Positions 1 to 64,000 of a DNA stretch of 64,000 bases are shown one piece after another. The notes beneath the pieces were generated by a model. It made no database searches. It was not told the DNA's origin and saw nothing but the letters and a program-made list of their open reading frames with translations. This DNA comes from Rhodococcus sp. ARC_M5 (lineage in GTDB: Bacteria; Actinomycetota; Actinomycetes; Mycobacteriales; Mycobacteriaceae). Within the stretch, counting starts at the first letter, position 1; every line of letters begins with the position of its first letter. The DNA is taken from positions 62,001 to 126,000 of the forward strand of contig NZ_JALGQE010000009.1 of assembly GCF_022810405.1 (NCBI RefSeq), written 5' to 3'. The position numbers and the translations under genes were made by a program.

Positions 1-93
1 GAGTTGGGGTCGACACGGAGGTATGCCATTTCGTAACCTTCCTGAGACCTTGCGGAGTCTCGCCAGTCCAAACCGGAGTGGCGTCGCAAGTCA

Positions 94-234
94 CCGCCTA
101 ATCGTTCACTCGCGAGAGTGTTCGTACCGGGAACCCGATATCTACTGGGGTGAATCCCGCTGAGCCACTGCACAGTGGCCGGTGGGTAGGGCTGCTCTTC
201 CCAGCCCGAACCCGTCAGCTAACTCGGTCGGCGG
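94..234 (+). promoter_or_regulatory. c-di-AMP riboswitch (ydaO/yuaA type)
   Basis: The leader of the first gene carries the conserved ydaO blocks in order: GGGGTGAATCC at 148-158, GGTAGGGCTGCTCTTCC near 185-202, then CCCGAACCCGTCAGCTAAC at 205-223. CCGCC at 94-98 can pair with GGCGG at 230-234 as the closing helix. This class binds cyclic di-AMP and, in actinobacteria, is often found before cell wall hydrolase genes. The start codon lies 30 nt beyond the closing helix. Whether it acts on transcription or translation is not evident. Confidence 0.85.
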
Positions 235-264
235 ACGATAGGAAGAAACGGAGCACCATCTTTC

Positions 265-819
265 GTGGCGTCACAACTTTCCAACCGATCATTGCGGCGA
301 GTCCTCGTAGCCGGAGCGCTCACGGCAGGCGTGGTCATCCTTCCCGCCGCGCCCGCAATGGCGGCCCCCCTCACCATTCCCGGCGTCGGAACCTTCGAGA
401 TTCCTGACATCCCGGGCCTTCCTCCTCTCAACGTTCCGGGTATGCCTGCACCGGGAGCGCCCTTGGCTCCCCAGGTCACTCCGGCAGCGAAGGCCGTTCA
501 GGCCGCAGAGTCCAAGATCGGCGCACCGTACGTGTACGGCGCTTCGGGTCCGGACTCGTTCGACTGCTCCGGCCTCGTCCAGTGGGCGTACAAGCAGGCC
601 GGCGTCAGCCTGCCCCGCACGAGCTACGACCAGGCAGCCGCAGGCACTCCGGTGTCGCGAGACGGCCTGGCCCCCGGCGACGTCGTCTCGTTCTACGACG
701 GCTCGCACTCGGGCATCTACGTCGGCAACGGCAATGTGGTGCACGCATCCACGTCCGGTGTGCCGGTCAAGGTTGCTCCGCTTGCCTCGATGCCGTTCGA
801 CGGCGCTCGCCGTTACTGA
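265..819 (+). CDS. Secreted NlpC/P60 peptidoglycan endopeptidase
   Basis: A 184-residue secreted cell wall hydrolase, expected to cleave the D-Glu/meso-DAP bond in peptidoglycan stem peptides. The N-terminus has Arg residues, a hydrophobic stretch and an Ala-rich cleavage region ending about residue 33. A short Pro/Gly linker follows, then a C-terminal NlpC/P60 domain with Cys101 in FDCSGLV, His148 in GSHSGIY and His160. The GTG start is chosen because the signal peptide begins there, with GGAG 10 nt upstream. It sits behind a c-di-AMP riboswitch, and a strong terminator follows, so it is probably transcribed alone. It occupies the position of Rv2190c-type genes. The catalytic residues are intact. 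Confidence 0.9.
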   Translation: MASQLSNRSLRRVLVAGALTAGVVILPAAPAMAAPLTIPGVGTFEIPDIPGLPPLNVPGMPAPGAPLAPQVTPAAKAVQAAESKIGAPYVYGASGPDSFDCSGLVQWAYKQAGVSLPRTSYDQAAAGTPVSRDGLAPGDVVSFYDGSHSGIYVGNGNVVHASTSGVPVKVAPLASMPFDGARRY

Positions 820-851
820 TTCGAGCGAGCGACGTTCGCTGTGAACGACCG

Positions 852-884
852 ACAGGGTCGAACCGACTACCGGTTCGACCCTGT
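852..884 (+). terminator. Intrinsic terminator after the NlpC/P60 gene
   Basis: A perfect 14-bp inverted repeat (852-865 with 871-884) encloses the 5-nt loop ACTAC and is followed by TGTCGT. It lies 33 bp after the stop codon. The rest of the 307-bp gap up to 1127 shows only the palindrome listed next and the leader of the following gene. Confidence 0.75.
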
Positions 885-981
885 TGTCGTATCCCGGGCG
901 GGACGTCCGCGACACGCCGGTCCGGTGGACAGCGGGACGTCAAGTTCGTAATCTGATCGAGACCTGGTCGACGTTTACTTT

Positions 982-993
982 GTGACCTGTCAC
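982..993. promoter_or_regulatory. Palindrome upstream of ripA-like gene, possible operator
   Basis: GTGACCTGTCAC is a dyad (GTGAC, 2 nt, GTCAC) about 135 bp before the next start codon, in an AT-richer stretch. It resembles a binding site for a dimeric regulator, but no regulator can be assigned from sequence alone. Confidence 0.3.
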
Positions 994-1126
994 CTGAAAC
1001 CCCCATCGATTTCGGACCGTGATCGCGTCCGCGCCCGTAAGAGCATGGGTAGGGTTCGTTTTCGGTCTATTTTCCAACCGTTGTCTCGATCGAGACAGCA
1101 TGTGTGAGGACGGAGAGTCGCTTTCC

Positions 1127-2188
1127 GTGGCGATATGGAGATCTACCCGAGTGGTGCGGCTGGTCCGTAACTCGGTGATTGCTGTCGCGTTGGCCGCAAG
1201 CATCACCGTGGTGCCGACGACAACGGCGATCGCGCAGCCGGGATTCGACTCGGCGTCCGACGCACAGACCGAGCTTGCCGAGCTGTCTCGCGAATCCGAG
1301 CAGACCACCGAATCCCTGCACAACGCTCAGATCGATCTCGATGCCAAGAATCAGCAGCAACTCGACGCGCAGGCCGTCGTCGAACAGAGCCGTGCTGCCG
1401 TCGACGCAGCGCAGGCACAATTGGCGCAGCTCAAGCCGGCCATGGACAAGGTTGCCAACGTCAACTACCAGGGTGCGCGGACCAATCGACTGTTCGCCGT
1501 CATGGTCAGCGACTCGCCACAGCAGTTGCTCGATCAGATGTCGGCACTCGATGTGATCTCGGCGGAGACCGCCGATCAGGTCGCTCGCTTCAAGCAGGCG
1601 AGTTCGGACGCCGTGACCGCCGAGCAGGCCGCGAATGCGGCTGCGGATCAGGCACGCGTCGCGGCCGAACAGGCCAAGGTCGTCAGCGACGACCTCCAGG
1701 CCAAGCAGAGCGAGTTGCAAGGTCAGATCGGCGAGGTGATGGCCGCCTACAGTGCACTCACGTCCTCCGAGCAGCTGGCTCTGGCCGGATCGGCACTGCC
1801 CGACGGCTTCGATCCCACGACGATTCTGCAGGGCCTGACGCCCGGATCCGGTGCGAGCGCGCTGCAGGCGGGGCTGACACAGATCGGCAAGCCCTACGTC
1901 TGGGGCGGAACCGGCCCGGATGGCTTCGACTGTTCCGGGTTGGTCGTATGGGCATACAAGCAGGTGGGTAAGACGCTGCCGCGGTCGAGTCAAGCGCAGG
2001 CAGCAGGCGGAACCCCGGTGGATCAGAAAGATCTGCAGCCGGGAGATGTGGTGCTGTTCTATCCGGACATCTCACACGTGGGTATCTACGCCGGAAACGG
2101 CAACGTGCTCCATGCCTCCACCTTCGGTGTTCCCGTGAAGGTGCAGTCGATGGCATCGTTCCCGTACTACGGGGCGCGTCGATACTGA
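1127..2188 (+). CDS. RipA/RipC-like coiled-coil NlpC/P60 endopeptidase
   Basis: A 353-residue secreted peptidoglycan endopeptidase of the type needed for septum splitting. After a basic N-terminus and a hydrophobic core (signal peptide ending near AIAQPG, residue 34) comes a long Ala/Gln/Glu-rich coiled coil (about residues 40-215). A C-terminal NlpC/P60 domain follows, with Cys269 in FDCSGLV, His317 in SHVGIY and His329. A start further upstream at 1019 would bury the signal peptide, so the GTG at 1127 with GGAG 11 nt upstream is preferred. In RipA-type proteins the coiled coil inhibits the catalytic domain until it is processed. The domain order here fits that family; regulation is inferred. 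Confidence 0.87.
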   Translation: MAIWRSTRVVRLVRNSVIAVALAASITVVPTTTAIAQPGFDSASDAQTELAELSRESEQTTESLHNAQIDLDAKNQQQLDAQAVVEQSRAAVDAAQAQLAQLKPAMDKVANVNYQGARTNRLFAVMVSDSPQQLLDQMSALDVISAETADQVARFKQASSDAVTAEQAANAAADQARVAAEQAKVVSDDLQAKQSELQGQIGEVMAAYSALTSSEQLALAGSALPDGFDPTTILQGLTPGSGASALQAGLTQIGKPYVWGGTGPDGFDCSGLVVWAYKQVGKTLPRSSQAQAAGGTPVDQKDLQPGDVVLFYPDISHVGIYAGNGNVLHASTFGVPVKVQSMASFPYYGARRY

Positions 2189-2219
2189 CAGTGTGCCTCG
2201 ACGATCGCCGAACGCCTGC

Positions 2220-3590
2220 ATGAGTGGCTCCAGCGGGCACTCCGGAGTGCATGCTCTCGTGCGATCGGCACGGTTGCGCTGGTTGGCGGTCGTCCTCGTT
2301 GCGGCGGTGGCGGTCTCGGCCTTCCTGATTCATCGAGCCGGCACCTCCGACGGCATATCCGACACATCCTCGACCGTCACCGATCCCCAGGCCTCACCGA
2401 CCTACGATCAACAGCGCCGCGCCGACGTGACCGTTCTCCTGGATCGGTGGGCTCGCGCGGTTCGTTCCGGCGATGTCGATGCGCTGCGGGAGCTGATGGA
2501 TCCGCGGGCCGATCCGGGTTTCGTGGAAGCGGAGGTGCGTCGGGCAGCAGTGGTGTCGGCCGTCCCGTTCGCCGATTTCGGCTACGACCTGGGGGATGAG
2601 CCGGAGACCCCGGTTCCGCCGTCGATCGCAGAGGCGCTCGATGCCACCGACGTCTGGGCGCCCTCGGTGTATCTGCGATACGCGGTCACCGGTCCGGACG
2701 CATCGCCGACGCGTCGGCCGGTCTCACTCGTCGTGGCCGAGCGAGACGGTCGGTGGCGGCTGGTCGACGACGCGGACCTGTCCGAGTATCGACGCCAGAC
2801 CTGGCGCGGGCCATGGGATTTCGGACCACTGACCGTGCGTTCGGTGCCCACTGCAGCCGGGACCTCGGTGGTCGTGGGGCATCCGGATCGCGAGCAGTTC
2901 GTCGACAGCCTTGCCACCGAACTCCCATCGGCGACGGCGGCGGTCACCGATTTCTGGGGAGACGACTGGGCGCGCGACGGGCTGGTTTTCGTTGCCTCCT
3001 CCCCGGAGGAGTTCGCCGAGCTGACGGGGTCCGATCCGTCCACCGATGTGGCCGCGGTGACGGTGTCCGACGCGGTGGCGGGCGACGGCTCGCGTCCGAC
3101 GGGTCAGCGGGTGGTGTTCGGCCCTGATGCCGCGTCGCGGTTGACGCCGTTCACCCTTCGCTCGGTTCTGCGACACGAATTGACCCATGTGGCGGCGCGG
3201 GCGCAGACGTCGGACGGTACGCCGCTGTGGGTGTCCGAGGGGTTCGCCGACTATTCCGGGTCTCGCAATTCCGGTGCCGACTTCGCTCAATTGGCTCCCA
3301 CTCTGGCTGCCATCGTGGCGGCTGGGGGGCCGCCGACGGTCTTGCCGAAGAACGAGGATTTCGGTGCCGGTGGCACCCGGTCGAGCGTGGCATACGAGTC
3401 GGCGTGGTCGGTGTTCGCGTTCGTGGCCGATCGGTTCGGCGAGTCCACGTTGCGCAGACTGTACGAGGAGCTGGCGTCCGAACCCACGAATGAGGGCCGT
3501 GCCGATGCTCCTTTCGAGTCGGTACTGGGGTTGGACCGTGCCCAGTTCGTTGCTTCCTGGGGCGACTGGGTGGCTGCTCGGTCACGCTGA
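2220..3590 (+). CDS. Membrane-anchored HExxH metallopeptidase-like protein
   Basis: About 456 residues with one N-terminal membrane segment (residues 21-37) and a large outer domain. The zinc motif HELTH lies at residues 319-323. WVSEGFADY follows, with Glu340 at a spacing typical of gluzincin peptidases of the MA clan. The region between the anchor and the peptidase domain (about 60-200) resembles a small secreted alpha/beta domain, but I do not recognise it. A GTG at 2193 would add nine residues. The gene starts just after the RipA-like gene, so the two are probably co-transcribed. Its substrate is unknown; processing or clearing of envelope proteins is a guess from context. Confidence 0.7.
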   Translation: MSGSSGHSGVHALVRSARLRWLAVVLVAAVAVSAFLIHRAGTSDGISDTSSTVTDPQASPTYDQQRRADVTVLLDRWARAVRSGDVDALRELMDPRADPGFVEAEVRRAAVVSAVPFADFGYDLGDEPETPVPPSIAEALDATDVWAPSVYLRYAVTGPDASPTRRPVSLVVAERDGRWRLVDDADLSEYRRQTWRGPWDFGPLTVRSVPTAAGTSVVVGHPDREQFVDSLATELPSATAAVTDFWGDDWARDGLVFVASSPEEFAELTGSDPSTDVAAVTVSDAVAGDGSRPTGQRVVFGPDAASRLTPFTLRSVLRHELTHVAARAQTSDGTPLWVSEGFADYSGSRNSGADFAQLAPTLAAIVAAGGPPTVLPKNEDFGAGGTRSSVAYESAWSVFAFVADRFGESTLRRLYEELASEPTNEGRADAPFESVLGLDRAQFVASWGDWVAARSR

Positions 3591-3600
3591 GTCGGGGCGC

Positions 3601-3613
3601 TACGGTTGTCGCC
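3601..3613 (+). promoter_or_regulatory. Probable leaderless promoter of pimB
   Basis: TACGGT at 3601-3606 matches the actinobacterial -10 pattern TANNNT and is followed by 7 nt and the ATG, with no Shine-Dalgarno sequence. This spacing would place the transcript start on the start codon. Confidence 0.5.
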
Positions 3614-4738
3614 ATGCGTCGAACTCTGCTCGTGACGAACGACTTTCCACCTCGCCCCGGTGGTATCCAGTCCTATCTGCACAGCTTTGCCACGCAGCTG
3701 CCTGCGGACGAGCTCGTGGTCTACGCACCTCGGTGGCGCGGCGACTCGCACGAGAAGTTCGATGCCCAGCAGCCGTTCGAGGTGGTCAGACATCCGACGA
3801 CGCTGATGTTGCCGACTCCTCTCGTCGCCCGGCGCGCGGCTCGAATTCTGAAGTCGCGAAGGTGCGATTCGGTGTGGTTCGGTGCGTCGGCTCCGTTGGC
3901 GGTGATGTCGTCGCATCTGCGCAAGGCCGGTGCGGATCGCATCGTGGCGAGTACTCACGGCCACGAGGTCGGCTGGTCGATGGTGCCCGGTGGCCGAGCG
4001 ACGTTGCGCACGATCGGTGAGAACACCGACGTGGTGACCTATGTCAGCAAGTACACCAGGGGCCGCGTGAGCTCGGCCTTCGGCAGGACCGCCGCGCTCG
4101 AGCATCTACCGCCCGGTGTCGATACCGATCGTTTCGTGCCCGACGACGCCGCGCGCGCGGAACTGCGCTCGCGGTACGGCCTCGGAGATCGCCCCACCGT
4201 TCTGTGCCTGTCTCGGCTCGTTCCGCGTAAGGGGCAGGATTTCCTGATTCGAGCGCTCCCGGGAATCCGTCGGGCTGTCGACGGAGCGGTTCTGGTGATC
4301 GTCGGCGGCGGGCCCTACGAGAAGACGCTGCGCGAGCTCGTGCGATCCACCGGCATGGAGGAACACGTGGTGTTCACCGGTACCGTGCCGTCCGCGGAGC
4401 TTGCCGCCCACCACACCATCGCGGACGTGTTCGCGATGCCGAGCCGGACCCGGGGTGCCGGTCTCGATGTCGAAGGACTCGGAATCGTCTATCTCGAGGC
4501 GTCCTCCTGTGGCGTCCCCGTCGTCGCCGGCATGTCCGGAGGTGCACCGGAAGCAGTGCAGCACAACAAGACCGGGCTCGTTGTCGACGGTACGTCGGTC
4601 TCGGACATCACCGACGCGATCGTGCGAATCCTGTCCGATCGCACGCTCGCCACGCAGATGGGCAACGCCGGCCGCGCATGGGTGGACGAGGAATGGCGCT
4701 GGGACGTTCTGACCGAGAAGCTCCGGTCACTGATCTGA
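3614..4738 (+). CDS. pimB: GDP-mannose-dependent PIM mannosyltransferase PimB'
   Basis: A 374-residue GT4 (GT-B fold) glycosyltransferase that adds the second mannose, alpha-1,6, to phosphatidylinositol monomannoside on the inner face of the membrane. This step lies in PIM, lipomannan and lipoarabinomannan synthesis. DFPPRPGGIQ at residues 11-20 marks the N-terminal acceptor and phosphate-binding region. Further on are RLVPRKGQD, VIVGGGPY and the donor-site acidic motif in EGLGIVYLEASSCG. Length and sequence match mycobacterial PimB' (Rv2188c) throughout. No Shine-Dalgarno is visible, which fits the leaderless promoter. It converges with the fadD15-like gene 25 bp away. Confidence 0.93.
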   Translation: MRRTLLVTNDFPPRPGGIQSYLHSFATQLPADELVVYAPRWRGDSHEKFDAQQPFEVVRHPTTLMLPTPLVARRAARILKSRRCDSVWFGASAPLAVMSSHLRKAGADRIVASTHGHEVGWSMVPGGRATLRTIGENTDVVTYVSKYTRGRVSSAFGRTAALEHLPPGVDTDRFVPDDAARAELRSRYGLGDRPTVLCLSRLVPRKGQDFLIRALPGIRRAVDGAVLVIVGGGPYEKTLRELVRSTGMEEHVVFTGTVPSAELAAHHTIADVFAMPSRTRGAGLDVEGLGIVYLEASSCGVPVVAGMSGGAPEAVQHNKTGLVVDGTSVSDITDAIVRILSDRTLATQMGNAGRAWVDEEWRWDVLTEKLRSLI

Positions 4739-4763
4739 TACTCGTTGCCGCGAGTCGATGCGG

Positions 4764-6569
4764 CTACCGCGCGTAGATCGACTCGATGTCGTCGGCGTAC
4801 GTCGACGTGATGACGTTGCGCTTGAGCTTCATCGTGGGCGTCAACTCGCCGTTCTCCTCCGAGAAGTCATGGGGGAGCAGTCGATACTTCTTGATGGATT
4901 CCGCATGCGAGACGGACCTGTTCGCGTCGGCTACGGCAGCGTCTATCTCCGCGATGAGATCGGGGTCGGTCCGTAGATCCGCGGCGGTGGCTTCGGAGTC
5001 CTTGCCGTGGGCGGACTTCCAGCGATCGAACGCCTCCGGGTCGAGGGTGATGAGTGCGCCGATGAAGGGCTTCTGATCGCCCACGACGACTGCTTGACTG
5101 ATCAGTGCACCCGCCCGAAGCTGGTCTTCGAGGCCGGCCGGGGATACGTTCTTACCTCCTGCGGTGACGATCAGTTCCTTCTTGCGACCGGAGATCGTGA
5201 TGTAGCCGTCGTCGTCGACGGAACCGAGATCGCCGGTGCGGAACCAACCGTCGTCGAGCGACTCTGCGGTCGCGGACTCGTTGCGCCAGTAGCCGTCGAA
5301 CACCACCGGTCCGCGGAGTTGGATCTCACCGTCCTCGGCAATGCGCACGGTGTTGCCGGGCAGTGGACGTCCGACGCTGCCGACTCGTTGGAATCCGATG
5401 GTGTTGACCGCAAAAGCCGCGGTGGTTTCGGTCAGGCCGTAACCCTCGTAGATCGTCACGCCGATACCCCGATAGAAGTGGCCGAGACGGGCACCGAGCG
5501 GGGCTCCGCCGGAGATCGCCAGCTCGCACTTGCCACCGAGCGCTGCCCGAAGCTTGCCGTACACCAACTTGTCGAACACGGTGTGCTTGGCGCGCAACAC
5601 GATTCCCGGTCCACCGGTGTCCTGGGCTTCACTCCATGCCACCGCACATTCGGTGGCGAGGTCGAAGATCTTTCCCTTGCCGTCGGCGTGCGCCTTCTGC
5701 TTGGCGGTGTTGAAGACCTTCTCGAACACTCGCGGCACCGAAAGGATGAAGTCCGGTTGGAACGTGCCGAACGTCGCGACGAGGTTCGGAATGTCGTTGG
5801 TGTGGCCAAGGGTGACTCCCGCATCGAACGACGCGATGGACACCGCGCGTGCCAGGACGTGTGCGAGGGGTAGGAACATCAGGGTGCTTCGCCCCTGCGT
5901 CATCAGCGATTTCAGCGACGTTTCGCGAATGCCGAGTGATTCGGCGAGCAGATTGGCATGGGTCAGTTGAACGCCCTTGGGGCGACCGGTGGTGCCGGAG
6001 GTGTAGATCAACGTGGCCGGGTCCGACGAGCGGAGTGCCGAAACCCGCTGGTGCACGACCTCTTCGGAGATCGAGGCACCGCCGTCGGTCAAAGCCTGGA
6101 CAGCGTCGGCACCGGCGGAGTTCTCGATCACGAACGTCTGTCGTACCGACGGCGCAGCTGCCACAACGGATGTGGTCTCCTGCACGTGTGCGTCGTTCTC
6201 GAGTACGAGCAGCACCGGCTCGGCGTCTTCGAGGATCCACTCCACCTGCCCGGCCGAGGACGTCTCGTAGATCGGGACCGTCACGCCGCCCGCCGCCCAG
6301 ATCGCGTAGTCGATCACCGACCACTCGAATCGCGTCGAGGACATCAGTGCCACTCGGTCGCCTTGCTCGATGCCTGCGGCGATCAGCCCCTGGGCCACTC
6401 CGACCACCAGTCGCTCGAACTCGTTGGCAGTGACGTCGACCCACTGCCGATCGACCGAGCGGCGGAACACGACCGCGTCCGGTGCAGTGCGGGCACGATC
6501 GAAGACGGTATCGACAGCCGAGTCGGTGTCCGCGATGGCGTACTTTGCGGCGGCGGTGAACTCGCGCAC
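4764..6569 (-). CDS. fadD15: Long-chain fatty-acid-CoA ligase (FadD15-like)
   Basis: A 601-residue AMP-forming acyl-CoA synthetase of the ANL superfamily, activating long-chain fatty acids with ATP and CoA. The P-loop-like motif YTSGTTGRPKG lies at residues 189-199. EGYGLTE, GWFRTGDLG and the C-terminal catalytic lysine region follow in the usual order. The GTG start at 6569 is fixed by a strong GGAGGT 9 nt upstream and gives the length of M. tuberculosis FadD15; the open frame continues further upstream without conserved sequence. It is divergent from the small gene at 6705, with TACAGT on the minus strand at 6633-6628 as a possible -10. The role in PIM or membrane lipid supply is inferred from its neighbours. 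Confidence 0.9.
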   Translation of the reverse strand: MREFTAAAKYAIADTDSAVDTVFDRARTAPDAVVFRRSVDRQWVDVTANEFERLVVGVAQGLIAAGIEQGDRVALMSSTRFEWSVIDYAIWAAGGVTVPIYETSSAGQVEWILEDAEPVLLVLENDAHVQETTSVVAAAPSVRQTFVIENSAGADAVQALTDGGASISEEVVHQRVSALRSSDPATLIYTSGTTGRPKGVQLTHANLLAESLGIRETSLKSLMTQGRSTLMFLPLAHVLARAVSIASFDAGVTLGHTNDIPNLVATFGTFQPDFILSVPRVFEKVFNTAKQKAHADGKGKIFDLATECAVAWSEAQDTGGPGIVLRAKHTVFDKLVYGKLRAALGGKCELAISGGAPLGARLGHFYRGIGVTIYEGYGLTETTAAFAVNTIGFQRVGSVGRPLPGNTVRIAEDGEIQLRGPVVFDGYWRNESATAESLDDGWFRTGDLGSVDDDGYITISGRKKELIVTAGGKNVSPAGLEDQLRAGALISQAVVVGDQKPFIGALITLDPEAFDRWKSAHGKDSEATAADLRTDPDLIAEIDAAVADANRSVSHAESIKKYRLLPHDFSEENGELTPTMKLKRNVITSTYADDIESIYAR

Positions 6570-6704
6570 GGAAATTACCTCCGGATAGAACGGGGAGAAC
6601 GAAAGTCGATAGCTCGGCTTCACAGATACTGTAGACCCGGGTTCGGGGCGCTCGAATACACCTCGACCCTCACAGCGTCGGACCCGATATGTGAAGCTCT
6701 GACG

Positions 6705-7097
6705 ATGAGCAGTATTCAAGTTGCGGATCAGACATTCGTGGCCGCCCCAGGGGAGCAGGTGGCGCTGGCATTCGCCTCGCCCGAGCGGTGGCGTCGGTGG
6801 TGGCCGGATCTGAACCTGACCGTCACCGAGGACCGCGGTGCGAAAGGAATTCGCTGGGCGGTGCGCGGCGGCGTCGTCGGAACCATGGAGCTGTGGCTCG
6901 AGCCCGCACTCGACGGTGTGATCGTGCATTACTTCCTGCATGCCGAGTCGACGGGAGACATCGAGTCGGCGGTGCTGCAGCACCGCCGTCGGGTTGCCGG
7001 CCGTGCGATGACGTTCGAGCTCAAGGGAGAGCTGGAGGCCGGCCGGTCTGCAGGTGAGGCCCCCCAACACACAGTGTCGAGTTCAGCTGGCGATTGA
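6705..7097 (+). CDS. Conserved hypothetical, possible SRPBCC protein (Rv2186c position)
   Basis: A 130-residue cytosolic protein without signal or membrane segment. It has a Trp-rich stretch (ERWRRWWPD, residues 27-35) followed by alternating strands and a C-terminal helix, as in START/SRPBCC ligand-binding proteins. It lies where mycobacteria have the small gene Rv2186c, just before the TB16.3-like gene, which is a clearer member of the same fold. ATG 6705 is the only start that gives a compact domain. The C-terminal 20 residues look disordered. Function is unknown; lipid binding is a guess from fold and neighbours. Confidence 0.6.
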   Translation: MSSIQVADQTFVAAPGEQVALAFASPERWRRWWPDLNLTVTEDRGAKGIRWAVRGGVVGTMELWLEPALDGVIVHYFLHAESTGDIESAVLQHRRRVAGRAMTFELKGELEAGRSAGEAPQHTVSSSAGD

Positions 7098-7232
7098 ACC
7101 GCGCGGTACGGTCGGCGGGTTCGCATTGTGCGTCGGCGGATCGATCGTGTGAGATGGATCTGCCGCGAGTTCCAACGGCACCGAAGCGAACGAAGCGGAT
7201 CGAAATACCCGAGAGGAAGCGGACGAGTAGTC

Positions 7233-7667
7233 ATGGCGGAGAAAACCCAGAGGTCGATCGTCGTCGAAGCCCCACCGAGCCGGGTCATGGACGTCATCGC
7301 CGACTTCGACGCGTACCCCACGTGGGTGTCGGCCGCGAAATCCGTCGAGGTCCTCGAAGTGGGCAAGGACGGCCGCGGCAAGCGTGTCAAGTTCGTGCTG
7401 GACGCGGGCATGGTGAAGGACACCTACGAACTCGAATACGACTGGGCAGCCGACGGCACTGCGGTCTCGTGGAACCTCGTGTCGGGTGAAATGCAGAAGT
7501 CCCAGAACGGCTCGTACACGTTGCGCGAGACCGGCAGCGGCACCGACGTCACGTACGAGCTCACCGTCGACCTGAACATTCCGATGATCGGTCTGTTCAA
7601 GCGCAAAGCAGAGAAGGTCATCACCGATACTGCACTCAAGGAATTGAAGAAGCGGGTCGAAGGCTGA
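7233..7667 (+). CDS. SRPBCC (polyketide cyclase-like) protein, TB16.3 homologue
   Basis: A 144-residue small alpha/beta lipid-binding-fold protein, exactly the length of mycobacterial TB16.3 (Rv2185c). Recognisable parts are the opening MAEKTQRSIVVEAPP, DFDAYPTWVSAAKSVEVLE in the middle, and the conserved end PMIGLFKRKAEKVITDTALKE. An upstream frame exists, but only the ATG at 7233 gives the conserved N-terminus; GAGGAAG lies about 14 nt before it. The fold holds hydrophobic ligands in a deep pocket. The ligand is unknown, though the surrounding envelope lipid genes make a lipid plausible. Confidence 0.85.
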   Translation: MAEKTQRSIVVEAPPSRVMDVIADFDAYPTWVSAAKSVEVLEVGKDGRGKRVKFVLDAGMVKDTYELEYDWAADGTAVSWNLVSGEMQKSQNGSYTLRETGSGTDVTYELTVDLNIPMIGLFKRKAEKVITDTALKELKKRVEG

Positions 7668-7696
7668 GCGACGCTCGCACCGAGCCCCGCACCACG

Positions 7697-8923
7697 GTGT
7701 TGCTGTTTCTCGGCAAAGGTGGTGCGGGCAAGACGACGTTGGCGGCAGCGTCGGGGCTTCGCCTCGCGCAGGCCGGTGAACGGGTGCTGATCGCCTCCAT
7801 CGATCAGGCGCACTCCCTGGTCGACGTCTTCGCGGGGGACGCGGGTACCGAAGATCCGTCCGGGATTCGTTCGATCGCACCCGGCCTCGACATTGTCGAG
7901 ATCGACACACTGGCTCTGCTCGAGGCGCGATACCGCGGACTTGGTGCGTTGATGGCCGTGGCGTCCACGGGGCACGAGCACGGGGTGAGTTTCGGGGCGA
8001 TCGAGCCGGAGGAGCTGCTCGGCCTGGCCGGAGTCGAAGAGTTGTTGGGGATGCACGAGATTCTCCGTCTGGCCGACGAGAATCGCTGGGACACAGTGAT
8101 AGTCGATCTTCCTGCATCGGCGGATGCCCTACGCACGCTGCACTTGCCCGACACCGTTGCCGCGTACGTCGAGCGAATCTGGCCGCTGCACGCTCGGATG
8201 GTCGCGGGCACCGGTTCCGATGTGCGCCTCACTCTCGTGGTGGCGATGATCGAGCGGATCCTCGCTCAGGTCGACTCCGTCCGGTCCCTGATCACCGACT
8301 CCGATCGCACCGGGGCGACCGTGGTCGTCACCGCCGAACAGCTCTCGGTCGCCGATGCGGAAAGAACGCTGTCGGCCGCCGCTCTGCTCGGAATCGGAGT
8401 CGACCGCGTGCTGATCAACAAAGTGCTGCCGAGGCTCAACTCGACGTCGATCGGTCTGGTGGGCGCGCATCCGGCTGTGTTCTGGTTCGAGCGGTGGCGA
8501 GCCGCCCAGCTGGACGCGGTCGCCGAACTGCGCCGACGCATCGGCACGGTGCCCATAGTGGAGGTGGAGCACGCCGCCGGTGAACCGGTAGGGTTGCAGT
8601 CCTTGCAGGATGTGGCCGATCGCCTCGAACCGGACTCCCTCGAACGGCACGCGCCGGGCCGGGGTGAGCAGCCTTCGGTGGTGCTCGAGTCGGGTCGTGG
8701 ACTCGAATCCGTCTATGCGATGAGAATGTTGCTGCCGGTTGCGGATTCGACGACCTTGGGCTTGGGGCGAGTGGAGGACGACTTGATAGTGAGTGCCGAC
8801 GGGAGGCGACGGCGCATCAAATTGGCGTCGGTGCTGCGTCGGTGCGTCGCGGACTCCGCCGAACTCGACGGACCGTGCCTGGTGGTGCGTTTTCGTCCGA
8901 ACCCCGACGTGTGGCCGCTGTGA
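7697..8923 (+). CDS. ArsA/GET3-like P-loop ATPase (Rv2184c-like)
   Basis: A 408-residue ATPase of the ArsA/Get3 branch of the SIMIBI class. The deviant Walker A GKGGAGKTT is at residues 6-14, and SIDQAHSLVDVF forms the switch I region. No run of metal-binding cysteines of true arsenite pumps is evident. The GTG at 7697 leaves only five residues before the P-loop, which is short. The frame is open upstream to a CTG at 7664 overlapping the previous stop, so the true start may lie there. It follows the TB16.3-like gene closely and matches the Rv2184c position. Its cargo is unknown. Confidence 0.75.
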   Translation: MLLFLGKGGAGKTTLAAASGLRLAQAGERVLIASIDQAHSLVDVFAGDAGTEDPSGIRSIAPGLDIVEIDTLALLEARYRGLGALMAVASTGHEHGVSFGAIEPEELLGLAGVEELLGMHEILRLADENRWDTVIVDLPASADALRTLHLPDTVAAYVERIWPLHARMVAGTGSDVRLTLVVAMIERILAQVDSVRSLITDSDRTGATVVVTAEQLSVADAERTLSAAALLGIGVDRVLINKVLPRLNSTSIGLVGAHPAVFWFERWRAAQLDAVAELRRRIGTVPIVEVEHAAGEPVGLQSLQDVADRLEPDSLERHAPGRGEQPSVVLESGRGLESVYAMRMLLPVADSTTLGLGRVEDDLIVSADGRRRRIKLASVLRRCVADSAELDGPCLVVRFRPNPDVWPL

Positions 8924-8954
8924 CCCGTCCTGCCCTGACAGTCGGGGGGTATCG

Positions 8955-9419
8955 ATGACCTCGGACCATTCCGAGCTGGGGGCGGACCTGCTCGCCCTGG
9001 CCGACACCGTACTGACCCGGCTCGAACCCATCCTCAGTCGCGTCGCCGAGACACAGCAGGATCGTGACCAACAGGGATGCAGTTGGTGCCCGGTCTGCGC
9101 ACTCGCGGCGATGTTGCGTGGGGAGCGCCACGATCTCGTCGAGCTCGTGGCCTCCGAAGGGGCCGTGGTGATTGCGCTCCTGCGTCAACTGCTCGCCGAT
9201 CACACCACCTCCGGGGCGACGAACTCGGGAGCACACACTCCTCCCACCCCGCCGTCGACGGACCCCGAGCCCGGCGCTCCCGGTACCACCGCCACCGATC
9301 CGGCCGAGGTCGCAGACGTGTCGATCGACACGAAATTGCAGGATGACCGCCAGGCCTCGTTCGTTCCGATTACCGTTCGAGTGAACAATTCGCGCTCGGA
9401 CGAACAGGACCGTCCGTGA
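8955..9419 (+). CDS. Conserved hypothetical with CxxCxxC motif (Rv2183c-like)
   Basis: A 154-residue protein with a helical N-terminal half containing CSWCPVC (about residues 42-48), followed by a low-complexity Thr/Pro/Ala-rich tail from about residue 80. The Cys spacing suggests a metal or redox site. No signal peptide is evident. GGGGGG lies 8 nt before the ATG. It follows the ArsA-like ATPase, as Rv2183c does in mycobacteria, so the two may act together. I do not recognise a named family. Confidence 0.65.
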   Translation: MTSDHSELGADLLALADTVLTRLEPILSRVAETQQDRDQQGCSWCPVCALAAMLRGERHDLVELVASEGAVVIALLRQLLADHTTSGATNSGAHTPPTPPSTDPEPGAPGTTATDPAEVADVSIDTKLQDDRQASFVPITVRVNNSRSDEQDRP

Positions 9420-9477
9420 TCGGCGCGGCGACTCGGGTGCAGGCCGCGTGAGGGACGGCCGAGGAAGGCATGAACGA

Positions 9478-10452
9478 ATGAAGCGGCACCACCAGCGGCT
9501 GACGGTCGGTATCGACGTGGGCGGGACGAGCCTGCGCGCGTCTGTCGTCGACGAGGACGGCCAAGTGCTCGACTCGACGGCCGCACCCACGCCGCACACG
9601 GCTCGCGCGCTCGAACGCGGTCTCGACCGGGCCGTGCAGGAGCTGGCCGGGCGACACGACATCACGGCCGTCGGGCTCGCCGTCGCAGGGTTCATCGACT
9701 CCGACCGCACGACGGTTCTCTTCGCCCCGCATCTGCCCTGGGTGAACACCCCGGTGGCGACCGAGATGAGTATGCGCATCGGTCTACCGGTGTTGCTCGA
9801 GCACGACGCCAATTCTGCTGCCTGGGCCGAGTATCGCTTCGGTGCCGCATCCGGTGGCCGCAACGTGGTGATGGTGGCCATCGGCACCGGAATCGGTGCG
9901 GCGCTGTTGATCGACGGCAGGATCTATCGGGGTAGCCATGGCGTGGCACCGGAACTCGGTCACATCCAGGTCGTGCCGGACGGCCGGGCATGCCCCTGCG
10001 GCAAGCGCGGTTGTTGGGAGCGTTATTGCAGCGGCACCGCGCTGGTGGACACCGCAGTCGAGCTGCTCGCAGCGGACCCGTCGTCCTCGACGACCCTGGC
10101 ACGTGAGGTGTTCCTCGATCCGGGTTCTCTGACCGGCCGCCGGATTGCCAGTGCAGCGCACGACGGTGACGAGATAGCCCGCCGCACCATGGAGGACTTC
10201 GCGCAGTGGCTCGGTGTCGGGCTCTCGATGGTCAGCGACGTGTACGACCCCGATCTGATCGTGTTGGCCGGTGGAGTGGCGACGTCGTCGAGCCAGTTCC
10301 TGGCCCGAGCGACCGACAAGTACGCGGAGTTGGTGACCGGTGCGGGGCATCGACCGCTGGCTCGTATTCGCAGCACTCAACTCGGCGAGGCGGCGGGCAT
10401 GATCGGGGCCGCGGAGTTGGCCCGAGCGCAGTTCGTCACCGGGGTTCGCTGA
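9478..10452 (+). CDS. ROK-family sugar kinase, probable glucokinase
   Basis: A 324-residue ROK kinase, expected to phosphorylate glucose or a related sugar in the cytosol. The N-terminal phosphate-binding motif GIDVGGT is at residues 11-17. EHDANSAAWAEYRFG and the zinc site CPCGKRGCWERYCSG follow in family order, including the ELGH histidine. ATG 9478 is preferred over an earlier GTG because GGAAGG lies 9 nt upstream. Its insertion between the Rv2183c-like and Rv2182c-like genes differs from the M. tuberculosis order as I remember it. Glucokinase is the likeliest activity; N-acetylmannosamine or other ROK kinases cannot be excluded. Confidence 0.85.
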   Translation: MKRHHQRLTVGIDVGGTSLRASVVDEDGQVLDSTAAPTPHTARALERGLDRAVQELAGRHDITAVGLAVAGFIDSDRTTVLFAPHLPWVNTPVATEMSMRIGLPVLLEHDANSAAWAEYRFGAASGGRNVVMVAIGTGIGAALLIDGRIYRGSHGVAPELGHIQVVPDGRACPCGKRGCWERYCSGTALVDTAVELLAADPSSSTTLAREVFLDPGSLTGRRIASAAHDGDEIARRTMEDFAQWLGVGLSMVSDVYDPDLIVLAGGVATSSSQFLARATDKYAELVTGAGHRPLARIRSTQLGEAAGMIGAAELARAQFVTGVR

Positions 10453-10630
10453 CTGCTCGGACGTGCTACCTGTGACGTCTGTCCCGGAGTCGGCGATGAT
10501 GTGGCTGGTGTCATAAACCGTGGGTACAGTTCACTACGCGGCACGGTTCGAGGATGCACGGCCGCAGTCGATTCGCTGAGGAGCGAGGCGGCACCAAACG
10601 ATTTCCCGACCATCATCAGGGAGCATGTCA

Positions 10631-11359
10631 ATGTGGTACTGGCTGGTTAAGTACATTTTCGTCGGCCCCCTTCTCATCGCCCTGGGTCGGCCGACGATCG
10701 AGGGCGCGGAGAACATCCCGACGGAGGGTCCGGTCATTCTGGCCAGCAACCACAAGGCCGTTCTCGATTCGTTCTACCTCCCGCTCAAGACGCCTCGCCG
10801 CATCACTTTCCTCGCCAAGAGCGAGTACTTCACCGGACCGGGACTCAAGGGTGCGTTCCAGAAATGGTTCTTCACCGCCGTCGGGCAGGTGCCGATCGAT
10901 CGCACCGGAGCCGACGCTGCGCAGGATGCGCTCAACGCAGGCGTGCGGGTGATCGAAGCGGGCAAGGTTCTCGGTATCTACCCCGAGGGCACGCGATCAC
11001 CCGATGCGCGGCTGTACAAGGGCAAGACCGGGATGGCGCGTCTGGCACTGCAGACCGGCGTCCAGGTGATTCCGGTAGCGATGATCGGTACCGAGAAGAT
11101 GAACCCGATCGGTTCGCGAGTCTGGCGTCCGGCAAAGGTCACCATCCGGATCGGGAAGCCCATCGATTTCTCGCGCTTCGAGGGCATGGCCGGAAACCGT
11201 TTCGTCGAGCGTGCCGTCACCGACGAGGTGATGTACGACCTGATGTTGCTTTCCGGTCAGGAGTACGTGGACGTGTATGCCGCATCGCTGAAGAAGGCTG
11301 TACCCGAAGAGGAGTCCGCTCCGGCCGCGAGGCGTATCCCGGATTCCAAGGCCAGCTAG
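10631..11359 (+). CDS. 1-acyl-sn-glycerol-3-phosphate acyltransferase family protein
   Basis: A 242-residue PlsC-type acyltransferase that would add a fatty acyl chain to lysophosphatidic acid or a similar acceptor at the membrane. The catalytic NHxxxxD motif is NHKAVLDS (about residues 41-48), and the acceptor-binding block is PEGTRSPDARLYKG (about 119-132). The start is taken at the second of two nearby ATGs: GGGAG is then 8 nt away, and the opening MWYWLVKYIF matches mycobacterial Rv2182c. A 180-bp gap before it holds TACAGT at 10525-10530 as a possible -10, giving a leader of about 95 nt. The acceptor is unproven. Confidence 0.88.
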   Translation: MWYWLVKYIFVGPLLIALGRPTIEGAENIPTEGPVILASNHKAVLDSFYLPLKTPRRITFLAKSEYFTGPGLKGAFQKWFFTAVGQVPIDRTGADAAQDALNAGVRVIEAGKVLGIYPEGTRSPDARLYKGKTGMARLALQTGVQVIPVAMIGTEKMNPIGSRVWRPAKVTIRIGKPIDFSRFEGMAGNRFVERAVTDEVMYDLMLLSGQEYVDVYAASLKKAVPEEESAPAARRIPDSKAS

Positions 11360-11378
11360 CCCTACCGGGTAAGCGCGA

Positions 11379-12671
11379 TCAGCGGGTGGCGTTCTCGCCG
11401 ACGATCGCAGTCGCTCGATCGGACCAGCTGAACGAGGCGAGTGCGACGATCGAGGCCAGGGCCCACCACACGTAGCCCGATGCGGCGAACTGGTCGAGCA
11501 GAGGCCAACCGAGCCCGCTCCATCGGCCCTCGCCGAGCTTCCAGTGCGGCGGGTAGAGCATCAACGCCAGCCCGACGGCCACGAGAGTGCCCAGCAGCGC
11601 ACTGCGGCGGCGGTAGCCGAGGACGGCGAGCACCACGGTGAACGGAATGGCCCACACCCAGTGGTGTGACCAGGAGACCGGCGACACCAGCAGGCCGAAC
11701 ATGGCGTTGATCGTCAGCGCGAGCGCAGTCTCGCCTGCGGCGAACGCCTTGCGCATCGCCACCGCCGCGATGGCGAGCACCACCACCGACAACGCTATCC
11801 ACAGGATCGAACGGGGCACTTCGTCCAACCCGAGCCGCGCGAGCACTCCGGTGATCGACTGGTTGGGCGGGTAGGCCGGGCCGCCGATCCGGTCGGAATC
11901 GACGATCGTCTCGGTCCAGTACTTCACCGAGTCCGACCACGTCAGTGCGAAACCTATCGCGGTGAACACTGCAAAACTCACCACCGACACCACCGCAGCT
12001 CGAAAGTCCTTGCGCAGCAGGAAGTACAGCACGAACACCGCGGGCGTGAGCTTGACGGCGGCCACGAGACCGATCAGCACGCCTCGGGGCCACGGCGTCT
12101 TCTTCGGCAGGCAGTCGAGTGCGACGAACGCCATCAACACGATGTTGATCTGCCCGTAGTTCAGCGTCGAGGTGACCGGTTCTAGGAGCAGCACGGCCCC
12201 GGCGAACACCGCTCCGGCGGACCACCACACGAGCGTGCGGGGACGAACCCCGAGCGAGGTGAGGGTCACCACGACGGTCATCAGCAGCAAGAGCATGGAC
12301 AGCGTGGTCACCACGATCGAGGCGGCGTACAGCGACACCGACGACAGCGGGCTGAAGATCGCCGCGGAGATCGGGGGATAGGTGAAGGGCAGCGTCGTAC
12401 CGGTCGCGATCGGTGGCAGTTGACCGTAGAGATCTCCACCCTCGGCGAACACCTGACCGCCGAGTCGATACACGTCCAGATCGAGTCGGTAGTGCTCACC
12501 GATCGTGCGCAGCCCCGGAAAGCCGTTGAGATGGAACGCAACGCCGACGGCAGCGGCGATCAGGACGAGGAGCCTGCTCGACGCGACCGCCCAACTCGGC
12601 CACCGGCGTCGCGTCGGCCCAGCCGGTTCCGAGGCCTCGGCGACCGGACGGTTGGTGTCGGGCGAAGTCAC
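11379..12671 (-). CDS. GT87 alpha-1,2-mannosyltransferase (MptC-like)
   Basis: A 430-residue polytopic GT-C glycosyltransferase with roughly ten membrane segments. The conserved loop DVYRLGGQVFAEGGDLYG and LPFTYPPISA lies near the first periplasmic region, where the Asp is typical of the catalytic base in this family. Mycobacterial Rv2181 at this position adds alpha-1,2-mannose branches to the lipomannan and lipoarabinomannan core from polyprenyl-phosphomannose. The GTG start is preceded by AAGGGA. It is divergent from the RNase AS gene, and its stop lies 19 bp from that of the acyltransferase. Confidence 0.87.
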   Translation of the reverse strand: MTSPDTNRPVAEASEPAGPTRRRWPSWAVASSRLLVLIAAAVGVAFHLNGFPGLRTIGEHYRLDLDVYRLGGQVFAEGGDLYGQLPPIATGTTLPFTYPPISAAIFSPLSSVSLYAASIVVTTLSMLLLLMTVVVTLTSLGVRPRTLVWWSAGAVFAGAVLLLEPVTSTLNYGQINIVLMAFVALDCLPKKTPWPRGVLIGLVAAVKLTPAVFVLYFLLRKDFRAAVVSVVSFAVFTAIGFALTWSDSVKYWTETIVDSDRIGGPAYPPNQSITGVLARLGLDEVPRSILWIALSVVVLAIAAVAMRKAFAAGETALALTINAMFGLLVSPVSWSHHWVWAIPFTVVLAVLGYRRRSALLGTLVAVGLALMLYPPHWKLGEGRWSGLGWPLLDQFAASGYVWWALASIVALASFSWSDRATAIVGENATR

Positions 12672-12738
12672 TGGCTTTCCCTTTCAGGGCTGTTCGGATC
12701 GGGGCTACCGGTACGTGGGGGACGTGTCGGGGACGCGC

Positions 12739-12751
12739 TAGGGTGAGCCGC
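12739..12751 (+). promoter_or_regulatory. Probable leaderless promoter of the RNase AS gene
   Basis: TAGGGT (12739-12744) fits TANNNT and stands 7 nt before the GTG at 12752. That codon gives the family N-terminus MRYFYDTEF, whereas the GTG at 12743 overlaps this -10. The match supports both the promoter and the start choice. Confidence 0.55.
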
Positions 12752-13243
12752 GTGCGCTACTTCTACGACACAGAGTTCATCGAGGATGGTCGCACAATCG
12801 AGTTGGTCTCGATCGGTGTGGTGTCGGAGGACGGTCGCGAGTTCTATGCGGTGTCCTCCGAGTTCGACCCCGAGCGAGCGGGCCGATGGGTTCGACGCAA
12901 CGTGCTACCCAAGCTGCCACCGTACTCGTCGCCGCTGTGGATGAGCCGGTCCAGAATCCGAGACGAGCTGCTCGAATTCCTCGTTCCGCATTACGGTGCC
13001 GAGGTCGAACTGTGGGCGTGGGTGGCGGCGTACGACCACGTGGCGCTCTGCCAGCTGTGGGGCTCGATGACCGAGTTGCCGCGCTCGTTGCCGCGGTTCA
13101 CCCGTGAGCTGCGCCAGCACTGGGAGGATCGCGGTAGTCCCGAGCTGCCGTCGGTGCCCGACGACGCTCACGACGCCCTGGCCGACGCGCGGCACAATCT
13201 GGCGAAGTTCCAGGCGATCGAGGAGTACTCGTACCGCGGGTGA
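12752..13243 (+). CDS. 3'-5' exoribonuclease RNase AS
   Basis: A 163-residue DEDDh-type exonuclease. YDTEFIEDG at residues 4-12 supplies the first Asp/Glu pair, the middle Asp is in WVAAYDHVAL, and the terminal HDALADARHN supplies His and Asp. Mycobacterial Rv2179c, with the same opening, degrades RNA with a preference for poly(A). The start at 12752 matches that protein exactly; a GTG nine bases earlier would add three residues. It lies between the mptC-like gene and the DAHP synthase. The shared region with mptC is only 80 bp and carries both promoters. Confidence 0.9.
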   Translation: MRYFYDTEFIEDGRTIELVSIGVVSEDGREFYAVSSEFDPERAGRWVRRNVLPKLPPYSSPLWMSRSRIRDELLEFLVPHYGAEVELWAWVAAYDHVALCQLWGSMTELPRSLPRFTRELRQHWEDRGSPELPSVPDDAHDALADARHNLAKFQAIEEYSYRG

Positions 13244-14674
<1,431 letters not shown>

Positions 14675-16669
14675 TCAGGGCAGCGAGACGACCATGACCT
14701 CGGAGCCCGGTTCCACCCGAGAACCGGCTCCGGGGCTCTGGGTGATGACAAGAGACCCGTCGGTGTCCACCACCTGACGGACGTCGATGGGCAGACCCAA
14801 CGCCTCGAGCGTGGTCCGGGCCGAGCCGACCGACCGACCCAGTAGCGAGGGCACGGTGACGGCGTTGGACACCTCGAGCACCGCGGTGGACCCGGATCGC
14901 ACCGTCTCACCGGCTTCCGGCGTGGTTGCGATCGCCTTGCCGCCATCGGTGTCCTCGTCGAACGTCTCCTGTACCTCGCCGACGGTGATGCCCACCGATT
15001 CCAGCGTCGTTCGGGCCTGGTCGACGCTCTGCCCGCGTACGTCGGGCACCTCGACCGGCGGCGCTCCCTTGCTGCGCAACACCGTGACCGCGGTTCCGGT
15101 GGACAGCACGGTGCCGGGCGCTGGGTCCAGTGCTGCGACCCCGCCGATCGGAGCGGACGTGCTGAAGGCCTCGCCGCCGTCGACGGGTGTGAACGTTCGG
15201 TCTCTCAGTTGCTGTTCCATGTCTGCGACGGATGCGTCCGCGTCGATGGAGGGAACGGTGGGGCGACCCAGAGACACCAGCAGATACACCGTGTCGCCCT
15301 TGGCGATTCGTGATCCGCCGGTGGGATCGGTGCCGATGAGAAGGTCGGTGTCCACCGAGTCGGAATAGGTACCGCGCACCGCGGCCTCGAGTCCGGCGGC
15401 CTCGACGGCGCTGGTGGCACCGGTGGTGTCGAGCCCGTCGACCAACGGGACGGCGGTGTAACGACCGGACCCCATCCACCATCCGCCCAAGCCGACGAGT
15501 ACCGCAAGCAGTGCGACGACGAGCAACCAGACGACGATCGCCCGGCGCGAGCGTCGGCGATCCGCGTCGAAGTCGGGGAACTCGTACTGCCGTCTGCCGG
15601 TCGGGGGAGGCCCGGCGGGCGGCGCATCGGAGTTGTCCGAGCCGTGGTCGACGTCTCGGGATGTGGGCGAGGTGACGACACGAGTGTGCTGCACCCCGTG
15701 TTGTGGGGGCGGCGGGGAATCCTGGGCCACTGGGGTGTGTGCGGTCGGCGGACGGTTGCCTGCGACCGTCGTCGGCGCTCCGGCCGCTGCCGAGCTGAGG
15801 TGTTCGGCCGAGCGCTTGGGTGCGGGCACTCGGTACTCGGGTAGCGCGAGCGCCGACGCGGCGGCGCGGACTGCACGGGCCATGTCGTCGGCGTTGCGGT
15901 ATCGGTGTTCGGGGGCGCGGACGGTGGCGCGCTGGACCACCTCGTCGAACTGTGGGGGAACGCCGGCGATGAGGGTGGAGGGGAGCGGTACGTCGTTGTC
16001 GATGCGCTGGTAGGCGATCGACAGCGAGGTGTCGCCGGTGAACGGTGTGCGTCCGGTCAGCAGCTCGAACAACACGACGCCGACGCCGTAGACGTCGCTG
16101 CTCGCGGACGCGGAGCCGGTGGTGACCTGCTCGGGAGACAGATACGCGGCGGTGCCCAGAATCACACTGCTCGACGTCACGGTGGAGGCCGCGATGGCTC
16201 GGACGAGTCCGAAGTCGGCGATCTTCACGTCGCCGTCGTCGCTGATCAGGATGTTCTCGGGCTTGATGTCGCGGTGCACCAGACCGGCTCGGTGGGCGAC
16301 TGCGAGCGCGTCGAGAACCGGCCGGATGACGGCCGCTGCAGCGTGCGGCGGCATCGGTCCCCGCTCGCGCAGCAGCTCACGCAGAGTTCCGCCCTCGACG
16401 AGTTCCATGACCAGGAAGGCGTGTTCACCGTCGCGGCCGTGATCGTGGACGGCGACGAGGCCGGGGTGGCTGAGCCTGGCCACGGCCCGAGCCTCGAACT
16501 CGAAGCGCTGGACGAACTGCGGGTCCTCGGCGAACTTCGGGTCCATGATCTTCACTGCGACGGGGCGGTCGAGCCTGGTGTCGAGTCCGCGGTAGACCGT
16601 CGACATACCACCGCGCGCGATCGGTGCGTCTATTCGGTATCGACGATCGAGCATCGAACCCGGTATCAC
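14675..16669 (-). CDS. pknL: Ser/Thr protein kinase PknL with four PASTA domains
   Basis: A 664-residue receptor-type kinase. The cytosolic kinase domain has the Gly loop near residues 18-25, Lys40, HRDIKPEN and DFGLVRA. A Pro-rich juxtamembrane linker and one membrane segment (about 376-399) follow. The outer part is four PASTA repeats of about 65 residues, beginning near YTAVPLV, RPTVPSI, VEVPDVRG and VTVPSLLG. PASTA repeats bind muropeptides or lipid II in related kinases. The GTG start has GGGGAGG just upstream; ATG 16654 is the alternative. It is divergent from the small winged-helix gene, its probable substrate. As I recall, M. tuberculosis PknL is about 400 residues and lacks this outer region. 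Confidence 0.93.
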   Translation of the reverse strand: MIPGSMLDRRYRIDAPIARGGMSTVYRGLDTRLDRPVAVKIMDPKFAEDPQFVQRFEFEARAVARLSHPGLVAVHDHGRDGEHAFLVMELVEGGTLRELLRERGPMPPHAAAAVIRPVLDALAVAHRAGLVHRDIKPENILISDDGDVKIADFGLVRAIAASTVTSSSVILGTAAYLSPEQVTTGSASASSDVYGVGVVLFELLTGRTPFTGDTSLSIAYQRIDNDVPLPSTLIAGVPPQFDEVVQRATVRAPEHRYRNADDMARAVRAAASALALPEYRVPAPKRSAEHLSSAAAGAPTTVAGNRPPTAHTPVAQDSPPPPQHGVQHTRVVTSPTSRDVDHGSDNSDAPPAGPPPTGRRQYEFPDFDADRRRSRRAIVVWLLVVALLAVLVGLGGWWMGSGRYTAVPLVDGLDTTGATSAVEAAGLEAAVRGTYSDSVDTDLLIGTDPTGGSRIAKGDTVYLLVSLGRPTVPSIDADASVADMEQQLRDRTFTPVDGGEAFSTSAPIGGVAALDPAPGTVLSTGTAVTVLRSKGAPPVEVPDVRGQSVDQARTTLESVGITVGEVQETFDEDTDGGKAIATTPEAGETVRSGSTAVLEVSNAVTVPSLLGRSVGSARTTLEALGLPIDVRQVVDTDGSLVITQSPGAGSRVEPGSEVMVVSLP

Positions 16670-16802
16670 CGAACCTCCCCTCGTCGTCCACTCGTGTTCC
16701 GGCTTTCGGTGCCGGATGCCGAAGTCGATCGTATCGGTGCCGGGGATGCCGACCGACGATCGTGGCTCGTGTCCACGGTCCTGCCGAGCCGGACCTGACG
16801 TT

Positions 16803-16840
16803 TTTGAAGTCTGGACGCCGGACCCGTTAACGTTACCTGC
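16803..16840 (+). promoter_or_regulatory. Promoter of the Rv2175c-like gene, leaderless
   Basis: TTGAAG at 16803-16808 is a possible -35, and TAACGT at 16828-16833 a -10 after 19 bp. Seven bases later the GTG begins, without a ribosome binding site. Confidence 0.5.
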
Positions 16841-17212
16841 GTGAGTGCCATTCCCTACGCCGACGACGTGCTCGATCCGTCGGTGTCTTTGCTGCAGTTC
16901 GCCGATGTCGCGAAGATCCTCGACGTTCCCAAGACCCGCGTCGAACAGCTCATCCGCGACCGCCAGTTGCTCGCTCTCAAGCGTTCGCGCGTGCCCGGTG
17001 TGCCGGAGCAGTTCCTCGACACGACCAAGGGCACCATCGTCAAGGGTCTGCCCGGTCTGCTGGCCGTGCTGCACGACGGCGGGTACGAGGACGAGGAAAT
17101 CCTGCGGTGGCTGTTCACCGAGGACGAGAGCCTGCCCGGTGCGCCCGTCGCCGCTCTGCACGGTGACCTGATGCGCGAAGTGATCAGGCGCGCACAGGCG
17201 ATGGCCTTCTAG
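16841..17212 (+). CDS. Winged-helix DNA-binding protein, PknL substrate homologue
   Basis: A 123-residue small protein. Residues 17-60 form the helix-turn-helix part (FADVAKILDVPKTRVEQLIRD, split by a turn), and LKRSRVPGVPEQFLD forms the wing, as in mycobacterial Rv2175c. In M. tuberculosis the neighbouring kinase PknL phosphorylates Rv2175c near its N-terminus and weakens DNA binding. The N-terminal tail here is short, so the equivalent Thr may be missing or replaced by Ser2 or Ser15. Its stop overlaps that of crtB by 4 bp on the opposite strand. DNA targets are unknown. Confidence 0.85.
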   Translation: MSAIPYADDVLDPSVSLLQFADVAKILDVPKTRVEQLIRDRQLLALKRSRVPGVPEQFLDTTKGTIVKGLPGLLAVLHDGGYEDEEILRWLFTEDESLPGAPVAALHGDLMREVIRRAQAMAF

Positions 17213-18174
17213 CGAACCGTCGCGCGCTTGAAGCCGGTGACGGCGAACTGCGGAAGCGCGACGCGCGCTCGGGTCCACTGCGGCACCGTCGCACGCTGGG
17301 AGAGCACGCGGTAGCCCTGCGACTCGACCTCGGTGAGTATGCGGCCGTACAGGATCGACGCGGTGCGCATCGACGGTCGCACGCGCGGATCCAGCATCTC
17401 GATACCCGCGTCGGACGTCCGATAGATCGAGCGGGTGACGGCGATCAGGTGCGCGAGCGCTCTGGTGACCCTGGCGTCGACATTCCCGGTGGTGCGGCAC
17501 CACCGCAGGAGTTCTTCGTCGACGCCGAACGCCGCCAGTTCATCGGTGGGTAGGTAGATGCGGTCGCGATCGAGGTCCTCGCCCATGTCGCGGATGAAGT
17601 TGGTCAGCTGGAATGCCTCGCCCAACGCTGCGGCGGGGGGCTCGGCCTCCGCCCGCTCGACGACGGTTCCCAGGATCGGCAACATCTGCAGCCCGATGAC
17701 CGCAGCGGAGCCGTACATGTATTCGCGCAACTGCTCCATCGTGCGGTAACGCGAGACGAACATCGGACTACCCGGAATGTCCATGCGCATCGAGTGCATG
17801 AACGCGAAGAAGTAGTCGTGTGGAATGTCGTAGCGCTTCACGGTGTCGCATAGTGCGCTCAATACCTGATCGGACACGCTGTCGGACAACGGCTTTCCGG
17901 CCAAGGCGTCGCGCACCCGGGATTCGATCACGTCGAGTTCGACGATGCGACGGGCATTGAGTTCGTCGGAGCCGACGGCGATGTCGGTGCCCTCGAGGTC
18001 GACGATGTCGTCGACCATCCTGGCGAACCCGTAGAGCGCGTGGACACCCGCGCGCTTGTCGGTAGGGAGCAGCCGAGTGGCGAGGAAGTACGTCTTGCCG
18101 TGTTGGGCGTTGAGTTCGCGACAGACTCGATACGCCTCGTGCAGCGTCGGATCTATGCCGTCCAGTTCTCTCAT
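17209..18174 (-). CDS. crtB: Phytoene synthase CrtB
   Basis: A 321-residue squalene/phytoene synthase that joins two geranylgeranyl diphosphates head to head into phytoene. The first Asp-rich motif DDIVD is at residues 55-59, and the second is in DMGEDLDRDRIYLP (about 195-208); both bind diphosphate through Mg2+. The ATG start is served by GAGGG, which lies across the stop codon of mptA 10 bp upstream, so the gene is probably translated together with mptA. It converges with the winged-helix gene, overlapping it by 4 bp. Squalene synthase is less likely given crtI and crtE next to it. Confidence 0.92.
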   Translation of the reverse strand: MRELDGIDPTLHEAYRVCRELNAQHGKTYFLATRLLPTDKRAGVHALYGFARMVDDIVDLEGTDIAVGSDELNARRIVELDVIESRVRDALAGKPLSDSVSDQVLSALCDTVKRYDIPHDYFFAFMHSMRMDIPGSPMFVSRYRTMEQLREYMYGSAAVIGLQMLPILGTVVERAEAEPPAAALGEAFQLTNFIRDMGEDLDRDRIYLPTDELAAFGVDEELLRWCRTTGNVDARVTRALAHLIAVTRSIYRTSDAGIEMLDPRVRPSMRTASILYGRILTEVESQGYRVLSQRATVPQWTRARVALPQFAVTGFKRATVR

Positions 18175-18184
18175 CAGCGGGCCC

Positions 18185-19828
18185 TCATGACGTGGATTCG
18201 TCTCCGGTCGGTTCCGTAGCGGGTGTCTTGGGAGCGTTCGGCACGGCTCGGTGTTCCCTGGACCGGTCCGATCGTAAACGCAGCGGATCCACCCGCGTCA
18301 GGGCAAGTGCGGCCACGACTGCCGCGAAGACCGCCAGCGCGACGTGTCCGAATGTGTAGAGGCCGATCGAACCGTCGGGTTGAAAGACGAGCATGAGCCA
18401 CGTCGACAGACCCGTCAGGATCATCAGGGTCGTGCGCGAGAGCGCAAATCCGGCAGCGATCGCGAGCGGCCACGAGTAGTACCAGGGCAGGGCCGCGGGG
18501 GAGAGGACGACGGTGGCGACCAGAGCGATGAGGATGCCCTTGACGGCATCGCGTTCGGACCTGCGGCCCAACCACCAGGCCGCGGCGAGAATGACCACCA
18601 GCGCGATGGCGCACAGCAGGCGGGTGACATCGAGAACCGGTCCGAGGCGCAGGTCGAGGAACCACGATGTGCTCACGGTCACCAGGTGCGCCAGAATCGT
18701 AGGAAGCGAGAGCCAGTTGATGATCTTGGCCGAACCGGAAAGCGCGGTCAGCCAACCGATTCCTACCCCGGCGATGACCGATGCGACAGCGAACACAGCG
18801 ACGAAGACGGCGGCTCCGATTCCCGCGGTCTTGGTGAACGCCAGGATCGGCGACATCGGTGTTCGGTTCTCCGCCCGCGCCTTCTCGCGCAGATGGAGCA
18901 TCCAGATCCACACCAGGAAGGGCAGAGCCAGGCCTGCGGTGGCCTTGATCGCAACCGCGATCGCCACCAGTGCGATGCCGCCTACGTGGTGACGTTCGAG
19001 GGTCAGCACGATGCCCGCAGTCATCAGACCCACCATGAGCAACTCGTTGTGCACGCCGCCGATCAGGTGAATCAACACCAGGGGGTTGAGGACGGCGAGC
19101 CAGACCGCGGTGGTTGCGCGACCGCCGAGGTGCTTCGCGAGCCGTGGGACCGCCCACATCATCAGCGCCAGACCGGGCAGCATGGTCAGGCGCAGCAACA
19201 TCGTTCCGGCAATGACGTTGTCGTCGGTCAGGCTGGTGATGCCGCGAGCGAGCAACAGGAACAGCGGTCCGTACGGCGCTGTCGTGGTGGTCCACACGTT
19301 ACTGACGTTGTCGAGCAGAACCCCCGGATTGGCAACGGGCCCAACGGCGTACGGATCGAATCCGTCTCGGAGCAGCGCGCCCTGCGCCAGGTAGGAGTAG
19401 GCATCGCGGCTGAACATCGGCACCGACAGCAGCAGCGGCGCGGTCCATGCCGGAACGATCCAGCGCAGTTCTCCGACGGTGGTGCGACCGTGCAGAGTCG
19501 CTCGCCCCAACCGGACCCATGCGGTGATCATGAGCAGTACGCCGACCCAGACGATGATGGTCGAGAGCACGAACCCGTGACCGAATCGCAGCCACGACAG
19601 GTGCATGTCCTCGAGGAGTGGATCGCGTCGGCGCACGCTGCCCGCACCGAAACCGCCGAACACGATGCAGACGGCCCCGACGACACCGAGGATTGCCGCT
19701 TTGCCTTCGGGGCTGCGCAGGAAGTTTCCTGTTGCGGTCAGTCTCGACTGTCTCCGCGGAGGCGAGGATGCACTGCCGCCGTCCGACGATCGATCCTCGG
19801 AGGTGGAGTGCGACGAGATCGAAGACAT
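18185..19828 (-). CDS. mptA: Alpha-1,6-mannopyranosyltransferase MptA
   Basis: A 547-residue polytopic GT-C mannosyltransferase with about twelve membrane segments, acting on the outer side of the membrane. It extends the alpha-1,6-mannan core of lipomannan and lipoarabinomannan from polyprenyl-phosphomannose. After a Ser-rich cytosolic tail (1-30) and the first segment come FSRDAYSYLAQGALLRDG and the Tyr/Pro-rich loop TTTAPYGPLF, typical of this family. Sequence and length match Rv2174. GAGGAGGAGC precedes the ATG. A strong terminator separates it from crtI upstream, so it needs its own promoter. It is co-transcribed with crtB, an unusual pairing. Confidence 0.9.
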   Translation of the reverse strand: MSSISSHSTSEDRSSDGGSASSPPRRQSRLTATGNFLRSPEGKAAILGVVGAVCIVFGGFGAGSVRRRDPLLEDMHLSWLRFGHGFVLSTIIVWVGVLLMITAWVRLGRATLHGRTTVGELRWIVPAWTAPLLLSVPMFSRDAYSYLAQGALLRDGFDPYAVGPVANPGVLLDNVSNVWTTTTAPYGPLFLLLARGITSLTDDNVIAGTMLLRLTMLPGLALMMWAVPRLAKHLGGRATTAVWLAVLNPLVLIHLIGGVHNELLMVGLMTAGIVLTLERHHVGGIALVAIAVAIKATAGLALPFLVWIWMLHLREKARAENRTPMSPILAFTKTAGIGAAVFVAVFAVASVIAGVGIGWLTALSGSAKIINWLSLPTILAHLVTVSTSWFLDLRLGPVLDVTRLLCAIALVVILAAAWWLGRRSERDAVKGILIALVATVVLSPAALPWYYSWPLAIAAGFALSRTTLMILTGLSTWLMLVFQPDGSIGLYTFGHVALAVFAAVVAALALTRVDPLRLRSDRSREHRAVPNAPKTPATEPTGDESTS

Positions 19829-19924
19829 TGCCGCCTGCTCCTCCTCTGCAACGAGTTGTGGTTCGAGATGTACGCGCCGGCCGATGCGTTCTCGCCGGTC
19901 ACCGAACGATCATGGTCGCAGCAA

Positions 19925-19953
19925 TGAGCGCGACCGGCAAACGGTCGCGCTCA
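19925..19953 (-). terminator. Terminator-like hairpin after crtI
   Basis: A perfect 12-bp inverted repeat (19925-19936 with 19942-19953) has the loop GCAAA. It lies 34 bp past the crtI stop in the 158-bp gap before mptA. No clear U-tract follows on the minus strand. Most of the gap otherwise shows nothing recognisable. Confidence 0.6.
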
Positions 19954-19986
19954 GCTTAGTTGGTCGACGCAGTGAATCGAGCGAAC

Positions 19987-21570
19987 CTACCGCCCGCGGC
20001 GTCCCGTAACCCGCTCGGCGGCGAGTTTTCCCGACACCAGAACCGTGGGAACGCCCACACCCGGCGTCGTGCCCGAGCCGGCGAGAACCACGTTGTCGAG
20101 CCCGGCGACCATGTTCTTGCGTCGGAACGGCCCGGTCTGCCGAAACACGTGCGCCGACGAGAACGGCGAACCCGAGAGCATGCCCTTCTGCGCCCATGTC
20201 TCGGGAGTGTCGATGTGGTCGAGCGTGAAACCGTCGAGGAGGCCCTTGTACCCCCGGCCTTCCATGGTCGTCAGGATCTCGCGGAGGTACGGCTGCGCCA
20301 ACTCGCCCCATTTCAGCGGCGCGCTGTCGAGGTTGGGGCACGGTGCGAGGATCGACACCGGCTCGCAGCGGACACCGTCGCGCTCCACCTCGAGATTCGG
20401 ATCGCTCACCGACGGCCGGGTGACGAGCAGGGACGGATCGGCCATCAAGGATCCCTTGCCCGATCGTGCGGTGATCCGACGGAAGGTCTCGGCCCATTCG
20501 TCGCCGAAGTCGATGGTGTGGTGCGCGCGGGCGGGCCAGGTGGCCGTCTGCTCGACGGGGACGGTTCCGTGCGCGACGACCGCCGACGGCGATACCACGC
20601 CGTACCCGTTCCGTCGGCCCTTCTTCGACACCGAGGCCCGATCCAGGAGCCGATCGACCACGGGCAGGTCGGCGGTGAGGACGAGTGCGTCGCAGGCGAT
20701 TCGCTTGCCTGCAGCGGTCACCACCGAGTCGGCCCGGCCCCGGTCGACGGTGATGTCGACGATCTCGGTACCGAGTTCGAGCGTTCCGCCCGCGGTGACG
20801 AACGCGTCGGCCATGGCCCGTGCGATGGCCGCCATGCCGCCTTCGGGAAAGAACACCCCGAGTGAGGTGTCCATGTGCGCGATGGCCCCGTAGACCGCCA
20901 GAGCTTTCTGCGGTGCCATGCCAGCATAGAGCGCCTGGAAAGTGAACACGCGTCGTAGACGGGTGTCCTTCAGAAACTTGTCGACTCGTGGGCCGAGGCG
21001 GCCGAAGCCGCCCAGCTTCGTCAGCGTCGCCGTGTCGGAGATCGCGGCTTTCGATCCCACGAGATCGAGCGGCGAATCGAAGTTCGAGTCGATGAACCGG
21101 TCGAACTCGGCGTCGAAGATATCGGCGAGCCAACGCCGCAGATCGCGGTACCCCTGCGCCTCGGCGGGCCCGCAGGTGCGTTCGACCTCGGCTGCCATCG
21201 CCTCGGGATCGGCGTAGACGTCGATCGACGTGCCGTCGGCGTACCGCGTGTGGTACGACGGCGACAGTGGAGACAGCCGAATCGGCGGAGTCGTCGACTC
21301 GAAGTCGGCCCCGACGGCAGCCAAAGCCTCGAGCACCAGATTCGGCATCGTCAACACGCTCGCGCCGTTGTCGATGTCGTACAGGTGCGATCCGTCGCTG
21401 TCCGATACCGGGTATACCCCGACGCGGCCGCCCACGGTCTCGTCCCGCTCGACGATGGTGACTTTCTTTCCTGCGCCCAGCAGATGCAGGCCGGCTGCCA
21501 GGCCGGCCAATCCGGAGCCCACCACGACGACGATGTCGGTGGGGCCTGAGACCGTGCGAATGGATGACAT
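19987..21570 (-). CDS. crtI: Phytoene desaturase CrtI
   Basis: A 527-residue FAD-dependent desaturase converting phytoene to lycopene. The dinucleotide-binding fold opens with VVVGSGLAGLAAGLHLLGAG (about residues 15-34), followed by ERDETVGGRVGVYP. The C-terminal FAD block is near DNVVLAGSGTTPGVGVPTVL. Length is as in other bacterial CrtI. It starts 11 bp after crtE, with GAGAG 8 nt before the ATG, so crtE and crtI form an operon. The number of desaturation steps cannot be read from sequence. Confidence 0.9.
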   Translation of the reverse strand: MSSIRTVSGPTDIVVVVGSGLAGLAAGLHLLGAGKKVTIVERDETVGGRVGVYPVSDSDGSHLYDIDNGASVLTMPNLVLEALAAVGADFESTTPPIRLSPLSPSYHTRYADGTSIDVYADPEAMAAEVERTCGPAEAQGYRDLRRWLADIFDAEFDRFIDSNFDSPLDLVGSKAAISDTATLTKLGGFGRLGPRVDKFLKDTRLRRVFTFQALYAGMAPQKALAVYGAIAHMDTSLGVFFPEGGMAAIARAMADAFVTAGGTLELGTEIVDITVDRGRADSVVTAAGKRIACDALVLTADLPVVDRLLDRASVSKKGRRNGYGVVSPSAVVAHGTVPVEQTATWPARAHHTIDFGDEWAETFRRITARSGKGSLMADPSLLVTRPSVSDPNLEVERDGVRCEPVSILAPCPNLDSAPLKWGELAQPYLREILTTMEGRGYKGLLDGFTLDHIDTPETWAQKGMLSGSPFSSAHVFRQTGPFRRKNMVAGLDNVVLAGSGTTPGVGVPTVLVSGKLAAERVTGRRGR

Positions 21571-21581
21571 GGCGCTCTCTT

Positions 21582-22751
21582 TCAGTACTGCCGCTGGATC
21601 GCGGCGGTTGCCATGGCGCGCAGATGCGCGGCCGCTACCGGTTCGATCGAACTGTTGTCGAGGGCCGCGACGGCCCGGGTGCCGAGCTCGTCTATCTGCT
21701 TCTCGACCGCCTCCACGGCGCCGAGTTCGACGAGAATCGAACGAATGTCGGCGACTTCGTCCGAGTCGAGTTCGGTACCGAGGCTGGCTCTGATCGTGGC
21801 CGCACGGTCGGGCCGAGTCTCGTCGGCCTTCTGCAGCGCCAGCGCGATGAGCACGGTGCGCTTGCCCTCGGTGATGTCGTCGCCGGACGGTTTACCGGTC
21901 ACCTCGGGATCGCCGAACACCCCGAGCAGGTCGTCGCGTAGCTGGAACGCGATACCGACATCTGCACCGAAGCTGCGGTAGGCAGCGATGAGGTTCTCGT
22001 CGGCGTCCGCGAGAGCTGCCCCGAGGTGCAGTGGTCGCTCCACGGTGTACGCGGCCGTCTTGTAGCGGTTGACGCGCATCGCCGCTGCCACACTCTCGTC
22101 GGTGCCTGCTTCGGCCTCGATATCGAGAAGCTGGCCGCCGAGCACCTCTGTGCGCATCGCCGACCACACCGGCTGAACTCGCCGAGCCGCGTCCGCGTCG
22201 ACGCCCGACTCGCGCAGCAGATCGTCGGCCCAGCACAGGGCCAGATCGCCGACCAGTATCGCGGCCGATTCACCGAAGTGGTCCGAGGAGCCGGACCAGC
22301 CGGCATCGCGGTGTCGCCGAGCGAAATCGACATGCACGGTCGGGAACCCGCGACGAGTGCTGGACGAGTCGATGATGTCGTCGTGGATCAGGGCGCAGGC
22401 CTGGATCAGTTCGAGGGCCGAACATGCCCGCAGTACCGCGTCCGCGCGTGGACCGGTGCTGTCGCCGCCGGCACCGAGCCACGCGGTCCACGCGAATGCA
22501 GGCCGCATGCGTTTTCCGCCGCGCAGCACGAACGCCTCGAGATCGGCCACCGCAGCGGGGTAACCACCGCCGACAGCGTCGACGACGGGTCGGCGAGTGG
22601 CGAAGAACTCGGCGAGCGTCGCGTCGACGGCCGTGCGCAGTCCTTTCGGATCCGTCGCGGCGGCGGGGGTGTCGACGATGGGCGAGGACAAGTCTCCGGA
22701 CAGGACGATCCTCCAAGGGTTGCTGTGGGTTACGTCGGTATCGATCCCCAC
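21582..22751 (-). CDS. crtE: Geranylgeranyl diphosphate synthase (CrtE/IdsA type)
   Basis: A trans-prenyl diphosphate synthase of up to 389 residues that builds GGPP from IPP and shorter allylic diphosphates. The first Asp-rich motif HDDIIDSS is at about residues 123-130 and the second in FQLRDDLLGVFGD. GGKRMRP marks the IPP site. The start is uncertain: GTG 22751 is used, and TTG 22691 would give 369 residues; the DNA before either lacks a clean Shine-Dalgarno. It fills the place of idsA2 (Rv2173) in mycobacteria and is followed by crtI. GGPP would feed crtB here and possibly other isoprenoids. Confidence 0.88.
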   Translation of the reverse strand: MGIDTDVTHSNPWRIVLSGDLSSPIVDTPAAATDPKGLRTAVDATLAEFFATRRPVVDAVGGGYPAAVADLEAFVLRGGKRMRPAFAWTAWLGAGGDSTGPRADAVLRACSALELIQACALIHDDIIDSSSTRRGFPTVHVDFARRHRDAGWSGSSDHFGESAAILVGDLALCWADDLLRESGVDADAARRVQPVWSAMRTEVLGGQLLDIEAEAGTDESVAAAMRVNRYKTAAYTVERPLHLGAALADADENLIAAYRSFGADVGIAFQLRDDLLGVFGDPEVTGKPSGDDITEGKRTVLIALALQKADETRPDRAATIRASLGTELDSDEVADIRSILVELGAVEAVEKQIDELGTRAVAALDNSSIEPVAAAHLRAMATAAIQRQY

Positions 22752-22835
22752 AGTAATGGGCCTCGAAACCCGGCACCGATGTCCGGCGTGAGATCGACGT
22801 CGGGGAGGCCCGACGGGGCTCCGGCGGCGGCCACC

Positions 22836-22847
22836 TATGATCTTCGG
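22836..22847 (+). promoter_or_regulatory. Probable leaderless promoter of metF
   Basis: TATGAT (22836-22841), a near-perfect -10, is followed by 6 nt and GTG 22848 without a ribosome binding site. This start is preferred over a later GTG at 22890 for that reason. Confidence 0.6.
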
Positions 22848-23816
22848 GTGAGCGAAGAATCCGTCAGGGGGCGGTCGAGTCGAGGATTCGTGACGAGAAC
22901 GCCGTCCATCGTCGATCGACTGCGAACGGAACCCGACGCCAGGATCCCGTTCTCGGTGGAGTTCTCGCCGCCGCGCGATGCCGACGCCGAGGCCAGATTG
23001 TGGCGAGCGGTTCGCGAGTTCGAACAACTCCAGCCCGCATTCGTGTCGATGACCTATGGCGCAGGTGGTTCCACTCGCGATCGGACGGTGCGAGTCACCG
23101 GTCAGATAGCCGAGGAGACCACTCTGCTTCCTGTGGCGCATCTCACCGCGGTGTCGCACAGTATCGACGAGCTGCGGTCGATGGTCGGGTCCTACGCGGA
23201 CCGTGGCATCACCAACATCCTCGTCCTGCGCGGAGACCCGCCGGGAGACCCGCTCGGCGACTGGGAGAAGCATCCCGACGGAGTCGAGTACGCGGAGGAA
23301 CTCGTCCGGATGGTGCGCGATCTCGGCGACTTCCACGTCGGGGTCGCGTCGTTCCCCGAAGGACACCACCGCGCCGACGACCTGGAGCAGGACACCCGGT
23401 GCCTGGTCGGCAAGCTACGGGCGGGTGCGGAGTACTCCATCACACAGATGTTCTTCGATGTGGACGACTATCTGCGACTGCGCGACCGAGTGTGCGCGTA
23501 CGACGCCGAGCAGGGTGCCAAGCCGATCATTCCCGAGATCATGCCCATCACCTCGCTTCGGTCGGTTCGCCGGATGCTCGAGCTCTCGGGGACGACGCTG
23601 CCGACGTACCTGGACGAGAAGTTCACCCGCGCTGCCGGATCCGGTCCGGAGGAGGACCGTGCCGCCGTTCGTGAGGTGGGTATCGAACTGGCCACGAACA
23701 TCGGTGAGCGCCTGATCGCCGAGGGTGCGCCCGGACTGCACTTCATCACGCTGAACTTCGCACGCGCGACGCGTGAGGTGTTGAGCAACCTGGGGCTCGC
23801 GGCCGCACGAGTCTGA
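22848..23816 (+). CDS. metF: 5,10-methylenetetrahydrofolate reductase
   Basis: A 322-residue flavoprotein-type reductase that supplies 5-methyltetrahydrofolate for methionine synthesis. FSVEFSPPRD (about residues 36-45), SMTYGAGGSTRD, NILVLRGDPPGD and the C-terminal GLHFITLNFARATREVL are the family blocks that shape the TIM barrel and cofactor site. Rv2172c of M. tuberculosis lies at the same place. The first 30 residues are poorly conserved and could be shortened by using GTG 22890. It converges with the glycosyltransferase gene, stops 6 bp apart. Confidence 0.9.
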   Translation: MSEESVRGRSSRGFVTRTPSIVDRLRTEPDARIPFSVEFSPPRDADAEARLWRAVREFEQLQPAFVSMTYGAGGSTRDRTVRVTGQIAEETTLLPVAHLTAVSHSIDELRSMVGSYADRGITNILVLRGDPPGDPLGDWEKHPDGVEYAEELVRMVRDLGDFHVGVASFPEGHHRADDLEQDTRCLVGKLRAGAEYSITQMFFDVDDYLRLRDRVCAYDAEQGAKPIIPEIMPITSLRSVRRMLELSGTTLPTYLDEKFTRAAGSGPEEDRAAVREVGIELATNIGERLIAEGAPGLHFITLNFARATREVLSNLGLAAARV

Positions 23817-23822
23817 GACGGG

Positions 23823-24992
23823 TCAGGGTTGCCGTGCGGGCATCGGACGCGACTTCCACGTGAGGGAGCCGCGACGCCTGCGCACGTGGGACTCCGCGAC
23901 GAGTCCGACGAACGCCAGGATCGAGACCGGATGCACCGCAGCGTCGAGTGCGTCGCGGACCCCGAATCGCGATCCCACCTCGCGACGCCGCGCGGCCATC
24001 CGAGACACAGCGCCCGCGAGGTAGCCGGCCGAACCGAGTCGACGCGTCGAACCCGAGGCCGTGATCGCCGCGATCGGCGGCAGCACGTACACGACGGACA
24101 GCGCCAGAGCCGCCGCAGTCGAACCCACCGGTCCACCGAACTCGTTCCACAACCACCTGCTGTAGCCGGACCGCAACTCCGCACCCGAGCGATACATCCG
24201 ACACCGCACGAATTCCGCGCCCGACGCCACGGCCGTCGAGAATCCTCGCCGCCGGAGAGCACGTGCCAGGTCCAGGTCCTCGGTTGCGCTGGCCGCGACG
24301 CAACCGTGGCCTCCGATGGAGCGATACGCGGCGGCGTCGAACGCCATGAACTGGCCGCAGGCGACCGCCATCGACGGGGCGAGCGTGGCGTTGCCCAGTA
24401 GCACGGGAAGTGTGGACATCCACGACCATGAGAGCAACGGCTGGACGAGTCGCTCGGCCGCACTCTCTGCGAGCTGCTCGGGCCATGGGCACAGCAGGGC
24501 AGCACCGCGCCGCCGTAGCAGCCTGGTGGAGGCGGCGACGGCCTCCGGCTCCAGTCGAACATCGGCGTCGACGAACACGATCATCGACGCCAGCGGGTGG
24601 TCCTCGGCAGCCAGTCGCGCGAGCTCGGCGCACGCTGCAGCCTTGCCGGTCCAGCCGTTCGGGGGAGCCGCCGTCGAGGTCACGATGCGAACCCGTGGAT
24701 CACCGTTCGCGGCCGCGCGAGCAGCGGATGCCGTTCCGTCGGTCGAGTCGTCGTCGAGGACGATGATCCGCAGATCGGTGCACGATCGCTGACGCCTGAG
24801 GTCGCCTATCAGCGCAGGCAGAGTCTCGACTTCGTTGCGGGCGGGAATGCAGACGACGACGCGTTCGGTGACACGGTGATGCGGAGCGCGCAGACTCGGC
24901 ATCGACCACGAGTTGAGCAGCGACAGCGCAGCCGACGCCGTGGCGAGCACGGTTGCGGTCGCCGTGGTTCGCGCGAGCAGGCGTTCTTTCAC
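23823..24992 (-). CDS. GT2 glycosyltransferase, probable carotenoid glycosyltransferase (CruG/CruC-like)
   Basis: A 389-residue membrane-bound GT2 enzyme with an N-terminal hydrophobic segment (about residues 9-27). The GT-A domain has VVCIPARNEVETLPALI, LDDDSTDGT and VFVDADVRL (the DXD-like site), then ATEDLDLARALRRRGF and a QxxRW-like SRWLWNEF. Two or three C-terminal membrane segments follow. CruC and CruG are GT2 enzymes that glycosylate hydroxylated carotenoids. Here the gene is the last of an operon with crtO and cruF, so that role is likely though not proven. GTG 24992 overlaps the lppM stop in GTGA. The sugar is unknown. Confidence 0.75.
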   Translation of the reverse strand: MKERLLARTTATATVLATASAALSLLNSWSMPSLRAPHHRVTERVVVCIPARNEVETLPALIGDLRRQRSCTDLRIIVLDDDSTDGTASAARAAANGDPRVRIVTSTAAPPNGWTGKAAACAELARLAAEDHPLASMIVFVDADVRLEPEAVAASTRLLRRRGAALLCPWPEQLAESAAERLVQPLLSWSWMSTLPVLLGNATLAPSMAVACGQFMAFDAAAYRSIGGHGCVAASATEDLDLARALRRRGFSTAVASGAEFVRCRMYRSGAELRSGYSRWLWNEFGGPVGSTAAALALSVVYVLPPIAAITASGSTRRLGSAGYLAGAVSRMAARRREVGSRFGVRDALDAAVHPVSILAFVGLVAESHVRRRRGSLTWKSRPMPARQP

Positions 24993-25744
24993 ACAGACGT
25001 TCTGTCGGTCGAGTTCCCGGATTCGGTGCGCCGCGTTGCGCGGTTGCGGAGCGGCGGGTTGCGAGACACCCACGCCATGGCACCCACGATGGCTGCAACG
25101 CCGACGGTGACTCCGCCCACGATACCGGCCCAACCGGCGAAGCTCCGAGTGTTGGGGTCGGGGTAGTTGACCTCGGCACGCAGCGACGTGACCTCACCTG
25201 CCGGCAACTTCCACGAGATCGAATTGTCGCTCTCGCGGGTGCCGTTGGTGGTGCCGATTCGAGCAGGAAACGCAATGGTGAACTGCACGTCCGAACCCTG
25301 CACCGGCACTGAGGACAGATCGGCGTTGCCTGCCAGGGTGACTGTGTCACCGGAACGCTGCAGCGTCAGCTCGAACGATCCGGCCGCGTTCTGGAATATC
25401 GAGCCGAGCGTCTGCACATCGCCGAACGAGAGATCGTCGAACATGGCCTGTGATCCGACATACCCGTCCTGGTTGTACGGCTCGACGCGCACCTTGTCCT
25501 CGAGCGAGGAGGGAACCACCAGCTCCGGTCCGGTGTCGGAGTCCGACGTCGGCACGCCGGCCGCCACGATCTGACCTGCCACCCGGTCGTTCGCGGACAC
25601 ACCCATCGTGACCTGCACCCGCAGGCAACCGGCCAGCATCGGCGCGACGAGCAGCGCCAAGGCGACCACCGAGAGAACTCGGCGGCGGTGGGTTCGATGA
25701 GAGGTTCGCGATGTCGACTGCACAGCGACATCGTGCCAGGGCAT
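24989..25744 (-). CDS. lppM: Lipoprotein LppM
   Basis: A 251-residue lipoprotein. An Arg-rich N-terminus, a hydrophobic core and the lipobox LAGC (Cys at about residue 40) are followed by a soluble outer domain. A C-terminal membrane segment (about 214-233) precedes a basic tail. The domain matches mycobacterial LppM (Rv2171), which affects phagosome interaction in M. tuberculosis. It sits between cruF (27 bp upstream) and the carotenoid glycosyltransferase (4-bp overlap downstream), so it is co-expressed with pigment genes. A GTG at 25723 is an alternative start. Its role in a saprophyte is unknown. Confidence 0.82.
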   Translation of the reverse strand: MPWHDVAVQSTSRTSHRTHRRRVLSVVALALLVAPMLAGCLRVQVTMGVSANDRVAGQIVAAGVPTSDSDTGPELVVPSSLEDKVRVEPYNQDGYVGSQAMFDDLSFGDVQTLGSIFQNAAGSFELTLQRSGDTVTLAGNADLSSVPVQGSDVQFTIAFPARIGTTNGTRESDNSISWKLPAGEVTSLRAEVNYPDPNTRSFAGWAGIVGGVTVGVAAIVGAMAWVSRNPPLRNRATRRTESGNSTDRTSV

Positions 25745-25771
25745 CGAGCCGATGTCAGTCGGCAGGGGTTG

Positions 25772-26614
25772 TCAGCGAGGCGTGTCGGTACCGGAGCGAT
25801 CGACGGCTGCGTTCGATCGGGGCGCACGCCATCTGTCACGACGGGCCATCCAGATCAGCGGAATGCCGACGACGCCCATGACGACGAACCCGTACACCGC
25901 GGAGAATCGAAGTTCCGGACCGTCCAGGAACACTGCGTGCGCGAGTGCCGACCCCAGCCAGGTCCACAGGAACAGCCCGATGGGCACCGTGTCGTCGGAC
26001 GACCGAGGGCGGCCGAGGACACGATCGAACAATTCGATGACCGCAGCCATCAACGTGGCCACCACCAGCCAGCCGAGGTAGTTGGTCAGCGGAATCGACG
26101 GCACTCCTGGCAGCCCCACGGAACCGGCGGTCCAGGTCCACTGTCCATCGGTGACCATCTGTGGATCGAGGTAGAGGTCCCAGCCGACCATCCCCACGGC
26201 CACCGCCACGATCCGTAGCGTCGTGGCGCGCGCGTGCGTCGTGTCGAGACGGCGAACGACGAAGGTCACTGCGCACCAGATCGGGTAGAACCCGGCGGTC
26301 CAGGCCAGCGGAACGACGACGGGAACATCGAACAGACTCGGGCCGAGGCGATTCTGCGCGTAGTAGTACTCGCCGAACGGGATCCCGGTAGCCGTGCCGA
26401 CGAGTTCGGACGCGAATCCCGTTCCTGCGGTCACGACGACGAGCAGGGCGGCCCACAGAGCACCCCGATGAAGTGCGGCGTGCGCGATGGAGGCGAGGGC
26501 AAGACACGCGACCACTGCCACGGTCACGGCGTCGCGCGTCGACCCGGACACCAGCGGGTAGACGATCTGAGCTCCGACCGCAACGACTGCGAAGACGACT
26601 GGAACTGTCCTCAT
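25772..26614 (-). CDS. cruF: Carotenoid hydratase CruF (DUF422 family)
   Basis: A 280-residue polytopic membrane protein with seven or eight hydrophobic segments. Charged motifs include IPFGEYYYAQNRLGPSLFDVP (split across a loop), WDLYLDPQMV and PLTNYLGWL, which are marks of the DUF422 carotenoid hydratase family. CruF hydrates the 1',2' double bond of the acyclic (psi) end of gamma-carotene-type pigments, making the hydroxyl on which a sugar can be placed. The ATG at 26614 overlaps the crtO stop in ATGA, and the frame further upstream has no conserved sequence. Bisanhydrobacterioruberin hydratase is a related alternative. Confidence 0.83.
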   Translation of the reverse strand: MRTVPVVFAVVAVGAQIVYPLVSGSTRDAVTVAVVACLALASIAHAALHRGALWAALLVVVTAGTGFASELVGTATGIPFGEYYYAQNRLGPSLFDVPVVVPLAWTAGFYPIWCAVTFVVRRLDTTHARATTLRIVAVAVGMVGWDLYLDPQMVTDGQWTWTAGSVGLPGVPSIPLTNYLGWLVVATLMAAVIELFDRVLGRPRSSDDTVPIGLFLWTWLGSALAHAVFLDGPELRFSAVYGFVVMGVVGIPLIWMARRDRWRAPRSNAAVDRSGTDTPR

Positions 26615-28218
26615 TCCTGCCTCCTCCCGAAGAATGCACGACGGCGTCCTGCGCGCGCGTCGGCGATCGCGATCCTCGCCGCGGACCGACCGCTGGCCGC
26701 TGTGACACCGCCGCCCGGATGAGTCGATGCGCCGGTGAGATACAGCCCGTCGGCACCGGGGACCCGATGACCGGCCAGTTGAGGGTGTGGGCGCCACATC
26801 ATCATCTGGTCCAGCGACATGTCCAGGTGCATGATGTTGCCTCCGATCAGACCGAGCTCACGCTCGATGTCCGGCGGCGACTGAACATACCGATCCAACA
26901 CCGATCCGGCGAAACCAGGTGCGTAGCGGTCCATCTCGGCCACGATTCGGTCTGCTTCGTATTCGGCCAACGAACGCTCGCCCGGCACGTCCGATCGCCA
27001 TCGTCGGCCGTCGGCGAGTGTGTGGGGATGCCATTGCGACCACAGGGAGATCTGGTGCTGGCCTGGCGGCGCGATGGTGGGGTCCAGGGCGCTGAACGAC
27101 ATGCCGAGGACAGCAGGTGTGGGCGGTAGATCACCGGCAAGGGCGTGACCGTGGGCCAGACGCAGTTGTGCGCGGTCGCGGACGAGCAGGGCGAGACCGT
27201 GGGTACCGTCCTCGATGCAGTCGGCGCTCGGATACTCCGGCAGCGCGTCCGTGGCCAACCGAACCGCTGTGCCGATCCCCGGACCCACTCGTATCGTGCT
27301 GCGCCATCGAGCGATCTGTGCCGAGTCGTGTCCACCTGCTGCGAGCAGGTCGAGGGTGGTCACGATGTGGCAGCCGGCCACGACGATGCGACTGTCGATC
27401 TCCCGTCCCGACGCAGTCCTTGTGGTCCAGCCGTGCGGGCGACGCACGAGGGTCGTGACGGCGTCTCCGAGTGTCAGTGCAGCACCGTCGCGCTGCAGGC
27501 GAGCGATCATCGCCTCGGTGAGCGCGCCGCTTCCGCCGACGGCGCGGCCGGGCGGAAGGGTGTGCATGAGAGCAGCGAAGCCGACCATCGGTGCAGTACC
27601 CGGCTCGGACATCGGCGGACCCGACTGCGCGCCGAACCACGCGAGCGCGGCCTTGAGTCGCTCGCTCGAGAACATCTCGTCCAGCAGGGAATCGCCGGTG
27701 GCGAGAAACTCACGCGAGAGCATGCTGCCGCCGTCGGGCGCGCCGAGGCCCCAGAAGGATCGGAGCAGTTTCGGGCCGGTGGGTGGCCCACCGAACGCAC
27801 GCATGGTGCGTTCGCTGCGGGGACCCCAGACGGAGACGAAGGTGCGGTAGGCGCGCGCGTCTGCTGCGCCGCAGGCAGCGGCGATCGAGTCGCAGGTTCG
27901 GTCGAGGTCGCGGTGGAAGACGATGCCGCGTTCGTCGGAGCCCACGGCTCCCGGCGCGAACGCCCAGGGATCGCAGTCGAGGTAGCGCAGTCCGAACTCG
28001 GCGAGTCCGAGCTCCTCGACGATGCCGGTGTGACGAATCATGATGTGCGCCGACGAACCGCGGTCGACACGGTGGCCGGGAAAGCGTTCCACCGTCGACA
28101 CCGCGCCACCCGCGACGGAGTCGCGCTCGAGAACCTCGACCGACATGCCGGCATCGGTCAGGTAACAGGCAGAGGTCAGGGCATTGTGGCCGGAACCCAC
28201 CACCACAGCATCGATCAC
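26611..28218 (-). CDS. crtO: Carotenoid 4-ketolase CrtO
   Basis: A 535-residue FAD-dependent ketolase of the desaturase-like CrtO family. The N-terminal fold VVVGSGHNALTSACYL (residues 5-20) and GGAVSTVERFPGHRVDRGSS, split over the FAD site, closely resemble the CrtO of Rhodococcus erythropolis. That enzyme adds a 4-keto group to the beta ring and is of similar length. The C-terminal GADGLYLTGASTHPGGGVTA completes the FAD site. It begins 4 bp after the GNAT gene and overlaps cruF by 4 bp. A phytoene-desaturase role is less likely because a separate crtI exists. Confidence 0.85.
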   Translation of the reverse strand: MIDAVVVGSGHNALTSACYLTDAGMSVEVLERDSVAGGAVSTVERFPGHRVDRGSSAHIMIRHTGIVEELGLAEFGLRYLDCDPWAFAPGAVGSDERGIVFHRDLDRTCDSIAAACGAADARAYRTFVSVWGPRSERTMRAFGGPPTGPKLLRSFWGLGAPDGGSMLSREFLATGDSLLDEMFSSERLKAALAWFGAQSGPPMSEPGTAPMVGFAALMHTLPPGRAVGGSGALTEAMIARLQRDGAALTLGDAVTTLVRRPHGWTTRTASGREIDSRIVVAGCHIVTTLDLLAAGGHDSAQIARWRSTIRVGPGIGTAVRLATDALPEYPSADCIEDGTHGLALLVRDRAQLRLAHGHALAGDLPPTPAVLGMSFSALDPTIAPPGQHQISLWSQWHPHTLADGRRWRSDVPGERSLAEYEADRIVAEMDRYAPGFAGSVLDRYVQSPPDIERELGLIGGNIMHLDMSLDQMMMWRPHPQLAGHRVPGADGLYLTGASTHPGGGVTAASGRSAARIAIADARAGRRRAFFGRRQE

Positions 28219-28222
28219 ATCT

Positions 28223-28840
28223 TCAGGCTACTGGCCCGTCGAGCGGCAACCGGCGGCCCAGGACTGCGAAGGGGCGTCGGTCCCCGGCGAACGTGAAGTC
28301 CCGCAGCACGTCCTGGAAGCCGAGCCGCCGGTACAGCCGCCAGGCCCGGTTGTCCTCCTGCGCGACTTCCGGTGTGGACAACATCACGTTGGCGGCGGAG
28401 ACGCCGTCGAGCAGTCGAGTGCACAGTCGGCCACCGAGGCCGTGTCCCTGAGCGCTCGGACGCACGTGCAACTCGGTGAGCTCGAAGTAGTCCTCGAGGG
28501 TGGCCTCGACGCTGCGGGGAGAGTGCCCCGTGCGCCTCAATCCGTCGCGTACCTGCTGATGCCACCACTGATGCGCCGCGCCGTGGTAGCCGTATGCGAG
28601 GGCGACCAGCGAGTCCGGCTGCATCGGGTCGGCGTTCGGAAGCAGTGCACCTACTGCACGCCAACCCGGCCGATGCAGATGTTCGCTCCACATGGGGGCC
28701 CTGCTCTGCTCGGTTCCACGTGGATAGCCCATGGCCTCGACGTAGATGGACAGTGCCTCGAACAGCCGCTGGCGGAATTCCGGGGGCGTCAGATCGACCA
28801 GGTACGGCGTTGTCTGCGCGTCGGTGGCGACTGTTCTCAA
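28223..28840 (-). CDS. GNAT-family N-acetyltransferase (Rv2170-like)
   Basis: A 205-residue acetyltransferase with the acetyl-CoA loop in RPSAQGHGLGGRLC (about residues 126-139) and the C-terminal block EDNRAWRLYRRLGFQD. The order of motifs and the start region YLVDLTPPEFRQRL match mycobacterial Rv2170, reported to acetylate isocitrate dehydrogenase. The only start covering this region is TTG 28840, with AAAGG directly before it, so initiation may be weak or slightly different. It heads the operon with crtO, cruF, lppM and the glycosyltransferase. Its promoter shares a 196-bp region with the SOS-boxed gene. Confidence 0.82.
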   Translation of the reverse strand: MRTVATDAQTTPYLVDLTPPEFRQRLFEALSIYVEAMGYPRGTEQSRAPMWSEHLHRPGWRAVGALLPNADPMQPDSLVALAYGYHGAAHQWWHQQVRDGLRRTGHSPRSVEATLEDYFELTELHVRPSAQGHGLGGRLCTRLLDGVSAANVMLSTPEVAQEDNRAWRLYRRLGFQDVLRDFTFAGDRRPFAVLGRRLPLDGPVA

Positions 28841-28872
28841 CCTTTCTTCGGAAACTTGTCGGTGGGCACAGC

Positions 28873-28901
28873 TATATTGAATGTGTCGAACGGGTGTTCG
28901 A
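28873..28901 (+). promoter_or_regulatory. LexA (SOS) box overlapping a -10 promoter region
   Basis: TCGAACGGGTGTTCGA at 28886-28901 is a perfect match to the mycobacterial/actinobacterial LexA site TCGAAC-N4-GTTCGA. TATATT at 28873-28878 is a likely -10 for the rightward gene, so LexA would sit on the transcript start and repress it. The leftward GNAT-crt operon starts 46 bp away and could also be affected. The remainder of the leader up to 29036 shows nothing else. Confidence 0.8.
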
Positions 28902-29035
28902 CGATCGGGGCCGAGTGCGCCGGTGGCTTCGGCTCGATCGTCGAGTCGGATTCTCCGGAGTTCGACTGTAAGGCTTCGTCACGGTTCCGGCCGCGTCAGG
29001 TACGCGTCGGAGATTCGAACTGGAGGTGTTCGAGT

Positions 29036-29491
29036 ATGACGATCACGAAGGCATTCGATGCCGAAGTGCGGTCGCCGGTGTCGCGTCAGGCGCGAGTCCT
29101 GCTCGGTCGAGCCGATGCACTGCTGTCCGAGTCCATCGGGGAGAGCGACGCCGGAGATCGGTTTCTGGGGAGCTATGCCGCGGCGCTGAAGGGTGCGGCA
29201 GCTGTGCTGGCGTCGCTGCCCAACTCGATCGGAGCGCGTCCGCGCTCGCGCAGCGCATGGGTGCTGATGGCAAAGGCGGCACCGGATCTCGCCGTCTGGG
29301 CCGATTATTTCGCGTCCTTCTCTGCCACCCGCGCTGCTGTGGAGGCCGGTGCGTCGAGCACGATCGCCGAGCTCGATGCCGACGATTTCTATCGACATGT
29401 CAGTCGTTTTCTGAACTCGGTCGAGGATCGACTCGGCGGGCAGCCGCGATTCGCGTCCGTCGACCCGATGACGGCACCCTTGTCTGCATAG
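29036..29491 (+). CDS. SAV_6107-type HEPN-domain protein, SOS-controlled
   Basis: A 151-residue all-helical cytosolic protein that looks like the SAV_6107 family of HEPN domains. The helices run through RQARVLLGRADALL (about residues 17-30), FLGSYAAALKGAAAVLA, a conserved RSRSAWVLMAKAAPDLAVWA and DADDFYRHVSRFLNSVE. The only His is in YRHVSRF, and no arginine lies 4-6 residues before it, so the RNase motif RX4-6H of HEPN toxins is absent. GGAGGT stands 8 nt before the ATG. It lies behind a LexA box and ends in a strong terminator. It may act in the DNA damage response as a binding or scaffold protein; this is inference. Confidence 0.72.
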   Translation: MTITKAFDAEVRSPVSRQARVLLGRADALLSESIGESDAGDRFLGSYAAALKGAAAVLASLPNSIGARPRSRSAWVLMAKAAPDLAVWADYFASFSATRAAVEAGASSTIAELDADDFYRHVSRFLNSVEDRLGGQPRFASVDPMTAPLSA

Positions 29492-29542
29492 CTGAAGAAG
29501 CAGGTCTTCGGTCGACAAATGCCACGTCATACGGTGTTCACG

Positions 29543-29582
29543 CGAAGTTTTCGGGACGTGCGTCTCGAAAACTTCGTTGTTT
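29543..29582 (+). terminator. Intrinsic terminator after the HEPN gene
   Basis: A 16-bp stem with one G-U pair (29543-29558 with 29561-29576) is followed by TTGTTT, 52 bp past the stop codon. Confidence 0.8.
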
Positions 29583-29718
29583 CTCAGGAACACATCGACC
29601 GACTAGGTGGTAAGCGGCCGATTCAGCTCGTATCATCGACAACAGGTAGCCGCCAAGGTCAGCTTCCCGTCGTTTCGCAACCGAAATGACCTTCAATATC
29701 TGTGCAGGGGGAGGTACC

Positions 29719-30156
29719 GTGCCACTCTCCGAGCACGAGCAGCGCATGCTCGATCAGATCGAGAGCGCTCTCTACGCCGAGGATCCCAAATTCGCCTCTC
29801 ATGTGAGGGGCGGTCGCGTTCGCGCGGCGTCGAGCAGGAGGCGCTTTCAGGCTGCCGCACTGTTCGCTGTGGGACTCGTGTTGCTCGTCGCCGGTGTTGC
29901 ATTGTCGACGAACAGTCTGGCTTTTCTCGTCGTCAGCCTCATCGGCTTTTTGTTCATGTTCGGTGCCGGGGCACTGTTCCTGTTCGGCGGCTCCAACAAG
30001 GGAGCCGCAGCGTCGCAGGACGATGGCAGCTCGGTCAACGATGCTGCCGAAACGTCCGGGCGTAGTTCCGGGCAGAAGTCGAAGGGTGGCCGCAAAGGCG
30101 GCAGCTTCAGCTCTCGGATGGAAGATCGGTTCCGCAAGAGGTTCGAGCAGGACTGA
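29719..30156 (+). CDS. DUF3040 membrane protein (Rv2169c-like)
   Basis: A 145-residue inner membrane protein. The DUF3040 opening PLSEHEQRMLDQIESAL with EDPKFASHVR covers residues 2-33. Two adjacent membrane segments follow (about 45-64 and 68-87), then a disordered Ser/Lys-rich tail ending in RMEDRFRKRFEQD. The GTG start has GGGGGAGG just before it. TATCAT at 29631-29636 may be its -10. It is placed between the HEPN gene and mraZ as in mycobacteria. The function of the family is unknown; proximity to the division cluster is conserved. Confidence 0.85.
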   Translation: MPLSEHEQRMLDQIESALYAEDPKFASHVRGGRVRAASSRRRFQAAALFAVGLVLLVAGVALSTNSLAFLVVSLIGFLFMFGAGALFLFGGSNKGAAASQDDGSSVNDAAETSGRSSGQKSKGGRKGGSFSSRMEDRFRKRFEQD

Positions 30157-30221
30157 GTCGACCAGGTTCCAGGCAACCGGCCTGTACCGGCTCGTCTGCG
30201 CAGCTTCCCGCGCTCACCAAG

Positions 30222-30253
30222 AACAGCACCTCACCTTCGGGTGAGGTGCTGTT
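30222..30253 (+). terminator. Intrinsic terminator with TTCG tetraloop
   Basis: A 14-bp perfect stem (30222-30235 with 30240-30253) closes on TTCG, a very stable loop, and is followed by GTCGTTTCTG. It isolates the DUF3040 gene from the dcw cluster. Between it and mraZ lie about 440 bp without a gene; the two repeat arrays listed next are the only structure seen there. Confidence 0.85.
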
Positions 30254-30377
30254 GTCGTTTCTGCCCTCCCATGGACTCCGTGGATCCGGCCCACTGCTGA
30301 ACCGCCCGCGCTACTCGAAGTCGCGTGGAGCGCTGTTCGGGTAGCTCTGCCCGCCGGTGGCGCGGGCTGCCCTGCCT

Positions 30378-30422
30378 CCCCATCGCTCCCCACTGTCGGC
30401 CACCCTCCCCACTTCTCCCCAC
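30378..30422 (-). repeat. Inverted array of MraZ-box-like 10-bp repeats
   Basis: Read on the minus strand from 30422 down, GTGGGG, GTGGGG, GTGG, GTGGGG and ATGGGG recur at steps of 10, 9, 10 and 10 bp. The flanks are A/G-rich (GTGGGGAGAA, GTGGGGAGG). Period and core equal those of the mraZ-proximal array 200 bp downstream, but the orientation is opposite. Binding by MraZ is inferred. Confidence 0.5.
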
Positions 30423-30625
30423 CGGTGTGCCCTTTTCTGGTGCTGATTCGTCTTCGCTCACCACTGTCAGTGTTGAATGCCTGGTCGGACCGCCATTGTG
30501 CTGAAATTCTGCGCCATCGCTCTCGTGCATCGCTCTCCTCTTCGGCCGGCGCATCACTGTCGCCATCATCGATCTTGTGTACATCGACCTGCGGATTTGC
30601 GTGTGTTCCCAAAGTTTTCCGGCGG

Positions 30626-30665
30626 TGAATGGTTCGAAGTGGGGGAGAGTGGGGTAAAGTGGTCC
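30626..30665 (+). promoter_or_regulatory. MraZ box array in the mraZ promoter
   Basis: Four tandem 10-bp units: TGAATGGTTC, GAAGTGGGGG, AGAGTGGGGT and AAAGTGGTCC. The last three fit the MraZ box AAAGTGGNNN closely. MraZ binds such repeats as a ring-shaped oligomer and represses its own operon. TAAAGT (30655-30660) inside the array could be the -10. Confidence 0.8.
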
Positions 30666-30695
30666 GCAGCGGAGAGTCGAGGCTGGAGGTGGCGA

Positions 30696-31127
30696 GTGTT
30701 TCTCGGTACCTACACGCCGAAGCTCGACGACAAAGGTCGACTCACGTTGCCGGCCAAGTTTCGGGACGCGCTTGCAGGAGGTGTCATGGTGAGCAAGGGG
30801 CAGGATTTCAGCCTTGCTGTCTACACCGCGGCAGACTTCGCCGAGCGCTCACGGAAGTTGACGGCAGCTTCGCGTGCCAACCCCAAAGCCCGTGCCTACG
30901 TTCGCCAGTTCTTCTCGGGAACCGACGAACAGCGACCGGACGGACAGGGTCGGATCACCATCAGTGCCGAGCATCGCCGTTACGCGGGGCTCGAACGCAA
31001 CTGTGTGGTGATCGGTTCGATGGATTTCATCGAGATCTGGAACGACGAAGCGTGGGCCCGCTACTCCGCTGAGAACGAGCAGGATTTCTCCGACGCTTTC
31101 GACGAGTCCCTCGGAGGGATCTTGTAG
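30696..31127 (+). CDS. mraZ: Transcriptional regulator MraZ
   Basis: A 143-residue AbrB-like DNA-binding protein, typical in length, that autoregulates the division and cell wall cluster. The two duplicated halves open with [16 protein letters not shown] (about residues 9-24) and [15 protein letters not shown] (about 88-102). Each carries the DxxGR-type turn that contacts DNA. The GTG start has GGAGGT 5 nt upstream. The MraZ box array ends 30 bp before it. First gene of the dcw cluster. Confidence 0.95.
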
Positions 31128-31167
31128 CCCGCCCAGGTCGCCTGCGAGTGCAGCGAGGCCTCTGCCC

Positions 31168-31244
31168 GATCAGAACCCTGACGTTCTTCCCCAACGCCAG
31201 GTTTCGCAGATCAGGACCCTGACGTTCTTCCCCAACGCCAGGTT
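31168..31244. repeat. Two direct 36-bp repeats with internal dyad
   Basis: Copies at 31168-31203 and 31209-31244 differ at one position and are spaced 41 bp start to start. Each contains CTGACGTT, 7 nt, AACGCCAG, an imperfect hairpin with one mismatch. They fill the middle of the 219-bp gap between mraZ and rsmH. I see no similar unit elsewhere in the window. Attenuation or protein binding are possible uses. Confidence 0.8.
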
Positions 31245-31346
31245 CCCTATCGGACAGGGACCTCGATGCATTCGCATCGGCTTCCGTGGGCGACCCGCAC
31301 GGCCCGGACCCGGGCGAGAAGTACGTACGCACGACCGGGAGGAACC

Positions 31347-32378
31347 ATGACGGAGGGCGCCGGACCGGACGAGAGCGAATCGTCCGCAGACCGAACCCAC
31401 CGTCGATCCGCAGGCCCGGTTCACGTTCCGGTTCGTCTCGAGCGAGCCGACGAACTGCTCGGACCCGCACTCGATTCCGCCGACGGTCGACGCGTCATGA
31501 TCGATGCCACCCTCGGACTCGGTGGTCATGCCGAGCACTTTCTTCGGACCTATCCGCACCTGCATCTCATCGGACTCGACCGGGATCCCGACGCCCTGAC
31601 GCTCGCGGGCACCCGGTTGGCTCCCTTCCGCGACCGAATCACGTTGGTGCACACCACCTACGACGGAATCGCAGAAGCGCTCGACGAGGCGGGCCTGCCG
31701 CCGGTCGACTCCGTTCACGCCATTCTCTTCGATCTCGGCGTGTCGTCCATGCAGTTGGACGAGTCCGATCGCGGATTCGCGTACTCCGTCGATGCCCCAC
31801 TGGACATGCGAATGAATCCGACGGTGGGAATCACTGCCGCCGATGTCCTCAACACGTACTCGCACGGTGAGATAGCCCGGGTACTCAGCACCTACGGCGA
31901 GGAACGATTCGCAGGCAAGATCGCCTCCGCTGTGCTGCGTCGACGTGAGCACACACCCTTCACCACGAGCGGCCCGCTCGTCGAATTGCTCTATGCCGCA
32001 ATACCGGCTGCGACGCGGCGTACCGGTGGACACCCTGCCAAGCGCACCTTTCAGGCCCTGCGCATCGAGGTCAACGGTGAACTGGACTCCCTGAAGGCAG
32101 CAGTACCTGCCGGGCTCGACGCCTTGGCGGTCGGCGGTCGGGTGGTCTTCATGTCGTATCAATCGCTCGAAGACCGAGTTGTCAAGCAAGAGTTGGCACC
32201 TCGGATCAAGTCGCGCAGTCCCGAGGGGCTGCCGGTCGAGCTTCCCGGAATGGGTCCGGAGTTCCGACTCCTGACCAGAGGTGCCGAGCGTGCCTCGGAT
32301 GCAGAAATCGACGTCAACCCACGTTCGGCTCCGGTGAGATTGCGCGCCGCCGAACGGATTGCAAGGAGAGCGGAATGA
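31347..32378 (+). CDS. rsmH: 16S rRNA (cytosine1402-N4)-methyltransferase
   Basis: A 343-residue SAM-dependent methyltransferase that modifies C1402 in the decoding centre of 16S rRNA. The SAM motif is [14 protein letters not shown] (about residues 52-65). [11 protein letters not shown] and [19 protein letters not shown] follow, and [13 protein letters not shown] lies near the end. ATG 31347 is chosen because GGGAGGA stands just upstream; an earlier in-frame ATG would add 27 unconserved residues. Its stop overlaps the ftsL start. Confidence 0.95.
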
Positions 32379-33169
32379 CGGTTCCAGGCACAACCGTTGG
32401 AACACAACGCAATCGGGTTCCGGTGCCGCGGCACGAACGTACCAGCAAGGGCAGTGGACGGTCCGGTGCCGCACTACGCGCGTACGAGCGCAGGCAACAG
32501 CGAGTGTCGGTCCACACCTCGGATTCTGCGCGTGGGTCCGGAACCGGTGCGCGGCCGACGCTGAACGGAAGCGCTATTGCTGCGCGAATTCCGTTCGTCG
32601 CGTTGATCATCGGTCTGCTCGCCATCGGTCTCGGTCTGACCTTGCTGCTGACCACTCGGTCGGCGGGCGACTCCTATGATCTCAGTGCCGCCAAGGCCGT
32701 CAACACCGAACTGGCTCAGCAGCGGGCGTCGCTGCAGAAGGATGTCGAATTGGCGGAATCCGCCCCCGAGTTGGCGCGCAAGGCCGCCGAGCTCGGAATG
32801 GTCCCGGCGAAGAACCCCGCGCGTCTGATCGTCGCGCCGGACGGCGGCGTCCAGGTCGTCGGTACCCCGGCTCCGGCCGACGGTACGCCGGTGGCACCGC
32901 TGGATCCGGTCTCGTCCGCAGCCTCAGGCGAGGGCACCGTCGCGAATCCGAGCACGCAGTCATCGCAGCAGCAGACGCCGAGAAGCGCATCGCAGCCCAA
33001 CCGGCCGTCGGGGACGATCGACACCCGCGCCGCCACGCCGAACTCGAGCAATGGAGCTGGAAACACCGCGCTTGCTGAACAATTGGTTCCCATGAGCATC
33101 CCCTCGCTCGAAACACCTGCGGTAGAGGCACCCGAGTCCACCGGCGAAGCATCGGGTGACGGGCAGTGA
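32375..33169 (+). CDS. ftsL: FtsL-like division protein
   Basis: A 264-residue bitopic membrane protein in the FtsL position (Rv2164c). A basic Arg-rich N-terminal tail (1-65) is followed by one membrane segment (about 70-91). A short coiled coil ([16 protein letters not shown], about 109-124) ends in the [10 protein letters not shown] turn. A long Pro/Ser/Thr-rich outer tail runs to the end. FtsL works with FtsQ and FtsB to activate septal synthesis. ATGA overlap with rsmH and GTGA overlap with pbpB point to coupled translation. The long tail goes beyond the core family. Confidence 0.82.
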
Positions 33170-35022
33170 CCAGGCCTACGCCTGCTCCACGCCGTCGGCC
33201 ACCGAGCCGAAAGCGTCTCGACTCGTCCACCTTTCGGTTCCGTCACGGCACCGGCCGCGTTCTGATGTACCTGGCGCTCGCCGTCGCGGCGGCCCAGTTG
33301 CTGTGGATTCAGGGATTCGATGCACCGAGGTTGTCGGCCGAGTCGGCGTCCCAACGCACCACCACGCTCGTGGATCCGGCGATGCGTGGATCCATCCTGG
33401 ACCGGAACGGCAATCCGATCGCCTTCACGATGGAGGCCAAAGCGCTGACGTTCCAACCGGTTCGGGTTCGCAAGGAACTCGACGAGGCCCGGGCGAAGGA
33501 CCCGACCGAGCCGGAGACGGAGCAGTACCTCGAGGACATCGCCGCACGCATCCACAGCGACCTCGGCGATGTGATCAGCGAGAAGGATCTGCTCGCGAAG
33601 CTGAAGAGCAACGACGAATTCACCTACCTCGCCCGCGGGGTGGACGCCACCGTGGCGTCGAAGATCAGCAAGGATTTCAAGCAGGTCGGACTCGAGCGTC
33701 AGGACATCCGTGAGTACCCGGGCGGATCGCTGGCCGGGAACATCGTCGGTGCCACCGGATGGGACGGACACGGCCTGCTCGGTCTGGAGGATTCGCTCGA
33801 CGCGACCCTGGCCGGAACCGACGGTTCGCAGACCTATGACCGAGGATCCGACGGTGCCGTCATTCCCGGAAGCTGGCGAGACAAGCAGCCGGCCGTCAAC
33901 GGTTCCAACGTCGAACTGACCATCGATGCAGATCTGCAGTACTACGTGCAGCAGCAGGTGCAGTTGGCGAAGGATCTGTCGGGAGCGAAGAACGCCTCGG
34001 CGTACGTGCAGGATTCGCACACCGGCGAGGTGCTCGCCATGTCGAACGACAACACCTTCAACCCCGGTATCGGAGTCGGCAACAACGAGCGCACCAAGGA
34101 AATGGGCAATCTGCCCGTCACCACGCCGTTCGAGCCCGGCTCGGTGAACAAGATCATCACCGCGGCCGCAGCCATCGAGTACGGACTCACCACACCCGAC
34201 GAGGTGCTGCAGGTGCCGGGCAGCATCTTCATGTCCGGCGTGTCGGTCAAGGATGCGTGGGACCACGGCGTCGCGCCGTACACGTCGACCGGCGTGTTCG
34301 GTAAGTCGTCCAACGTCGGCACCCTCATGCTGGCGCAGCGCGTCGGTGAGGATCGCTACGCCGACATGCTCACCCGATTCGGTCTCGGTCAACGCAGCGA
34401 CGTCGGTCTGCCCGGCGAGAGCGCGGGAAACGTGCCGAGCCGCGATCAGTGGTCGGGCGGTACGTTCGCCAACCTTCCCATCGGGCAGGGACTGTCCATG
34501 ACGCTGCTGCAGATGACCGGGATGTACCAGGCCATCGCCAACGACGGGGTCCGCATCCCGCCGCGAATCGTCGAAGCGACGGTGGACGCCAACGGTCAGC
34601 GAACCGAGACACAGCAGCCCGACGGGGTGTACGTGGTCAGTCCCGATACCGCGAAGACCGTCCGGAACATGTTCCGATCCGTCACCCAGGACGACACCGG
34701 AAACCAGCGCGGTACCGGAGTTGCCGCGGGGGTCGAGGGTTACCAGATCAGTGGCAAGACAGGTACGGCTCAGCAGGTCGACCCCGAGTGCAAGTGCTAC
34801 TCGAACTCGAACTACTGGATCACGTTCGCCGGTATCGCGCCCGCGGACGACCCCCGCTACGTGATCGGGATCATGCTCGACGCCCCGACTCGCAGCGCCG
34901 ACGGTTCGGGCGGCCAGTCGGCCGCGCCGCTGTTCCACAACATCGCCAGCTGGATGCTCCAACGGGACAGCGTGCCGATGTCTGCCGACCCCGGACCCAA
35001 GCTGGTTCTGCAGGCGGACTGA
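33166..35022 (+). CDS. pbpB: Septal transpeptidase PbpB (FtsI/PBP3)
   Basis: A 618-residue class B penicillin-binding protein that cross-links septal peptidoglycan. One membrane segment (about residues 30-48) anchors it, and the N-terminal pedestal follows. The transpeptidase domain carries the nucleophile Ser326 in GSVNK, SSN at 381-383 and KTGT at 531-534. The start is GTG overlapping the ftsL stop. A short Cys pair in DPECKCY follows the KTGT motif. The 157-bp gap to murE contains TAATCT (35079-35084) as a possible internal promoter. Confidence 0.95.
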   Translation: MTRPTPAPRRRPPSRKRLDSSTFRFRHGTGRVLMYLALAVAAAQLLWIQGFDAPRLSAESASQRTTTLVDPAMRGSILDRNGNPIAFTMEAKALTFQPVRVRKELDEARAKDPTEPETEQYLEDIAARIHSDLGDVISEKDLLAKLKSNDEFTYLARGVDATVASKISKDFKQVGLERQDIREYPGGSLAGNIVGATGWDGHGLLGLEDSLDATLAGTDGSQTYDRGSDGAVIPGSWRDKQPAVNGSNVELTIDADLQYYVQQQVQLAKDLSGAKNASAYVQDSHTGEVLAMSNDNTFNPGIGVGNNERTKEMGNLPVTTPFEPGSVNKIITAAAAIEYGLTTPDEVLQVPGSIFMSGVSVKDAWDHGVAPYTSTGVFGKSSNVGTLMLAQRVGEDRYADMLTRFGLGQRSDVGLPGESAGNVPSRDQWSGGTFANLPIGQGLSMTLLQMTGMYQAIANDGVRIPPRIVEATVDANGQRTETQQPDGVYVVSPDTAKTVRNMFRSVTQDDTGNQRGTGVAAGVEGYQISGKTGTAQQVDPECKCYSNSNYWITFAGIAPADDPRYVIGIMLDAPTRSADGSGGQSAAPLFHNIASWMLQRDSVPMSADPGPKLVLQAD

Positions 35023-35179
35023 GATCCCGACCCGCCGGTCGAGAGTCGGGGTGGCGACACCACCATCCCGGACGCCGGTAATCTGACACATCGGCTCGGA
35101 CGTGTTCGTTCGGCTGTCGCCGCGGCGTGATCGAGCCGCGGCAGGCGCGCGGCCGGCAGTAGAGAGGAAGGGAGCAGGA

Positions 35180-36781
35180 GTGACTGTGTCATCGGATTCA
35201 CACCCGGCTCCGGGTTCACGTCCGGCGCATCCACCACACACCGAAGTTCGGGAGGTGGCGTCCGCGGTCGGTGCAACGATCGGCGAGGGCGACCCCGCCG
35301 GTGTGAGTGTGACCGGTATCGATCTGAGAGCACAGTCCGTTGTTCCCGGCGATCTCTTCGCAGCACTGCCCGGATCTTCTCGACACGGTGCCGAGTTCGT
35401 CGCCGACGCGGTCGACCGTGGTGCGGTGGCGGTGCTCACCGATCCGGCCGGACTGGAGATCGTGCGGGGAGCGCTCGCAGGCACGGATCGACAGGTTCCG
35501 GTACTCGTCCACGATCATCCGCGCCAGGTACTGGGGGCGGTCTCCGCGCTGGTGTACGGCAACCCGTCGACGAAGATGACCGTCATCGGTATCACCGGTA
35601 CGTCGGGAAAGACGACGACGTCCTATCTACTCGAAGCCGGCCTGACCGCGGCCGGTCGTCGGTGCGGTCTGATCGGCACCATCGAGACACGTGTTCTGGG
35701 CCGGCATGTACCGAGCGCGCTCACCACGCCCGAGGCTCCGCAACTCCATGCTCTCTTCGCGGTCATGGTCGAGGAGGGTGTCGACACGGTGGTCATGGAA
35801 GTGTCCTCGCACGCATTGTCGCTCGGCCGGGTCGACGGCACCCGCTTCGCGATCGGTGCATTCACCAATCTTTCGCAGGATCACCTCGACTTTCACAATT
35901 CTCTCGAGGACTACTTCTCGGCCAAGAGCCGATTGTTCGCGGCCGACTCGGCGGTTCGTGCCGACACCGCCGTGGTCTGTGTCGACGACGCGTGGGGCGT
36001 TCGGATGGCAGAGATCGCTCGATCGGCCGGGTCGACCGTGGTGACCGCGTCGACCGGTGCCGATTCGCAGTGGACGGTGTCGGACTGGGCCAAGCACGAC
36101 GACGGCACGCAGTCGTTCACCGTCGCCGATCCGCAGGGTGCGTCGCTGCCGGTCTCGGTCCGGTTGCCGGGGCGCTACAACGTCGCCAACACCGTCCTCG
36201 CGTTGGCGACCTGCGCGACGGCCGGGGCCGATGTGCGCAGCGCCCTGGCCGGGGTCGCGACGGTCGACGTACCCGGTCGCGTGCAGCGGATCGATCGTGG
36301 GCAGAACTTCCTGGCGGTGGTCGACTACGCGCACAAGCCTGCTGCCGTCGAGGCCGTGCTGGCGACGCTGCGCGAATCCTCGCGCGGACGGATCGCGGTG
36401 GTGCTCGGAGCAGGTGGCGACCGCGACACCGCAAAGCGTCCGCTGATGGGTGCAGCCGGAACGCGCGGTGCCGAGCTGCTGGTGGTGACCGACGACAACC
36501 CGCGCAGCGAGGACCCGGCCGCCATTCGGCAGGCCGTCGAGGACGGTGCTCTGTCGGTGCCCGAAGAGGCCCGCGGTGAAATAAGGAACGTGGCAGGCCG
36601 CGCAGCGGCGATCGAACAGGCCGTGGCGTGGGCACGCGAAGGGGATGTTGTGTTGATCGCAGGTAAAGGGCACGAGACCGGCCAAGAGGTAGCGGGCGTG
36701 AAGCATCCGTTCGACGATCGAGTGGTCCTGGCCTCGGCCATCGATGCGCGTCGGGTCGGCACGAGCGCGGGCGTACGGTGA
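35180..36781 (+). CDS. murE: UDP-MurNAc-tripeptide synthetase MurE (meso-DAP adding)
   Basis: A 533-residue Mur ligase adding meso-diaminopimelate to UDP-MurNAc-L-Ala-D-Glu with ATP. The P-loop [11 protein letters not shown] lies near residue 137, followed by [12 protein letters not shown] and [19 protein letters not shown] carries the DNPR motif that marks the DAP-specific enzymes. GTG 35180 has GGGAG about 6 nt upstream; GTG 35186 is possible. The stop overlaps murF in GTGA. Confidence 0.94.
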
Positions 36782-38286
36782 TCCCACTCTCGATCGACCG
36801 CATCGCCGAGATCGTCGGAGGCACGGTGCACGACGTGCCGGATCCGACGGTCGTTGTGCCTGGGCCGGTGGAGTTCGACTCCCGCAAGGTGACCCCCGGC
36901 AGTGTCTTCCTCGCCCTTCCCGGCGCGAAGGTGGACGGTCACGACCACGCCGCCGACGCGGTGGCCGCAGGTGCGGCACTGGTGCTGGCCGCGCGTCCGG
37001 TGGGCGTACCGGCCGTGGTCGTCCGTCCGGTTCCGCACGACAGTCGCGCAATGGCGCTCGAGAACGACCCGGACGGCTCCGGTTCGGCGGTGTTGACTGC
37101 ACTCGGCGCTCTGGCCCGGGCCTCGGTGCTCGAGTTGAGCGCCGAGCACGGCCTGACCGTCGTCGGCGTGACGGGATCCTCGGGGAAGACCTCCACCAAG
37201 GATCTGATCTCTGCAGTTCTCGAGCCCCTGGGCTCGGTGGTGGCACCGCCCGGATCGTTCAACAACGAACTGGGACATCCGTGGACGGCGCTGCGGGCCG
37301 ATGCCGAGACCGATTTCCTGTGTCTGGAGTTGTCCGCCCGCGGAATCGGCCACATCGCCGAACTCGCCACGCTCGCACCGCCCCGGATCGGGGTGGTGCT
37401 CAACGTCGGAACCGCGCACCTGGGCGAGTTCGGCTCGCGCGCAGCCATCGCACTGGCGAAAGGCGAACTGGTCGAAGCTCTGCCGAGTGCTGCCGACGGG
37501 GGAGTGGCGATTCTCAACATCGATGACCGTCTCGTCGCCGAGATGGCGACGCGCACAACGGCATCCGTCGTCACGGTGGGACGCAACGCAGATGCCGACA
37601 TCAGAGCGACCGACGTGCAGGTCGACACCGACGCCCGGGCGTCGTTCACGCTCGAGTGCGCAGCGGGCACGGCAGCGATCACCCTGGCCGTGCACGGTGA
37701 GCATCAGGTCGGCAACGCTCTCGCAGCAGCGGCCGTCGCACTCGAGTGCGGGGCAACGCTGGCGCAGGTCGCCGAGGCGCTCGGGGCAGCCGCGCCGACG
37801 TCGATCAGGCGGATGGATGTGCGCACCCGTGCCGACGGCGTCACTGTCGTCAACGATTCGTACAACGCCAACCCCGATTCGATGCGCGCTGCGCTCAAGG
37901 CACTGGTGTCGATGTCGCGTCGCGACGACGGACCGAAACGCCGCAGCTGGGCGGTGCTGGGGGAGATGGGCGAACTGGGTGCCGACTCTGTGGTCGAGCA
38001 CGACGCGATCGGCCGCCTCGCGGTGCGCCTGGACGTCGACCGTCTGATCATCGTCGACAGCGGTCGTCCCACTCGGGCGCTGCACCAGGGTGCCGTCATG
38101 GAGGGTTCGTGGGGCGAGGAGTCGATGCTGGTCCCCGATCGTGAGTCGGCGATAGAGGTACTGCTCGACGAGGTGCGTCCCGGCGACATCGTGCTGGTGA
38201 AGGCCTCTCAGTCCGGTGCCATGTGGACCGTCGCAGACGCTTTGTTGGCCGATGCATCGAGCGCCGCTGCGGAGGGTGAGCAGTGA
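36778..38286 (+). CDS. murF: UDP-MurNAc-tripeptide:D-Ala-D-Ala ligase MurF
   Basis: A 502-residue Mur ligase that completes the pentapeptide precursor with D-Ala-D-Ala. ATP site [12 protein letters not shown] lies near residue 130. [21 protein letters not shown] and [15 protein letters not shown] are family motifs, and the N-terminus [15 protein letters not shown] fits the family. GTG start within the murE stop (GTGA), and the same overlap with mraY. Confidence 0.94.
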
Positions 38287-39368
38287 GGCAGATCCTGTTC
38301 GCCGGCGGCATCGCGCTCGCGGTCGCGATTCTGCTGACCCCGGTGCTGATCAAGGCGTTCTCGAACCAGGGTTTCGGCCAGGAGATTCGCGTCGAAGGCC
38401 CGGCGAGTCACCAGTCCAAGCGCGGCACTCCCACGATGGGCGGCGTCGCGATTCTGGTCGGTATCTGGGCCGGTTACTGGGGCTCGCATCTGATCGGTAT
38501 CGGGTACGACGCCGACGGTCCGTCGGCCTCGGCCCTGCTGGTTCTCGGCCTGACCACGGTGCTCGGCCTGGTCGGCTTTCTCGACGACTTCATCAAGATC
38601 CGCAAGCAGCGCAACCTGGGTCTGAACGCGACCGGGAAGTACGTCGGTCAGATAACGGCTGCCGTGCTGTTCGCAATCCTGGTGTTGCAGTTTCGCAGCG
38701 ACAGTGGTCTCACCCCGGGCAGCACCCAACTGTCGTACGTTCGCGACATCGCCACCTGGTCGATGTCCGCGGTCGTCTTCGTGTTCTTCGTCTGTCTGCT
38801 CGTGATCGCGTGGTCCAACTCGGTCAACCTCACCGACGGACTCGACGGCCTCGCCGCCGGGTCGATGACCCTGGTGCTCGGCGCATACACCGTCATCACC
38901 TTCTGGCAGTACCGCCAGGCGTGCGCAGGCCCCTCCGGGCCCGCCCCCGGTTGCTACGACGTTCGAGATCCCCTCGACCTGGCCCTGGTCTGTGCGTCCG
39001 CTGCCGGTGCGTGCATCGGCTTCCTGTGGTGGAACGCCGCGCCGGCGAAGATCTTCATGGGTGACACCGGCTCTCTTGCCCTCGGCGGTCTGATCGCCGG
39101 TCTGTCGGTGGTGACGAAGACGGAGCTGATCATGGTGGTCATCGGTGCGCTGTTCGTCGCGGAGGCCGCGTCGGTCGTCATCCAGGTGGCGGTGTTCCGA
39201 TCCAGTCGCCGACGCGTGTTCCGGATGGCCCCGTTCCATCATCACTTCGAGCTGGCCGGTTGGGCCGAGACAACGGTGATCATCCGATTCTGGCTGCTGG
39301 CCGCCATTGCGTCGGCCGTCGGACTCGCCCTGTTCTACAGCGAATATCTCGCTGCTGTCGGCGGATAG
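38283..39368 (+). CDS. mraY: Phospho-MurNAc-pentapeptide translocase MraY
   Basis: A 361-residue polytopic enzyme with ten membrane segments that makes lipid I from the UDP precursor and undecaprenyl phosphate. [10 protein letters not shown] (about residues 42-51), [28 protein letters not shown] and the [10 protein letters not shown] loop carry the Asp and His residues that bind Mg2+ and substrate. It overlaps murF and lies 3 bp before murD. Confidence 0.95.
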
Positions 39369-39371
39369 CGC

Positions 39372-40832
39372 ATGGACGAATCCTCGACCGAGCTGACCTG
39401 GTTGCGCGGCAGTTCGGTGCTGGTGACCGGTGCCCGTGTGTCCGGACTCGCCGTCGTCCGACCGTTGCTCGATCTCGGTGCCGTCGTCACGGTTGCCGAT
39501 TCGAGTCGTGCCGCGCTGGACGATGCGTCGAAACTGGGTGCGGCGGTGGTGCTGCAGGACGACCTGCTCGGCGATCCTGCGGCGCTCGCTGCGTTTTCGC
39601 TCGTCGTCACCAGCCCCGGCTTCCGGCCCGATTCGCCGGTGCTGGCGGCCGCAACGAACCGAGGCATTCCGGTGTGGGGCGATGTCGAGTTGTCCTGGCA
39701 CGTGGACCGGGCGGAGCTGTACGGCCCCAGAACTCGCTGGCTGGTGGTCACCGGAACCAACGGAAAGACGACCACCACCTCGATGCTCGCCTCGATCCTC
39801 GACGCCGCCGGTATCGAGTCGGTGGCCTGCGGCAACATCGGACTCCCCATCGCCGACGCGTTGCGCGGTACCCCGCATCCGAGTGTGCTCGCCGTCGAGT
39901 TGTCGTCGTTCCAGTTGTTCTGGGCCCCGTCGGTGCGTCCGGCGGCGGGGGTGGTGCTCAACATCGCCGAGGATCATCTGGATTGGCACGGCGGGATGGA
40001 CGGATACGTCCAGGCCAAGGCTCGTGCGTTGACCGGCGAAGTGGCGGTGGTCGGTCTCGACGACTCTCGGGCGGCGAGTTTGTCGATCGGGTCTCCGGCG
40101 TCGACCGTTGTCGGTTTCCGTTTGGGTGAGCCGGCCTCGGGTGAGCTGGGGGTTCGGGCAGGGACGCTCGTGGACGACGCCTTCGGCGAGAACGTCGATC
40201 TCCTCCCCGCCGACGAAGTCGAGCCGAGTGGACCGTCCGGCATTCTCGATGCGCTCGCGGCAGGCGCGCTGGCTCGGTCGATCGGCGTGGAGCCCGGCGC
40301 TGTTCGGGTGGGATTGCAGACGTATCGGGTCGGGCCGCATCGGGCGGCGGTGGTACGCGAGGTCGGCGGGGTGACGTTCATCGACGATTCGAAGGCGACG
40401 AATCCGCATGCTGCTCGCTCGTCGATCGCTGCGCACGATCGTGTCGTGTGGATCGCGGGCGGGTTGCTGAAGGGTGCGGTGATCGACGATCTGGTGGTCG
40501 ACATCGCCGATCGACTGGTTGCCGCAGTCGTCCTCGGGCGCGATGGGATGCAGATCGCAGAGGCTTTGGCGCGACACGCGCCCGATGTTCCGGTCGTCAG
40601 GCTCCCTTCGGGAGACGATGCTGGTGTGACTCATGGTGCTGAAGATGCTGATGCGGTGATGCGGGCCGTCGTGGCCCACGCGGCCGAACTTGCCGCGTCG
40701 GGGGACACCGTCCTGCTGGCCCCGGCCGCCGCGTCACTGGACATGTTCGCCGACTACGGTCACCGCGGCCGCAGCTTCGCCGAATCCGTCCAGCTTCTCG
40801 ACGCCACCGACATCGGATCGCAGCGATCGTGA
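39372..40832 (+). CDS. murD: UDP-MurNAc-L-alanine:D-glutamate ligase MurD
   Basis: A 486-residue Mur ligase adding D-glutamate. VTGARVSGLAVVRPL (about residues 17-31) forms the UDP-binding domain, VTGTNGKTTTTSML is the ATP loop, and CGNIGLPI and LSSFQLFWAP follow. The C-terminal region has DDSKATNPHAA and LLAPAAASLDMFADYGHRG. ATG start; GTGA overlap with ftsW. Confidence 0.94.
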   Translation: MDESSTELTWLRGSSVLVTGARVSGLAVVRPLLDLGAVVTVADSSRAALDDASKLGAAVVLQDDLLGDPAALAAFSLVVTSPGFRPDSPVLAAATNRGIPVWGDVELSWHVDRAELYGPRTRWLVVTGTNGKTTTTSMLASILDAAGIESVACGNIGLPIADALRGTPHPSVLAVELSSFQLFWAPSVRPAAGVVLNIAEDHLDWHGGMDGYVQAKARALTGEVAVVGLDDSRAASLSIGSPASTVVGFRLGEPASGELGVRAGTLVDDAFGENVDLLPADEVEPSGPSGILDALAAGALARSIGVEPGAVRVGLQTYRVGPHRAAVVREVGGVTFIDDSKATNPHAARSSIAAHDRVVWIAGGLLKGAVIDDLVVDIADRLVAAVVLGRDGMQIAEALARHAPDVPVVRLPSGDDAGVTHGAEDADAVMRAVVAHAAELAASGDTVLLAPAAASLDMFADYGHRGRSFAESVQLLDATDIGSQRS

Positions 40833-42415
40833 CCGCGGCAGTACAGGCACCGCGCCCACCTCGTCGTACCACCGCTCCACGCACCCGAATCGGCCTGTGG
40901 TTCGGCCGGCCGCTCGCGTCCTTCCATCTCGTCGTCACGATCGCCGTCCTGCTCACGGTGTTGGGACTGGTGATGGTGCTGTCGGCGTCGTCCGCCGAGT
41001 CCTTCGCAGCCGATGAATCCGGTTACGCGCTCTTCACCCAGCAGCTGATCGGTGTCGCGCTGGGAGTCGTCGCGTTCTACGTCGCTCTCCGGCTGCCGGT
41101 TCGGTACCTCAGGAAGCTGTCGTTCCCGCTGTTCCTGGTCTCGATCACCATGCTGATGCTGGTGCTGATTCCGGGCATCGGTGCCGAACGCCAGGGTGCA
41201 CGCCGCTGGTTCGATTTCGGCGTCGTGTCCTTCCAGCCGTCCGAGCTGGCCAAGGTCGCACTGGTTCTGTGGGGTGCGCACCTGCTGGCTTCGCGTCGCA
41301 GCGAACACGGCAACATCAAGTCGCTGCTGGTGCCGCTCTTGCCTGCGGGTCTGCTGATGTGTCTGCTCGTCGTACTGCAGCCGAACCTGAGTACCGCCAT
41401 CGCCCTCGGCATCATCCTGGTGGCGCTGCTGTGGTTCGCGGGCCTCAATGCCCGGCTGTTCGGTGCGGTGCTGATGACCGGTTTGGCATTGGCAACCGTT
41501 CTCGCGTTCACAGCCGGCTATCGATCCAATCGCGTCAAGGCCTGGCTCAACCCGGGTGAGGACACCCAGGGTCTGTCATATCAGTCGACTCAGGCCAAGT
41601 ATTCGCTCGCCGACGGCGGAATGTTCGGTCGTGGGCTCGGTCAGAGCCGCGCGAAGTGGAGTTACCTACCCAACGCCCACAACGACTTCATCTTCGCCAT
41701 CATCGGCGAGGAACTCGGAATGATCGGCTGCCTCGCAGTCATCGGACTGTTCGGCCTCTTCGTCTACACCGGGCTGCGGATCGCCATGCGTTCGGTCGAT
41801 CCGTTCCTGCGCCTACTGACCGCGGGTGCCACGTGCTGGGTGTTCGGTCAGGCCATGATCAACATCGGCTACGTCGTCGGGCTGCTGCCGGTGACCGGTC
41901 TGCAGCTGCCGCTGGTGTCCTACGGCGGTACCTCCACCGCGATCACGCTGCTGATGTTCGGAATCATCGCAAGCGCCGCCCGACACGAACCGGAGGCGAT
42001 CGCAGCCCTGCACGCGGGGCAGGAGGGCCGTATTGCGCGGGCGCTGAAACTGCCGCTGCCCGCCGTGTTCTCGCCCAAGCGAGCCGCGATGGCGCGGTCG
42101 AAGTCCACTCGCCCCACGTTGGCGGCGCAGGATCGCAAGCGGCTCGAGTCCCGTAAGGGCCAGGGCAAGGACGGCCGTGCAGCGAGGGCAGCCGAGCCGG
42201 GCCGTACTCGCACACGAGCCTCCAGTTCCAGGACGAACACGATGTCTCCGAAATCGACCGGCTATCGGGGCGAGTCGTCCCGCGGGAATCCCCGGCGCAG
42301 TGAGCCAGTCCGGCGAGAGCCCGCTGCGGGGTCGCGATCGGCCCAGCGTCCTCGGCCGGAACCACAACCCGGTCGCCCACCCGTTCGCTCGGGTGAGCGA
42401 GGATATCGACGGTGA
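40829..42415 (+). CDS. ftsW: SEDS-family septal glycosyltransferase FtsW
   Basis: A 528-residue polytopic protein with ten membrane segments that polymerises lipid II at the septum together with PbpB. The SEDS motifs [36 protein letters not shown] and [10 protein letters not shown] are intact. From about residue 400 a long cytosolic tail rich in Arg, Ser and Pro follows. In M. tuberculosis a FtsW tail contacts FtsZ. GTG start overlapping the murD stop; the end overlaps murG. Confidence 0.95.
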
Positions 42416-43554
42416 AGCAGACATCTCGACCTATTTCCGTAGTGGTGGCCGGCGGCGGAACGGCCGGGCATATCGAGCCTGCGCTCGCTGTGGCCGACGC
42501 GCTGCGTGTCCTCGACCCCACCGTCACCGTCACCGCTCTCGGCAGCAGCCGCGGGTTGGAGACGACGCTCGTCCCGGCTCGCGGGTACGCACTGGAACTC
42601 ATCCCGCCTGTTCCGCTGCCCCGTAAGCCCACCGTCGACCTGCTCAAGCTGCCGCTGCGCGTCGTGCGATCGGTGCGCCGTACTCGGGAGATCTTCGCGG
42701 CCGTGGAGGCCGACGTACTCGTCGGATTCGGCGGCTATGTCGCGTTGCCTGCCTATCTCGCTGCCCGCGGTCGACTGTTCGGCCGTGGCGGCCGAATTCC
42801 TGTGGTCATCCACGAGGCCAACGCGCGAGCGGGCATCGCCAACAAGGTCGGTGCCCGGTCCGCCCAGCGGGTGCTCGCAGCCGTCGCCGGGTCGGGTATC
42901 GCCGCGCACGGAGCTGCCGATGCGGACGTGATCGGAATTCCCGTGCGTCCCACCATCACCGGACTCGACCGGGCTGCCGTCCGGGCGGAGGCCCGCGCCC
43001 ACTTCGGCCTGCCGGAGAACGGCCCTGTTCTCCTGGTGTTCGGCGGCTCGCAGGGGGCCCGGTCACTCAACGACGCGGTGTCCGGAGCCTCGGCAGCCCT
43101 CGCCGGTGCCGGTATCTCGGTTCTACATGCGCACGGTCCGAAGAACTCGCTCGACGTCGAGCAGAGCAATCCGGACGCGCCGTATGTCGCGTTGCCGTAC
43201 ATCGACCGGATGGATCTCGCGTATGCGGCCGCGGACCTGGCGATATGCCGGTCCGGTGCCATGACCGTCGCCGAGGTCTCCGCGACCGGGCTGCCTGCGA
43301 TCTACGTACCTCTCCCGCACGGGAACGGCGAACAGGAGCTCAATGCCCGTCCCGTGGTCGACGCCGGAGGTGGCATCCTGGTATCCGATGCGACACTGAC
43401 CGAGCAGTACGTGCGCGAGACGGTGGTGGCGCTGTTGGCCGATACCGACCGAATTGCCACCATGTCCCGTGCCGCGGCCGGTGCCGGGCACAAGGGCGCA
43501 GCAGCTGCCGTCGCGCAGATCGTGCTCGATACCGCGCACGCGGCGCGGCGCTGA
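42412..43554 (+). CDS. murG: Lipid II synthase MurG
   Basis: A 380-residue GT28 enzyme on the inner face of the membrane that adds GlcNAc from UDP-GlcNAc to lipid I. The N-terminal Gly loop [19 protein letters not shown] (about residues 9-27) and the second Gly motif [13 protein letters not shown] are typical. The donor site is in [26 protein letters not shown], split across the C-terminal domain. GTG start overlapping ftsW. Confidence 0.95.
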
Positions 43555-43599
43555 GCTGGGCGGCGTCGAGCATGCGAAGAGAACGAGGGAGACGTCCGC

Positions 43600-45108
43600 G
43601 TGACAACTGAGGGTGCGATGTCGGATCTGCCGGCGGAGCTCGAACGAGTACACATGGTGGGCATCGGTGGTGCCGGAATGTCCGGCATCGCGAGGATCCT
43701 GCTGGCTCGCGGGGGACAGGTGTCGGGTTCGGATGCCAAGGAATCGCGCGGCGTGCTCGCACTGCGTGCACGCGGTGCGCAGGTCCGCATCGGTCACGAC
43801 GCCAGCGCCCTGGACATGATCGACGGTGGACCCACCGTGGTGGTGACGACCCACGCCGCGATTCCCAAGACCAATCCCGAACTCGTCGAAGCGCGGGAGC
43901 GTGGAATCCCGGTGGTGCTGCGTCCGGCAGTGCTGTCCTCGCTCATGCAGGGGTACCGCACGTTGTTGGTCTCCGGTACGCATGGAAAGACGTCGACCAC
44001 ATCGATGCTGGTCGTCGCCCTCCAGCATTGCGGGTTCGACCCGTCCTTCGCCGTCGGGGGAGAGCTCAACGAAGCAGGAACCAACGCCCATCACGGCAGC
44101 GGAGACGTGTTCGTGGCCGAGGCGGACGAGAGTGACGGCTCGCTGCTGCAGTACGCCGCCAACGTCATCATCGTGACCAACATCGAGGCCGATCACCTGG
44201 ACCACTTCGGCACCACCGAGGCCTACGTGCAGGTGTTCGACGACTTCGCCGCGCTTCTCGGTCCAGGTGGTGTGCTCGTGGCGTGCATGGACGACCCCGG
44301 TTCGGCGGCGCTGGCCCGACGCGTGGTGGACAGGAACATGCCAGGAGTGACAGTGCTCGGCTACGGGTCCTCGGACGTCGACGCGGGGCCGGTCGAGATG
44401 GCCGTGCGTCTGTTGGCGTGGGAGCCCGAGGACATCGGTGGCGTCGCGCAGTTGCAGATCGCGGGTGAGGATGCGGCGCGCACGGTGCGGCTCGGCGTCC
44501 CCGGGCGGCACACTGCCCTCAATGCGTTGGCGGCGTTCGTCGCGGCGCGTCAGGTCGGTGCCGGTATCGAGGAACTGCTGGCCGGGCTCACCGGTTTCGG
44601 CGGCGTCCACCGGCGTTTCCAGTTCACCGGACGCGAGCACGGTGTCCGCGTGTTCGACGATTACGCCCATCATCCGACCGAGGTACGCGCGGTGTTGACC
44701 GCAGCACGGGCGCTCGTCGACGGTCAGGACCACGGGCGGGTGGTCGTGGTGTTCCAGCCGCACCTGTACTCGCGGACAGCGACGTTCGCCGAGGAATTCG
44801 GTGCCGCGTTGTCCTTGGCCGACGAGATCGTCGTGCTCGACGTGTACGGCGCGCGCGAGGAACCACTGCCGGGTGTGACGGGGGCGCTGGTTGCCGCCTC
44901 GGTCACCAAGCCGGTCAACTACCAGCCGGATCTGTCGTTGGTGGCCAAGCAGGTGGCCCATCTCAGCGTCCCGGGCGACGTCGTCATCACCATGGGTGCG
45001 GGAGACGTGACGATGCTCGGCGGACCGATTCTGGATGCACTTCGCTCGAAGACCGATTTCGGTGCTGCGACCGGCCGCGGTGTACCGAAGGATCGGCCGT
45101 CGACGTGA
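43600..45108 (+). CDS. murC: UDP-N-acetylmuramate:L-alanine ligase MurC
   Basis: A 502-residue Mur ligase that starts the stem peptide with L-alanine. [19 protein letters not shown] (about residues 17-35) is the UDP-binding start, [14 protein letters not shown] the ATP loop, and [10 protein letters not shown] and [14 protein letters not shown] complete the active site. GTG 43600 has GAGGGAG 8 nt upstream; ATG 43618 is also possible. The 45-bp gap to murG is the largest in this part of the operon. GTGA overlap with ftsQ. Confidence 0.95.
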
Positions 45109-45899
45109 CTCGTCGCTCCGACCGAGTTCGTTCGTCGAGGTCGGGAAACGCTGCAGGAGAAGACGATTCACCGCCCGTACTCACCGACAAGCAGGCGCGC
45201 GCGCTGGCCAGAGAAGAAGAGCGCGCCCGGGTGAAGCGGTCGAGGCGCAAGGCGCTGCTCATCGCGGCGGCCGTTGTGGCTCTCGTGGTGGGATCGGCTG
45301 CGCTGGTGTATTTCACGCCGCTGTTGTCGGTCCGGACCATTTCGGTCGCGGGGCAGTCGTCGGTATCCGAGCAGGAGATTCTCGAGCGGCTCGACGTTCC
45401 CGCCGGGCTTCCGCTCGTTCGGGTCGATACTGCAGCGGCGGCGCAGCGGGTGGCGACGATCCCGGCCCTGGCGACCGTGCGTGTGCAACGGAAGTACCCG
45501 TCGACCGTGCAGGTGACGGTCGAGGAACGAGTTCCGGTGGCGTTCTTCGATTCTCCCGACGGCACCCATCTGCTCGATTCCACCGGGGTCGATTTCGCGA
45601 TTGCACCGCCTCCGCCGGGGGTGGTGCGCCTGGTGACCGACAATCCGGTGTTCGGTGATCCGGTGACGAAAGACGCACTGGCGGTGCTCGATACGTTGCC
45701 ACCGCTGCTGCGCGATCAGGCCGCAGAGCTGCGCGCGAGCACCTTGTCCGACATCTCGATTCTGCTGCTCGACGGTCGCACTGTCGTGTGGGGCAGCAAG
45801 GAGGACTCGGAACGCAAGGCTGCGGTGGCGATCGCGCTGCTGTCGCAACCCGGTCAGATCTTCGATGTCTCGAGTCCGGATCTGCCCACCACGAAATAG
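45105..45899 (+). CDS. ftsQ: Cell division protein FtsQ
   Basis: A 264-residue bitopic divisome protein. A charged cytosolic tail (1-49) and one membrane segment (about 50-70) are followed by a POTRA domain beginning at [17 protein letters not shown] (about 77-93), with the [18 protein letters not shown] strand region. The rest is the FtsQ beta domain. It links FtsL/FtsB to the early divisome. GTG start overlaps murC. A 167-bp gap with a promoter separates it from ftsZ. Confidence 0.92.
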
Positions 45900-45989
45900 T
45901 TTCGTCCGAGACGGGAATTTCGGCGCGGCGTCGGCGCGCCTAATGGCGATAGTCGTCGGCGATGAATAGCGTTTCGACCAGTTCAGTAC

Positions 45990-46020
45990 TTGACATAACT
46001 CTAAGCCTGTGGTTTAGGTT
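45990..46020 (+). promoter_or_regulatory. ftsZ promoter
   Basis: TTGACA at 45990-45995 is a perfect -35. TTAGGT at 46014-46019 (18-bp spacer) or TAGGTT one base later is the -10. The transcript would have a leader of about 40 nt ending in GGAAGG before the ftsZ ATG. This is the clearest sigma-A-type promoter in the window. Confidence 0.65.
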
Positions 46021-46066
46021 GAGGGTTTCCATTTTTCACGCAACACTCCACGGAAGGCGAGAGCCC

Positions 46067-47335
46067 ATGACGCCCCCGCACAACTACCTCGCCGTAATCA
46101 AGGTCGTCGGCATCGGCGGCGGCGGCGTGAACGCGGTCAACCGCATGATCGAACAGGGACTCAAGGGAGTCGAGTTCATCGCGGTCAACACCGACGCTCA
46201 GGCCTTGCTGATGAGTGACGCAGACGTCAAGCTCGACGTCGGCCGCGAACTGACCCGAGGACTCGGTGCCGGAGCCGACCCCGAGGTCGGTCGGCGTGCC
46301 GCGGACGATCACAAAGACGAGATCGAAGAGGTACTCAAGGGTGCCGACATGGTCTTCGTCACTGCGGGCGAGGGTGGCGGCACCGGTACCGGCGGTGCCC
46401 CCGTCGTCGCCAACATCGCGCGCAAGCTCGGTGCGTTGACCGTCGGTGTCGTCACCCGTCCGTTCTCGTTCGAGGGCAAGCGGCGCGGCGGCCAGGCCGA
46501 CACCGGCATCCAGCAGCTCCGTGAGTCGTGCGACACGCTCATCGTCATTCCCAATGATCGACTGCTCCAGCTCGGCGACGCCGCCGTCAGCCTGATGGAC
46601 GCATTCCGCAGCGCCGACGAGGTGTTGCTCAACGGCGTCCAGGGCATCACCGACCTGATCACCACCCCGGGTTTGATCAACGTCGACTTCGCCGACGTCA
46701 AGGGCGTCATGTCCGGCGCAGGCAGCGCATTGATGGGCATCGGTTCCTCCCGCGGTGAGGGACGCGCGATCAAGGCCGCCGAATCGGCGATCAATTCGCC
46801 GCTTCTCGAAGCCTCGATGGAAGGTGCACGCGGTGTGCTGCTGTCCATCGCCGGTGGATCCGACCTCGGTCTGTTCGAGATCAACGAGGCGGCGTCGCTG
46901 GTGCAGGAAGCCGCCCACATCGACGCCAACATCATCTTCGGAACCGTCATCGACGACTCGCTCGGCGACGAGGTGCGCGTCACCGTCATCGCCGCAGGCT
47001 TCGACGGCGGCACCCCGACGCGTCGCCCGGTCGAAGCGGCCGCCTCGACGCGCAGCCCGATCGGATCGGCTCGCTCGGGCGAGGTGTCGTCGCGGTCGAG
47101 CGAGGGGTCCGACGGTGCCGTGTTCCGCGACCCGGTCGGTGCACCGAGCGGCAGCAGCCTGCCGCCGTTGAATTCCTCGAGCTCGTCCAACCGTGAATCG
47201 TCCAGTCGTGAATCGGCAGCCGGCCAGGGCCGTGACTCGGGTGGACGCGAGTCGGTCGGATCGGGACGTCGCGTGCCGATCGCCGAGGACGAGGGCGAAG
47301 ACGATGTCGATGTGCCGTCCTTCATGCGGCGGTGA
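46067..47335 (+). CDS. ftsZ: Cell division GTPase FtsZ
   Basis: A 422-residue tubulin-like GTPase that forms the Z ring. [17 protein letters not shown] lies at the N-terminus, GGGTGTG at residues 103-109 binds GTP, and [11 protein letters not shown] with the Asp residues forms the T7 catalytic loop. A Ser/Arg-rich linker (about 315-405) leads to the conserved C-terminal peptide [10 protein letters not shown], bound by SepF and FtsW. ATG 46067 has GGAAGGCGAGAG upstream; an upstream frame start is unlikely. It overlaps pgeF in GTGA. Confidence 0.97.
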
Positions 47336-48099
47336 ACGAGGCCGCATCCGCCGGTCCGTTTCGTGTCCGACGCGTCTCGACGACGCGAGCGGGCGGAGTG
47401 TCGGCACCGCCGTTCGATACGTTCAACCTCGGTGATCACGTCGGTGACGACCCGGCAGCGGTAGAGGCGAACCGTCGACGCCTCGGCGATCGGTTGGGTA
47501 TGGGACTCGACCGGCTCGTGTTCATGGAGCAGGTCCACGGACGCACCGTCACGGTGGTCGACGGTCCGGTCGCAGAGCCGGTGCCGATGACCGACGCGTT
47601 GGTGACGACGCAGCGCGATCTGGGTCTGGTGGTGTTGACTGCCGACTGTGTGCCGATTCTGCTGTCCGACGAAGAAGCCGGAGTGATAGCCGCTGTGCAT
47701 GCGGGCCGGGTCGGGGCCCGTATCGGCATCGTTCCGCGAGTGCTGTCTGTCATGGTCGAACTCGGCGCGGTTCCGGAGCGGATCGGTGCGTTTCTCGGTC
47801 CGGCCGCGAGTGGTCGCCAGTACGAGGTGCCCGCGCAGATGAGAGCGGACGTCGACAAGCACCTTCCCGGCAGCGCGACGACAACCGTCCGCCACACGCC
47901 GGGCCTGGACATTCCCGCCGGTATCCGCGCGCAGCTGCTCACAGCGGGAGTGTCCGGGGTGGCGCAGGATCCGCGATGCACCATCGAGGACAGAACTCTG
48001 TTCAGTCATCGCCGCGAAGGGTCGACCGGCCGAATTGCCAGTGTCGTGTGGATGGACAGCACATCCCCGAACGATCGTCCCGAAGCGGCCCATCGGTGA
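47332..48099 (+). CDS. pgeF: Peptidoglycan editing factor / purine nucleoside phosphorylase (YfiH)
   Basis: A 255-residue protein of the YfiH (multicopper-like, DUF152) family. [10 protein letters not shown] with the zinc-binding Cys and [10 protein letters not shown] with His are the metal-site motifs, and MEQVHGRTV lies before them. Members act as purine nucleoside phosphorylases, and in E. coli as an editing factor that keeps L-Ser out of the MurC step. Its position after ftsZ is conserved in actinobacteria. GTG start overlapping the ftsZ stop. Confidence 0.88.
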
Positions 48100-48118
48100 A
48101 CCGGCAGGGAAGGTTGTC

Positions 48119-48874
48119 ATGAGCGAACCCACCGACGGTGCCTCGGGCACAGAGCGGGCGCGAGAGATCGAGACGGCGTTGACATCGGTGCGGGAGCGGT
48201 TGCACCGCGCCTGTGTCGACGCGGGCCGGTCGCCCGCCGAGGTGGCTCTGCTGCCGGTGACCAAGTTCTTTCCCGCCTCCGACGTGCGCATCCTGTATGC
48301 CCTCGGTTGCCGCGACTTCGGCGAGTCCCGGGAGCAGGACGCGTCGCCCAAGGTCGCCGAGACGGCCGAGGAGTTCGGCGGCGATCCGCCCCGGTGGCAC
48401 ATGATCGGTCATCTGCAACGAAACAAGGCGAAGTCGGTCGCCGCGTGGGCGCACTCCATTCATTCCGTGGACAGTGCGCGGTTGGTGGCTGCACTGTCCA
48501 AGGCGACGACGAAGGCCTTGGACGAGGGACTTCGGTCGGCCGAGCTGGATGTGATCGTTCAGGTCAGTCTCGACGGAGATGTGCACCGCGGCGGCGTCGA
48601 ACGCGGCGAATTGCACGAGCTTGCGGACGTCGTGTCGAACGCAACCGGTGTGCGTCTCGCAGGGTTGATGGCGGTGCCACCTCTCGAGGCCGATCCGGAC
48701 GCCGCGTTCGCGGACCTGGAGGGTCTGCACAGCGAGCTTCTGGCGACTCATCCCGGAGCGCTCGAGCTGTCCGCGGGCATGACCGGAGACCTGGAAGCTG
48801 CTGTGCGGCACGGATCGACGTGCGTGCGTGTCGGTACCGCAATACTCGGCGCGCGGCCGATAGCCTCGCAATAG
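48119..48874 (+). CDS. PLP homeostasis protein YggS
   Basis: A 251-residue single-domain PLP-binding TIM barrel. Lys49 in PVTKFFPA is the PLP-linked lysine. [22 protein letters not shown] and [14 protein letters not shown] are the family blocks (the usual LSMGMS-type motif appears here as LSAGMT). YggS/PROSC proteins control free pyridoxal phosphate and amino acid pools. GGGAAGG lies 5 nt before the ATG. It lies between pgeF and sepF as in other actinobacteria. Confidence 0.9.
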
Positions 48875-48957
48875 CAATCCACGGATCACATCAGTCACAA
48901 CAGACACTTGCGAACCTGGGGATCGACAGTAGACACACCGCCACGGAAGGCAGAACG

Positions 48958-49605
48958 ATGAGCACCCTGCACAAGTTCAAGGCGTACTTCGGCATGGTTC
49001 CGCTCGCCGACTACGAGGACGACTACCTCGACGAGCCGGACGCGCGGCGCAGCTCCCGTGGCGGTCGTGACAGCTACGACGACATCGACGACCGTGACTT
49101 CGTCAAGCCGTCGTTCGGTGGATCCAGGCATGCACAGGTCGAGGACGACTACGACGACTACGAGGCACCGCGTCCGGCGGCCACATTGGCCCCGATCGGT
49201 GGACGTGGACGCGGAGCCGCCCCGACCACGCGCGGAGCGGCAACCAGAGGAGCGTTGGCGATGGACACTCGCATGGATGTGCGTGCGGAGACCCGGCGCA
49301 GCCCGATCGTCGACGACGGCGGTCCCCTGTCGAAGATCACCACGCTGCGCCCGCGGGACTACAGCGAGGCCCGCACGATCGGCGAGCGCTTCCGAGACGG
49401 CACTCCGGTCATCATGGATCTGGTCGAGATGAGCAACGCCGACGCCAAGCGCCTGGTCGATTTTGCTGCCGGTCTGGCGTTCGCGCTTCGCGGTTCCTTC
49501 GACAAGGTGGCGACGAAGGTCTTCCTGCTGTCGCCCGCCGACGTCGACGTCTCGCCACAGGAGCGCAGGCGTATCGCCGAGACCGGCTTCTACAGTCAGC
49601 AGTGA
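48958..49605 (+). CDS. sepF: Cell division protein SepF
   Basis: A 215-residue protein that ties FtsZ filaments to the membrane. The N-terminal amphipathic helix [13 protein letters not shown] (residues 1-13) binds lipid. An acidic Tyr/Asp-rich and Arg/Gly-rich linker runs to about residue 115. The SepF core starts at [19 protein letters not shown] and includes [23 protein letters not shown], split by a turn. GGAAGG lies 7 nt before the ATG. It is the only known Z-ring membrane anchor in actinobacteria without FtsA. Confidence 0.95.
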
Positions 49606-49687
49606 AAGATTCACTGTTCGGGGTGGTAGTTCAGGGCTGTGACCAGGGCGCTTTGCTCAGCCCGCCGAAGTCAGGCAGAGTATAGCC

Positions 49688-49975
49688 GTGATCGTGTTCA
49701 CGGTGATCAACATCGTATTGTTTCTTTTTTGGCTCCTTCTCATCGGTCGAATCATCGTCGAGTTCATCAGGACTTTCGCGAGAGATTGGCAACCGACCGG
49801 GTTGGTCGTCATCCTGCTCGAGGCGATCTTCACGGTCACCGACCCGCCGGTCAAGTTCCTCCGCAAGATAATTCCGCCGCTCAACCTCGGTGGAGTTCGA
49901 CTGGACCTGTCCATCATGGTCCTGCTGTTCGTCGTCTTCATCGCGTGGAACATAACCAGTGGTCTCGCGGCCTGA
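49688..49975 (+). CDS. YggT-family membrane protein
   Basis: A 95-residue protein with two membrane segments (about residues 3-24 and 72-92) and a loop with FARDWQPTG and TDPPVKFLRKIIPP, the YggT motifs. Mycobacterial Rv2146c has the same length and place. A role in osmotic tolerance or division is proposed for the family but not settled. The GTG start lacks a strong ribosome binding site. Confidence 0.88.
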   Translation: MIVFTVINIVLFLFWLLLIGRIIVEFIRTFARDWQPTGLVVILLEAIFTVTDPPVKFLRKIIPPLNLGGVRLDLSIMVLLFVVFIAWNITSGLAA

Positions 49976-49998
49976 GATCGAAGATAGATGTTAGAACG

Positions 49999-50025
49999 CG
50001 GGACGCGCGCAAGCTGCGTGTCCCG
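49999..50025 (+). terminator. Hairpin between yggT and wag31
   Basis: A 10-bp stem with one G-U pair (49999-50008 with 50016-50025) and a 7-nt loop, 24 bp past the yggT-type gene. No U-tract follows. Downstream, TATAACT at 50083-50089 may be the -10 of wag31, so this hairpin could separate two transcripts. Confidence 0.5.
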
Positions 50026-50133
50026 TGTGACAGAATGGACGCCAGTTACAGTTTGATTGTTCTGCACTCGCGCGGAATGGCATATAACTGAATGCTTGCT
50101 CTACCGCCCCAAGACGCGTGAAGGGATCCTTCC

Positions 50134-50985
50134 ATGCCGCTGACTCCAGCTGATGTGCACAATGTCGCGTTCAGCAAGCCGCCCATCGGTAAGCGCGGTT
50201 ACAACGAAGACGAGGTCGACGCTTTTCTCGACCTCGTCGAGCAAGAGTTGTCGCGACTGATCGAAGAGAACGCCGACCTCCGCCAGCGGGTCGGTGAGCT
50301 CGATCAGGAGCTCGCGGATGCCAAGAGCGCCGGACGGCAGAGCCCGCAACCGGCTCAGACCGCCGCACCGAAAGCGGAGCCACAGCGCCCCGTGGATCCC
50401 CCCAAGCCGCAGCCGGTCGTGCAGCAGCCGGCCCCGGTCGCGCCCGTTGCAGCAGCTCCGCAGCAGTCCGGCGACTCCAACATGCAGGCCGCGAAGATTC
50501 TCGGTCTCGCGCAGGAGATGGCCGACCGCCTCACCGGTGATGCCAAGTCGGAGTCCGAGCAGCTGCTCGGCAACGCTCGGACCAACGCCGAGCGTCTGGT
50601 GTCGGACGCACGTACGCGTTCGGAATCGATGATGTCCGAGGCTCGGCAGAAGTCCGAGTCGCTGTTGTCCGACGCGCAGACACGGTCCGAGACCCAGCTG
50701 CGTCAGGCCAAGGAGAAGGCCGATGCGCTGCAGGCCGACGCCGAGCGCAAGCACACCGAGATCATGGCGACGATCAACCAGCAGCGTTCCGTGCTGGAAG
50801 GCCGCATCGAGCAGCTCAAGACGTTCGAGCGCGAGTACCGAGTGCGGCTCAAGTCGTACCTCGAGTCTCAGCTCGAAGAGCTGGAGAACCGTTCCTCGGC
50901 TCTCCCGGTGGACAACGGTCAGGACAATTTCAACCAGGACACCCAGTCGTCCGGTTACAGCCAGTCGTACGCCAAGGGCAACTGA
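50134..50985 (+). CDS. wag31: Polar growth protein Wag31 (DivIVA)
   Basis: A 283-residue coiled-coil protein that marks the poles and directs tip growth. The membrane-binding N-terminal domain has [21 protein letters not shown] (split at the Arg turn; about residues 12-32). A Pro/Gln-rich linker (about 70-115) follows, then a long coiled coil with repeats of about eleven residues ([33 protein letters not shown]). A Gln/Asn/Ser-rich tail ends the protein. In mycobacteria it is phosphorylated by PknA/PknB. AAGGGA precedes the ATG. Confidence 0.95.
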
Positions 50986-51063
50986 CGCACTACCGGTCTC
51001 CGACGCTGCCGTGTGCGGCAGGGTCGGATCGGTTGTGGCGTCGAGTGGTGAGCGAGGAAACCA

Positions 51064-51240
51064 GTGTTGGTCCTGACTCTCGGCGCAGCAGCGATCGGCT
51101 TCGGCCTTCTTGTCATCGCCTTGATGACAGGGTCCGTCGTCTGGGCGTGGGCCTGCATCGTGGTGTGCATCGTGGGTGCAGGTCTGCTGTTGGTCGGAGC
51201 GCTCACGGGCCGACGGCCACCGCCCGAGCTCGACAGGTAG
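51064..51240 (+). CDS. Small two-segment membrane protein (Rv2144c position)
   Basis: A 58-residue protein starting at GTG with AGGAAA upstream. The translation begins MLVLTLGAAAIGFGLLVI and ends LTGRRPPPELDR. It holds two hydrophobic stretches, about residues 4-22 and 25-47, and a short basic, Pro-rich end. Mycobacteria have a small membrane protein gene (Rv2144c) after wag31, so it is probably real although short. Function unknown. Confidence 0.65.
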   Translation: MLVLTLGAAAIGFGLLVIALMTGSVVWAWACIVVCIVGAGLLLVGALTGRRPPPELDR

Positions 51241-51267
51241 CATGACCATGTTCCATTCGATCGATTT

Positions 51268-51527
51268 TCACGCGTAGATCCGGCCATCACCGGGGAGCTT
51301 TCGGAAGAACGACGTTCGGTGCGACACCCTCGGGTGTTTCGGATCGACGTTCAGTAGAACCGAACGGGTGAGCCCGTCACAGCTCACGTGGAGTGGCTCA
51401 CCTCGACGACACTGTCGTCGAAGGCAGAGCAAGCGGGGTGGTACCGCGGTATCGGGCGTGAGATTCGCCCGATGATCGTCCCCGTGCCAACTGACGTTGC
51501 GTCTCGTACGCGACCGGCACGGAGGAG
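51268..51527 (+). promoter_or_regulatory. T-box leader of ileS, translational type
   Basis: GGGTGGTACCGCGG at 51436-51449 is the T-box core that pairs with uncharged tRNA. The 5' part holds a short Stem I around 51270-51300 with an AUC codon at 51278-51280, the likely isoleucine specifier; a second ATC at 51286-51288 lies in the loop. CCGTGCC (51482-51488) pairs with GGCACGG (51516-51522), which runs into the ribosome binding site GGAGGAG (51521-51527). Uncharged tRNA-Ile would open it and allow translation. Confidence 0.88.
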
Positions 51528-51533
51528 AGAACC

Positions 51534-54500
51534 ATGACAGAGTCGAGCGCCCGTCCGAACTCGGGGTCGTACCCGCTGGTGGACCGGGCCGAGGGCCGAT
51601 CGGGCAGCGTTCCGTTTCCCGACCTCGAACGCATCGTTCTGCACGAGTGGGCCGAGGACGGCACTTTCCGTGCCAGCATCGACAATCGAGCCGATGCCGA
51701 GGAGTTCGTCTTCTACGACGGCCCACCCTTCGCCAACGGTCTGCCCCATTACGGGCACCTGCTCACCGGGTACGTCAAGGACCTCGTCCCGCGATTCCAG
51801 ACCATGCGCGGCAAGAAGGTCGAGCGACGCTTCGGGTGGGATTGTCACGGTCTGCCCGCCGAGTTGGAAGCGGAGAAGCAGCTCGGCATCAAGGACAAGT
51901 CCGAGATCGACGAGATGGGCCTGGCGAAGTTCAACGCCTACTGCAAGCAGTCGGTGCTGCAGTACACCGACGAGTGGCGTGACTACGTCACTCGGCAGGC
52001 GCGGTGGGTCGACTTCGACAACGACTACAAGACGCTCGACGTGGACTTCATGGAGTCGGTCATGTGGGCGTTCAAGACACTGCACGACAAGGGCCTGATC
52101 TATCAGGGCTACCGGGTGTTGCCCTACAGCTGGTACGAGCAGACGCCGTTGTCCAATCAGGAAACACGGCTCGACGACGCGTACAAGATGCGTCAGGATC
52201 CGGCGGTCACCGTCACGATGCCGTTGACGGCTCCCGGTTCGCCGCTGGACGGGGCGAACGCGCTGATCTGGACCACCACCCCGTGGACCCTGCCGTCGAA
52301 CCTGGCGATCGCGGTGCACCCCGAGGTGCACTACGTGCAGGTACGCGGAACCGACGGTGAACGGTATGTGCTTGCGGCACTGCGACTCTCGCATTATGCG
52401 AAGGAACTGGGAGAGGACCCGGAGGTGCTCTCGGAGCACACCGGTGCCGAGTTGGTCGGACTCTCCTACGCACCGCCCTACGACTTCTTCCTCGGCCACG
52501 AGAATGCACACCGTGTATTGCAGGCCGACTACGTCACCACCGATTCGGGTACCGGAATCGTGCACCTCGCACCGGCTTTCGGTGAAGAGGACATGGACGT
52601 CGCCACGGCGAACGGAATCGAGGTCGTGCAGCCGCTCGATGCCGGCGGCAAATTCACGTCGCTGGTGCCGCCGTACGAGGGTCTGATGGTGTTCGACGCC
52701 AACCCGGTGATCATCAAGGACCTCAAGGCCTCCGGTCGGTTGCTGCGGCACGAGACCATCGAGCACTCGTACCCGCACAGCTGGCGCAGTGGTCAGCCGC
52801 TGATCTACATGGCAGTGCCGTCGTGGTTCGTCGCAGTCACCAAGTTCCGCGATCGAATGGTCGAGCTGAACCAGGAGATCACCTGGGTGCCCGAGCACAT
52901 CAAGGACGGCCAGTTCGGCAAGTGGCTCGAAGGCGCACGCGACTGGAACATCAGCCGAAACCGATACTGGGGCAGCCCGATTCCGGCGTGGACGTCCGAC
53001 GATCCGGCCTACCCGCGACTGGACGTCTACGGCAGCCTGGACGAGCTCGAGCGTGACTTCGGCGTGCGACCGACCGATCTGCATCGCCCCTACATCGACG
53101 ATCTGACGCGACCCAACCCGGACGACCCGACCGGCAAGTCGACGATGCGTCGGGTGCCCGAGGTGCTGGACTGCTGGTTCGAGTCCGGCTCGATGCCGTA
53201 CGCGCAGGTGCATTTCCCGTTCGAGAACGAGGAGTGGTTCCAGACACACAACCCGGGCGACTTCATCGTCGAGTACAACGGGCAGACGCGCGGCTGGTTC
53301 TACACCCTGCACGTGCTGGCCACTGCGTTGTTCGATCGACCGGCCTTCAAAACTGTTGCCGCCCATGGCATCGTGCTCGGCGAAGACGGCCTGAAGATGA
53401 GCAAGTCCAAGGGTAACTACCCGGATGTCAAGGAGGTCTTCGACCGCGACGGCTCCGATGCCATGCGGTGGTTCCTGATGTCCTCGCCGATCCTGCGCGG
53501 CGGCAACCTCATCGTCACCGAGCAGGGCATCCGTGAGGGTGTCCGCCAGGCGTTGTTGCCGATCTGGAACGCGTGGAGCTTCCTGCAGCTCTACGCGTCG
53601 ACGCCGGGGCAGTGGCGTACCGACTCGCCGCACGTACTCGATCGCTATGTGCTGGCCAAGCTGTCGGCCACCCGGGACGCCATCACCGATGCGCTCGAGG
53701 GAAACGACATCGCCGGAGCGTGCGACGAGCTACGCACGTTCTGTGACGCACTCACCAATTGGTATGTCCGACGGTCTCGTTCGCGGTTCTGGAGCGAGGA
53801 CGCCGACGCGATCGACACCCTGCACACCGTGCTGGAGGTGCTCACTCGCATCGCCGCTCCGCTGTTGCCGCTGATCAGTGAAGTGGTGTGGCGCGGATTG
53901 ACCGGTGGCCGTTCGGTGCACCTGACCGACTGGCCCGAGGCAGGCGAACTGCCCTCGGATCCGGAACTGGTCGAGAGCATGGACGAGGTGCGCACCGTGT
54001 GCTCGACGGTTCTCGGTCTGCGGAAGGCGCAGAATCTGCGAGTGCGGCTGCCGCTGCCCGAGGTGACGGTCGCGGCCGCCGATGCGGAGCGGCTGCGTCC
54101 GTTCGTCGACATCATCTCCGACGAGGTCAACGTCAAGAAGGTCGATCTGACCGACGACGTTGCGGCGCACGGAAAGTTCGAGCTCGTCGTCAATGCCCGG
54201 GCTGCGGGTCCTCGGATCGGTAAGGACGTCCAGACGGTCATCAAGGCCGTCAAGGCAGGGGATTGGTCCGAGGATGCCGACGGAGTCGTGAGCGCCGCCG
54301 GTATCGCGTTGCTGCCGGAGGAATTCACCAGCAGACTCGTTGCAGCCGAGCCCGAGTCGACGGCACCGCTGCCCGGAAACGCCGGCCTGGTGGTGCTCGA
54401 TTCGGCCGTCACCGAGGAACTGGAGGCCGAGGGTTGGGCCAAGGACCGCATCCGCGAGTTGCAGGATGCCCGTCGCAGTCACGGATTCGACGTCTCGGAC

Positions 54501-54671
54501 CGAATCGATATCGTCATGGAGGTCCCCGAGCACAGGCAGGGCTGGCTCGACACCCATCGTGATCTGATCGCCGGCGAGGTGCTCGCACTCTCGCTGGTCG
54601 ACGGCCGCGTCGGCGACGACGGCAGCGATCTCGGTGAGGGAGTGCGGGCAGCGATCACCAAGTCGTCATGA
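51534..54671 (+). CDS. ileS: Isoleucyl-tRNA synthetase
   Basis: A 1045-residue class Ia synthetase that charges tRNA-Ile and edits valine. The HIGH-type motif is HYGH at residues 72-75 (the variant with Tyr), and KMSKS is at 621-625. The editing CP1 domain lies between, with [11 protein letters not shown]. The long form and C-terminal region fit the IleS2, eukaryote-like type, which is often resistant to mupirocin. GGAGGAG lies 6 nt before the ATG and is controlled by the T-box. Confidence 0.96.
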
Positions 54672-55285
54672 TCGGCGGCGACGTATCGGTGGACGCCGTC
54701 CGTGAGCTTCTCGCCGACGCTCACGGCGGTGTCGTGCCGATCGTCGCCCCGTACGCCGGGCAGCTCGACGCCGAGACGTTCGGCGAGTTGATCGAGGTGA
54801 TGCGCGCGACGATGCACGACGCGCCCGGTGTCGGTCTGGCTGCGCCGCAGATCGGCATCCCGCTCCGGATCGCGGTGATCGAGGATCGCTGCGACGTAGG
54901 AGCGGATGTCGCCCGAGTCCGCGAGCGGACGCGGCTTCCGTTCCGCGTGTTGGTCAATCCCCGGTACACCCCGGTCGGGTCGCGGACGGCCGGATTCTAC
55001 GAGGGGTGCCTCAGTGTCCCCGGCTATCAGGCCGTCGTCACGCGCGCGGCCGAGGTCCGACTCCAGTGCGCCGATGAGACCGGCCGCGCTGTCGACGAGG
55101 TGGTTCTGGGTTGGCCGGCCAGGATCGTGGCGCACGAGACCGACCATCTCGATGGCACCCTGTACATCGACACCGCGCACACCAGATCGCTGACGACGAG
55201 TGGGATGTACGGCGAAATGTGGTCGGACCCGACCCCCGAACGCGCCGCGCAGGCGCTCGGATTCGCTACCGACGACCATCGTTGA
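54668..55285 (+). CDS. def: Peptide deformylase
   Basis: A 205-residue iron/zinc hydrolase removing the formyl group from nascent proteins. The three motifs are [10 protein letters not shown] (about residues 56-65), EGCLSVPG with the metal ligand Cys114, and HETDHLDG with His156, Glu157 and His160. Insertions between motifs 1 and 2 are as in actinobacterial enzymes. The ATG overlaps the ileS stop (ATGA), so it shares the T-box-controlled transcript. It may be one of two deformylases, as in other rhodococci. Confidence 0.93.
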
Positions 55286-55290
55286 CGACC

Positions 55291-56655
55291 GTGCCCGACA
55301 TCGTCGACAACACCCTGCGCAGTCGTCGGTGGGTGCTGCACCTGGACATGGACGCGTTCTTCGCCTCCGCCGAACAACTCACCAGACCCACGTTGCGGGG
55401 CCGCCCGGTTCTCGTGGGCGGGGCAGGCGGGCGGGGAGTGGTGGCCGGTTGCAGCTACCAGGCCCGCGCGTTCGGAGCGCGTTCGGCCATGCCGATGCAC
55501 CAGGCCCGGCGACTCGTCGGCGCAGGTGCCGTGGTGTTGCCGCCGCGGTTCGTTCTGTACTCGGAACTCAGCCGTCGGGCCTTCGAGGCACTACGCGGCC
55601 CCATGCCGGTCCTCGAACAACTGTCGATCGACGAGGCGTTCGGCGAGCCGCTCGAACTCGCCGGAGCGACGGTACGTGAGGTCGAGCTGTTCTGCGCGGA
55701 CCTGCGCGCGCTCATACTCGCCGAGACCGGTCTGGTCGCCTCGATCGGTGCCGGATCGGGAAAACAGATCGCCAAGATCGCGTCGGGACTGGCCAAGCCC
55801 GACGGCATCACCGTCGTGGCTCCGGGCGTTCAGGCCGAGTTGATGGCGACACTGCCGGTGCGAAAACTGTGGGGGATCGGACCCGTGGCGGGGGAGCGGT
55901 TGCGGCGCTTGGGAATCGACACCATCGGCAAGTTCGTGGCCACCCCCGAGTCCGAGGTGGCGTCGATCCTCGGGGCCACGATGGGGCCGAGTCTGCATCA
56001 GCTGGCACGCGGAATCGACAATCGAGTGGTGGCCGAGCGGGCCGAGGCCAAGCAGGTCAGCGCCGAGACGACGTTCGCCCAGGATCTGATTTCCCTCGCT
56101 CAGCTGCGGCCGGCCATCGAGTCCATCGTCGAGTCGACGCACCGCAGACTGCTGAAGGACGGTCGGGGTGCGAGGACGGTGGTGCTGAAACTCCGCAAGT
56201 CCGACATGAGCATCATCACCAGGTCGGCAACGCTGCAGTATGCGACGGTGGACAAGCAGACCATCGTGGCCACGGCGCAGCGCCTTGCCGTCGATCCGGT
56301 CGACGTCGGTCCGATCCGTCTGGTCGGGGTCGGATTGGCCGGCCTGTCGGCGGTCAGACAGGGATCGCTCTTCCCCGAACTGGAACACGAACCGGTCCCG
56401 GGTGCGACAGATGCGACGGAGGAGTCGGCAGACCCGGTAGAAGCGGCCTCCGACCCTGTCCCGGACGGCCCGCGGTGGCAGCCGGGCATGGACGTTCGGC
56501 ATCCCGACTACGGTCACGGTTGGGTGCAGGGTGCCGGACATGCGGTGGTGACCGTAAGGTTCGAGACCCGGACCACCGGGCCGGGAATCGCGCGTACCTT
56601 CGCCGAATCGGACGAGAACCTGGTAGTCGCCGATGTTCTCGACAGCCTGAAGTGA
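55291..56655 (+). CDS. dinX: Y-family DNA polymerase IV (DinX type)
   Basis: A 454-residue translesion polymerase. The palm has [15 protein letters not shown] (about residues 16-30) with the metal-binding Asp, and LSIDEAF with the second acidic pair. [33 protein letters not shown] and LWGIGP complete the catalytic core. The little finger follows, then an unusual C-terminal region with [21 protein letters not shown] that matches M. tuberculosis DinX (Rv1537). The start is GTG, 6 bp after def. No LexA box was seen before it. Confidence 0.9.
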
Positions 56656-56827
56656 GTTGTGGCAGAGCTGAGGAAACTCTGTGAGGTTTCACAGGGAGGG
56701 CTTGCGGGTTGTGACTCGACCGATCCGAGCTGACATAGTGGACCCCGGTCCGAGACGACCCATCCCCGCAACGACCGACGAGTCACAGAACGATCGAGAC
56801 GTGACTCAGAGTGAAAAGGACAAGCAC

Positions 56828-57340
56828 TTGAAGCTTCGCAACACCCGACGGGCAATGGTTGCCGGCATCGCCATCTCCGCAGCGCTCACCATGACCGCCT
56901 GCAGCTCCGGCGGCGAGGAAGAGCCCACCACGACGACGACGGCTGTCACCACCTCTGCGGTTGCCGATCCCTCCGCCGGTGCGTACCCGCCGGCACCCAC
57001 GGTCGAGGAGCTCAACACGCAGCTCATGCGTGGACTCGACCCCAACGTTCCGGTCGAGGAGAAGGCGGCTCTGATCCAGGGCGCGTCCGAGGACCCGGAT
57101 CTGATCAACCAGGTCGCTGCCGCTGCCGTGGCAAACAACGCTCAGATCGAGATCACCAGCATCGACGACCTCGGCACCGGGGTTCTCAATGCCGGCATCA
57201 CGATCACGCTCAACGGCCAGGCCAACCCCGGCACGTTCCAGTTCGTCCCCGAGGACGGTGTGTGGAAGCTCTCCAAGGAGAACGCCTGCGGCATCGTCTC
57301 GCTCGCGCAGCTGACCAGCCCGGCGTGCCCCGCACCCTGA
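56828..57340 (+). CDS. MTB12-like lipoprotein
   Basis: A 170-residue predicted lipoprotein. TTG 56828 is taken as start because AAGGA is 7 nt upstream and the product then has a normal lipoprotein signal, MKLRNTRRAMVAG to MTAC (Cys about residue 25). GTG 56801 is the alternative. A Thr-rich linker leads to a domain beginning PTVEELNTQLMRGLDPNVP and ending in a Cys pair (ENACGIVSL, SPACPAP). It resembles the low-molecular-weight antigen MTB12 fold. TTGTGA (56709) and CATAGT (56734) may be its promoter. Function unknown. Confidence 0.72.
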   Translation: MKLRNTRRAMVAGIAISAALTMTACSSGGEEEPTTTTTAVTTSAVADPSAGAYPPAPTVEELNTQLMRGLDPNVPVEEKAALIQGASEDPDLINQVAAAAVANNAQIEITSIDDLGTGVLNAGITITLNGQANPGTFQFVPEDGVWKLSKENACGIVSLAQLTSPACPAP

Positions 57341-57368
57341 GTCCTGCCGATCGTCTCTGACCCATCCG

Positions 57369-57414
57369 GAACTGCCGGTGACATCTCCCCTCGGGGATAT
57401 GTCACCGGCAGTTC
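57369..57414. terminator. Bidirectional terminator between convergent lipoprotein genes
   Basis: A perfect 16-bp inverted repeat (57369-57384 with 57399-57414) surrounds a 14-nt core that itself contains CCCC/GGGG. It lies 28 bp after one gene and 22 bp after the other, and TTCG follows on the plus strand. Confidence 0.85.
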
Positions 57415-57436
57415 TTCGTCGGTGGATCGGTTCTGT

Positions 57437-58180
57437 TCAGGCGCTCGGTGCGGCCGTTCCGATGCGGTCCGCGGCGGCCTCGGCGACGGCGGTCACGGTG
57501 TCGGGTTCGAGTCCGCTCTGATCCGAGACGACGATCTGCACGACAGTCGAATCGACCACCGCCACCACCACGTCGGAGATCAACTTGAAGCCTTCGCTGC
57601 TGGTGGTCAGACGCATCGAGGCGGAGGCGTCACCGATCTGCGATTGCTCGCGGCCCGTCAGCGCGTACTGCACGCCCACGCCGTCCGCGTCCGTGCCGCT
57701 GAATTCGGTGCACCCGGCCCAGGCCTGCTGCACCGAAGAGAACGCCTCCGCGGCCCCGCTGTCCGCGTAGCTTGCCGCGTCCTCGTCGATCGACGAGAAG
57801 TTCGGCCCCGAGAAGCGAGCCACCGCGGACGCCGCCGCGCCGCCGCGTTGATCCGAGATCGGTGCGAGAACCGCCGCACACGCCGCCGGGTCGGTACCGG
57901 ACTTGTCGGGTGAGTCGTATTCGGGAGCCGGGTCGAGCCCCAGATCCTGGACCGGGTCGGGGATCGAGGAGAACCCGTCAGGCAGGTCGTCCAGCCCCAA
58001 CATCGACGCACTCAGAACGCCGGAGTCGGTGATGGGGGTTCCGAGGAGGGGATCGGGAGCGGCGACGACGGTGGGTGCGGGTGCCGGGGTGCCGGCCGGT
58101 TCGTCCGCGCTGCATCCGGCCGCGGCGACGCCGACGAGTGACAGTGCGGCCAGCACCCGCGTCGTGGAGCGCGCGGTCAT
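57437..58180 (-). CDS. Predicted lipoprotein, unknown function
   Basis: A 247-residue protein with a signal [17 protein letters not shown] and lipobox AAGC (Cys about residue 23), then a Pro/Ala-rich linker. The outer domain starts at MLGLDDLPDGFSSIP and contains two pairs of Cys (CAAVL and WAGCTEF). The general pattern is that of PknH-like sensor-domain lipoproteins of mycolata, but I cannot assign a family with confidence. ATG overlaps the stop of the gene upstream (ATGA), so the two are co-translated. Confidence 0.72.
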   Translation of the reverse strand: MTARSTTRVLAALSLVGVAAAGCSADEPAGTPAPAPTVVAAPDPLLGTPITDSGVLSASMLGLDDLPDGFSSIPDPVQDLGLDPAPEYDSPDKSGTDPAACAAVLAPISDQRGGAAASAVARFSGPNFSSIDEDAASYADSGAAEAFSSVQQAWAGCTEFSGTDADGVGVQYALTGREQSQIGDASASMRLTTSSEGFKLISDVVVAVVDSTVVQIVVSDQSGLEPDTVTAVAEAAADRIGTAAPSA

Positions 58181-59154
58181 CGGGAACTCCAGGTGATCGA
58201 ATCTCCGACGGTCTGGCGTAACACGGTCGTGCTGTCCGGGTCGGTGTACATCTGCTCGCCTCCTGCGGTGATCGATCCGCCGACGGGAAGCGGCTGTGTC
58301 AGATCGATCTCGAGGGTGCCCGCGCCGGTGAAGGTGTACGTCGCGATGTTCAGCGTGCCGGCATCGTCGGGCAGATTCCATGTCGTGGATTCGGGTGTCT
58401 GCGCGAGCGCGACGTCCAGGGTTGCCCGGTCGCCGTCGAGTGCCCGGAGTGTGACCGTGGCGCGTTGATTCAGCGTGATTCCGCTGAGCACCTGCTGATC
58501 GACGGTCCAGACGGCTCCCACTCCCACTTCGGCCTCGGGTAGGTCGATGGATCGGTACACCGCGGCGTTCAACGAGCGTTCGATCGCCGCGCGAGCGGTA
58601 TCGAGCGCGGCCTCGGCGGGCGTGATGTGCAGTGCGGTGATCGCTCCCGAGTCGGTGGTCGCCAGCCGCGCCGCGGAGCCCTCGGAGGCCGAGAGCGCGT
58701 CGGTCAGTCCTTCGTCGGGTGATGTCGCTGCTCCGATGGTCAACTCGACCGAGCGAGTGGCACCGGTCGCGGCGTCGTCGTCCGTGACGGTGTCGGAGGT
58801 CGATGCGGACAGAGGCACCGTCAGTTCGGGACTGGAGAAATCCTGCGACGCATCGTTGTTGATCTGCTGCGAGACGGTGGAGGTGGTGGTGAGGTCGACG
58901 TTCTGCTCGTCCGAATCGGCGGTGTCGAAGGTCAGGATGCGGCGCGGCTCCGTGCCGGCGTCGACGACGGTCGTGGTCGTCGGCGTCACGGGGATCGTCA
59001 CCTCGTTCGAGGACGTGGCCTGTTCGGGCGCGGGATCGGTGTCGGTGTCGGCGCTCGAACATCCCGCGACGAGAGCCACTGCAGAGCAGGCAGCGAGAAA
59101 ACCGGAGCGGACGGTGCGGGAGCGGACGGTGCGGGAGCGATCGGTCGACTTCAC
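58177..59154 (-). CDS. Predicted lipoprotein, unknown function
   Basis: A 325-residue protein with a signal segment [13 protein letters not shown] and lipobox VAGC (Cys about residue 32), a Thr-rich linker, and a mostly beta outer domain ([17 protein letters not shown] to the end). The basic N-terminus holds a duplicated RTVRS unit from a 15-bp tandem repeat. GTG 59154 is chosen because TAGCCT stands 7 nt before it; GTG 59160 is the alternative. No family recognised. It forms a two-gene operon with the next lipoprotein and is divergent from lspA. Confidence 0.72.
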
Positions 59155-59167
59155 GGGCACCAGGCTA
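59155..59167 (-). promoter_or_regulatory. Probable leaderless promoter of the lipoprotein operon
   Basis: On the minus strand, TAGCCT (59167-59162) is followed by 7 nt and GTG 59154. On the other side, CATGAT at 59233-59238, 6 nt before the lspA GTG, may be a weaker example of the same layout. Confidence 0.45.
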
Positions 59168-59244
59168 CTGACACCGCCCGCAGTGATCGGTCGGTGCGCG
59201 GCACGGATGCGGACCCGCCGCCGTCCATACGCCATGATGGACGG

Positions 59245-59877
59245 GTGAGTGAAGACCGCGCCGATGATCCGCCAGCCGAGACGAGTAGCGTTCCGGCACC
59301 GAACGAGACCGCGGACTCGCAGGTGACCGATAACGACAACGCCGAGAGTCGACTGCCGAAGCCGCTCAAGACCCGGCTGCTGATCGTGATCGCGGCCGTG
59401 ATTCTGGTGTTCGATCTCGTGACCAAGATCGTGGTCGTGCATTACGTCAAGCCCGGCAACCCCATCGAGGTGTTCGGGGACGTCGTGACGTTGCGGCTGG
59501 TACGCAACCCCGGCGCGGCGTTCTCGATGGCCACCGGGATGACGTGGCTGCTCACCGTCGTCGCCGTGGCCGTGGTCATCGGAGTGATCAAGATCGGTCG
59601 GACGCTGCGCTCGCCGTGGTGGGCGCTGGGGTTGGGCCTGGTACTCGGCGGAGCCCTCGGCAACCTGATCGACCGCTTCTTCCGTGCGCCGGGGCCGTTC
59701 CAGGGACACGTTGTCGACTTCGTATCGGTGGGCTGGTGGCCGGTGTTCAACGTGGCCGACTCGTCCATCGTCTGTGGTGCGATTCTGCTCGTGGTCCTGA
59801 GCCTGTTCGGGTTCGAGCCGAACGGTGAACGAGTGACCAAGTCGAGTTCCGACGCCGCCGGCGAGGCCGACAAGTGA
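59245..59877 (+). CDS. lspA: Lipoprotein signal peptidase II
   Basis: A 210-residue aspartic membrane peptidase that cleaves prolipoproteins before the lipid-modified Cys. After a disordered acidic tail of about 40 residues come four membrane segments. [25 protein letters not shown] and FNVADSSIV hold the conserved Asn and the two catalytic Asp residues. GTG start; GTGA overlap with the pseudouridine synthase gene. Three predicted lipoprotein genes lie directly beside it. Confidence 0.94.
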
Positions 59878-60800
59878 GGGAATCGCGCTCGATGCCGGTG
59901 CCCGACGGTCTGGACGGGATGCGGGTCGACGCCGGTCTCGCTCGGCTGCTCGGACTCTCGCGTACCGTCGCCGCGACTCTGGCCGAGGAAGGCTCGGTTC
60001 TGGTCGATCACGGTGCCGTCGGCAAGTCGGATCGGCTGGCCGCAGGGTCATGGCTCGAAGTGACGCTGCCCGAGCCCGCCCGCGAGTTGACGATCGAGGC
60101 GGAGCCGGTCGAGGGGATGGAGATCCTCTACGCCGACGACGACATCGTGGCCGTGGACAAGCCCGTCGGTGTCGCCGCGCACGCCAGTGTGGGCTGGACC
60201 GGCCCGACGGTCATCGGCGGCCTCGCGGCCGCCGGATTCCGCATCTCCACCTCCGGCGCGCACGAGCGTCAGGGCATCGTGCACCGACTCGACGTCGGCA
60301 CGTCCGGGGTCATGGTGGTCGCGACGTCGGAGCGGGCGTACACCGTGCTCAAGCGAGCGTTCAAGGCGCGGACCATCGACAAGCGATACCACGCACTGGT
60401 TCAGGGCCACCCGGATCCGAGCAGTGGAACCATCGATGCTCCCATCGGTCGACACGGCAGCAACGACTGGAAGTTCGCCGTCCGTGCCGACGGTAAGCCC
60501 AGCGTGACCCACTACGACACGGTCGAGGCGTTCCAGGCCGCGAGTCTGCTGGACGTGCACTTGGAAACCGGTCGCACGCACCAGATCCGGGTGCACTTCT
60601 CGGCCCTGCGGCATCCGTGCTGCGGTGATCTGACCTACGGCGCCGATCCGCGGCTGGCCGAACGGCTCGGCCTGGAGCGACAGTGGCTCCATGCACGGTC
60701 ACTCGGTTTCGCGCATCCGTCCGACGGCCGTTGGGTGGAGATCGAGAGCAAGTATCCGGCCGACCTCGAGCACGCACTCGAGGTGCTTCGGAAGGCGTGA
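59874..60800 (+). CDS. RluD-type pseudouridine synthase
   Basis: A 308-residue RNA pseudouridine synthase of the RluA/RluD family with an N-terminal S4-like domain ([16 protein letters not shown], about residues 13-28). The catalytic motif is [16 protein letters not shown], with the Asp that attacks uridine. [12 protein letters not shown] and [12 protein letters not shown] follow. It fits the lspA-linked family of mycobacteria (Rv1540). The GTG overlaps lspA; ATG 59892 would be shorter by six. Target is probably 23S rRNA. Confidence 0.9.
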
Positions 60801-61465
60801 TGCGCACCAGCGGAGTCTCCGGTGTGCTCGTCGGCGTCGTTGCCGCCGCCCTCGTTGTCGGGGCGCTCGCCGTGATCGGGCACCTGAATCCGGTACGACA
60901 GCTGGGTGTGGGCACCGACCGGCTCGGCCCGGACAGCGGCGAGCAGGTGATCGACTACCTGGCCCGTGCCGAGGCGAGTCTGCGCGCCGACGATGCCGCA
61001 CCTCGATGGGCCTCGGTGTCGTTCGACCGTGCACTCACCGCCGAGCAGGCCCATGCCATCGCCGGCGGGGTCCGAATCTCCCAGGTGCTGCTCCGTGTTC
61101 CGCTCGACCGCGTGCAGACTCCGATACTCACCGTCGGCGTGCCGGGCAGTGAACGTTCGGTACTGAATTCGACTGCGCGCGCAGCGAGCCTGGCGGGGGA
61201 ATCGTTCGCGGCGGGGGACCGGCAGGCGCAGATCGCCGCGGTGTCGCAGCGACGTCTGCTCGACGGATGCGCGTGTGTGGTGACGCTGGTGGTGCGCGGA
61301 ACCCTGCCGGAGTTGACCGCGCTGGCCGGTCGTCCCGATGTGCGCGCGGTACAGGCGCTTCCGCCGGACGCCGTGTCCGGAAAGTTCGCCGTCGAGCCGT
61401 TGCTGCCGGAGTACGTCGACGTCGTCGGGCCGCTGCCGGACGACGGGCCGGTCCCTACCGAATGA
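60800..61465 (+). CDS. Membrane-anchored protein of unknown function
   Basis: A 221-residue protein with an N-terminal membrane segment (about residues 6-25) and an outer alpha/beta domain. It contains DYLARAEASLRADDAAPRWASVSF, split at a turn, and a Cys pair in LLDGCACVVTLVV. The ATG shares one base with the preceding stop (TGATG), so it is probably translated after the pseudouridine synthase. I do not recognise the family. It lies just before dnaE1. Confidence 0.65.
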   Translation: MRTSGVSGVLVGVVAAALVVGALAVIGHLNPVRQLGVGTDRLGPDSGEQVIDYLARAEASLRADDAAPRWASVSFDRALTAEQAHAIAGGVRISQVLLRVPLDRVQTPILTVGVPGSERSVLNSTARAASLAGESFAAGDRQAQIAAVSQRRLLDGCACVVTLVVRGTLPELTALAGRPDVRAVQALPPDAVSGKFAVEPLLPEYVDVVGPLPDDGPVPTE

Positions 61466-61607
61466 GGCAACTTCAGTCTCGTTCGTCACACCCGTCACGT
61501 CCTCCCAGGACACACCGTCGGCCTGAAAAATCTGTCGGTTTCACCGCCTAGAGTGAGTACATTCGCGGCTCGTATTTCGATAGCGCACGACCTTCAGGAG
61601 AACCTTC

Positions 61608-64000
61608 GTGGCCGATTCGTTCGTTCATCTGCACAACCACACCGAATATTCGATGCTCGACGGTGCCGCCAAGATCGGGGCCATGTTCGCCGAGGCGGCG
61701 CGGTTGGAGATGACGGCAGTCGGGATGACCGACCACGGCAACATGTACGGGGCCAGCGAGTTCTACAACGAGGCCAAGAAGGCCGGCATCAAGCCGATCA
61801 TCGGCATCGAGGCCTACATCGCGCCCGAGTCCCGGTTCAACAAGAAGCGTGTGCTGTGGGGCGATCGGAGCCAGAAGTCCGACGACGTCTCCGGTAGCGG
61901 TGCGTACACGCACATGACGATGGTCGCCGAGAATGCCACCGGCGTCCGGAACCTGTTCAAGTTGTCGTCGCTGGCGTCGATCGAGGGCCAGCTCGGCAAG
62001 TGGGCCCGCATGGACGAGGAGATCATCGCCTCGCACGCGGAAGGCATCATCGCCACCACCGGCTGCCCGTCCGGAGAGGTACAGACTCGCCTGCGACTCG
62101 GCCAGGATCGTGAGGCACTGGAGGCGGCCGCGAAGTGGCGCGAGATCTGGGGGCCGGACAACTTCTTCCTCGAGTTGATGGACCACGGCCTGTCCATCGA
62201 ACGTCGCGTCCGAGAGGGCCTGCTGGACATCGGCAAGAAGCTGTCGATCCCGCCGCTGGCGACCAACGACTGCCACTACGTCACCAAGGACGCTGCCGAG
62301 AACCACGAGGCGCTGCTGTGCATTCAGACCGGTAAGACGCTCAGCGATCCCACCCGCTTCAAGTTCGACGGCGACGGCTACTACCTCAAGTCCGCCGCCG
62401 AGATGCGCGAGCTCTGGGACGATCAGGTGCCCGGTGCCTGCGACAGCACGCTACTCATCGCCGAGCGAGTGCAGCCCTACGACGAGGTGTGGGCGCACCG
62501 TGACCGGATGCCGATCTTCCCCGTGCCCGAGGGCCACACCCAGGGCACGTGGTTGCGCCACGAGGTCATGACCGGGCTCGAGCGGCGGTTCCCCGACGGC
62601 CCGGCCGAGGACTACCTCGCTCGGGCCGAGTACGAGATCAAGGTCATCCTCGAGATGGGCTTTCCGGCCTACTTCCTCGTCGTCGGCGATCTGATCAACC
62701 ACGCCAAGGCCGTCGGCATCCGTGTCGGCCCCGGCCGAGGATCCGCCGCCGGATCGTTGGTCGCCTACGCCATGGGCATCACCAACATCGACCCGTTGCC
62801 GCACGGTCTGCTGTTCGAGCGATTCCTCAACCCCGAGCGTGTGTCGATGCCCGATATCGATATCGACTTCGACGATCGCCGCCGCGGTGAGATGGTTCGC
62901 TACGCCACCGAGAAGTGGGGCAGCGACCGTGTGGCCCAGGTGATCACGTTCGGCACGATCAAGACCAAGGCCGCCATCAAGGACTCGGCCCGTGTGCAGT
63001 TCGGCCAGCCCGGCTTCGGCATCGCCGATCAGATCACCAAGGCTCTGCCGCCGCCCATCATGGCCAAGGACATCTCCGTGGCCGGCATCACCGATCCCGC
63101 CCACGAGCGATACAAGGAAGCCGTCGAGGTCAGAGCGCTGATCGACTCCAACCCCGACGTCGCGACCATCTACAAGACGGCCAAGGGACTCGAAGGCCTG
63201 ATCCGCAACGCTGGCGTACACGCCTGCGCGGTCATCATGTCCTCGGAGCCGCTCACCGACGCCATCCCGGTGTGGAAGCGCGCGCAGGACGGTGCCATCA
63301 TCACCGGCTGGGACTACCCGTCGTGCGAGGCCATCGGTCTGCTCAAGATGGACTTCCTCGGTCTGCGCAACCTCACCGTCATCGGTGACGCCATCGACAA
63401 CATCAAGGCGAACCGCGGCATCGACATCGACCTCGACGCGTTGCCGCTCGACGACCCCGCGACGTTCGAACTGCTCTCTCGCGGTGACACTCTCGGCGTT
63501 TTCCAGCTCGACGGCAGTGCCATGCGCGATCTGCTCCGCCGCATGCAGCCCACCGGTTTCGAGGACATCGTCGCCGTCCTGGCCCTCTACCGGCCCGGTC
63601 CGATGGGAATGAACTCGCACAACGACTACGCCGACCGCAAGAACGGTAGGCAAGAGGTCAAGCCGATTCACCCCGAGCTCGAAGAGCCGCTCAAGGTGAT
63701 CCTCGGTGAGACGTACGGCCTGGTGGTCTACCAGGAGCAGATCATGCAGCTCGCGCAGAAGGTCGCCGGGTACACCCTCGGCCAGGCCGACCTGCTGCGT
63801 CGCGCCATGGGTAAGAAGAAGCTCTCCGAGCTGGAGAAGGCGTATGCCGGATTCCGCCAGGGCATGTTGGACAACAGCTTCTCCGAGGCGGCCATCAAGG
63901 CGCTGTGGGACACCGTGCTGCCCTTCGCGGGTTACGCGTTCAACAAGTCCCACTCGGCGGGCTACGGCCTGGTGTCGTACTGGACGGCGTACCTCAAGGC
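61608..64000 (+). CDS. dnaE1: DNA polymerase III alpha subunit DnaE1, cut by window end
   Basis: The first 797 or so residues of the replicative polymerase. The N-terminal PHP domain opens with [14 protein letters not shown] and [15 protein letters not shown]. The polymerase core has [18 protein letters not shown] and the catalytic [43 protein letters not shown] and [20 protein letters not shown] follow near the edge. GTG 61608 has AGGAG 7 nt upstream. TAGAGT at 61549-61554 is a possible -10. PHP metal residues look intact in the visible part. Confidence 0.96.

Follow-up and report, generated by a model that had tools for sequence, protein, structure and literature searches.

The HEPN fold is best known as an RNase toxin, and the locus described here raises the question of why a lone gene for a HEPN-like protein lies behind a DNA-damage box beside a division gene cluster, and what its product might do. 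The window, meaning the whole stretch of 64,000 nucleotides analysed, comes from a Rhodococcus genome of 5.40 Mb, and the 5.4-Mb searches reported below refer to that whole genome.

The HEPN gene and its promoter

The open reading frame at 29036–29491 (plus strand; P0001, 151 aa) matched the curated model PF18726 (HEPN_SAV_6107) with 98.2 bits (cut-off 27.2), covered profile positions 4–98 of 98, and was the single gene of this family in the source genome. It occupies a slot between a GNAT acetyltransferase on the minus strand (28223–28840), a conserved neighbour, and a DUF3040/SCO2097-family protein on the plus strand (29719–30156), both assigned by family models. The dcw cluster, given for context only, starts with mraZ (30696–31127, plus strand), as judged from gene order in comparison with an annotated Tsukamurella locus. 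A terminator-like hairpin at 29542–29577 (plus strand) had a folding energy of −24.2 kcal/mol (z −4.6). The first-pass annotation had credited the HEPN gene with its own strong terminator, a claim that stands in part: the hairpin is real, but its T-tract is weak and broken, and comparable hairpins 3' of the HEPN gene were confined to close relatives and not found genus-wide. We do not count the DUF3040 gene as part of the damage-induced unit.

The LexA (SOS) box TCGAACGGGTGTTCGA at 28886–28901 has 0 mismatches to TCGAAC-N4-GTTCGA, begins after a gap of 7 bases from the hexamer TATATT (28873–28878) and falls at the expected transcription start. The earlier description of an exact LexA site just past TATATT, followed by a 151-residue HEPN-like gene, was thus confirmed. 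The site is the sole exact match within the 64-kb window. Matches with up to two mismatches numbered 8 against 5.3 expected, a count reached by 18 of 100 shuffles, and hence only the exact site stands out. Across the 5.4-Mb genome, the exact palindrome occurred seven times and the reversed pattern 0 times. Three of the six other exact boxes directly precede DUF222-type genes (L226, L227 and L230), whose N-terminal sequences are near-identical; one of these three, checked with family models, encodes DUF222 plus HNH. The M. tuberculosis genes given as RecA-dependent in PMC8151990 include five putative HNH endonucleases.

Upstream of the LexA box lies a second element, overlooked by the first-pass annotation. 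Positions 28856–28878 read TTGTCGGTG-GGCACAGC-TATATT and match the PafBC (RecA-NDp) motif exactly, with the −26 element at 28856–28864 (plus strand) and the −10 element 8 nt past it, so that the hexamer previously called −10-like is the −10 of a PafBC-type promoter. The RecA-independent promoter consensus is quoted in PMC5656591 as tTGTCRgtg-8nt-TannnT, and PafBC is reported to activate this promoter type (PMC6789036, PMC8223512). The genome encodes PafA, PafB and PafC in tandem, as a Pup ligase, a WYL/WCX protein and an HTH_PafC/WYL/WCX protein. Exact PafBC motifs occurred 10 times in the genome and the reversed pattern 0 times. At seven other exact sites, the genes scored against family models encoded UvrB, RNase H (site near or inside the gene start), two DUF222 proteins, one HNH protein, an SbcC-like AAA protein (gene 1.2 kb past its site) and one protein without a family. 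The motifs for the two DNA-damage regulators of Actinobacteria are therefore 7 bp apart; the chance of motif and box meeting anywhere in the genome is ~0.001 by a rough hand estimate (10 × 7 × 100 bp / 5.4 Mb).

With this arrangement, the HEPN gene would form a stand-alone DNA-damage unit that answers to two switches. LexA at 28886–28901 would cover the transcription start, a block that RecA filaments would lift by triggering LexA self-cleavage, and PafBC, activated by single-stranded DNA, would recruit RNA polymerase at the −26/−10 motif. For this organism, LexA binding, damage induction, PafBC binding and PafBC-dependent transcription are all predicted from the promoter sequence. Mycobacterial recA likewise has both damage regulators on one gene, but there PafBC P1 and LexA P2 are described as two promoters (PMC11804915), whereas the window has one promoter in which the PafBC element is immediately followed by the LexA box.

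Conservation of the gene and its promoter

The HEPN protein was present in single copy in 37/37 same-genus genomes, with identity dropping to 54%. In the 30 same-genus loci fetched from these 37 genomes, the SOS box was exact in 30/30, and the PafBC motif was exact in 28/30 and had one mismatch in 2/30. A sample of the window's family contained the gene in 346 of 401 genomes and 30 of 31 genera. We scanned 108 family loci (L005–L064, L068–L084, L258 and L260–L289; L065–L067 were dropped as repeats of L035–L037) for the best match anywhere in the 420 nt upstream, using dinucleotide shuffles for comparison; these loci are related and not independent. The best SOS match had 0, 1 and 2 mismatches in 59, 20 and 25 loci, respectively, and four loci missed it. 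An SOS box with up to two mismatches was thus found in 104/108 loci (3.1% of shuffles), one with up to one mismatch in 79/108 (0.14% of shuffles), and a PafBC motif with up to one mismatch in 83/108 (0.14% of shuffles). The suggestion that the LexA box is kept before SAV_6107-type genes in relatives was borne out (30/30 exact in the genus, 104/108 within two mismatches in the family), and a chance origin of the box is excluded by this conservation (30/30 exact, 79/108 within one mismatch). The box and its conservation also support SOS-type control of the HEPN-like gene, the binding itself being predicted.

The family loci without a recognisable SOS box were L278 and L279 (genus g4), L284 (g5) and L283 (g7); L283 retains a PafBC site whose −10 is of the CA type, and the other three are also without PafBC. 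Genus and family names attached to such handles are probable assignments, except for named records. In L084 and L273, the best PafBC match lies away from the SOS box. Loci of g6, g8, g16 and g18 and of Tsukamurella have an SOS box with no PafBC motif beside it, and the Corynebacterium-like loci (g3) differ from the window in having a weaker SOS box (1–2 mismatches in 6/6) and no PafBC motif. In 66 Streptomyces loci, TTGTCRGTG-N8-xAnnnT was exact in 62 (0/660 shuffles), and the best SOS match had up to one mismatch in 1, two in 32 and at least three in 33; the two-mismatch version frequently read CCGAAC-N4-GATCGA and lay 5' of the PafBC site. From these motif patterns, the type of regulator appears to turn over between lineages while signs of damage control stay.

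A variant spacing was observed in L037–L064, mostly from the Nocardia-like genus g22, where the distance from PafBC start to SOS start was 40–41 nt in nearly all loci and not 30, about one helical turn longer, and where the SOS box was weaker, for example TCGAATACCTGTTCGG.

LexA control of this family has probably been recorded already. The C. glutamicum gene cg2381 is listed in the LexA regulon, and ciprofloxacin raises it to an M value of 3.86, compared with 5.38 for divS (PMC5055667). Since C. glutamicum carries PF18726, and since the gene in Corynebacterium-like g3 genomes adjoins GNAT as well as DUF3040 or mraZ in the loci that show them, cg2381, whose number is three away from that of mraZ (cg2378), is probably the PF18726 gene, an assignment made by gene number and synteny and not by its sequence. 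Like the window gene, cg2381 is an SOS-regulated conserved hypothetical. In the same data, ciprofloxacin lowers the nearby mraZ cg2378 (−1.13; PMC5055667).

Operons with translesion polymerases

In a phylum-wide sample, 48 of 396 genomes matched PF18726, 40 of them above the cut-off. We assembled 23 strong loci, comprising 13 non-Streptomyces loci (among the best 80 of at least 560) and 10 from the phylum sample (at least 52 bits, from neither the window's family nor Streptomyces). The weak loci L193–L203 were left out, 11 in all, two of which had no HEPN match under the profile used. SOS boxes were sought in 1,400 nt upstream, a longer stretch than the 420 nt to which the shuffle comparison applies. 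Gene calls for operon orders, for the slot in genus g29, for own-genome sites, for PafBC-type sites in Streptomyces-like genomes and for L320 and L321 came from a home-made GC-frame caller. A DnaE2-like polymerase was found downstream on the same strand in 18/23 strong loci, any translesion polymerase downstream in 21/23, and an SOS box with up to one mismatch in 22/23. The two loci without a polymerase were L168 and L211, the latter with only 1.1 kb of downstream sequence.

Three loci illustrate these operons. In Kineosporia sp. (L117), an exact SOS box is followed by DUF6504, HEPN, a DnaE2-like polymerase, a methyltransferase, DinB and DUF3040. In L210 and L214, from another family of the same order, the arrangement is HEPN, ImuA', ImuB (IMS), DnaE2, methyltransferase, phosphodiesterase and DinB, then DUF3040, with the window's GNAT upstream on the opposite strand. 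Family models identified ImuA', DnaE2, DinB and DUF6504 in these three loci (e.g., ImuA' in L214 with NF058630 at 6.7e-53 and DnaE2 in L210 with NF004225 at 1520 bits). Relatives of the window gene thus lie in damage-boxed operons with DnaE2, ImuA'/ImuB or DinB. The phosphodiesterase of L210 (14875–16062), inside the HEPN-ImuA'-ImuB-DnaE2-DinB cluster, is of the type I phosphodiesterase/nucleotide pyrophosphatase family (PF01663).

The polymerases of the DUF6504-type operons were all of the C family (8/8 scored, over the TIGR00594 cut-off) and none reached the curated cut-off of either the DnaE2 or the DnaE1 model. The DnaE2 model, which also matches other DnaE polymerases, scored higher in L113, L120, L179, L204, L205 and L207, and the DnaE1 model slightly higher in L117 and L118; among scored polymerases of HEPN loci, L210 alone passed the DnaE2 cut-off. 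The DUF6504-type enzymes may correspond to DnaE2B of PMC12926913, a group reported there alongside a standalone ImuB-C. DUF6504, considered as a candidate for this ImuB-C, was compared with the C-terminal end of ImuB, which gave a probability of 12.9% and an E value of 0.0022.

The shared operons with error-prone polymerases in many relatives indicate that the HEPN protein is probably a helper in damage tolerance. The best-supported function is that of a damage-induced accessory of translesion synthesis, which we consider about evenly balanced between right and wrong. Most likely, the HEPN-fold protein would act as a non-catalytic accessory, either an adaptor or a regulator, of DnaE2-type and Y-family translesion synthesis, and any molecular role in that process is deduced from gene context. 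Several observations count against this function. In 106/108 family loci, DUF3040 begins 0.4–0.83 kb past the start of the HEPN match, leaving no room for a polymerase. The 69 Streptomyces-type loci have the order HEPN, methyltransferase (66), DUF3040 (66), and no DnaE2 or DinB was found in their flanks as fetched (60 loci with at least 4 kb downstream). The nine weak loci from metagenome-assembled genomes (MAGs) with a HEPN match among L193–L203, some of which exceed Pfam's cut-off, had no polymerase and no SOS box at up to two mismatches, and four family loci are SOS-less as noted above. The 8/8 DUF6504-type polymerases below the DnaE2 cut-off also weigh against it. If the genus g29 is Mycobacterium, as it probably is, the mutasome works there without HEPN.

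A methyltransferase adjoins HEPN almost as regularly as the polymerases do, which also counts against the accessory function. The HEPN protein could instead act with this class I enzyme on RNA, protein or a small molecule during damage, the polymerases being merely co-regulated. This explanation is favoured by a methyltransferase within 2 kb downstream in 66/69 Streptomyces-type loci and by HEPN-methyltransferase-DinB arrangements without DnaE2 in L139, L206, L209, L320 and L321. However, the 106/108 family loci with DUF3040 within 0.83 kb leave no room beside HEPN for a methyltransferase either, and 7/18 DnaE2-linked loci had no methyltransferase match (two on short contigs). We regard this explanation as unlikely.

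The slot beside the division cluster

The accessory reading requires an account of the window itself, where no polymerase lies between GNAT, HEPN and DUF3040. The flanks of the slot are stable: GNAT was present in 108/108 family loci and DUF3040 in 106/108. In the remaining two family loci, L268 (g11) and L276 (g17), a Y-family polymerase stands in place of the DUF3040 match. Larger views of these two genera, L320 (g11) and L321 (g17), show carotenoid-type genes, GNAT, an exact SOS box, HEPN, a methyltransferase, a DinB-like polymerase, DUF3040, mraZ and mraW, with a few other genes before mraZ. Between shared flanks, the slot thus holds HEPN alone, HEPN-methyltransferase-DinB, or a whole ImuA'-ImuB-DnaE2 cassette, and loss of the polymerase genes from the slot by descent is the simplest reading. 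These intermediates add support to the accessory function, whereas the polymerase scores below cut-offs call for caution. Unlike in the mutasome operons, the dnaE2 of the window genome lies elsewhere, on another contig (1562 bits), ~30 bp behind an SOS box with one mismatch.

HEPN in many Actinobacteria either belongs to a DUF6504-type cluster, which also holds a DnaE2-like polymerase, a methyltransferase and DinB, or stands before ImuA'-ImuB-DnaE2. As we picture it, the polymerase genes would have gone from the slot in the Rhodococcus-like lineage, and HEPN would have stayed by DUF3040 and dcw, acting in trans. A broader version of this proposal is more tentative and, taken whole, somewhat more likely wrong than right: that Actinobacteria domesticated a HEPN protein, which became a so far overlooked subunit or regulator in error-prone synthesis by DnaE2/ImuB/DinB, that the ancestral state was an SOS-controlled DUF6504-HEPN-DnaE2-methyltransferase-DinB-DUF3040 cluster beside dcw, and that HEPN still serves the mutasome in trans in relatives of Rhodococcus, Nocardia and Corynebacterium, whose loci retain LexA sites and in many cases PafBC sites too. 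On the simplest reading, HEPN lies beside the dcw cluster because it descends from a larger cluster in which it headed or joined a translesion-synthesis operon, so that slot inheritance, not a role in division, would explain a repair gene in this position.

The first-pass annotation had proposed an SOS division or repair factor. Of this pair, repair fits the genomic context, and division is not supported, as shown by genus g29. There, GNAT (15/15 loci) was followed by DUF3040 at 205–336 nt in 15/15 genomes, with mraZ seen in 14, and no HEPN match was found at the slot in any of the 15; the best matches to the SOS and PafBC motifs had 2–4 and 3–5 mismatches, respectively. Since g29 has neither HEPN nor the promoter and yet retains DUF3040, the promoter tracks HEPN rather than DUF3040 or mraZ. 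A division factor by proximity was rejected for this reason, and a division role for the HEPN gene is unlikely.

A more specific form, in which HEPN, once induced by damage, would serve as an SOS checkpoint and hold back septation by way of DUF3040/SCO2097 or the dcw cluster, draws on the closeness of DUF3040 (within 0.83 kb in 106/108 family loci, and present also in the larger clusters), on the placement of SCO2097 in a Streptomyces MreB-associated complex (PMC4255298), and on the opposite responses of cg2381 and mraZ to ciprofloxacin in C. glutamicum (PMC5055667). Besides the 15/15 g29 genomes, the hairpin between HEPN and DUF3040 in the window and the several kb of translesion genes that separate the two elsewhere speak against it, and we hold it to be quite improbable.

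Fold, motifs and the toxin question

The window protein has no solved sequence relatives at E values up to 1, and its structural model is a confident HEPN-like helical bundle. The canonical RX4-6H motif of HEPN RNases is absent, as the first-pass annotation had stated: R99 is invariant, and A104/G105 take the expected His positions. A separate R42-X4-H47 occurs in relatives and reads R-X4-Y (Tyr47) in the window protein. In the 2013 HEPN survey, the family appears as "HEPN-M (SAV_6107)", actinobacterial, without the RNase motif and with no fusions listed (PMC3710099); the portion of the survey that covers SAV_6107 gives no function, promoter or operon context, to which the LexA/PafBC and translesion context is added here.

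MNT-HEPN toxin–antitoxin pairs share the HEPN fold. The window gene differs from them in having GNAT and DUF3040 as neighbours, with no adjoining MNT nucleotidyltransferase, and in lacking the canonical RX4-6H. In three deep-branching actinobacterial MAG loci (L193, L195 and L196), a small gene of one shared protein cluster lies upstream of the weak PF18726 match, and in L193 it encodes a nucleotidyltransferase. These pairs look like MNT-HEPN and hint at a toxin–antitoxin ancestry of the PF18726 family.

An origin from mobile elements was rejected. The HEPN gene had no match among 50,697 phage records, a PHROGs search with the protein gave nothing below E 0.39, and, of the two matching records in a plasmid collection, one (Nonomuraea, 11.85 Mb) is as large as a chromosome and the other (Tsukamurella, 360 kb) bears mraZ and rsmH. 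A defence system was likewise rejected, the best PADLOC match being weak (21 bits, E 6e-5, to the candidate model PDC-M05B). An RNase-type toxin or growth-arrest effector that cleaves RNA in severe damage through an alternative active site is improbable in view of Tyr47, the missing RX4-6H, the lack of an adjoining antitoxin-type gene, the single-copy gene in 37/37 same-genus genomes, the weak PADLOC match and the absence of phage matches.

Relation to described systems

The HEPN gene recalls the ImuA'-ImuB-DnaE2 mutasome and DnaE2B systems in that, in several families, its SOS-boxed operon includes ImuA', ImuB, DnaE2 or a DnaE2-like polymerase, and DinB. HEPN is absent from the components described in the parts consulted of PMC12926913, a 2026 survey of DnaE2 systems, and of PMC10421592. 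No paper joining HEPN_SAV_6107 to the mutasome was found in the open-access literature, nor was HEPN found in open-access papers on the mutasome, ImuB and actinobacteria, nor DUF6504 in the open-access literature; PafBC and HEPN do co-occur in an open-access review of toxin–antitoxin systems. The claim of an undescribed system is thus to be narrowed: the regulation, well founded at the sequence level, is partly known, in that cg2381, probably the same gene, is assigned to the LexA regulon (PMC5055667), whereas the polymerase link, which the first-pass annotation had also overlooked, is new to the literature searched. The composition of the DnaE2 mutasome, the source of damage-induced mutations in Actinobacteria, has been called elusive (PMC10421592). 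As a widespread, damage-boxed and polymerase-linked protein outside the described components, HEPN is a directly testable mutasome candidate, and if the assignment is true, a toxin-type fold would have been recruited into DNA-damage tolerance.

The distribution of PafBC-type sites in Streptomyces was also recorded. An initial search reported in PMC9380542 pointed to a lack of PafBC-motif conservation in S. venezuelae, and RecA-NDp is described as extending to other Actinobacteria in PMC8223512. In three Streptomyces-like genomes (G705, G709 and G423), exact TTGTCRGTG-N8-NAnnnT sites numbered 58, 49 and 55, respectively, compared with 1, 1 and 3 for the reversed pattern, and the PafBC-type −10 was often CAnnAT. 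In 12 of the 30 such loci taken (L290–L319), no gene on the same strand started within 400 nt. Of the genes scored at these sites, 8/10 matched a family: ung, dinB, a gyrase/topoisomerase IV A-type subunit, ruvC, a DnaQ-type exonuclease, two helicases and cas3.
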